From a virus, in the IMG/VR virus record IMGVR_UViG_3300017971_000626, positions 1 through 30,813 of that record: a stretch of DNA of 30,813 bases. One strand, given 5' to 3'. Below the pieces are notes generated by a model. That model did not search any database, was not told the DNA's origin, and was given only the letters and a program-made list of their open reading frames with translations. The position numbers and the translations under genes were made by a program. Numbering within the stretch: position 1 is the first letter of the stretch; each line of letters begins with the position of its first letter. Positions 1 through 30,813 of the stretch are shown here, piece after piece.

Positions 1-149
1 ACGAGCGACTTGAGAAACAGGTAGCCGAAGCCAGCGAGCGCGAAGGCCAGTGCCTGTCGCAGACGCGAGTCGAGGGCCCCGTTGACCTCGACCTCTACGT
101 CCTGCTGCGCCTGCAACCGCAAGATTCGAAGGGTAGGGATTTCAAGCAC
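1..149 (-). CDS. baseplate protein J family (Mu gp47-like), N-terminal part
   Basis: Only the first 49 codons are in the window; the rest lies beyond the left edge. The start is GTG at 149, preceded five bases upstream by AAGGAGGT, the best Shine-Dalgarno sequence in the window. It overlaps the preceding gp46-like gene by 8 bp. The peptide starts MLEIPTLRIL and contains ALAGFGYLFLKSL, resembling the start of gpJ/gp47 baseplate wedge proteins, where a helix with an A-x-A-G pattern follows a short N-terminal strand. Position directly after gp46 is exactly where Mu-like phages place gp47. The wedge protein would form the periphery of the baseplate. The call rests mostly on gene order, because so little of the protein is visible. 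Confidence 0.7.
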   Translation of the reverse strand, partial: MLEIPTLRILRLQAQQDVEVEVNGALDSRLRQALAFALAGFGYLFLKSL

Positions 150-525
150 TGAGACCTCCTTGAGTTGTTGCGCTGACGACCACCGCGCCGTCGACGAGCA
201 CGTCGAGCTGCATCTCGTCGAAAGAGATCTGGTTCACCTCGACCTCGATCTTGCGAGCGTAGGCCGGGACGAGCACGGCGAGCGCAGCCTCGGTGCGCGA
301 CTTGAGTTCGGCGGGGGTCTCGTCGGTGATCGGTTGCCCGTAGCTCACCCAGACCCTCGAGGTGTTCCCGCGCGGGTCTCGAGCCCACCACTGCCAGTGG
401 CGCCTGCTGTCCTTCGGTCGGATGGTCGACCGCGTCGGCTGGTCGCTGCCGATGATCGCGATGATCTCCTCGACGAGTGGGTCCTTCTGCTGACCTGCGA
501 GTTTGTAAATCGGCTCGGCCATCAT
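142..525 (-). CDS. Mu gp46-like baseplate wedge protein
   Basis: A 127-residue protein starting at ATG 525, whose ATGA overlaps the stop of the preceding gene (522). It carries the general pattern of Mu gp46 proteins: an N-terminal segment of disrupted DR-type residues (IIGSDQPTRS), a W-rich central part (HWQWWARDPRG, then SRVWVSYG), and a C-terminal strand region with a helix of the TEAALAVLV type followed by IEVEVNQISFDEMQLDVLV. The usual RRGWW-GS-LW landmarks are only loosely kept, so this is a divergent member. Flanking gp43-like and gpJ-like genes support a baseplate role. Homologues act near the baseplate wedge in contractile phages. Confidence 0.72.
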   Translation of the reverse strand: MMAEPIYKLAGQQKDPLVEEIIAIIGSDQPTRSTIRPKDSRRHWQWWARDPRGNTSRVWVSYGQPITDETPAELKSRTEAALAVLVPAYARKIEVEVNQISFDEMQLDVLVDGAVVVSATTQGGLSA

Positions 526-1826
526 GCAACCAGCGGTTCGAGGTAGCGCAGCGTCGTTCCCGTCGGGATATCCCACGGTCGCGCCACGGCGTTGAGGTTG
601 GAGAGGGAGTCGACGGCAGCCTGCACCTGGTCTTCGCTCTCGAGCGACTCGTACAGCTCGGGCAGAACCGACAGAAGGCTCTCGGGGCGGATGGTCGTGT
701 AGGTCCTCAGCCTCGGCAGACCCGCGGCCTGCTCCGAAAGGTACTGGCGGGTCGCCGCGCGAAGGGCTCGGGCCTCGGAGTAGACGCTGTACTCGATCCC
801 GTCGATGGCGAAGAGCTCCTCGAAGGGAGCCTCCAGCGCCTCTGCGACGTTGAGGATGCTGTTGATCGTGGCGAACTGGGTCGAGGTGATCGCCAGGCAG
901 ACCGACGACGTGACCGCGGCCAAGGCAAGCGAGCGCGCTTCGTCAACCTCTCCGAGCTCGGTGAGGTCCTCTTCGCTGGCGCCGTCGCCGAGGATCTCGC
1001 CCTGGGTCGGCGGCACGTCGCTGTCGAACGTGGTCCCCGTCGCCAACGCCTCGATGAAGGTCACGGCCGGCTTGTCGTTCCCCGAGTCCTGCACCGCGGC
1101 CGAGCCCGTGAGCGGGTCCCCTTGCTGCGACAGCGACGGCACCAGCGAGAGCAATCCCCCAGCGGTGCTCATCACCCTCGACGCGAAGTTCTGCGGCGTG
1201 AGCAGCAGCGACTCGAGCTGCGAGCGAAGGATCTGGATCGACGCGGAGAAATTGTTGACGGGCTCGAAGGCCGCGGAGATCAGCCCCTGCGTGTCCGAGA
1301 GCCACTGCCCGAAGGCGTCGAGGACTGCAAGCGCGCCCTCGGACCAGCCCGGTTCATCAGGCGCGCGCGCACCGAAGCTGAGCACCGAAGCCCGAGAGAG
1401 ACGGCTGATCGAGTTCCTCGTCTCGGCCCCCGCGTCCTCGGACAAGATCAGCTGGGGTCGCCCCTCCAGCATCGTCACCGAGCCTTCGCTGATCGCCAGC
1501 CGCGAGTCGTCGAAGAACTTCAGCGTGACCGCCTCGACCATCCACAGGTCGGTCAGCTCCCCGAGCACCGGGAGCGAGACCGTGAACGGCCCACCCTCGA
1601 GGAACATCGCGCGTAGCTCGAGCGACGCCGTCTCGTAGTCGGAGGTGATCCACTCCCCGTCGCGGATCAACATGAACTCGATCCGATACTGCGAAGGCAT
1701 CTGACCTTGCGGCTCGACGAGCGCGCCGTCGATGTCCGGGGCCTCCTTGACCACGGTCCGCTCCTGGTTGGTGAGCTCGCTGAGACGCACCCATACGGGC
1801 ACTCCGTTGATCGCTCCGCGCTCCAT
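522..1826 (-). CDS. DNA circularization protein N / Mu gp43-like tail protein
   Basis: 434 residues, ATG at 1826 directly abutting the TAG of the spike gene (TAGATG). The N-terminal 100 residues match the PF07157-type pattern: a GV-x-V strand at the start, an E-x-P turn, then a helix (TASLELRAMFLEGG) followed by P-x-LGEL, as in proteins where a GPG-x-L-x-HP-x-LG segment follows. The middle is helical and low in recognisable motifs. The end has a LysM-like or tail-X-like piece (LSNLNAVARPWDIPTGTTLRYLEP), typical of proteins that read N-x-x-xP-x-x-IPxGTxL. In Mu, gp43 lies between the tape measure and the hub; here it lies after the spike. The role is in tail-tip or baseplate assembly; the circularization name is historical. 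Confidence 0.75.
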   Translation of the reverse strand: MERGAINGVPVWVRLSELTNQERTVVKEAPDIDGALVEPQGQMPSQYRIEFMLIRDGEWITSDYETASLELRAMFLEGGPFTVSLPVLGELTDLWMVEAVTLKFFDDSRLAISEGSVTMLEGRPQLILSEDAGAETRNSISRLSRASVLSFGARAPDEPGWSEGALAVLDAFGQWLSDTQGLISAAFEPVNNFSASIQILRSQLESLLLTPQNFASRVMSTAGGLLSLVPSLSQQGDPLTGSAAVQDSGNDKPAVTFIEALATGTTFDSDVPPTQGEILGDGASEEDLTELGEVDEARSLALAAVTSSVCLAITSTQFATINSILNVAEALEAPFEELFAIDGIEYSVYSEARALRAATRQYLSEQAAGLPRLRTYTTIRPESLLSVLPELYESLESEDQVQAAVDSLSNLNAVARPWDIPTGTTLRYLEPLVA

Positions 1827-2534
1827 CTACTCTCCCTTCGCCTTCGTGGTTGCCGACGTTTGGACCAAGCTCTGGCCTGGGGGCGCCGGGGGGATGCCGA
1901 GGATGTACGCCGCAAAGCTCTGCATGGCCTTCACGCCGCCGTCGTTGGGAGCGAAGTTGCCTGGCAGTGCAGCGAAGTTGGCCGCGCCGGAGATGTGCGT
2001 CTGGCTCGCCTGAGCCTTGAGCAGCTCGACGGCTCCGGGCCCTCCGATCTTCACGTCGCCGGTCCCGGTCACGTTGATGGTCAGCGACTTGTTCAGCGCG
2101 AGCGTGATCGACATGTTGCCGTCCGCGTCCATCACCATGCTCTGCCCGTCCTTGCCCGTGACGGTCAGCGCGTCGTCATCGTCGAGCACGACTTGGTGCC
2201 CGGCCGCGGTCCAGGCGACGGCGTCGCCAGCTTCGGTCTCTGGCCGCCCGCCCAAGCTCGAGACGCCGATGGCGACGCGCTCCTGGGTCTCCGATCCTGG
2301 CGCGAGCACGAGCGCCGTGGCGGCGCCGGGCGGCCTTGACGCAAAGCCGTACTGCTCGAGCACCTGCAGGTCATCGTCGTCATCGGTCGAGGCGGAGGGG
2401 GCCTGCCCAGCCGGCGCGCTCATCCCGGTGATCGAGGTCCACTCGATCATGCCGTAGACCGCCTGCCACAAGTCACGGGTGGCCTGCTCGATCGCTCGTC
2501 GGATCGGACGGTCTCCTTGAGTTCGGTCAGGCAT
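1827..2534 (-). CDS. baseplate spike / assembly protein (Mu gp45-like)
   Basis: 235 residues, ATG at 2534 overlapping the hub gene by 8 bp. The fold order fits Mu gp45/P2 gpV: an N-terminal helical part, an OB-like segment with the signature VLEQYGFASRPP followed by AATALVLAPG, and then a repetitive beta-rich region (HQVVLDDDDALTVTGKDG, DADGNMSITLALN) expected to form a trimeric beta-helix. The C-terminus ends in a low-complexity T/K tail rather than an obvious HxH iron-binding apex. The protein would form the membrane-piercing needle under the hub. An acidic stretch (STDDDDDLQ) sits before the OB domain. Confidence 0.85.
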   Translation of the reverse strand: MPDRTQGDRPIRRAIEQATRDLWQAVYGMIEWTSITGMSAPAGQAPSASTDDDDDLQVLEQYGFASRPPGAATALVLAPGSETQERVAIGVSSLGGRPETEAGDAVAWTAAGHQVVLDDDDALTVTGKDGQSMVMDADGNMSITLALNKSLTINVTGTGDVKIGGPGAVELLKAQASQTHISGAANFAALPGNFAPNDGGVKAMQSFAAYILGIPPAPPGQSLVQTSATTKAKGE

Positions 2535-3735
2535 CAGGGTCCTCCGGGGTGAAGTAGAGCTCGAGCTCCTCCTCGTCGAAGTCTACCGTGTCCGATGCGA
2601 GGTCGATCTGCGAGACCAACTGGGAGTTCTGAGCGAGCCACTCCTTGTTGGTCCGGTACCCGCGCCGGCTGCCCTTGGTGATCTTGTTGGTCTTGAGGAT
2701 CGCGTAGGCGTCCGGGGGCAAGAACTCCAGCCGGGCAACTGCTCCATCCCCCGTGCTCGAGCCAAGCTCGACGGACGCCAGCACGAGGTCCTCGTCGTAT
2801 TGCTCGTCGGTGTCGACGACGCGGTACAGCGTGTTGGGCCACCAGAGCGCGCGGCTGTAGTTCGGGGACCAGCCGTCGATGTTGATGGTGACGCGCTGAC
2901 CCTCGGCCGCCCGCCGCCTCATCTCCCACTCGGCCTGGCGGTCGAGCGCGGCTTGACCTCGGCCGCCCGCCTGGGCCTGGATGATGATCGGCGAGTAGAG
3001 CACCCGCTCATCGGTCGCCCTGCCATCCAGGCCTTTGAGCCCCCCGTCTTCCGGGTCGCGCTGGCCTCGTCCCTTGCGGTTGACGAAGTACTCGCTGTGC
3101 ACGTCGCGGACGTCGTCTTCGAACTCGATCGACAAGACCCTCGCGGCCGGGGCCACCACGGGGATCGGCGACTTCCTGACTGCGACCCGCGTGATCCTCA
3201 CCGAGCTCTTGGCCGCGCGCCCCTCCGTGACGCTCGCGGCTCCGCTCACGAGGATGCAGCCCTGGCGCTTTGCCACGTCTTTGAGAAACGCCCAGGCAGT
3301 CTGGCCGGGGCCCACGCGCACTCGGTCCATGACTTCGTCCGCGACCTCGATCCCGGACTCACTGACGTCAACGACGAGGCCGTAGGGCTCGACGATCTGC
3401 TCGACGATCTGCCGAAGCGACCGGTTGCGGATCGTGCGTCGCTCGACGAGTGCGCTGGACTTGACGAGGCGCTGCGAGGCCGAGAACCCGGTGATCGTCA
3501 GGTCGCGTGTGCCCGGCTGCTTCATGAGCCGGACGTTCTGAATTTCTCCGACGAGCCTCGTCACCCCCTCGACCGAAACCTCGACACGATCTCCGGCGTC
3601 GACGCGGACGCGATCGTTGATCGTCGCGGTGAAGCTGTCGGCCAGCTCGCGCATGCTGAAGCGCAGGCTGATGGTCCCGACCTCCTCGACGGTGTAGTCG
3701 CCGATCCGAATCTGGTAGCGAGGGACCCTCGCCAT
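2527..3735 (-). CDS. baseplate hub protein (Mu gp44/P-like)
   Basis: 402 residues from ATG 3735, which overlaps the tape measure stop by one base (TGATG). The frame is open upstream to 3774, but that part overlaps the tape measure gene and lacks conservation. The sequence follows the gpD/gp44 hub pattern: N-terminal beta domain (RYQIRIGDYTVEEVG), a D-R-V-E-V-x-V strand, a V-x-x-L-x-G-E-I strand, the helix pair with SLRQIVEQIVEPYGL, then a QTAWAFLKDVAKRQGCIL segment (compare E-T-x-w-e-x-l-x-R-x-A-r in gp44). The C-terminus is acidic (DFDEEELELYFTPEDPDA). It would be the central hub connecting the tube to the gp45-like spike encoded next. Confidence 0.85.
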   Translation of the reverse strand: MARVPRYQIRIGDYTVEEVGTISLRFSMRELADSFTATINDRVRVDAGDRVEVSVEGVTRLVGEIQNVRLMKQPGTRDLTITGFSASQRLVKSSALVERRTIRNRSLRQIVEQIVEPYGLVVDVSESGIEVADEVMDRVRVGPGQTAWAFLKDVAKRQGCILVSGAASVTEGRAAKSSVRITRVAVRKSPIPVVAPAARVLSIEFEDDVRDVHSEYFVNRKGRGQRDPEDGGLKGLDGRATDERVLYSPIIIQAQAGGRGQAALDRQAEWEMRRRAAEGQRVTINIDGWSPNYSRALWWPNTLYRVVDTDEQYDEDLVLASVELGSSTGDGAVARLEFLPPDAYAILKTNKITKGSRRGYRTNKEWLAQNSQLVSQIDLASDTVDFDEEELELYFTPEDPDA

Positions 3736-6071
3736 CAGACACTCCCCGCCTCCATGCTGGGCCCTTCCCACCACTGTTTGCCAGCGGTGTTCTCGGCGAT
3801 CTTCTCGTTTGCCTCGGCGTTGCGCCGCATCATGTCGAGCATGCTGCCCTCATCGAAGAGGCCGCCGCCCTCGCGCTCAAAGGTCTGCTCCTCGCTCAGC
3901 CCGATCTGCGCAGCGTACTGCTCGTCAAACCGCTCGAGGTCGCGCTCGGCCTGCTGGCGCTGGCGCTGGAGATCGTCCTGCACTCCGGTCACCTGGTTGA
4001 GCAGCCCGGCGTAGCCGCCGATGCTCTTCTGCAAGAGGTTGGCGTCGTCGTCGACTCCACCAACACGAGCCTCGGACTCGGCCTTGCGCGAGGCGTTGAC
4101 CACGGCGATCAGGCGGTTCCGACGCTCGAGCAACAGCTGCTCGTCGGACTTCTCCTTGCCCTGCTCGTCCTTGAAGCTGATGTTTTGCTGCTCCTGCTCG
4201 ACCCGCTTGATCGCGTTCTCGTACTCCTCCAGCGGCTTTTGAGCCGCATCGAGGACCGCGTTGAAGGCCAAGATGGCGAGCTGCGCACCGACGAAGACAG
4301 CGGGAAGGGCCCCCATCGTCTTCTGCATCCCCCCGGCGAGCTTGCTCGTCTTGCTCGAGCTCGCGCCGACCTTGTCGACCGCTCCGCTGAGCCCGCCCAT
4401 CTTGGTCATCGAGACCCCAGCGAGGGCGTTCCACATCGACAGCGCCGACGAGACCCCGGCCGCGGCGCGGGCGAAGACCGCCGCCCCGATCGCCAGCTTG
4501 GCGAGCTGCCCGACGACCTTGGGGTTGTCGCGAACGAAGTCAGTCAGCCCCGCGAGGAACGGACCTAGCTCCTCGGCAATGCTCTGCAGGGCTGGGACGA
4601 GAGCCTCCCCCGCTTGGATCTTGAGGAGCTCCCACTGGGCCTCGAGCTGCTTGGCCTTCTGCGCCGAGGTCTCGCTCATCTTGGCGAAGGCCTGGTCCGA
4701 TGCCCCCTGCTTCTTCTCCATGTCGGCAAGGACGCTGCGGTAGTCCTCCATGCCGTTGATCAGGCCGCCAACCGCTGCGCGCGCCTCCGTGCTGTCGAAC
4801 AGCTTGGCGAGCGTGTTCTCGTCGAACTTCTCGGCGGCGCGGAGCTTGAGGATGAACTCCTCGAGGCCGCCGGCGGCTTCGATCCCAGCCGTCGAGAAGT
4901 CGATCCCGAGGCGCTTGGCCTCCTCGCGCGCCCCCTTGGTCGGCTTCGAGATGTTGGCGAGGGCCTGGCGCAGAGCCGTCGCTCCCTCCTTCGCCGAGGG
5001 GAAGCGCGTCGAAAGCACGGCGATCGCAGCGTTGGTCTCGTCCAGGGACAGGCCTGAGTCGCTGGCCGCCTGGGCGACGGCCGGCAGCGCCCTCGCCATC
5101 TCCGCGACGGTCGTCTGCCCGCGCTTCACCGCCGTGAAGAGGCTGTCGGCAGCGGTCGCCGCGGTCTCGCCTTGGTTCTTGAAGTTGGCGACGGACTTGG
5201 AGATCGCCAGCACCGCCTCTTCCTGGGAGGCCACGCCGCCGATCGCCAGCTTGTTGGCGAAGGTGAGCTGCTCCTGGGCCTCGGCGGCCGAGGTCGCTCC
5301 CGCGCTGACGATCGAGTAGAAGGCCGCGGTCTGATCGGTCGGCAAGCCGCCAAACTGCTCGGCGGCGTCGGAGGTGATCTGCCGGATCTTGTCGACCGGG
5401 ATCTCGTCGGTGAGCGTCGAGATCTCGACGATGCCCTTCTCGTAGTCCTTGAAGGCGTCGAACGACCCGCGGACCCCCTCCTCGATCCTCGCACCGGCCT
5501 GCTCGAACTCCCCGCTGACCACCGCGAGGTTCTCGGCAAACTCGAGCCGCGACCCTCCGCGCTTGAGGGTCGGGTCTCGACCGAGCTTCTCCTTGGCCGC
5601 CGCCTTGGCCGCCCGCCGGCGGCGGCGGTTGATCTCCTTCTGGGTCTCGATCTCGACCAGCTGGGCGTCGGACAGGTTCTCGATGTTGCGCGCCGCCTTG
5701 CGCGCGAGCTTCTCCTGCCGATCCATGGCCCGCGCCTGGGCCTTGGCCTCCTTGACCGCGGTCGTCAGGGCCCGATCGAAGTCGCGCTCGAGCCGAGCTC
5801 GGCGGCCATCCCCCCGGGGCTCCCGCCTGCGCCGCCGTGGGCGATCCTCCCGGGCCGGAGCCCGGCGCCCGCCTCCTCGTCCCCCGCGTCCCCGGCCGCC
5901 GCCAGCGGGCAACGTCGGCAGCGAGGGGAGGTCCCCCATCTGCCGGCTCGCGGCCACGGCGCGGTTGAGGCTCTCGGTGTACTGATCCGCGAGCTTGGTC
6001 AGGTCCCGCAGGTACTTCCGGGTCCCGCGGTCCTTCGCCTTCGCCTCGAGGATGACGTTGAGCTTGGCCAT
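3735..6071 (-). CDS. tail tape measure protein
   Basis: 778 residues, the longest tail gene. The ATG at 6071 directly follows the TAG of the frameshifted chaperone product. An N-terminal helical part is followed by a strongly basic low-complexity stretch of G/R (about residues 57-95), then a coiled-coil region. From about residue 200 there is a TP901-type tape measure core: KDYEKGIVEISTLTDEI, QFGGLPTDQTAAFYSIVSAG and GLSLDETNAAIAVLSTRFPS are typical of PhageMin_Tail domains. Hydrophobic segments at about 545-570 and 615-635 may insert in the membrane. The protein sets tail length, which on the usual 1.5 A per residue rule would be about 115 nm. The G/R stretch is unusual for this family. Confidence 0.92.
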   Translation of the reverse strand: MAKLNVILEAKAKDRGTRKYLRDLTKLADQYTESLNRAVAASRQMGDLPSLPTLPAGGGRGRGGRGGGRRAPAREDRPRRRRREPRGDGRRARLERDFDRALTTAVKEAKAQARAMDRQEKLARKAARNIENLSDAQLVEIETQKEINRRRRRAAKAAAKEKLGRDPTLKRGGSRLEFAENLAVVSGEFEQAGARIEEGVRGSFDAFKDYEKGIVEISTLTDEIPVDKIRQITSDAAEQFGGLPTDQTAAFYSIVSAGATSAAEAQEQLTFANKLAIGGVASQEEAVLAISKSVANFKNQGETAATAADSLFTAVKRGQTTVAEMARALPAVAQAASDSGLSLDETNAAIAVLSTRFPSAKEGATALRQALANISKPTKGAREEAKRLGIDFSTAGIEAAGGLEEFILKLRAAEKFDENTLAKLFDSTEARAAVGGLINGMEDYRSVLADMEKKQGASDQAFAKMSETSAQKAKQLEAQWELLKIQAGEALVPALQSIAEELGPFLAGLTDFVRDNPKVVGQLAKLAIGAAVFARAAAGVSSALSMWNALAGVSMTKMGGLSGAVDKVGASSSKTSKLAGGMQKTMGALPAVFVGAQLAILAFNAVLDAAQKPLEEYENAIKRVEQEQQNISFKDEQGKEKSDEQLLLERRNRLIAVVNASRKAESEARVGGVDDDANLLQKSIGGYAGLLNQVTGVQDDLQRQRQQAERDLERFDEQYAAQIGLSEEQTFEREGGGLFDEGSMLDMMRRNAEANEKIAENTAGKQWWEGPSMEAGSV

Positions 6072-7153
6072 CTATCGTCCCCGTCGTCGTCGCTTTCGTC
6101 GTCGGCCGCCGCCGCTCAGGACCCGAGCGAGCTGGATGGCCACGGCGGTGGCGTTGCGCTCGCGCTGCTCTTCCGCTCGCGCGGCTTCTACTTCGAGTCG
6201 GGTGAGGGTGAGTTCGGCGACGTCGCACGGCCGCCAGCCGTAGACAGCATAGAGCGTTGCGCAGCGAAGAGAGATAGAGCCCTTTCGTTCTGTTTTTTTT
6301 TGAGCTCCTGAAACTGCGCCCACAGCCGGACGACGTCTTCGATGCGGGCCTGCTTGAGCTTGTCCTCGGGGACCTTCGTGGCCTCCGCCAACGCTGCGAT
6401 GCGGCCGTCCCACTCCGTCAGCTCGTCGCCGACGTCCTCGTAGATCCGCGTGTGGATGACTCGGATCGGCCCGAGCTTGAGCGTCCCGAGCCCGGGGCTC
6501 CGGCACTTCACGAGGAAGTAGTCGTCGTGCTGCGAGGAGAACAACTCGAGCGCCGCTGCCTGCCATCCGATGACCTCGACCTGCATCGGCAGCATGGGCG
6601 TCCCTCCCTCGTCGATGAAGCGCTGGCGCATCAGCGACCAGGCGTCGTCCGTGGTCACGTCGTTGAGGAGGTAGAAGGCGGCGTCGACATCGGCCGGCGC
6701 GAGCCGGCGCTCGAGCATCTTGAACTCGACGCCGTGGATCTTGGCTCGCATCGCGTGGTTGAAGGCCGCCGTGCCGGCGTCGAACTCCGGCACGCACATG
6801 TCCCCCGCCACGATCGGCCTGATGCGCAGCGACGTGGGCAGCGTCTCGGGCACGAGCTCGTTGGTCGCGGGCGCCCTGCCATCGGCGTCGACGAACTCGT
6901 CGGCGATCCGCCGCGGCTCGACCGCCACGCTCAGCTTGTAGTCGAAGGGCTCGGCGGTCTCCGGCGGTGCCAGGAAGTCCGCCTCGGCGTTGCAGACCGC
7001 GAACCAAGGCGCGGCCTTGTCGGGGAGGTCCGCCCACTTGGGCAGCTTCGCTATCGTGTCGACGAAGAGGCCGCTGGCTGCCTCCTCGCTGTTCTGGATC
7101 GCCGACCGGTAGGCCGAGTAGACCCTGGCCGCCTTTACTTGGTCTCCAGCCAC
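6072..7153 (-). CDS. tail assembly chaperone, long form made by -1 frameshift
   Basis: Proposed 360-residue fusion. The ribosome reads frame 0 from GTG 7153 to the A9 run at 6301-6293, slips back one base, and continues in the -1 frame to TAG at 6072. The joined sequence is QELKKK then TERKGS. The extension carries YAVYGWRPCDVAELTLTRLE, which resembles the Y-G-W-x-x-x-E-I-x-x-L pattern seen in the downstream half of other tail chaperones. Its stop abuts the tape measure ATG, closing what would otherwise be a 116 bp gap in a region without gaps. Such chaperones, known from lambda gpG/gpGT and Mu gp41-type genes, coat the tape measure before tube polymerisation. The extension ends in a basic tail rich in R and K. 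Confidence 0.68.
6188..7153 (-). CDS. tail assembly chaperone, short form (zero frame)
   Basis: 321 residues in the zero frame, between tube and tape measure genes. The frame is open to 7291, but within the tube gene the only well-placed start is GTG at 7153, with GAGGGGG about five bases upstream; this gives a 19 bp overlap with the tube gene. No domain is recognised by sequence: there is a helical N-terminus (RVYSAYRSAIQNSEEAA) and a C-terminal helical part ending at ELKKK. Identification as chaperone rests on its position and the A9 slip site near the end. At 321 residues it is longer than most chaperones (usually 100-200), so the N-terminal half may have another role. Confidence 0.62.
   Translation of the reverse strand: MAGDQVKAARVYSAYRSAIQNSEEAASGLFVDTIAKLPKWADLPDKAAPWFAVCNAEADFLAPPETAEPFDYKLSVAVEPRRIADEFVDADGRAPATNELVPETLPTSLRIRPIVAGDMCVPEFDAGTAAFNHAMRAKIHGVEFKMLERRLAPADVDAAFYLLNDVTTDDAWSLMRQRFIDEGGTPMLPMQVEVIGWQAAALELFSSQHDDYFLVKCRSPGLGTLKLGPIRVIHTRIYEDVGDELTEWDGRIAALAEATKVPEDKLKQARIEDVVRLWAQFQELKKKQNERALSLFAAQRSMLSTAGGRATSPNSPSPDSK
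6293..6301 (-). other. A9 slippery run, proposed -1 ribosomal frameshift site
   Basis: Nine consecutive A on the coding (minus) strand, read as AAA-AAA-AAA-CAG in the chaperone zero frame. Frame arithmetic gives a -1 shift to enter the downstream frame that ends at 6072. Such a run in a GC-rich gene, at the expected place between tube and tape measure, is typical of tail chaperone frameshifting. I did not identify a convincing downstream pseudoknot by eye. Confidence 0.7.
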
Positions 7154-7500
7154 GGGTCCCCCTCGTAGTTGAGCGTGATGCGGCCCTCGGGCGCCGCGCC
7201 CTCGAGGGGGGACGAGAGGTCGCAGCCCGTCAAGAGCCACTCGTTGCCGCGGTCCCAGACCACGCGGAGCTTCGCGTCCTCGACGTCGCACGTCGCCCGG
7301 AGCTTGAAGTCCTTCGTGTAGGCGATGTCGAAGCTGCAGCTGCCCGGCATGTTCTGGTTGGTCGACCCCAGGCGCCGCCCGGCGCCCATGACGGAGGTCC
7401 GCTCCTTGCCGCCGAAGTTCGAATTGAAGGTCCCGTCGACGATGGGCAGCGGCACCTCGTTGAGGAAGATGGCTTTGACTTCGCTGTTGATCTGCGCCAT
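7135..7500 (-). CDS. tail tube protein (Mu gpM-like)
   Basis: 121 residues, ATG at 7500 with GGAG seven bases upstream. The sequence follows the phage tail tube pattern of the PF10618 family: an initial strand (VKAIFLNEVPLPIVDGTF), a conserved KERTSVMGAG region, then strand pairs ending with GRITLNYEGDPW. The length of about 120 residues matches Mu gpM. The next gene upstream is the sheath, the classical sheath-tube pair of contractile tails. Hexameric rings of this protein would form the inner tube. Confidence 0.9.
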   Translation of the reverse strand: MAQINSEVKAIFLNEVPLPIVDGTFNSNFGGKERTSVMGAGRRLGSTNQNMPGSCSFDIAYTKDFKLRATCDVEDAKLRVVWDRGNEWLLTGCDLSSPLEGAAPEGRITLNYEGDPWLETK

Positions 7501-7517
7501 GGCTCCGCGCTCCTAAC

Positions 7518-8930
7518 TCAGTTGGTGAACTCGATCGTGCCGGTGAGCTCGTAGAGGATCCCGTTGATGCGGGGGACCTGGGTGATGCCGCCGCTCGTCG
7601 AGGAGACGAAGGCGACGAGCAGGTCCTCCTCGTAGCCGTCGGGATCGTTGACCCAGCCGCGCGGCAAGAACTCCTTGCGGTACTGGGTGATCAAGATCTG
7701 CCTCACCCCCTCGGGGTCGATAATCTTGACGTCGAAGTCGTACTCGGTCGTGCTCGCGTCGGGGGTCCAGATGAACCCGAGCACCGGGTCCAGCACTCGC
7801 TTGTTCTCCTGGCGGATCTCCGAGGCGGTCAGCTTGGTCTCGACGTCGAAGTAGGCGTCGGACGGCTGGCCCTGGTTGTTCGTCTTCTGGAGGGTGACGA
7901 AGCGATCGACGCGGGGCGTGTCCTGCACGTAGTGGAAGACGCTGATGCCCGCCTCGAGCAGCGTGTTGCGATCGTCGGCGTCGAGGTAGAGCGTCGCGTC
8001 CGGGGCCTTGATCGGCGTCAGCGGAACGTCCCGGATCGACATCTTCGGGTTGTCCTCGTTGAACCTGGCCGCGCAGATCACCCCGACCTGCGCCCACGGG
8101 TTCGTCGGGACGTTGGGGTCGCCGAAGATGCTGATCTGGTTCGTGTCGAGGCCGAGGCCGAGGGTCGCCAGGTTGCCGACGGTGTCGCGCTTCGCCGCGA
8201 TGCCGTGGCCGTCGATCGCGTTCTTGCCCTTGAAGCGGTCGTCGAGCACGGCCTTCACGTCGGTGAGGTTGGTGCTGTTGGTGTCGGGCAGCCCGAAGTA
8301 GTTGTAGCGCTGGGCCCCGAGGTTGGCGATCGCGGCCCCGACATCCGGGGCCCCCGTTCCTCCGCTCATCGCCACCGGCGTGACCGTGATGCCGGCGGGA
8401 AGAGACTTCACCTTGAAGAGGATCTCGTTGCCGTGCTCACCGTGGCTCTTCGCGGTGAAGGTCAGGACGGCCGCCGCCGCGCTCGCGCTCACGTGGAGGC
8501 CGTCGTACTCGTCGCCGGCGAGCACGGCCTCGATCGCCGCGGCGACATCGGTGGGCGTGTCGCCGATCGCCACGGGGACCAGCACGGTCTGATCCTCGAC
8601 CTGCAGCTCGAGCTGCGTCGCCACGGTCGACGCGCCCGCGAAGGTCAGCGTCCCGGTCGCCGCGGCGGCCACGGGCGCGTCCATGGCCACGATGGTCAGG
8701 TTGAGGCGGGGCTCGAAGTTCCGCGCGTACCGAACCATCTGCACGAGCTGGCTCCCCTCGCCCGCGAAGGCGATGGCCTCGGCCGTGGAGAAGATCTGCT
8801 GGGGCGTGTTCACCGCGCCCGCGCCCGACGGCAGCTTCATGCCGATGAGCAGGATCTTGATGTTGTCGGTGCTCGGCGAGCTGACGCGCTCGTCAGAGAT
8901 CTCGAAGGTCGTGTTGGGAACAGCCGCCAT
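7518..8930 (-). CDS. contractile tail sheath protein (Mu gpL-like)
   Basis: 470 residues, ATG at 8930 with GGAGGG nine bases before it, inside the stop region of the previous gene. The N-terminus (PNTTFEISDERVSS) and early segment RVSSPSTDNIKILLIG match Mu gpL, as do the inserted beta domain with D-T-P-x-D-V-A-A-A-I (about 125-185) and the C-terminal PEGVRQILITQYRKEFLP. The final residues ELTGTIEFTN give the strand that normally donates to a neighbouring subunit. The protein makes the contractile outer cylinder. The length is close to Mu gpL (495). Confidence 0.93.
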   Translation of the reverse strand: MAAVPNTTFEISDERVSSPSTDNIKILLIGMKLPSGAGAVNTPQQIFSTAEAIAFAGEGSQLVQMVRYARNFEPRLNLTIVAMDAPVAAAATGTLTFAGASTVATQLELQVEDQTVLVPVAIGDTPTDVAAAIEAVLAGDEYDGLHVSASAAAAVLTFTAKSHGEHGNEILFKVKSLPAGITVTPVAMSGGTGAPDVGAAIANLGAQRYNYFGLPDTNSTNLTDVKAVLDDRFKGKNAIDGHGIAAKRDTVGNLATLGLGLDTNQISIFGDPNVPTNPWAQVGVICAARFNEDNPKMSIRDVPLTPIKAPDATLYLDADDRNTLLEAGISVFHYVQDTPRVDRFVTLQKTNNQGQPSDAYFDVETKLTASEIRQENKRVLDPVLGFIWTPDASTTEYDFDVKIIDPEGVRQILITQYRKEFLPRGWVNDPDGYEEDLLVAFVSSTSGGITQVPRINGILYELTGTIEFTN

Positions 8931-8933
8931 CGA

Positions 8934-9326
8934 TCAGCCCTCCTGGCCCTTCGGGGCCGGCGTGGGTTTCGGCGCGCTCGCGCCGGTCTTCTGCGCCTCG
9001 GCGATCTTCTTCTGGGCCGCCTTGGCCTTCTCGGCGCGCTCGCGAGCGGCCTTGATCTTGGCTTCGTTGGGCCCGGACCGCGGGACCAGCTTGAGCCGGT
9101 GCGTCTCGGGCTTCGCGTCCTTCGGCGGATCGACCTTCTCGGCGCTCCCCTCGGCGACGCGCTTCCGCCAGAAGATCCCCTCCTCGCCCTCGAGTGTGAC
9201 GAAGGCCCCGTCGGTGGGCAGCTCGTGGGCGGTGCCTCCGCGCCCGCCGCGGATGTAGCGAAGGCGCGTTGGCTCGCGCCCGCGGCCTACGTCGGTGGTG
9301 GTCGGCTTGATGAACATCGTCTTCAT
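8934..9326 (-). CDS. DUF2635 protein (Mu gp38-like) with A/K-rich extension
   Basis: 130 residues, ATG 9326 overlapping the stop of the gp37-like gene as ATGA. The first 60 residues show the short DUF2635 pattern: MKTMFIKP at the start, LPTDGAFVTL in the middle and FWRKRVAEGS, corresponding to LP-x-x-G-x-x-V followed by W-x-R-R-x-x-x-G-D. The remaining 70 residues are a charged helix rich in A, K and E ending in a P-rich tail (PKPTPAPKGQEG). Members of the family are usually about 60-80 residues, so the helical tail is an addition. It lies just before the sheath, as in Mu. Confidence 0.78.
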   Translation of the reverse strand: MKTMFIKPTTTDVGRGREPTRLRYIRGGRGGTAHELPTDGAFVTLEGEEGIFWRKRVAEGSAEKVDPPKDAKPETHRLKLVPRSGPNEAKIKAARERAEKAKAAQKKIAEAQKTGASAPKPTPAPKGQEG

Positions 9327-9931
9327 GGCAGCTCCGAGTGGGTCTCGAATTCGTCGTCGTTGGGCTCGCCTGCAATGGTCGCAGTGCCGTCGAGCCTCTG
9401 CAAGGGCTCGCGCGGCGTCGACGGCGGCCGGCGAGCGGTGGTGAGATCTACGGCCTGGCGCCATTGGACGGCCCAGACCGAGAGGCCGTTCTTCTCGTCC
9501 TTGTCCTCGTAGAGAGCCTTGAACTCGACGCTCTCGGCGACCGGCGTCATTGAGAACGCGGAGCCTGGGACATCCATCCAGGGCGGGTCCGTGACGAAGC
9601 GGATGGCCTCTCCCGTCAGCAGCAGCCCCAGCTTGGTTCGGTCCTGGATGCGCCCTCGACTGACGATGAACCAGATGAAGGTCGAGGTGAACAACGTCTT
9701 CTTGCCGCCGCCGAGCCGGGCGTTGCGGCCGCTGATCACCGTGATGATCGACTTGGGCGCCATCCTGGCCTGCTCCCGCAGGTACTGCCAGGTGACCTTT
9801 CCTGCGTGACCGACGGTCTTCGCCTTGCGAAAGTTGACCGTCCACTCGTCGACGCACTCGACGACTTGGTCGCGAGCGATCAACAGCGCCGAGTCAGCGT
9901 CCAGAGGCAGTGGTTCGATACCGAGCGACAT
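9323..9931 (-). CDS. Mu gp37-like neck / tail terminator region protein (DUF1834)
   Basis: 202 residues, ATG at 9931. It keeps the gp37 pattern: an N-terminal helix, a K-x-x-x-V-x-Y-x-x-x-x-x-x-P-x-x-I-V-x-x-x-G-R-N-A-R-type segment (LREQARMAPKSIITVISGRN) and a long hydrophobic strand (TLFTSTFIWFIVSRG). The central part resembles DUF1834 proteins, and the last 40 residues are low complexity. Its place between gpG-like and gp38-like genes is the Mu order. The likely function is at the head-tail joining end of the tail. Confidence 0.75.
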   Translation of the reverse strand: MSLGIEPLPLDADSALLIARDQVVECVDEWTVNFRKAKTVGHAGKVTWQYLREQARMAPKSIITVISGRNARLGGGKKTLFTSTFIWFIVSRGRIQDRTKLGLLLTGEAIRFVTDPPWMDVPGSAFSMTPVAESVEFKALYEDKDEKNGLSVWAVQWRQAVDLTTARRPPSTPREPLQRLDGTATIAGEPNDDEFETHSELP

Positions 9932-9937
9932 CGCAGA

Positions 9938-10396
9938 TCAGGCCCGGAACCCGGACCACCTCCTGTCGAAGTCCGAGGAGTAGATGTCGTCGATCGCGTG
10001 GCTGAGCTCGCGGCTGATGCCGATGTACGGCCTAGCCTCGATCGTCCCGTCGCGCGACCCCTCTTGGTGGACCAGGGCGTAGTCGAGTTCGCTCCCGACT
10101 TCGTAGATCGTACCCACGCCGCGGCGCTCGAAGGTCAGGCTCTCGGCCAAGTCCCCGGAGTCGTAGAGCAGCTTGTCGTCGGGGCCGCGGGTGTTCGCGT
10201 AGGCCTCGGACCACTCCTTCCATGGCGTCCCGTCCGGCGCCGTCGTGTCGTCCTCGAGGCGAAGCCGACCGTCCTCCACCACCGCCTCCGAGAGGAGGCG
10301 CAGCGGATACTCGGGCCACCAGATCCCCCAGTAGTCGTCGAGCTGCTCGACTTGCTCGACCCCGCGAACTCGGATTTCGATCGTCAACAGCCGCAC
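9938..10396 (-). CDS. phage virion morphogenesis protein (Mu gpG-like tail completion)
   Basis: 152 residues, GTG at 10396, overlapping the gp36-like gene by 13 bp. Motifs agree with PF05069: GTPWKEWSEAYANTRG, then LLYDSGDLAESL, the strand YEVGSELDYALVHQEGS, and ARPYIGIS near the end. Family members act in tail completion or head-tail joining (P2 gpS, Mu gpG). The size is normal for the family. An alternative TTG start three codons downstream would give a TTGA overlap with the upstream stop. Confidence 0.88.
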   Translation of the reverse strand: MRLLTIEIRVRGVEQVEQLDDYWGIWWPEYPLRLLSEAVVEDGRLRLEDDTTAPDGTPWKEWSEAYANTRGPDDKLLYDSGDLAESLTFERRGVGTIYEVGSELDYALVHQEGSRDGTIEARPYIGISRELSHAIDDIYSSDFDRRWSGFRA

Positions 10397-10893
10397 TTCC
10401 TTCGTCGGCGACGCCGAGCTCGGGACGAAGGGCCGCCCCCACCAACTCCTCGAACGACGATCGCCGCCGGCGCTCGATGCCGAGGTCGCGGTGCGACGAT
10501 CCCCAGGTCGAACTTCCCCGCAGCCAGGTCCTTCATGTAGGCCCGCGTCTCCTCGTGGAGCTTGTCGATGTAGTCGGTGCGGACGCCGTCGGTGGTGAGG
10601 GTGTGGTAGGCGGCGAGCTGCGCGGTGCCCAGGCGCAGGTGCGCAGGCACGGGGTCGGGCCGGGCCTTGTAGGCCTGGAGCACGTAGCCGTCCATCCGCG
10701 AGTCCGCGTTCTCGAGCTGAACTCCAATCCTCGTCAGGATCGTGTCCGGCACCGCAAACTGGTTCCCGTCGACGGTGACGTTGGTCGTCGGGTAGGTGCC
10801 GTCCCAGAGCTGGAGATCGAAGTGCGTCTGCACGCCATCGAGGGTTCCCCCGAGAACGCGCAGCACATCTTCGACCTCCGCATACAGGGCCAC
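10384..10893 (-). CDS. Mu gp36-like head-tail adaptor (DUF1320)
   Basis: 169 residues from GTG 10893, one base after the stop of the previous gene. The core is the helical DUF1320 pattern: start ALYAEVEDVL, then ILTRIGVQLENADSRMDGYVLQAYKARPDPVPAHL, which corresponds to I-x-x-A-x-x-x-I-D-g-Y-l-x-x-R-Y-x-x-P-l-x-x-V-P, followed by LAAYHTL and AYMKDLAAGKFDLG. The C-terminal 35 residues are G/R-rich and end in KCGC, an unusual basic tail. In Mu-like phages this protein sits between portal ring and tail as a connector. Confidence 0.86.
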   Translation of the reverse strand: MALYAEVEDVLRVLGGTLDGVQTHFDLQLWDGTYPTTNVTVDGNQFAVPDTILTRIGVQLENADSRMDGYVLQAYKARPDPVPAHLRLGTAQLAAYHTLTTDGVRTDYIDKLHEETRAYMKDLAAGKFDLGIVAPRPRHRAPAAIVVRGVGGGGPSSRARRRRRRKCGC

Positions 10894-10894
10894 G

Positions 10895-11722
10895 TCAGAC
10901 CCCGCCGGCGATCGCCTTGGTCAAGGCCTCGACCGCCCCCGTGCGAGGACCACCTTCGCGGCCGAGCTCCTGCGTGAGCGCGCGCGACAAGTCGACGCCG
11001 GACACGCCCTCCGCAGCGATGGCGGCGTCGAGCTGCTTGAGCGTCATCGACGACGGGTCGATGAGCAGCTTGGCAGGAGCCGTCGCCTGCTCGAGCTCTT
11101 CCGTGAGCTCGGCCGCTTCGGCGCGCGCGGTCTGGGCCTCTTCGCGGAGCTCGGCGGCCTCGGCCTCGAGGTCGGCGGCGGCCTGAGCCTTGGCGCGAAG
11201 GTCTTCGAGCTCGCGCTCACGCTCGCCCAGGGCAACTCGCGTCTCCTCGAGCTCGCGCTTGGCTTCGGCCAGGACAAGCTCGGCTTGAGCCTCGGCCTGA
11301 CTTGCTTCCGCGGTCGAACCTGCCGGGAGCTCACCGCCACCGCGCAGCGCCAACACCTGAGCCTGAAGGCCGATGACCATCGTCCGAAGGTCCTCGACCG
11401 CCGTGCGCTCCGCCTCGCGACGAAGGGTCTTGCGGCTCTTCGTCACGCCGACCCGCTCGACCGCGGTGTGGAACTCCTCGTCGGGCATCGGCTCTCGGCC
11501 GAGGCTCAAGAGTGGGGGCTTCGCGTTCCAGTAGGCCGCGCCGGTACCTCCGCGCGCGCGGCCCTCGCTGTCGATGCCCCCGGTGATGGCGTCGAGCATC
11601 TTGCGCGAGATCTTGTTGAAGCCGCGGTGTAGCTCGACTTCCTTGCCCGGGGGATAGGGGAACGCGTGGCGGCCGTGGCCGTTCCACCGAACCCAGACGA
11701 CTTCATTTGCGGATGTGGTCAT
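10895..11722 (-). CDS. coiled-coil structural protein downstream of major capsid, function unknown
   Basis: 275 residues, ATG at 11722. The N-terminal 90 residues are mixed (AFPYPPGKEVELHRGFNKIS) and not recognised. Residues about 100-225 form a long E/A/R-rich coiled coil. The end, SMTLKQLDAAIAAEGVSGVD, looks like a small SAP- or HeH-like helix-hairpin-helix that may bind nucleic acid. Phages with DUF2184 capsids often have one or two unassigned genes between capsid and adaptor. Three perfect copies of AGGACC stand directly before the start and can act as ribosome binding site. I cannot name a function; a head or connector component is most likely from position. Confidence 0.6.
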   Translation of the reverse strand: MTTSANEVVWVRWNGHGRHAFPYPPGKEVELHRGFNKISRKMLDAITGGIDSEGRARGGTGAAYWNAKPPLLSLGREPMPDEEFHTAVERVGVTKSRKTLRREAERTAVEDLRTMVIGLQAQVLALRGGGELPAGSTAEASQAEAQAELVLAEAKRELEETRVALGERERELEDLRAKAQAAADLEAEAAELREEAQTARAEAAELTEELEQATAPAKLLIDPSSMTLKQLDAAIAAEGVSGVDLSRALTQELGREGGPRTGAVEALTKAIAGGV

Positions 11723-11740
11723 GGTCCTGGTCCTGGTCCT
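11723..11740 (-). repeat. three tandem AGGACC hexamers before a start codon
   Basis: On the minus strand AGGACC is repeated three times without interruption and ends directly at the ATG of the coiled-coil gene (11722). Each copy contains AGGA, so several Shine-Dalgarno registers are present. The tract could change in copy number by slippage and so alter expression. Confidence 0.8.
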
Positions 11741-11755
11741 AGCGATGGATGTTGG

Positions 11756-12856
11756 TCAGACGAACTTCTGCCAGTTGGCGGGCGAGCCTTCGACGACGAG
11801 GATCGTGTCCTCGTCGATGACCTGCACGCCGGCGATGCGCGAGCGGACGTGGATCTCGATGGTCTCGGCGTCCTTCTGGTGCGGCTGGAGCATGCGCATG
11901 TAGTAGGGCATGTGCACGACGACGAGGTCCGGGTCGTTGGTGTAGTAGAGCGCGGCGGGGCCATCGAGCGAGTCCGCGGAGCGCATGCCGGGGTCCGAGA
12001 GGATGTTGTGGTCCGGCGTGTTGGCCTCGATGTAGGTCATCAAGGTCGTGTCGCTCGCGAGCGAGAACTGCTCGGTCATGATGTGGTGGTGCTGGATCTG
12101 CGGAAGCAGGCACAGCCCCGGCATGTCCTCCTCGGTCTCCGAGGTGAAGATCTGCCGCTGCGCCGCCCGGTAGTCGTCCCAGATCACATCGGCCGCGGCC
12201 GAGCCCCAGTCGACGGTCGCCGAGCGACGGCGGACGTTGAGGCTGTTGACGATCCCGCGGACCTTGTACTTCTTGTTGCCGCGCCGGATGATGTTGTTGA
12301 TGTTCTGCGCGTGCATCTGCCGGAGCAGACGCCCCTTGCGCTCCATCGCATCGAAGCCCCGCTTGTTGGCCTCCTCGATCTCCTGCATGGTGACCTCGAT
12401 GAAGTCCTTCACGGGGACGAACTTCTGGGTCTTGAGGTCCTCGGCCACGCCCACCGCTCGCTCCGGCGGTGAGCTCGGCGAGGTGATGCCGTCGTCGACG
12501 GGCTCGTAGCGCGCGCCTGCGGTCGCGTACTCGATGAAGCGGTCGCCGGGGTGAACCTCGCGGTCCGTGAGCGTGATCAGCTCGCCGGAGGCCCACAGCG
12601 CCTTGCGGGGCTTCTTGAGGTAGAAGCCCCGGATCATGTGCGTGAGAGCGCACTTGGAGACCTGCGCGATCTGGGCGTCGTTCTTGTGGAAGCCATCGGC
12701 GTGCTTCCACTTGCTGGCCGCCATGATGCCGAACTGCTCGGCGATGCCGTCCCAGTCCTGCTTGACGTTCCCGGGGAGCCGGAAGTCGAGGTGCAGCTTC
12801 CTGCTGTCGGCGATGCGCTGGTAGTGGTCGTGGATCTGCTTGTGAAGGGTAGACAT
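11756..12856 (-). CDS. major capsid protein (DUF2184 family)
   Basis: 366 residues, ATG at 12856 with GGAG about ten bases upstream. The order of segments fits DUF2184 capsids: a long N-terminal part with PVKDFIEVTMQEIEEANKRGFDAMERKGRLLRQ, of which the central helix matches the QE-L-x-x-A-x-x-x-G-x-x-L-x-x-x-K-x-x-A-A pattern; a GIVNSLNV loop; then a VIWDDYRAAQRQIF helix, a SLASDTTLMTYIEANTP segment and the C-terminal beta part VHMPYYMRMLQP. It lies two genes after the DUF2213 gene, the usual position. It would form the HK97-fold shell. Confidence 0.88.
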   Translation of the reverse strand: MSTLHKQIHDHYQRIADSRKLHLDFRLPGNVKQDWDGIAEQFGIMAASKWKHADGFHKNDAQIAQVSKCALTHMIRGFYLKKPRKALWASGELITLTDREVHPGDRFIEYATAGARYEPVDDGITSPSSPPERAVGVAEDLKTQKFVPVKDFIEVTMQEIEEANKRGFDAMERKGRLLRQMHAQNINNIIRRGNKKYKVRGIVNSLNVRRRSATVDWGSAAADVIWDDYRAAQRQIFTSETEEDMPGLCLLPQIQHHHIMTEQFSLASDTTLMTYIEANTPDHNILSDPGMRSADSLDGPAALYYTNDPDLVVVHMPYYMRMLQPHQKDAETIEIHVRSRIAGVQVIDEDTILVVEGSPANWQKFV

Positions 12857-12899
12857 TGAACTTCGGCTCCGTCAGGGGGTGTCGTCGTGGGCTCGAGGA

Positions 12900-13703
12900 T
12901 CAGCGGTGCGGCACGAGCACATCCGCGGTGAGGCGACCCTGCCGGTCGCGGTAGCTGGGGGTCGCCCACCGCCACCCGGTGAGCTGGAAGCCGTCGCCCC
13001 CGAGATCGACGGCCGAGAGGGCCCCGACCTGCTCGGTGCCGGGCGCGTTCTTGCGGGCGTAGACGGGGAGGTTGACGTTGGTGAACTCGGCCTCGACCCA
13101 GACCGGGATCAGGCCGCCGGTCAGGATGTCGGGCGCGGAGCCCTCCTCGTAGACGTCGAAGGCCTTGGGGTCGCCGTCGTTGAGCTTGACGTCCGATCCT
13201 TCGTCGTGGGCGACCACGCCCAGCACGGACTGGACCGTGTCGGAGTTGTTGAGCTCGCGGACCGAGTTGAAGTCGTCGTCGACGGGGGCGCAGACGATCC
13301 CGAGCTGCAGGTCCCCGCTGGGGCTCGTCACGTCGGCGGGGGTCAGCGAGGCGGCGCCCGGGGCCGCCGCCCCCGAGATCTCGAAGCCGAAGCCCGGGAT
13401 GCGCTCCTCGATGGTGACGACCGCGCCGGAGGCGGTGGCGATCGCCTTCTTGAGCGCCTCGGTGTTCTGGAGGAACTTCTGCACGAGGCCCGCCGCGACC
13501 GCGTTGTTGTCGTCGGGGGGGACCGTGGCCGAGTACTTGATCTCGACGGTGTCGATGAAGAACACGAAGTCGCCCGTCTCCGCGTCGGCGACGGTCAAGG
13601 TCCACTTCGTGGTCTTGGCGGGGTAGGTGCGCGGCCGGACGATCGACCGACCACGGTCGAGGATCTGGCCACGGGTGCGGGGCTGCTGCTGAGGCTGTAC
13701 CAT
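12900..13703 (-). CDS. probable capsid decoration / cement-type structural protein
   Basis: 267 residues, ATG at 13703 with GGAG about nine bases upstream. It is located between protease/scaffold and major capsid genes, where DUF2213/DUF2184 phages put a minor capsid or cement protein. The sequence is beta-rich and low in charge clusters. One stretch (DTVEIKYSATVPPDDNN, then VAAGLVQKFLQNTEALKKA) resembles the small beta domain also inserted in sheath proteins. The C-terminus (SYRDRQGRLTADVLVPHR) is strand-like. No catalytic motif is visible. It could instead be a head fibre. Confidence 0.6.
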   Translation of the reverse strand: MVQPQQQPRTRGQILDRGRSIVRPRTYPAKTTKWTLTVADAETGDFVFFIDTVEIKYSATVPPDDNNAVAAGLVQKFLQNTEALKKAIATASGAVVTIEERIPGFGFEISGAAAPGAASLTPADVTSPSGDLQLGIVCAPVDDDFNSVRELNNSDTVQSVLGVVAHDEGSDVKLNDGDPKAFDVYEEGSAPDILTGGLIPVWVEAEFTNVNLPVYARKNAPGTEQVGALSAVDLGGDGFQLTGWRWATPSYRDRQGRLTADVLVPHR

Positions 13704-13752
13704 CGGTTGGCTCCGGGGAAGGCTGGGATCAGGAAGCTGGGGTCAGAGGGGG

Positions 13753-14727
13753 TCAGGAAGCCCCGACGCCGTAGGCGTCCCGGGCGATCATGGTCGACAG
13801 CGTCGCGCCGTCGGTGTTGAGGTGCTGGAGGTGGGGGGGGAGCTGGGGCGCGCTCGAGCTCTCGTCGTGCGAGGCCTTGCGCTGCTTGGCCGCCCCGACC
13901 TGCGTGCGGTAGAGGCTGCCGATGAAGCTGTCGAAGAGCGCCGGGTTGTCCTTGTGCGCCTTCTTGGCCTCGTCGATCTCGGCCTTGCAGCCGGGGTCCA
14001 TGTCGATCAGGACCTTGGCCTTCATGTCGGCCACCGTCAGGGTCTTGGTCCCGCGCATGGCGAAGTCCGCCACCGCGTCGACCTTGTTGCTGGTCCCGGC
14101 GGGCATCCCCCCGTCGGCCGCCCAGCGCTTCACCAGGTCCGGGCAGACGCCGGCGATGTCGAGGATCAGGGCCTTCTTGTCGGAGGCGACCCGCGCGCGC
14201 TCGAGGCGGTCCACGGTGCGGCGCAGGCCGACGATCTCGCCCGCCTGGTCGCTCACCTGCGCGGCGAGCTTCGCCTTCTCGGGGTCGGAGGCGGCATCCG
14301 CCTGGGCCTTGGCGGCGGCCTCGGCCTTGTCGCGCGCGGCCTGGGCCTCGTCGCCGGCCGCTTTGGCCTTGGCCTCGGCCTCGTCCTTGGCCGTCTTGAG
14401 GGCGGCCTCGGCCTCGTCGCGCGCCTTGACGTGCTTGTCCCAGGCCGCCTTCTGATCGGCCGTCATCGGCACCACGAGCTTGTCGGCGAGTTCGACCTCG
14501 GACATCTCGGCGCCCATGCCCTCGACCTCTCCCGCCTGCATCTCCAGCGCGGCGGCGAGCTTGGCCATCAGCTCCGGCGCCGGGTCTTCGCCCATGAGGG
14601 TGTACTTGACGACCTCGGCCAACATCGCAGCGAGCTCGGGCGCCAAGGCGTCCTTTTCACCGGCGATCGACTTCGCGTCGTAGATCATCGTGCTGAGGTG
14701 GGCGAGGCTCTTGGTGGAAAGCTTCAT
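13753..14727 (-). CDS. nested scaffold protein from internal start (proposed)
   Basis: The same frame as the protease-scaffold gene, starting at ATG 14727 (codon 273), with GGAG nine bases upstream. The 324-residue product begins MKLSTKSLAHLS right at the protease/scaffold domain border, after a low-complexity T/P linker. Nested scaffolds made this way are known from lambda Nu3 within C and similar genes. Whether it is used here cannot be shown by sequence alone. Confidence 0.5.
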   Translation of the reverse strand: MKLSTKSLAHLSTMIYDAKSIAGEKDALAPELAAMLAEVVKYTLMGEDPAPELMAKLAAALEMQAGEVEGMGAEMSEVELADKLVVPMTADQKAAWDKHVKARDEAEAALKTAKDEAEAKAKAAGDEAQAARDKAEAAAKAQADAASDPEKAKLAAQVSDQAGEIVGLRRTVDRLERARVASDKKALILDIAGVCPDLVKRWAADGGMPAGTSNKVDAVADFAMRGTKTLTVADMKAKVLIDMDPGCKAEIDEAKKAHKDNPALFDSFIGSLYRTQVGAAKQRKASHDESSSAPQLPPHLQHLNTDGATLSTMIARDAYGVGAS

Positions 14728-15543
14728 ATCGGTGGTCTCCGTCGTGGGCTTCGGTGCGCTGTCGCGCGGGGTCTTGGTCGGGTTGGCGAGGAGGACCTGC
14801 CAGGCCCCGCCGTCGATCTTGATGCAGGCGAGAGGGCCAGCTCGGCCCTCCTCGACCACCGCGAGGTGGTTGATGCGGATGTCGGTCTGGAGGAACTCGT
14901 ACTCGGACCCGTCGAAGTCCCTGCTTCCAGCTGGTGCTTCAACGATGATGACCGTGTATCCGGCGCTCAGCTCGAGCTTGCCGTCACGGATCTTGATCAG
15001 CGTGGCGAGGTCACCGACGAGGATCGTCAGCTCGACGTAGCGATGGCCGTCCTCGGCAGGCATCGTCAGCTGGGCGTCTTCGCCGCAGCTCCCCTTGGCG
15101 TACTTGGTGTAGTTGTCGGGGATGACGAGCTCGGGGGGGTGGTCGTCGGTGACCGGCTTGAGGCCCCAGCTCTTGAGGCTCTCCGCGTCGCCGACCTCCT
15201 TGACCGAGCGGTACTCGCCCCACGTGCGCAAGCCGTCGCTGTAGTACTGGACCCCCGTTCGCGCGGCCCAGACCTTGAGCTTGAGGAAGCCGTCGTGGGT
15301 CAGGTAGTCGTCAAAGCCATCAGCTCGCAGCGCGTCTGCGGCGGCTTTCCAGGCCGCGCCGCCCGCTCGAGCGGGGGACGTCCGCGAGCGCCAGTCGCCC
15401 GTGGACCGGGATGCGGCGGCCTCACCCGCTGCTGCTGCCCGCGCGACCGCCTGCTGCTGCTTGTCGTCGAGGTGCAGCGGCATCCTCGACCAGCGGTAAA
15501 CGCTGTCGCGCTTCGGTCGTGGCGTGCGGTCGGGCTCGGTCAT
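13753..15543 (-). CDS. prohead protease-scaffold fusion (DUF2213 family)
   Basis: 596 residues, ATG at 15543 four bases after the stop of the 45-residue ORF. Residues about 75-250 are DUF2213-like: GVQYYSDG, EYRSVKEVGDAESLKSW, then PVTDDHPPELV (His135), KLELSAGYTVII (Ser193) and IRINHLAVVEEGRAG (His226). By analogy with herpes-type prohead proteases these three may form the active site; that is inference. The part after residue 270 is an A/K/E-rich coiled coil with a helical end, typical of scaffolds. It should be processed and lost from mature heads. The first 60 residues are variable and basic. An internal ATG at codon 273 may give separate scaffold. Confidence 0.85.
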   Translation of the reverse strand: MTEPDRTPRPKRDSVYRWSRMPLHLDDKQQQAVARAAAAGEAAASRSTGDWRSRTSPARAGGAAWKAAADALRADGFDDYLTHDGFLKLKVWAARTGVQYYSDGLRTWGEYRSVKEVGDAESLKSWGLKPVTDDHPPELVIPDNYTKYAKGSCGEDAQLTMPAEDGHRYVELTILVGDLATLIKIRDGKLELSAGYTVIIVEAPAGSRDFDGSEYEFLQTDIRINHLAVVEEGRAGPLACIKIDGGAWQVLLANPTKTPRDSAPKPTTETTDMKLSTKSLAHLSTMIYDAKSIAGEKDALAPELAAMLAEVVKYTLMGEDPAPELMAKLAAALEMQAGEVEGMGAEMSEVELADKLVVPMTADQKAAWDKHVKARDEAEAALKTAKDEAEAKAKAAGDEAQAARDKAEAAAKAQADAASDPEKAKLAAQVSDQAGEIVGLRRTVDRLERARVASDKKALILDIAGVCPDLVKRWAADGGMPAGTSNKVDAVADFAMRGTKTLTVADMKAKVLIDMDPGCKAEIDEAKKAHKDNPALFDSFIGSLYRTQVGAAKQRKASHDESSSAPQLPPHLQHLNTDGATLSTMIARDAYGVGAS

Positions 15544-15546
15544 GGG

Positions 15547-15684
15547 TCACCCGAGGCGAGTCTGCGGCGCACCCGGCTTGGGGGCGGGGGTTTTGTGGAG
15601 CCGCTTGGCGCGCTGCTCCTGCTCGCGCTGCTTCGCGGCCTGGTCGTCAGCCTTGGGAGCCTTGCTACCTTCGCGATCCGCCAT
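15547..15684 (-). CDS. small charged 45-residue ORF between portal and protease genes
   Basis: MADREGSKAP is the start and PKPGAPQTRLG the end; the body is Q/E/K/R-rich and should be a single charged helix. The ORF fills most of the gap between the portal fusion stop (15747) and the protease ATG (15543), ending four bases before the latter. No Shine-Dalgarno sequence stands out before the ATG at 15684, and no family is recognised. It could be a real small head gene or a leader that couples translation to the protease gene. Confidence 0.45.
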   Translation of the reverse strand: MADREGSKAPKADDQAAKQREQEQRAKRLHKTPAPKPGAPQTRLG

Positions 15685-15746
15685 CGCCGCAAGTCGTACC
15701 ACGGCGAAAAGTTGCCACGCAAACTGCGGGCTGGACGCTGCCCGAA

Positions 15747-16883
15747 TTATCGGCGCGCGGCGAAGGGCAACTGCAGCAACTCCGCGGTGATCGGAGCGCC
15801 CATCCCAGCGAAGAGAGCACCGCGCTCGACAGCGTTTTTGAGCTCCCGGACGTTGCCTGGCCACAAATAGCCGAGCATCGCCGCGACTGCGTCTGGTGCG
15901 AACGGTGACTCGAGCGGCCGCCATCCAGACTCCGATGCGTAGGACGCGTAGAACCTGCGAGCCAGCTCGAGAACGTCGCCCTCGCGGTCCCGCAGCGGAG
16001 GGATCTCGACGTGGACCTTGTTGATGCGGTTGAGCAGGTCGCGACGAAAGTCGGGCTCGCGAAGGTCGCGCCAAGTCGCGGAGACCAGCCGAACATCATC
16101 GAGGCCCCCGCCAAGAACCCGCAGCAATGACGCCTGATTCTCGGCATCGAGCTCGCCGATCTCGTCGAGAAAGAGAGTCCCTCCGGCGGCCTCCGCCGCC
16201 CTCGCCTCGACCTCCTCGCGCGCATCGCCTCGGATCGCCGCGCAGTTGATCGCTACGAAGCTGCCCTTCCGACCCGACGTCGAGTGCAAGCCCGCGGCGA
16301 CGCCCTCCTTGCCGGTCCCGGTCTCGCCCGTGACCAGCACGGGGAAATTCGATGGAGCGACGCGCTCGAGCACAGCGAAGACCTCGCGCATCGATGTCGA
16401 CGCGCCATAGATCTCGCCGAACGATGAGGCCTCGCTCAGCCCCAGGCCGGGCGCTGGAACCCCGGCGGGGGCCGTCGACTCGATCGCCATCGCCAGCCAG
16501 GTAGCGAAGGACCTGGCGTTCGACAAGATCCCTGGCTCATCCTCTGGGATCGTCAGCTCATGAAGCGCTGCGGCCTCCGCCACGAACCCGTGGGTCTCGA
16601 GCAGCGACATCAGCGGGTGCGCGATCATGTTGTGCGTCGTCCAAGCCTCTGCGTCGTCGAGAAGCGCGACGAGCTCGTCGAGGCGGTCGGCCGCCTGGCC
16701 CTCGAGCTCCTCTTCGAGTTCCTCGGCTTCCTCCACCGACTGGTTGAGCGCCTCCCACACCGACGGCCAGTGGAAGCGCCAGCGGGACCCCACCTTGCGG
16801 CCCTCGATCTTTCCTTGCTCCCGCAGCTTGAGGACGGTCGTCGGGCTGACCCCGAGCCGGCGCGCGATCTCGGCAGCCGGCAT
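15747..16883 (-). CDS. nested HTH-AAA+ product from internal start (proposed)
   Basis: In-frame ATG at 16883 (codon 456 of the portal fusion) begins MPAAEIARRL, exactly at the start of the helix-turn-helix. The sequence GAGGGCGAGCTC precedes it, placing a Shine-Dalgarno-like GAGG eight bases upstream. Use of this start would give a free 378-residue DNA-binding ATPase in addition to the fused portal. The domain border and the start coincide, which supports but does not prove separate production. Confidence 0.45.
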   Translation of the reverse strand: MPAAEIARRLGVSPTTVLKLREQGKIEGRKVGSRWRFHWPSVWEALNQSVEEAEELEEELEGQAADRLDELVALLDDAEAWTTHNMIAHPLMSLLETHGFVAEAAALHELTIPEDEPGILSNARSFATWLAMAIESTAPAGVPAPGLGLSEASSFGEIYGASTSMREVFAVLERVAPSNFPVLVTGETGTGKEGVAAGLHSTSGRKGSFVAINCAAIRGDAREEVEARAAEAAGGTLFLDEIGELDAENQASLLRVLGGGLDDVRLVSATWRDLREPDFRRDLLNRINKVHVEIPPLRDREGDVLELARRFYASYASESGWRPLESPFAPDAVAAMLGYLWPGNVRELKNAVERGALFAGMGAPITAELLQLPFAARR

Positions 16884-18248
16884 GAGCTCGCCCTCGGGGA
16901 CCGGAGGCTTCGCGCCCTCGGCCTCGGCCACCGCCTCGGCCACCTTCCGTTCCTCCGCCACGCGCTCCCGGTAGGCGGTCATGTCCGTGTAGTTGTCAGC
17001 CAGGCGCGGATCGCTGTGGATCACCTCGGCCGGCACCCCGCTCTTCGCGTCGTTGACCCGGGCCTTGGACTCCGACTCCCGCTGCTTCGCCTTCTCCGCG
17101 TCCGACTGCTCGGCGATCGTGTTCATCTCGACCGTGTAGGCGGACGGGATCTCGACGGGTTCGTTGTCGATGATCCCCGCCCGCTGGTGCAGCCCGAGAT
17201 CGAGGTCCGTCGTCTTCTCGATCACCGGCGTCAGCATGTCCACCGCCATGCCACCGACCGCGTCGTAGAACGCCTTGATCGGCCCGCTGTTGTCGCCGAG
17301 GTTGCCGACCGCCTGCATGAGAATCAGCTCTTGCGGTGCGCCCGTTCCAGCCAAGAAGAAGAACTTCTTGCCCTCCTCGAGGTCCGCAAGCCCAGCCACA
17401 GTCCGCCCCGTCTCGAGCAGCTTGTCCCCCTTCTCCAAAGTCAGCAGGCTGTCGTTCTCGAGGTTCTCCGCGACCTGCTCAAGATACGCGCGAAGCTCGT
17501 CAGCCTCTGCGCTGTCGGGACTTGCAGCCGCTTTTCGAAGACCCTCGAGTTCCAGCGAGAGAAGGGACATGCTCCTGATGATCGTGGAGATGTCCTTCTG
17601 CGAGCCCTTCCAGTCGCAGAAGGACTCGAAGACCCCCTCGAGCATGCTCGGCGGCCACCCCGTGATCGTGTTGATGAAGCCAGGGTCTCCGAAATAGCCG
17701 AAGCCCGGCGGGACCTCTCCCGCAACAACAATCCCAAGTCGAGACCGATGGATTCGCTGCCGGTTGATGCTCGCTCGATTCTCAAACCACGTCGCGGTCG
17801 CGTAGTTCTTCCCCGTCTCGGGATAAAGCCCGTAGGCCGACATCGGCACCAGCTTGTTGATTTTCCTGACCCTGTCGGGGTCGAGCGGGGTAGCTGGGTC
17901 GTTGAAGACATCGTCGACGTCGTAGTAGATCCCGGCGCCACCGAAGACGAAGGTCCAGATAGAGGCGAGCCTCATCGCCCGCTTCAGCTTCAAGGTCTCG
18001 AGGTCGCTTTGAACCCGGGCCCAGTTGTAGGGGACGTCCGAGTTCAGGTAGGTCCACCCAGACTTCGTCATCAGCGTGGCCATGCGATTCACCCACTGCT
18101 TGATGACCCCGTTCTGCCAATAGAAGGCCCAGGCCACACGAGGGTGCATCCACCCGCCCGTGATCCCCCGGTCGCCATCACGCAGGATCTCGCCGAGCTC
18201 GGTGAAGGCCTCAGAGAGATCGTCGCTTCGTTGTTGGAGTTCAGTCAT
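15747..18248 (-). CDS. portal protein (DUF1073 type) fused to helix-turn-helix and NtrC-type AAA+ ATPase
   Basis: 833 residues in one open frame, ATG at 18248 overlapping the terminase stop as ATGA. Residues about 30-440 are the portal: QNGVIKQWVNRMATLMTKSG (46-65), RIHRSRLGIVVAGEVPPG (165-182), GWPPSMLEGVFESF (197-210), LTLEKGDKLLET (269-280), FLAGTGAPQELILMQAVGNL (298-317). Residues 456-501 are a MerR/excisionase-type helix-turn-helix (AAEIARRLGVSPTTVLKLRE). An acidic helix follows, then a segment with THNMIAHPLMSLLETHGF (538-555). Residues about 605-830 are an NtrC-type AAA+ domain: Walker A GETGTGKE (641-648), Walker B GGTLFLDEIGEL (689-700), sensor I SATWRDL, arginine-finger region FRRDLLNRIN, sensor II WPGNVREL (796-803). 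The GAFTGA loop is missing: only 19 residues separate NCAA from GGTLF. The portal must form the packaging ring; the added part has no known counterpart in portals. Confidence 0.85.
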   Translation of the reverse strand: MTELQQRSDDLSEAFTELGEILRDGDRGITGGWMHPRVAWAFYWQNGVIKQWVNRMATLMTKSGWTYLNSDVPYNWARVQSDLETLKLKRAMRLASIWTFVFGGAGIYYDVDDVFNDPATPLDPDRVRKINKLVPMSAYGLYPETGKNYATATWFENRASINRQRIHRSRLGIVVAGEVPPGFGYFGDPGFINTITGWPPSMLEGVFESFCDWKGSQKDISTIIRSMSLLSLELEGLRKAAASPDSAEADELRAYLEQVAENLENDSLLTLEKGDKLLETGRTVAGLADLEEGKKFFFLAGTGAPQELILMQAVGNLGDNSGPIKAFYDAVGGMAVDMLTPVIEKTTDLDLGLHQRAGIIDNEPVEIPSAYTVEMNTIAEQSDAEKAKQRESESKARVNDAKSGVPAEVIHSDPRLADNYTDMTAYRERVAEERKVAEAVAEAEGAKPPVPEGELMPAAEIARRLGVSPTTVLKLREQGKIEGRKVGSRWRFHWPSVWEALNQSVEEAEELEEELEGQAADRLDELVALLDDAEAWTTHNMIAHPLMSLLETHGFVAEAAALHELTIPEDEPGILSNARSFATWLAMAIESTAPAGVPAPGLGLSEASSFGEIYGASTSMREVFAVLERVAPSNFPVLVTGETGTGKEGVAAGLHSTSGRKGSFVAINCAAIRGDAREEVEARAAEAAGGTLFLDEIGELDAENQASLLRVLGGGLDDVRLVSATWRDLREPDFRRDLLNRINKVHVEIPPLRDREGDVLELARRFYASYASESGWRPLESPFAPDAVAAMLGYLWPGNVRELKNAVERGALFAGMGAPITAELLQLPFAARR

Positions 18249-19924
18249 CGTCGTCGCTTGCTCCTTCGTCGGCGTGGCCTCCTGGGCCGAGCTGCTGCTG
18301 GTGGTGATGGGCCCTCGGAGTCGACCGCTTGCTCGAGCAGCGCGAGGGCATACGCAGCATCAGCGTGCCTTTTTTGCTTCCGCTCGTCACGCGTCGTCCG
18401 CTGAGGCGCCATGAACTTCCCGTTGGGGCCCCGGTAGACGCTCACGAGATCGTCGACCAACGGGGCGAAGTGGTGAGGGAGCTGCAGGGCCAGCTCCTGG
18501 AGGCGCTTCTCGATTTTCAAAAATTGTGGCTCGTGCCACTTCTGGTTGATCTTGACGATCTGGACCTTCCCTCGGGTCCGCCTGTGGGCCTGCTCGGCCG
18601 AGTTCGACCCGTTGCCGTTGCCGTCGGCGCAGGCCGCCGACAGCGAGTGGAGCCGGTCCCAGATGTAGTCGGCGATCATGTCCTGCTCCGGCCAGCCGAC
18701 GTTCTCCAGCTCAATCCAAAACCGCAGACGCCGACGGAGGTCCCGGCGACGAACCGCAAAAGGCCATGAGCTCAGGTTCAGCGTCCGACCGTAGTCGAGC
18801 CCCCCAAAGACCGGGAGGCCATCGGCATTGACCCCCTCGAGTACCGGTGAGAGGTGGGTGTCGAGCCAGCGCTTGAGCTCCACCGCTCGAGCATCTGGGT
18901 CCGCGGCGTCCTCGTCCTCGTCTTCCCACGAGAGCGAGGACTCCTCGACGAGGTCGTTGTTGACCCACATCCGTGGTCGTTCTCCACCCTTGATCTCAAT
19001 GATCGTGCACTCCTGCGGACCGATCGTCGCGCACTTCGATACGAGAGCTCGAGGAAGAAACGAAGACCCTCCCCTCTCTGGGATGCACTCGCACTCTTGC
19101 TTGAAGCGGTGCTTCCCGTAGTAGTCGCGGAGCCACTCGAGCCACCCGGCCTCGGCTTCTTCGCTCCACTCCTTCCCCGCCTTCGCGCAGATCCTCTTGT
19201 ACAGCCCGTCGGCGAGCGCGTCGTAGATCGTGACCTCGTGGAGGGACGCACGCTGCTCGCCGGTCTTGATCGCCTCGACGAGCCGGTAGAAGCCGTTCTC
19301 GGTGCCCAGGTAGGTCGAGATGAACGCCAGCCTGCCGTCCCAGACCAGCAGGCCGCCGGCGGCCGTCATGATCGCCTCGAGGTCCTGCTGCGCCGCCTCG
19401 TCGATGATCGCGTACGCGCCGCTCTTCCCGCGGAGACGAGCTGGTCGCGAGGGGAGTGCGTAGATCGAATAGCCGCTCGGGAAGTCGATGCGAAACGCGA
19501 GGATGCGGTCACCGTCGTCGTCGTCGAACCAGTCGTCCTCGTCGAACTCCAGCGCCCCCGCGTTGACCTCGTCGATGTCCCGGAGCTCGTGGACCTCGAT
19601 CATGTCCTCGATCACCGGCGTGATCACTCGGATCCAGTCCGCGCACTTGTCGATGAAGTCACGCGCGTCCTCGCGGCTCGTCGACATGAAGTAGACGTCC
19701 ATGCCGCACCCTGGGACCCCCGCCCCCGGCCGCGTCGCAGCAACCTCGACCGCCTCGTAGGCCGTCGTCCAGGTGATGCCGATCTGCCTTGACTTGGCGA
19801 TCAGCTTCATCGGCGAGCGGTCGTAAAACCAGTCCCGCTCGTAGGCGAGGAGCGCTGCCCAGCGGTCTTCAACCCAGCCTTCGTCGTCGTAGAGGTTGTC
19901 CTCTGCGTGGGCCGCGGCTTCCAT
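18245..19924 (-). CDS. terminase large subunit (Mu gp28-like)
   Basis: 559 residues from ATG 19924; a TTG nine codons upstream (19951) is possible but less likely. The ATPase half has a Walker A of the gp28 kind (KLIAKSRQIGITWTTAYEAV), an adenine-side region VYFMSTSREDA, and Walker B with catalytic Glu (AYAIIDEAAQQDLE). The nuclease half begins with the RNase H-type motif FGGLDYGRTLNLSSWPF, where the second acidic residue seen in many relatives is N, and ends with RHADAAYALALLEQA. The last 30 residues are P/R-rich and strongly basic. The enzyme packages DNA through the portal encoded by the next gene (4 bp overlap). No small terminase is evident nearby. Confidence 0.9.
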   Translation of the reverse strand: MEAAAHAEDNLYDDEGWVEDRWAALLAYERDWFYDRSPMKLIAKSRQIGITWTTAYEAVEVAATRPGAGVPGCGMDVYFMSTSREDARDFIDKCADWIRVITPVIEDMIEVHELRDIDEVNAGALEFDEDDWFDDDDGDRILAFRIDFPSGYSIYALPSRPARLRGKSGAYAIIDEAAQQDLEAIMTAAGGLLVWDGRLAFISTYLGTENGFYRLVEAIKTGEQRASLHEVTIYDALADGLYKRICAKAGKEWSEEAEAGWLEWLRDYYGKHRFKQECECIPERGGSSFLPRALVSKCATIGPQECTIIEIKGGERPRMWVNNDLVEESSLSWEDEDEDAADPDARAVELKRWLDTHLSPVLEGVNADGLPVFGGLDYGRTLNLSSWPFAVRRRDLRRRLRFWIELENVGWPEQDMIADYIWDRLHSLSAACADGNGNGSNSAEQAHRRTRGKVQIVKINQKWHEPQFLKIEKRLQELALQLPHHFAPLVDDLVSVYRGPNGKFMAPQRTTRDERKQKRHADAAYALALLEQAVDSEGPSPPAAARPRRPRRRRSKRRR

Positions 19925-20008
19925 CGGTTCTCGATTATCTACCAATTCCAAGCACCTACGGTCTGCGCGCGACGCGAGCCCCGCCCGGGGGCTACCCTAC
20001 CGAGCAGG
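19925..20008. promoter_or_regulatory. short divergent intergenic region before TerL and the membrane-protein pair
   Basis: 84 bp between the divergent starts at 19924 and 20009. It should hold the late promoter for the minus strand and a promoter for the plus-strand pair. The part at 19931-19950 is AT-rich relative to the surroundings, and a GCCCC-GCCC-GGGGC hairpin-like stretch lies at about 19979-19992. No clear -35/-10 pair is assigned. Confidence 0.35.
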
Positions 20009-20374
20009 ATGATCTTGCTCGCCGAGACCCTGACAACCGAGACCGGCGTCAGCGTGGGCCTGCTCCTGTCCATCGCCGGACTCGTCGGGGGCGGCTTGAT
20101 CACCGGCATCGTTTCGCGGGTGCTGCACAACGTCAGCATCAAGCACCTGCGAGCGGACGTCGAGGAGCTGACCACATGCCTACAGGACCGCACCAAGCGG
20201 TTGCAGGAGCTCGAGACCAAGGAGCGCGTGCGCGAGGCCATCAAGGAGGACCGCGAGGCCCAGGCCAAGTTGATCGCCACAGCGATCATCGAGGCCCAGG
20301 CGCGCAGCCCCCATGCGCCGACCGCCGATGCCGCTCGATCGGGCACGCGACCGTACTCGAGGCCGGGACGATGA
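20009..20374 (+). CDS. small membrane protein with coiled-coil tail, possible lysis gene 1
   Basis: 121 residues, ATG at 20009, on the strand opposite to its neighbours. One hydrophobic segment (VSVGLLLSIAGLVGGGLITGIV, about residues 15-36) is followed by a charged helix (about 45-95) of heptad character and a short polar tail. The stop overlaps the start of the next gene as ATGA. The pattern, one N-terminal membrane helix with a cytoplasmic or periplasmic coiled coil, is seen in some holin-like and spanin-like proteins, but no family is recognised. No Shine-Dalgarno sequence is well placed; TTG at 20015 is an alternative start. Confidence 0.65.
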   Translation: MILLAETLTTETGVSVGLLLSIAGLVGGGLITGIVSRVLHNVSIKHLRADVEELTTCLQDRTKRLQELETKERVREAIKEDREAQAKLIATAIIEAQARSPHAPTADAARSGTRPYSRPGR

Positions 20375-20679
20375 ACACTGCGACCTTCCCCAGCGCACGG
20401 CTTGCAGCCGTCGACGAGGACCTGCGTCTCGTCGGTCGGCTGCTTGCCATCTCCGGCCGCGTGAACATCGTCTCCGCGCTCGTCGTTCTCCTGGCCATCG
20501 CCCTCACGTGGGTGGCCATCGCTGATCACCCAGCTCACCGAGTCGGCTCGCCATCGGCAGCGCTGGAAGAGCGCAGCCTCGGGCCCAGCTCTTCGAGCCG
20601 CGACGCGATCGCCTCCAGCACGTCGCCGCCGCCGAGCTCGCCGATCACCGACTCGATCCTCGCCACCGCCTCTCGGTGA
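20371..20679 (+). CDS. small membrane protein, possible lysis gene 2
   Basis: 102 residues, ATG at 20371 in ATGA overlap with the preceding membrane gene. About 33 polar residues are followed by a membrane helix (IVSALVVLLAIALTWVAIA, about 34-52) and a low-complexity S/P tail. The last 145 bp overlap the end of a minus-strand gene (20535-20828), so the tail sequence may be dictated by the opposite gene. The tight coupling of two single-span membrane proteins suggests a holin/antiholin or similar pair. There is no lipobox Cys, which argues against an outer-membrane spanin. Confidence 0.55.
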   Translation: MNTATFPSARLAAVDEDLRLVGRLLAISGRVNIVSALVVLLAIALTWVAIADHPAHRVGSPSAALEERSLGPSSSSRDAIASSTSPPPSSPITDSILATASR

Positions 20680-20824
20680 CGGTCCCTGTTGAGCGCGGGC
20701 TTGAGCTCAGCCAGCAACGCGGCGGGAACTCCCCTCGACGCACCGAACGACTGGAGCCACTTGATGCTCTCGTCGACGACCTCGCGGTCAAGATAGAAGC
20801 TCACGACTTCTCGTAGTTTTCGGG

Positions 20825-20828
<4 letters not shown>
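20535..20828 (-). CDS. hypothetical helical 97-residue protein
   Basis: Starts at GTG 20828, overlapping the stop of the RQC-type gene as GTGA, which sets the start; the upstream open frame is a shadow. The sequence starts MTRKLREVVSFYLDREVVDE and continues in charged helices (AVARIESVIGELGGGDVLEA). No family is recognised. As the last gene of the replication operon it may be a small regulatory or accessory protein. Its 3' end is convergent with, and overlaps, the plus-strand membrane gene. Confidence 0.6.
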
Positions 20829-21838
<1,010 letters not shown>

Positions 21839-21869
21839 GCGCTGGCGAAGCCAGCGGTGCGACCGGAGC

Positions 21870-22580
21870 TCAAGTTCCACCGCCCGCCCCCAGATCGAGC
21901 CTGCCTTGGGCTGCGACTCGGCCCAAGCACGGCATGACCCGGAGCTCAATGCGAGGCCGACGAGCATCGACGAACTTCCGCGCTCGGACCTCAACCACCC
22001 GCGCATCCTCGTCGATCAGATGCGCGAGCTCGAGCAAGTCGATGGTGAGCTTCAGCGGCGCATCGACGTCGCCCTTGGGCAGGTCCTCCACGCGAGGAAG
22101 GTGCCGCCTGCTGGGCCAGTAGCTGTCGATCTCAACCTCGAGCATCCCCGCCTTGGAGATCGTGTCCGCGAGCTGCGGCGAGGTCGAGACCGCATCCCAG
22201 ACGATCTTGGCCGCAGTCTCCTTCGCCCGCTTCACGGCCCCGAACTCGACGATCCTCGGCTTGCCCTTGACGACCGCGGCCTTCTTGGAGTTGTTGATCG
22301 CCAGCGCCCCGGCCCAGTGCTTCGGGAGTTTCTTTTGGCCCGGGTCGCCATCCAGCACGACACGAAGAACATCGGGCCTCGCTCCGCGTAGCAGCCCAAG
22401 CAGGCCTTCGAGCTCTCCAATCCGCTTCATGAGAGCAGCCGTGCAGTCTCGGCACACGCCGTCGTTGGTGTACAGGTCGCGGTCGTGGTCCTCGCAACGG
22501 CGCGCGACCGTGGCGACGTCGCGCACGCTGTGCGGGTCCTCGGGAGTAGCCGGAGGCGCCGCGTAGGGGTCGAGGATCAC
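21870..22580 (-). CDS. RusA-type Holliday junction resolvase with N-terminal Cys/His cluster
   Basis: 236 residues from GTG 22580, in GTGA overlap with the preceding stop; the longer open frame upstream is in the other gene. The N-terminus has RRCEDHDRD and GVCRDCTAALM, a possible C-H-C-C zinc site (residues about 29-46). From about residue 145 the RusA pattern is seen: MLEVEIDSYWP, LPKGDVDAPLKLTIDLLELA (Asp171, Asp173; relatives have DxDN), and LIDEDARVVEVRARKFV (Asp190/192; relatives have DD-x-Q-V). The acidic triad of RusA is thus kept, although Asn is replaced by Ala. RusA cuts four-way junctions and suits a phage with RecT-type recombination. The zinc cluster is not usual for RusA. Confidence 0.72.
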   Translation of the reverse strand: MILDPYAAPPATPEDPHSVRDVATVARRCEDHDRDLYTNDGVCRDCTAALMKRIGELEGLLGLLRGARPDVLRVVLDGDPGQKKLPKHWAGALAINNSKKAAVVKGKPRIVEFGAVKRAKETAAKIVWDAVSTSPQLADTISKAGMLEVEIDSYWPSRRHLPRVEDLPKGDVDAPLKLTIDLLELAHLIDEDARVVEVRARKFVDARRPRIELRVMPCLGRVAAQGRLDLGAGGGT

Positions 22581-22963
22581 AGCGTGACCTCGCAGTGGGG
22601 GCGCAGCATGTCGGTGATGGAGCCGGCCCACGAGGGGGCGGTGACGCTGGCTTTCTGAGCCCGCTTGACCAACTCGACTCCTCGATCCCATGTCTCGCAG
22701 GATGGCTCGCACTCGACCACGATCGGACCGTGCGCGATCGAGATCCTCTGCATGGAGAACTCCGTGCCAGGCGGGTACGGCCTGGGCGGAACCACAAGCA
22801 GCAGGCCCTCGGGGGACTGCGTCAGCATCGGCCTGACCTTGCGCTCGACGCAGAGCTCGAGAAGCCGGCCGGCGACCTCGAGCGCCCGCCGGCTCCCGTA
22901 GTCGCGGCTTTCATCGCTCGCCTGCGTCAGCCACGCCCTCGCAGCCGAGGCCATCATCTTCAT
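22577..22963 (-). CDS. hypothetical protein upstream of the resolvase gene
   Basis: 128 residues from ATG 22963; a GTG at 22981 would add six residues. It starts MKMMASAARAWLTQASD, continues as a helix with LEVAGRLLELCVERK, and has a beta-type middle (GLLLVVPPRPYP, RISIAHGPIVVECEP). It contains three cysteines in the second half, with no clear metal pattern. The stop overlaps the resolvase start, so the two are probably co-translated. It is divergent from the DnaA-like gene. No family is recognised. Confidence 0.6.
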   Translation of the reverse strand: MKMMASAARAWLTQASDESRDYGSRRALEVAGRLLELCVERKVRPMLTQSPEGLLLVVPPRPYPPGTEFSMQRISIAHGPIVVECEPSCETWDRGVELVKRAQKASVTAPSWAGSITDMLRPHCEVTL

Positions 22964-23015
22964 CGTCGCACTCGAGGCCACGCGATGAGAAGCGGTCTCG
23001 CGCCGGGCTTATTCC

Positions 23016-23429
23016 GTGGACCTGAGTGCTAGGGAAGCCTACGGCCATGAAGTTGGTTCTGCGAGCGTGCTTGTCTATCCCGAAGTCGAGATCCCGCCCG
23101 AGGCCCAGACCCTCCTCGATCTGGTGCACCGAGAACTTGGGGTTGACCTCGGGGCGCTGCGCGCAGCGGATCGCTCAAGGAGCTCGATCCGGCAGGCGGT
23201 CTTCCTCTTCATGCGCGACCTCGGGCTCTCCTACCCGAAGATCGGGGCGATCATGGAGCGCGACCACTCCACGGTGATCTTCGGCTGCAAGCGGTGCTTG
23301 GCCGCGACCGAGGCCCGCAAGATCTACCTGCGGCTGCGCGAGCTGCAATACGGCGTCCCCGCGAGCTACGAGGAGCGAGCCGTCCCCACGGTCGCGGTCC
23401 CGCCCGACGCCGTCTCGTGCTCTGCCTAG
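23016..23429 (+). CDS. stand-alone DnaA domain IV-like DNA-binding protein
   Basis: 137 residues on the plus strand within a minus-strand operon. Residues about 33-100 match DnaA domain IV: the first helices LDLVHRELGVDLGALR, then the basic loop RSRSSIRQAVFLFMRDLGLS, YPKIGAIMERDHSTVIFG and CKRCL. In DnaA the equivalent is RQ-x-A-x-x-L-x-x-x-l-x-x-S-x-x-x-I-G-x-x-F-G-G-RDH-T/S-TV-x-h-A-x-x-K; the RDHSTV signature and its DNA-contact Arg are intact. No AAA+ domain is present. It could bind DnaA boxes on host or phage DNA, as initiator, loader or competitor. The GTG start at 23016 is uncertain; GTG 23067 is an alternative. The stop overlaps the convergent metallopeptidase-like gene by 4 bp. Confidence 0.82.
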   Translation: MDLSAREAYGHEVGSASVLVYPEVEIPPEAQTLLDLVHRELGVDLGALRAADRSRSSIRQAVFLFMRDLGLSYPKIGAIMERDHSTVIFGCKRCLAATEARKIYLRLRELQYGVPASYEERAVPTVAVPPDAVSCSA

Positions 23430-24436
23430 GAAGCGATGTCCTGGATCCTGGCCTCGACGACGTCGATCACCTCTTGCCTGGGCTCCTTGCGTCGGCGCTC
23501 GTCATCGACCACCCACCCCAAGACGACCGTGTCGCAGCAGCCAGGCACGAGCCGATCTAGGGTGTCCGTGTCGAGCTCGGCCGGACTCGTCACGAGCACG
23601 GCGGCGTCGAGATCGAGCTGCACCCTGGGCTCGTCGGCCTCGGTCCCCTTCTCGACGCGGATGTACTCCGGCAGCAGGGTCAGTTTGAGCACGCGTTCCT
23701 TGATCGCCGCGATCACCCCCTTCCTTGGCTTCTTCGCCAGCTCGAGCTTGGCGACCCCGAGGATCGTGGCCGGTTGGTCGAGGTGCGCGATGCGGTCGCG
23801 CAGTGGATCCGTGGCAAGAGGACCGCGCTGATGGGTGGCGTCGGAGCCGGAGCTCACTGCCTTGGCCCTGGTCCTCGTCCTCTTCGGAGCCACCGCCAGC
23901 ACGTCCGTCGGGCGGTCGTCGGGCTCGAAGTGCGGCAGGTAGGTCTGCCCGTGCTTGTCGAAGAGCACCTTGAAGTTGTGGACCTCGACGGAGTGCTTCC
24001 CGTGCCGAGCTGCCACCTCGTGAAAACCGCAGTGCTCGAAGTCGAACTTGCGCTTGCGGAGCTTCGGCCGCCCCAAGTCGTCGACCTTGGTCTTGCCGTC
24101 CTCTTGCAGGACCTCGATCTGGGTCAGGCAGTCGTCGATGACCGCACGCTGCATCGGCGCGCTGAGCTGCCCCCAGCGGTCTCCGTTCAGGATGATGCGA
24201 ACATCTCCGTGCTGGGCGGCGCGGTCCTCCGTGGTCGTGATTCGGATCTTGCCGAGGATCGGCCGACCGCGTCGCGCGAGAGCTTCTCCGCGCGGCTCGT
24301 CGTCCTTGTCGCGCTTGGCGTAGGCCGCGAGCACGACGATGTTGACGTCCTCGAGGCGTGAGCGGTGGCAGTCGAGGGTGCGCACTGACTCGTACGCTTC
24401 CTCCATCTTGTTGTTGGGATCTTCGAAGTTGGGCAT
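23426..24436 (-). CDS. phage metallopeptidase-family homologue lacking the HExxH residues
   Basis: 336 residues, ATG at 24436 with GAGAGG upstream. The first 150 residues follow the putative phage metallopeptidase family (PF18894 type): RLEDVNIVVLAAYAKRDK, GKIRITTTEDRAA, DVRIILNGDRWGQL, QRAVIDDCLTQIEV (96-109), a DGKTKVDDLGRPKLR loop, and FDFEHCGFHEVAARHG. Relatives read A-L-L/V-DHEL-x-H at the fourth segment and HD-V/I-EEF-x-x-V-x-x-RHG at the last. Here HE-L-x-H is DC-L-T-Q, so the zinc ligands and catalytic Glu are gone. The C-terminal 140 residues, after a T/R-rich linker, form a separate unrecognised domain. It may be a binding protein rather than a protease. Confidence 0.75.
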   Translation of the reverse strand: MPNFEDPNNKMEEAYESVRTLDCHRSRLEDVNIVVLAAYAKRDKDDEPRGEALARRGRPILGKIRITTTEDRAAQHGDVRIILNGDRWGQLSAPMQRAVIDDCLTQIEVLQEDGKTKVDDLGRPKLRKRKFDFEHCGFHEVAARHGKHSVEVHNFKVLFDKHGQTYLPHFEPDDRPTDVLAVAPKRTRTRAKAVSSGSDATHQRGPLATDPLRDRIAHLDQPATILGVAKLELAKKPRKGVIAAIKERVLKLTLLPEYIRVEKGTEADEPRVQLDLDAAVLVTSPAELDTDTLDRLVPGCCDTVVLGWVVDDERRRKEPRQEVIDVVEARIQDIAS

Positions 24437-24445
24437 GGTGGCCTC

Positions 24446-26599
24446 TCACGTTGCTGAGACGAGCCGATGGGTGAGCCGGGTCCATCGCCTCGTCGCCTCG
24501 GTCGTCACCGCCCGCTTGATGGCGTCGCGATGCCCGACCAGGATGCAGAGTTTTTTGGCTCGGGTTATTGCAGTGTACAGCAGGTTCCGGCTGAGCATGC
24601 GGTTGTTGCGAAGAACAGGGACCAGCACCGCCGGAAACTCACCGCCCTGGCTCTTATGAATCGTCATCGCAAAAGCCAAACTCAAAGAGCGTGAATCAAA
24701 CCTGTTATAGGTTTTCATCGCGCCGTCGAAGTCGACGGTTAGTTCCGACTCTCCAAATTCGGTGACCGTCCCAATGTCGCCATTGAAGACATTGCGCTCA
24801 TAGTCATTGCGCATTTGCATCACTCGGTCGCCCACGCAAAACCTACGCTTTTGAGCTGCCCAGAAAGAGTCCGCATGGCGCCCCGCGTAGCTCGTCTGGA
24901 GCTTCGAGTTGAACGCCTCGGTCCCGACTGGCCCTCGGTGCGTCGGGCACAAGATCTGGATCTCCTGGGTCGGCTCCATGTCGTAGGCTGCCGGGATCCG
25001 GGCCGCGGCCATGTGCAGGAGCTTCCGCTGAGCCGATTCTGGCGTGCTTGCGTGGAGGATGTAGAACTGGCCTCGGTTGCCGAGACTGCGGTCGTCAGGC
25101 TCGAGCTCTTCGCCGGCCAGGATGCGGTGGGCGTTGGTGACGATGGACGAGCCCTTCGCCTGCCGGAAGACCTCCTGCAGCCGCACGACCGAGATGTTGA
25201 CGCCTGCGGAAGCCGCCTCCAGCAGGTCGGGCAGGATGTTTCCAGGCCCCACCGAGGGCAGCTGGTCCGCGTCCCCAACCAGCAGGACGCGGTGCTCGGT
25301 GGTCATGGCAGCGAACAGCGCGTCGGCAAGCTCGAGGTCAAGCATCGAGACCTCGTCGACGATGACGAGCGACGCTGGGAGGCTGTTCGACTCGTCGAAG
25401 TGAAACTCCCCGGTCCCCGGGACCGGCCGAAGGAGACGATGGATCGTGCTTGCAGGCCTCCCCGTCGTCTCCGTGAGCCGCTTCGCCGCGCGTCCCGTCG
25501 GCGCGCAGAGGGTCACCTCCCAGCCTGCTCGCTCTGCCATCGCCAACACTGCGGCCACCGCGGTGCTCTTGCCGGTCCCGGGCCCACCCGTAAGGACCGT
25601 CACCCCCGAGCGCGCCACGGCGGCAACCGCAGCTCGTTGACCGTCGGAAAGATCGTCGGTCGTGCTCGAGTCCCAGACCGCCCGAGCTGGTCGCGTCATC
25701 GACAGGATGTTCCGGGCCACACGCGCCTCGGTCCTGTCCGTGCTCGAGAGAAGCAGCAGCCCAGCCTCGTATCGAAGCGCTCCGCAGAACGCCAGCCTCT
25801 CGACTGCCTCGTCCACGACCGCACGCCGAACACCGAGGAGGTCGCTCGACATCGTCTCGAGCTCATCCGGCGGCAGGCCGCAGTGGCCATCGAGGCGCTG
25901 CTGCCTCATCGTGTGGATCACCCCAGCCTCGACGCGCTCGGAGTGCTCGGGGTCCAGTCCCGTCGCGCGAGCAAACTTCTGCGCAAGCCTGAACCCAAAC
26001 CGCTCAACCCTGGCTGCGACAACGAAGGGGTGGTCGTCGAGCATCGACATCGACCGCTCGCCGAACTCCCGGTGCACCGCCTTCGCCAAGCTCGCCGGGG
26101 CCCCGACCGAGATCATGCGATTTTTGATCTTGGCTACCGGTCCGCTCTGCTGCCGATGATGCGCGCGAATCTTTCCCAGCGCCTTGGGTCCGACTCCTGG
26201 AATATGGAGAATGTCCTCGATCGACCTGTCGAGCACGTCCCAGGTTCGATCTCCGAATTGCTCGACTATGCTCTCGGCCGTCCGAGCGCCAATGCCAGGG
26301 TAGGTCTTGAGGCGCGCGATCGTCTGCTCCTCCGACGTCGGTGCCCGCAGCTCGAGCACGTCGAACTTGAACTGGCGACCATGTTTGCGATGGTCGGCCC
26401 ATCGCCCCCGCGCGATGAATTTCGCTCCCTTTTCGACGTCCCCACCGAGCTCGCCAACCAGCGCCTCGTCGGTCCCATCGATCGTCGCCACCAACACCGA
26501 GAACCCAGAGTTCGGGTCGCGGTGCCTGATCCTCACCACGACACCCTCGACCTCCTCGATCCTCTGGTTCCTCATCGGGCTGCGCTTCCGGGCATTCAC
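24446..26599 (-). CDS. RecD2-type superfamily 1B DNA helicase
   Basis: 717 residues from GTG 26599, whose GTGA overlaps the preceding stop. ATG at 26575 and TTG at 26617 are alternatives. The N-terminal OB-like part (VEGVVVRIRHRDPNSGFSVL) is followed by helix-hairpin-helix segments (YPGIGARTAESIVEQFG and ILHIPGVGPKALGKI). Motor motifs are Walker A TGGPGTGKSTAVAAV, Ia CAPTGRAAKRL, II VIVDEVSMLD, III LLVGDADQLPSVGPGNIL, V/VI SLAFAMTIHKSQGGEFP and LLYTAITRAKKLC. The protein matches stand-alone RecD2 (about 720-740 residues), a 5'-3' helicase that acts without RecBC. With YqaJ and RecT it suggests phage-driven end processing. Walker and motif III residues are intact, so it should be active. Confidence 0.93.
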   Translation of the reverse strand: MNARKRSPMRNQRIEEVEGVVVRIRHRDPNSGFSVLVATIDGTDEALVGELGGDVEKGAKFIARGRWADHRKHGRQFKFDVLELRAPTSEEQTIARLKTYPGIGARTAESIVEQFGDRTWDVLDRSIEDILHIPGVGPKALGKIRAHHRQQSGPVAKIKNRMISVGAPASLAKAVHREFGERSMSMLDDHPFVVAARVERFGFRLAQKFARATGLDPEHSERVEAGVIHTMRQQRLDGHCGLPPDELETMSSDLLGVRRAVVDEAVERLAFCGALRYEAGLLLLSSTDRTEARVARNILSMTRPARAVWDSSTTDDLSDGQRAAVAAVARSGVTVLTGGPGTGKSTAVAAVLAMAERAGWEVTLCAPTGRAAKRLTETTGRPASTIHRLLRPVPGTGEFHFDESNSLPASLVIVDEVSMLDLELADALFAAMTTEHRVLLVGDADQLPSVGPGNILPDLLEAASAGVNISVVRLQEVFRQAKGSSIVTNAHRILAGEELEPDDRSLGNRGQFYILHASTPESAQRKLLHMAAARIPAAYDMEPTQEIQILCPTHRGPVGTEAFNSKLQTSYAGRHADSFWAAQKRRFCVGDRVMQMRNDYERNVFNGDIGTVTEFGESELTVDFDGAMKTYNRFDSRSLSLAFAMTIHKSQGGEFPAVLVPVLRNNRMLSRNLLYTAITRAKKLCILVGHRDAIKRAVTTEATRRWTRLTHRLVSAT

Positions 26600-27429
26600 G
26601 GTGGCCCCCGGTTCCAAGGCAACTGCTCAAGCGACGGACCTGTTCCTGTCGGCTGCAGAAGGTCTGCATCCGGCGCTGGCTCCACGCGAAGCATGCGACC
26701 CTCGGGGAGCTGATCGGCCACGACCACGACCTGCTCAGGCGCGGGCGACCTCGGCTTGCTGATGCGCCCCGCGATCTTGGTCTCGGCGTGCTCGACCGCC
26801 AAGCTGAACCACGCCCTCGGCGGAGAGACCAACACCGTCCTCCCCTCTCGACGAAGAAGCCCAAGCCGCTCAAGCTCGCGGACGCGCTTCGTCCACGATG
26901 CGTTGTCTCGATGCCCGATGAACCTGCGCCAGTCGGACATCGAGCACCCGAGCTCAGACCACTCCTCGAGGGGGCATCCGGCGGCGTCGCTGGCGAGCAT
27001 GAAGGCCCCGACCATCGCGGTCACCAGCGCCGCCGGGCGAGCCCGCAGCGACCGGGCCAGCGTCCACAGGTTGCCCACATCGAACCCGCCTGGCGCCAGG
27101 GCCTTGCACGGCGCGTGCAGGCGCATGTCGATCAGCCGCCCCACGGGCCTGCGCGCGCCGGTCCTACGGCCCGTCCTGGTGGCAACGAGGTCCGCGTCGC
27201 GGAGCGCCGCCATCGCTCGCTCGATCTGCCGCTCGTCGAGCCTCGTGCGCGATGCCAGGGTCTTGTTGCTGGGCCACGGGTTTTGACCCGGGCGCCCCGG
27301 CCATCGGGTGTACGAGAGCAGGACGAGCCGCAGGAGCCTCGCGTGCTCCGAGCCGACTCCGGCCAGGCGGCATCCACGCGCGCCGAGGGAGGCCGTCTCG
27401 TGTCGGTGCAGGGTCAGGTCGGCCCCCAT
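26596..27429 (-). CDS. double helix-turn-helix protein, possible replication initiator
   Basis: 277 residues, ATG at 27429, overlapping the small Cys/His protein by 16 bp. An N-terminal winged helix-like part (about 28-85) reads RLLRLVLLSYTRWP and WPSNKTLASRTRLDERQIERAMAALRDADLV, with the recognition helix in the second stretch. A further segment (about 155-200) reads CSMSDWRRFIGHRDNASWTKRVRELERLGLLRRE, a second winged helix-like part. Two such domains are seen in Rep3-type plasmid initiators and DnaD/O-type phage proteins, but no family signature is clear. The gene lies just downstream of three direct repeats and upstream of a helicase gene, which suits an initiator. Regulation of transcription is the other possibility. 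Confidence 0.6.
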   Translation of the reverse strand: MGADLTLHRHETASLGARGCRLAGVGSEHARLLRLVLLSYTRWPGRPGQNPWPSNKTLASRTRLDERQIERAMAALRDADLVATRTGRRTGARRPVGRLIDMRLHAPCKALAPGGFDVGNLWTLARSLRARPAALVTAMVGAFMLASDAAGCPLEEWSELGCSMSDWRRFIGHRDNASWTKRVRELERLGLLRREGRTVLVSPPRAWFSLAVEHAETKIAGRISKPRSPAPEQVVVVADQLPEGRMLRVEPAPDADLLQPTGTGPSLEQLPWNRGPP

Positions 27430-27644
27430 CCCTCTGGCTCCGGGCCGCTAAACGGTGAGAAGCCAGACCACTCGCACTGGCCGTGGCGGTGAAAATGCTC
27501 TCGAAAACAGCCCTCTTGGTCCAGCACCAGAGGGGGAGGCCTCGTCTCCCCGCGAAGATCTGCCCGGCGAGCACACCCAGGACACTCGGCAGTCTTCAGA
27601 GCTTGCGCTGTCTGGCGCGCGTGCGTATCTTCTGATCGCTCCAC
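27414..27644 (-). CDS. small Cys/His-rich protein, probable zinc-binding
   Basis: 76 residues from GTG 27644, chosen because AGAAGGG lies eight to fourteen bases upstream; an open frame extends to GTG 27776 but runs through non-coding-looking hairpins. The core has ECPGCARRADL, then PPPLVLDQEGCFREHF and HRHGQCEWSGFSP: CxxC followed by an HFHRHG-x-C-x-W-S-G motif. This is the form of small phage zinc-binding proteins with a C-terminal H-x-x-x-G-x-x-C-x-x-S-G. The end overlaps the next gene by 16 bp, so they are probably co-translated. The function is unknown. Confidence 0.6.
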   Translation of the reverse strand: MERSEDTHARQTAQALKTAECPGCARRADLRGETRPPPLVLDQEGCFREHFHRHGQCEWSGFSPFSGPEPEGWGPT

Positions 27645-27671
27645 GGCGATTCCCTTCTCTCGTTGTGGTGT

Positions 27672-27687
27672 CTCGGCTCTCGCCGAG
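27672..27687. other. hairpin 1: CTCGGC-tctc-GCCGAG
   Basis: Perfect 6 bp stem with a four-base loop, four bases away from hairpin 2. There is no T tract on either side, so a simple intrinsic terminator is unlikely. It would lie in the leader of the Cys/His gene if transcription enters from RecT. Confidence 0.6.
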
Positions 27688-27691
27688 GTCG

Positions 27692-27716
27692 GGCCCGGAG
27701 TCGTCAGCTCCGGGCC
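27692..27716. other. hairpin 2: 9 bp GC-rich inverted repeat
   Basis: GGCCCGGAG and CTCCGGGCC form a perfect 9 bp stem around the loop TCGTCAG. On the plus strand only TT follows, and on the minus strand no U run follows, so it is a weak terminator candidate at best. Together with hairpin 1 it forms a structured block in front of the small Cys/His gene. Confidence 0.65.
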
Positions 27717-27770
27717 TTCGGCGTTGGTTGTACCAGCTCGAGGCTGTTGATCGAAGATTTGAATTCTTCC

Positions 27771-27787
27771 CCTCACCTAAGACCGGG
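27771..27787. repeat. direct repeat copy 1 (CCTCACCTAAGACCGGG)
   Basis: First of three identical 17 bp units; copies 1 and 2 share AG as well, extending the match to 19 bp. The start-to-start distance to copy 2 is 45 bp. It lies next to an AT-rich stretch. Confidence 0.9.
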
Positions 27788-27815
27788 AGCTTCGCGCGCG
27801 CGCGGCCTGGAACAC

Positions 27816-27832
27816 CCTCACCTAAGACCGGG
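27816..27832. repeat. direct repeat copy 2 (CCTCACCTAAGACCGGG)
   Basis: Identical to copy 1, followed by the same AG. Copy 3 begins 23 bp further on, roughly two helical turns; copy 1 is 45 bp before, roughly four turns, so all three could lie on one face of the DNA. Confidence 0.9.
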
Positions 27833-27838
27833 AGACCC

Positions 27839-27855
27839 CCTCACCTAAGACCGGG
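27839..27855. repeat. direct repeat copy 3 (CCTCACCTAAGACCGGG)
   Basis: Identical 17 bp to copies 1 and 2 but followed by CG instead of AG, because its last G begins the palindrome GCGAACGTTCGC. Confidence 0.9.
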
Positions 27856-27866
27856 CGAACGTTCGC
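27855..27866. promoter_or_regulatory. 12 bp palindrome GCGAACGTTCGC
   Basis: Perfect palindrome directly after the third direct repeat. It resembles a dimeric repressor or initiator site. The halves GAAC and GTTC recall LexA sites, but the four-base spacer of a Gram-positive type SOS box is absent. Confidence 0.5.
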
Positions 27867-27908
27867 GGTCGATCGTTGGCTTCTGGTTCTCCCGGTGCGG
27901 TTTCCACG

Positions 27909-28880
27909 CTAGCCCTCTTCGGCGGGATCTCCCTCTCCGCCTGCCGGGCCGCTGGCGTCGATGAGCGCGTTCATGCGGTCTTGACGCGGCGAGGCGTCGA
28001 TGCTCGGTCGCGGCGCGGCGATCGGCTCGGCGATCGGCTGAAAGCCGAGGTCCGCGACGCGGTCGAAGGTCACCGCCTTGCCCGACGCCTGCGCGTCCTC
28101 GACCCCCAGAACCATCCGAGCTTCATCGGCCCCCGGGACGATGTTCGCCAAGCGCCGCAGGGGCAGCTTCTTCGCCATCCGCGAGAACCAGGCCGCCCAA
28201 GCCGGGCTCGGCGGCTGCCCGCCCTTCCCCTTGGACATGCTCCGGGCTTGCATGATCTCCTTCCGGCGCGCGACCTCGTGGACAGCGCGCGATGAACCCT
28301 TGGTCTTGACGACCGCGTAGGAGGCAAGGATCGCCTCGTCCTCGTCGTAGTCGTCCGGCTCGTAGCCGAGCTCGGCGGCGACGTGGTCGATCAGCGGCTC
28401 GCTGCCTCCGACCTGCCGGAAGTGGTCGCCGCGACGCACGACCTCGGCGAAGATGAAGTCGATGTCCGCGCCGCGGTGCATCAACTTCACCAAGCCCTGG
28501 TACTGCGTCCCAAAGCGGACGAGGCCACTGCGGATCTCCAGGAACGCCTCCTTCGAGGTTGGGTTGAGGCTCAAGCCGACAACCGCGGCCTCGGCGAAGG
28601 CGAGGAGCAGGGAGTCGCGGTTGGCCCTGAGCAGCTCGGGCTTGTTCCAGACTGCCTGGTAGCACTCCATGGAGAAGCGACCAACCTGGGGGTCGGTCGC
28701 TCCGCGTCGTCCCTTCGACAAGAGCTTCCCGTAGATCTCCTTGTTGCGGTCGAGGTCGGCGTGCAGCACGTCCCAAGGCGACGGTCCTTCGTCTTGGTGC
28801 GGACGAGCTGGGGGCCGTTGTTGCTGGCGAGCGGGCTGACGTTGTTGGCGAGCTGGTTTTCGGTCGTTTGAGCTGGGCAT
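27909..28880 (-). CDS. recT: RecT-family single-strand annealing protein
   Basis: 323 residues, ATG at 28880 with GGAG six to seven bases upstream. A disordered Q/R/P N-terminus (about 35 residues) is followed by the RecT core: NRDSLLLAFAEAAVVGLSLN, KEAFLEIRSGLVRFGTQYQG, LVKLMHRGADIDFIFAEVV, GDHFRQVGGSEPLIDHV, AILASYAVVKTKGSSRAVH and WAAWFSRMAKKLPLRRLAN. These match the A-x-x-G-L-x-P...-Y-x-G-x-x-x-L-x-x-R and K-x-x-L-R-R-L patterns of RecT. It would anneal the 3' strands left by the adjacent YqaJ exonuclease. Gene order exonuclease-RecT with a 3 bp gap is the usual pair. Confidence 0.95.
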   Translation of the reverse strand: MPSSNDRKPARQQRQPARQQQRPPARPHQDEGPSPWDVLHADLDRNKEIYGKLLSKGRRGATDPQVGRFSMECYQAVWNKPELLRANRDSLLLAFAEAAVVGLSLNPTSKEAFLEIRSGLVRFGTQYQGLVKLMHRGADIDFIFAEVVRRGDHFRQVGGSEPLIDHVAAELGYEPDDYDEDEAILASYAVVKTKGSSRAVHEVARRKEIMQARSMSKGKGGQPPSPAWAAWFSRMAKKLPLRRLANIVPGADEARMVLGVEDAQASGKAVTFDRVADLGFQPIAEPIAAPRPSIDASPRQDRMNALIDASGPAGGEGDPAEEG

Positions 28881-28883
28881 GTT

Positions 28884-30146
28884 CTACTCCGAGACGGACT
28901 TTGCGGCCTTGACCGCGAGATGAGCAAGGTGTCGAGCTTTCGCGCTGAGGGGTAGCTGGTCCCCGAGCGCCTTGAGGTTGATGGCGTAGAGCTCGTCGAG
29001 TTCGCGGCCAAGGTGAGCTGGGACGTACACCGGTCGCGAGTCGTTGATCTGCCTCCGGGCCCGCTCCACGCCTCGGGCGGAAAGGGCCCGCAGTGACCTG
29101 CCGGTGCTCCCCTTGAGCGACCACCCGCGGCCGTCGTCGGCAACCGCGGCAAGCACAGCTGACCCCATCGTCGACAAGACGATGTTGCGCAGCCACTGCT
29201 TCTCGCGCTTCAACATCGCGGCGAACTCGTTGATGGCCTCGAGGCGGTCGAGCACCGCGGCGAAGGCAGCTGGGAGCTGGACAAGAAGGTCCTCGGCATC
29301 TCGATGGACGAGCCGCAGCGCGTCCTCAGTCGCAGGCGAGGCGTCGACGGGGGGAGGCACGTTGGCCTCGACGTGGTCCCGCCACCATCGAGCAGCTCGC
29401 TCGCGCATGTCGGAGATGAAGTCGTCGTGGCGGTCGATGTCCCGCCAGTGGATCGGCGCGCGGTCGGCCTGCATGAAGCAGACAACCGAGGCCCAGGTCA
29501 GCCCGGTGCAGGCCATGTAGAGCTGCGTCTGGCACTCGTAGTGAAGCGGGACAAGCTCGCGGTGCTCGACGTCACCCGACGGGAGATCGACTCGCTCGAT
29601 CCAGTCCTGCCGGCGGAAGACGGTGGTCACCTTGCCCTCGTAGATGCCGAGCTCGCCTGGGCGATCATGGCAGAGCTGGGCGCCGTCGGTGCTCGCCAGC
29701 AGCACGTCTGACTCAGCGTCTCGCTCAAGGGTCACCCCGTCGAAGACCTCGCGGCCGCTGAAGGTCGAGTACATCTCGCGGACGGGCCGCTCGAGCACGC
29801 GACCGACGTAGAGGTGCGGCGCCTCAAACGGTGTTGGCTGGTGGTCGGGCAGGCGCCCGGTCTTGCTGGCCCACAGCTGGGTGGGGCTCATCCAAGGATG
29901 CGCGCAGGTCCCATCCTCGAGCAGGTAGAGCGCGGAGATCTCGGACCCGCCGATCCCTGTTCGGCGTTGGGCCAACCACTCCAGCGAGCCCTGCTCGGGT
30001 CGGTCGGGATCAGGACCTGCCTCCGGCCGAGGCCTCGGGCCGATGGCCGCGAGGGCGCCAAGGAGCTGGTCTTCGACCTCGGGCTGAGGCCCCTCGTCAA
30101 GCTCTCGAAGGGCCAGAACAAGCTGGCCGTCGTCTCGCTCCGGCAT
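28884..30146 (-). CDS. YqaJ/lambda Exo-type viral recombinase exonuclease
   Basis: 420 residues from ATG 30146; a TTG one codon before is possible. The first 50 residues are an acidic, P-rich leader. The nuclease core shows GSLEWLAQRRTGIGGSEISA (YqaJ start motif), YVGRVLERPVREMY with Glu119, VLLASTDGAQL with Asp154, GIYEGKVTT with Glu170 and Lys172, and YECQTQLYMACTG with Gln206. This is the PD-(D/E)xK set of lambda Exo-like enzymes, which degrade the 5' strand of double-stranded ends. The C-terminal 180 residues form a helical region with a basic end. It is the partner of the RecT gene that follows. Its start faces the operator-like palindromes at about 30.2 kb. Confidence 0.92.
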   Translation of the reverse strand: MPERDDGQLVLALRELDEGPQPEVEDQLLGALAAIGPRPRPEAGPDPDRPEQGSLEWLAQRRTGIGGSEISALYLLEDGTCAHPWMSPTQLWASKTGRLPDHQPTPFEAPHLYVGRVLERPVREMYSTFSGREVFDGVTLERDAESDVLLASTDGAQLCHDRPGELGIYEGKVTTVFRRQDWIERVDLPSGDVEHRELVPLHYECQTQLYMACTGLTWASVVCFMQADRAPIHWRDIDRHDDFISDMRERAARWWRDHVEANVPPPVDASPATEDALRLVHRDAEDLLVQLPAAFAAVLDRLEAINEFAAMLKREKQWLRNIVLSTMGSAVLAAVADDGRGWSLKGSTGRSLRALSARGVERARRQINDSRPVYVPAHLGRELDELYAINLKALGDQLPLSAKARHLAHLAVKAAKSVSE

Positions 30147-30212
30147 CAACCCACCAACCGAATTGGCGCTGGGGGCTATTCCTGGCCGGCGGTTTTTGCG
30201 CTTTGTAAAGAT

Positions 30213-30227
30213 GCCCGATTTTCGGTC
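30213..30227. promoter_or_regulatory. operator-like site, degenerate copy
   Basis: GCCCGATTTTCGGTC differs at three positions from the perfect palindrome at 30245. The two sites form the outer arms of a larger inverted repeat (ATGCCCGA...TCGGGCAT). Confidence 0.5.
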
Positions 30228-30244
30228 ACATGGCGTGGCGGTCC

Positions 30245-30259
30245 GCCCGAAGTTCGGGC
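30245..30259. promoter_or_regulatory. operator-like site, perfect palindrome
   Basis: GCCCGAAGTTCGGGC is a perfect 7+1+7 palindrome lying between the divergent starts. Such sites are typical for dimeric phage repressors. A role as an RNA hairpin in the leader of the plus-strand gene is also possible. Confidence 0.6.
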
Positions 30260-30294
30260 ATGGTCAAGTCGTGCCCGCCACCGAGATCGACCCC

Positions 30295-30636
30295 ATGACC
30301 TGCGCCACAGCGGCTCGCGCGATGTACGACGCCTTGGCCAAAGCCAACCACGGCCCGGTGCGAGACGCCTTCGAGGTCGCGCGCGACTGCATCGACATGG
30401 GCGCCTTCTGGCCCGAGGAGGTCGTCGAGGTCATCAGCGGGAAGAAGACCCTCTCCGCCGCGTTGCGCGACGTCGCCGATTGCCAGGAAGAGCAGGGCAA
30501 GGTCCTGCTCGGCGACATCGACGATCCCAAGGAGCGCGCCGAGATCGAGGCCGACACCCAGCGCCTGGTCGACATGCTCCGGGCCGGCGCAGCCACCCTC
30601 GAGCCCGAGCCGGCGCTGATCACGGAGGTCGCATGA
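30295..30636 (+). CDS. small helical protein, first gene of rightward operon
   Basis: 113 residues from ATG 30295; the frame is open to 30163, and GTG 30271 is an alternative, but the earlier part covers the operator-like sites. The sequence is mostly helical and acidic: MTCATAARAMYDALAKANHG, then FEVARDCIDMGAFWPEEVVE, VISGKKTLSAALRDVADCQE, and a P/E tail. No family is recognised. The stop overlaps the next gene as ATGA with GGAGGT in the end of this frame. Being divergent from the recombination operon, it may be an early or regulatory gene. Confidence 0.6.
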   Translation: MTCATAARAMYDALAKANHGPVRDAFEVARDCIDMGAFWPEEVVEVISGKKTLSAALRDVADCQEEQGKVLLGDIDDPKERAEIEADTQRLVDMLRAGAATLEPEPALITEVA

Positions 30637-30813
30637 AGATCACCAAGTTCAGGCGAACCCTGCTCGACCGACTGGCCGAGGCCAGCGAGGATCATCCGCT
30701 GGAACTCGAAGGGCAGGAGCTCCGAGCAGCACGCTGGCTCGTGGAGCACGGCCTCGCCAAGCGCGCGGACCCAGGGTTCTACGCCGAGGCCACAGCTCCT
30801 GCCCCCACGCTCG
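30633..30813 (+). CDS. partial ORF running off the right edge, winged-helix-like start
   Basis: ATG 30633 with GGAGGT four bases upstream, overlapping the previous stop as ATGA. The visible 60 residues read MKITKFRRTLLDRLAEASED, then ELRAARWLVEHGLAKRADPG. The helix-helix-strand order with L-V-E-H-G-L-A-x-R resembles small winged-helix proteins, but the gene is cut by the edge and the family is not known. Confidence 0.6.
   Translation, partial: MKITKFRRTLLDRLAEASEDHPLELEGQELRAARWLVEHGLAKRADPGFYAEATAPAPTL

Follow-up and report, generated by a model that had tools for sequence, protein, structure and literature searches.

Background

Portals are among the most conserved machines of phages. Assembly proceeds without an ATPase in other portals, and at the packaging vertex the known ATPase is the terminase. 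Additional domains on head proteins have been described in the form of portal-fused effectors (PMC5512222) and MuF-fused toxins (PMC5576092), for both of which delivery into the host has been proposed. The terms 'NtrC' and 'AAA' are absent from the former report. The portals of phages E217 and Pa193 are themselves 765 amino acids long (PMC10329688, PMC11042391). The C-terminal barrel of the E217 portal projects into the head and the residues after 528 lack resolved structure (PMC10329688), and no density is seen for residues 529-765 of Pa193 (PMC11042391), which corresponds to 237 C-terminal residues without resolved structure. As for regulators with NtrC-type AAA+ domains, the GAFTGA motif is essential for the contact with sigma-54, and the relatives that lack it (TyrR, DhaR and HupR) depend on sigma-70 (PMC3162934).

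Here we analyzed a linear DNA window of 30,813 bp, corresponding to a whole IMG/VR record, in which a portal protein fused to a helix-turn-helix (HTH) and to an NtrC-type AAA+ ATPase had been predicted. That prediction also held that portals carry no extra domains, a claim that is too strong in view of the portal-effector fusions and of the 765-residue portals of E217 and Pa193.

Results and discussion

The fusion is a real and conserved protein

The fusion gene encodes 833 amino acids in one unbroken frame on the minus strand, from the ATG at 18248 to the stop codon at 15747 (Table 1). The N-terminal part matches Phage_portal_3 (PF06381) over residues 41-393 (E 9e-25, profile positions 5-351 of 357) and the portal family phrog_146 (E 2e-33). 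It is followed by an HTH that matches HTH_17 at residues 459-493 (E 3e-8) and the excisionase family phrog_66 (E 2e-6). The C-terminal part is composed of Sigma54_activat (residues 613-747, E 5e-25) and AAA_lid_14 (residues 753-827, E 2e-14), and matches the NtrC-like family phrog_7998 (E 1e-26). In the PHROGs collection, the portal and AAA+ parts fall into separate families. The arrangement of portal, HTH and AAA+ in this order is far beyond chance. An insert of approximately 60 residues (525-585) with the motif THNMIAHPLM is present only in the window member and absent from all other aligned members; it matches a family of unknown function (phrog_36447) and returned no match in named phages.

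Table 1. Features of the fusion gene, its neighbors in the window and its homologs on other contigs
Feature	Coordinates	Strand	Basis
Whole fusion gene portal-HTH-AAA+ (P0001), 833 aa	15747..18248	-	12 further distinct homologous fusions
Portal domain, residues 41-393 (Phage_portal_3/DUF1073, phrog_146)	17070..18128	-	Pfam, PHROGs, model match
Helices beyond portal core, residues 394-446	16911..17069	-	End of the stretch 20-446 aligning to E217 portal 99-526
Excisionase/MerR-like HTH, residues 456-501	16746..16883	-	HTH_17, phrog_66, phrog_57
Insert with THNMIAHPLM motif, residues 525-585	16494..16676	-	phrog_36447, E 1e-4
NtrC-type AAA+ core, residues 613-752	15993..16412	-	Sigma54_activat and structure match
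Walker A GETGTGKE, residues 641-648	16305..16328	-	GE[T/S]GTGK in 12/12 members
GAFTGA/L1 deletion site, residues 670-688	16185..16241	-	Comparison with NtrC domains
Walker B TLFLDE, residues 691-696	16161..16178	-	LFLDE in 12/12 members
Two arginine fingers, R735 and R741	16026..16046	-	12/12 members
AAA+ lid, residues 753-827, including WPGNVREL 796-803 and sensor II R801	15768..15992	-	AAA_lid_14; R801 in 12/12 members
Terminase large subunit, upstream of portal	18245..19951	-	phrog_2, E 2.5e-23; Terminase_6N
Head maturation protease (DUF2213), downstream	13753..15543	-	phrog_530, E 2e-41; PF09979, E 3e-30
Major head protein	11756..12856	-	phrog_264, E 2e-28
Homologous fusion P0002, 754 aa			On two contigs
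Homologous fusion P0003, 748 aa
Homologous fusions L020, L021=L022 and L023, 779-780 aa
Homologous fusions L079, L081, L084, L085, L086 and L087, 774-788 aa
Homologous fusion L181, 778 aa

Scans of IMG/VR identified 12 other distinct full-length fusions of 748-788 amino acids on 14 other IMG/VR contigs, which brings the total to 13 distinct proteins on 15 contigs when the window is included. Three of the fusion-bearing contigs are 81-97 kb long. A scan of IMG/VR seeded only with portal motifs returned nothing but fusion contigs. A scan seeded with the large terminase subunit (TerL) returned fusions in which TerL is about 49-50% identical; the inspected loci with a TerL identity of 33% or below contained none. 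The uninterrupted frame and the 12 further proteins confirm that portal, HTH and NtrC-type AAA+ are one real, conserved protein, in support of the original prediction. An assembly join or a frameshift merging two genes is so improbable as to be negligible, given that 14 other, independent contigs share the fusion, that the 11 other fusions aligned are 40-52% identical to the window protein and that no stop codon separates the parts. Together with the profile match, which excludes a lack of NtrC homology, this removes both of the objections that had been foreseen.

We also looked for the fusion outside this set of contigs. None was present in 50,697 named phage records, where the matches reach the AAA+ part only; among the matches listed, many fall within annotated bacterial regulators. 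Nothing in named phages or plasmids spanned 80% of the fusion query, the portal part as sole query had no match in named phages, and patterns of portal or TerL retrieved no prophage relatives from the bacterial genome collection. Since no paper describing a portal with a sigma-54/NtrC domain was found in the literature searched either, the fusion appears to be undescribed, again as predicted.

In closely related pairs of fusions, the dN/dS ratio is 0.0-0.5, and mostly 0.1-0.4, in the portal, HTH, AAA+ and lid. Every part is therefore being kept, and purifying selection acts on all domains of the fusion. Distant pairs among the first six members share 40-58% identity in the portal and 51-62% in the AAA+ plus lid, the AAA+ being the better conserved of the two; the linkers (residues 401-452 and 502-601) are variable. 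In a comparison with 15 NtrC-type domains from other contigs of the viral collection, the fused AAA+ domains formed one clade (support 100/99). The portal and AAA+ trees are broadly congruent and agree in their main groups, which is most simply explained by a single fusion event followed by joint descent.

The ATPase site is retained and the sigma-54 loop is lost

The positions originally assigned to Walker A (641-648), Walker B (around 690-697) and WPGNVREL (796-803) are right. Walker A and B, N668, T725, R735, R741 and R801 are invariant in all 12 aligned members. By analogy with PspF, we take N668 to be the asparagine of the glutamate switch, T725 the sensor I threonine, R735 and R741 the arginine fingers, and R801 sensor II. 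Every portal found in the lineage bears a DNA-binding domain and an AAA+ domain that looks catalytically intact. The GAFTGA motif occurs in none of the 12 members. Compared with ordinary NtrC domains, the segment ESELFGHxxGAFTGA (L1) is deleted in all of them, and 11 also lack the L2 segment, which lies between Walker B and sensor I. The remaining member, L079 (3402-5765), is also devoid of GAFTGA and retains L2, and therefore looks like an intermediate in the loss of the loops. The homology to NtrC that had been proposed is well founded (Sigma54_activat, E 5e-25), but the proposed full set of motifs is not, as the GAFTGA segment is deleted and L2 is shortened. Six residues separate the end of the lid (residue 827 of 833) from the stop codon, with no Fis-type or other C-terminal DNA-binding domain after it.

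Because GAFTGA is deleted in all members and L2 in 11 of 12, the protein is predicted to be an ATPase that forms oligomers and has no role as sigma-54 activator, contrary to the activator-like role that had been considered. A classical sigma-54 activator carried by a phage would agree with the Sigma54_activat match and with PspF, FlrC and NtrC1 as best structure matches. We nevertheless dropped this explanation as highly improbable, since the motif essential for sigma-54 contact (PMC3162934) is absent in every member and there is no C-terminal Fis-type domain. The fusions rather provide a clear-cut example of an NtrC-type ATPase with the sigma-54 loop removed and the ATPase site retained.

The extension is predicted to lie inside the head

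We modeled the fusion with AlphaFold2 on 28 sequences, with the row of L010 partly misaligned, and obtained an overall pLDDT of 76; an earlier model from 6 sequences was poor (pLDDT 54). In the 28-sequence model, the AAA+ and much of the portal reach a pLDDT of about 90 or above, and the HTH wing and the linkers are poor. Residues 610-832 match PspF, FlrC and NtrC1 (Z 20-25). The portal part matches the portals of Pam3, E217 and Pa193 (8hds, 8fvh and 9b41) with Z 21-22 over 331-377 residues, although with a high rmsd (8-22 A), and residues 20-446 align to residues 99-526 of the E217 portal (Z 21.7). The HTH starts at residue 456, just beyond the point where the E217 structure ends. Because it begins there, after a barrel directed into the head, the extension should by homology with E217 lie inside the capsid, and up to twelve copies of it may be present in the head at the DNA exit. 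This placement does not support the suggestion that the extension helps the motor, as it follows a barrel that in E217 points into the head and away from the terminase.

Genomic setting of the fusion

The start codon of the fusion overlaps the stop codon of the large terminase (ATGA), and the gene sits between TerL and the genes of the head protease and major capsid protein. With the terminase overlap before it and the DUF2213 protease after it, the fusion therefore holds the normal place of a portal. Genes of a contractile tail are also present (sheath, tape measure, Mu gp36- and gp45-like). The window and the structural modules of two relatives of approximately 95 kb (G001 and G002) are colinear, so that the window probably represents part of a large contractile-tailed phage.

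The fusion itself has no MuF domain, and MuF (PF04233) was detected in none of the 11 fusion-bearing records at E <= 0.01, although some of these records are fragments and a divergent MuF could escape detection. In L010, where TerL is 32% identical, the portal is 510 amino acids long without the extension and MuF lies directly after it. On present data, this suggests that the extension takes the place of MuF.

We also considered whether the HTH replaces the terminase small subunit (TerS). It matches the TerS family phrog_57 in 8 of the 11 records, with an E-value in the window (5e-4) weaker than that of phrog_66; each of the 14 control genomes has phrog_57 matches as well. The two ~95-kb relatives have in common a further HTH protein with weak TerS matches (L164:8218-9045, 32% identical), which lies far from TerL in both. 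This shared protein speaks against the HTH of the fusion as the only TerS and weakens TerS replacement as its main role; TerS is probably separate from the fusion.

Several other genes in the window and in its relatives were recorded. A 393-amino-acid protein (20825-22006, minus strand) carries an RQC winged-helix domain (E 1e-10) without the context of a RecQ helicase; the domain follows an Ala-Pro repeat linker, and a homologous stretch is found in L002. Two small overlapping open reading frames with hydrophobic segments, holin-like by eye, lie between the terminase and the early genes (19907-20679, plus strand). A small protein matching Bac_DnaA_C (E 3e-9) is encoded at 23016-23429 on the plus strand, opposite to its neighbors, and an open reading frame of G002 (74750-75973) resembles DnaA domain IV by eye. 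Both large relatives encode a sigma factor that is ECF-like by eye (G002 59549-60196, minus strand; G001 20976-21563), with a mutual identity of 58%. L087 (421-1638, plus strand) and G002 (588-1025, minus strand) have lipoprotein-like genes in which Gly-Asp repeats form long tracts (GDGDGD). Genes of this kind occur in myxobacteria of the Nannocystis type, possibly a hint at the host.

Possible functions of the portal-tethered ATPase

The fusion means either that a head protein has an additional task, as regulator or as delivered effector, or that in some phages a second ATPase operates at the portal. Of the originally proposed roles, an effect on host transcription by a route other than sigma-54, or the sensing of assembly, may apply. 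In our estimate there is close to an even chance that an ATP-driven regulator ring in the portal couples the virion's DNA gate to control over the cell's transcription or DNA, be it as a regulator delivered by the virion or as a sensor of the assembly state. If the regulator reading is true, it would represent a new route for a part of the virion to control the cell.

The explanation that we tentatively prefer, without calling it probable, is a DNA-binding ATPase tethered to the portal inside the head and acting after delivery into the next cell. We chose delivery because domains fused to portal and MuF proteins have been suggested to act as effectors after delivery (PMC5512222, PMC5576092). 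The HTH-AAA+ module inside the head would replace the MuF-type proteins of related phages. Because the mature head has no ATP supply, the module would work in the cytoplasm. Most likely it would be detached from the portal, perhaps through cleavage of the variable linkers by the neighboring DUF2213 protease, and would enter the next cell along with the DNA. There it would assemble into an ATP-bound oligomer, which the HTH would direct to DNA or transcription independently of sigma-54, by analogy with TyrR, DhaR and HupR acting with sigma-70. Several points weigh against this sequence of events. The AAA+ and its linker must pass the neck or be released first, and a folded AAA+ of 25 kDa may need to be unfolded to pass. 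The MuF of these phages may be too diverged to be detected, and several of the records represent fragments. Packaging could be the purpose of the HTH, as its weak and unspecific TerS-type match may indicate. Finally, an ATPase unable to work inside the capsid might just as well be active in the producing cell, prior to assembly.

This last point leads to an assembly-coupled regulator, which we consider unlikely but a serious candidate. Unassembled portal would bind phage DNA through the HTH and ATP-driven oligomerization and would regulate late transcription or replication, until incorporation into the procapsid hides the module and thereby signals that heads are made. ATP is present in the cytoplasm before assembly, an HTH plus an ATPase is the architecture of a regulator, and attachment to the portal would be a natural readout of assembly. 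The relatives without GAFTGA are sigma-70 regulators (PMC3162934), in further agreement with this possibility. On the other side, we know of no phage in which the portal is used as a regulator, and no operator was identified. The only repeat seen that might serve the HTH is CTCACCTAAGACCGGG, which occurs three times without mismatch (23-nt repeat units) at 27767-27857 of the window, candidate iterons or operators for which about 0.3 chance matches are expected with 3 mismatches allowed; it adjoins a replication-initiation-like gene (26596-27429, minus strand) and shows no link to the fusion. Nor was a conserved internal start for a free regulator found: separate translation of HTH-AAA+ was considered from a candidate ATG at M456 of the window protein and from an ATG preceded by GAGG in P0002, and was rejected, as P0003, L020 and L023 have no conserved start or Shine-Dalgarno sequence.

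It is likewise doubtful, while deserving attention, that the extension is a device for head assembly or packaging, in which the HTH would anchor or recognize phage DNA at the portal and the AAA+ would drive or time the formation of the portal ring, DNA organization or the start of packaging, in part as a substitute for the terminase small subunit or MuF. The position of the gene directly after the terminase, the phrog_57 matches of the HTH and the MuF found in L010 where the extension stands are all consistent with such a device. The lack of specificity of phrog_57 and the other TerS-like HTH protein in both ~95-kb relatives argue against it, as does the assembly of other portals with no ATPase.

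Comparison with known systems

The fusion shares with the portals of Pam3, E217 (gp19) and Pa193 (gp19) the same fold and family (Phage_portal_3/DUF1073). The E217 and Pa193 portals also have a long C-terminal part, up to residue 765, past the barrel directed into the head. This part has no resolved structure in E217 and Pa193, and is an HTH plus an AAA+ ATPase in the fusion.

With the bacterial enhancer-binding proteins PspF, NtrC1, FlrC and ZraR, the fusion shares the fold of the AAA+ core and lid, Walker A and B, the glutamate-switch asparagine, the two arginine fingers and sensor II. Unlike them, it has no GAFTGA loop, a shortened L2 and no C-terminal Fis-type HTH; its HTH is on the N-terminal side and a portal is attached. 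An NtrC-type AAA+ without a working GAFTGA is also found in TyrR, DhaR, HupR and VpsR, which are sigma-54-independent regulators. These four are free bacterial proteins, whereas the fusions have lost the L1 segment completely and, in most cases, L2 too.

The polyvalent effectors fused to portal or MuF proteins (PBECR, 2H, InPase and MuF toxins) carry an extra domain on a head protein, as the fusion does. They are nucleases, transferases or toxins, while the fusion has an HTH and an AAA+ ATPase and no MuF domain. A portal with an added domain is therefore of an already known kind; a portal bearing an HTH and an NtrC-type AAA+ appeared neither in named phages or PHROGs nor in the papers searched.
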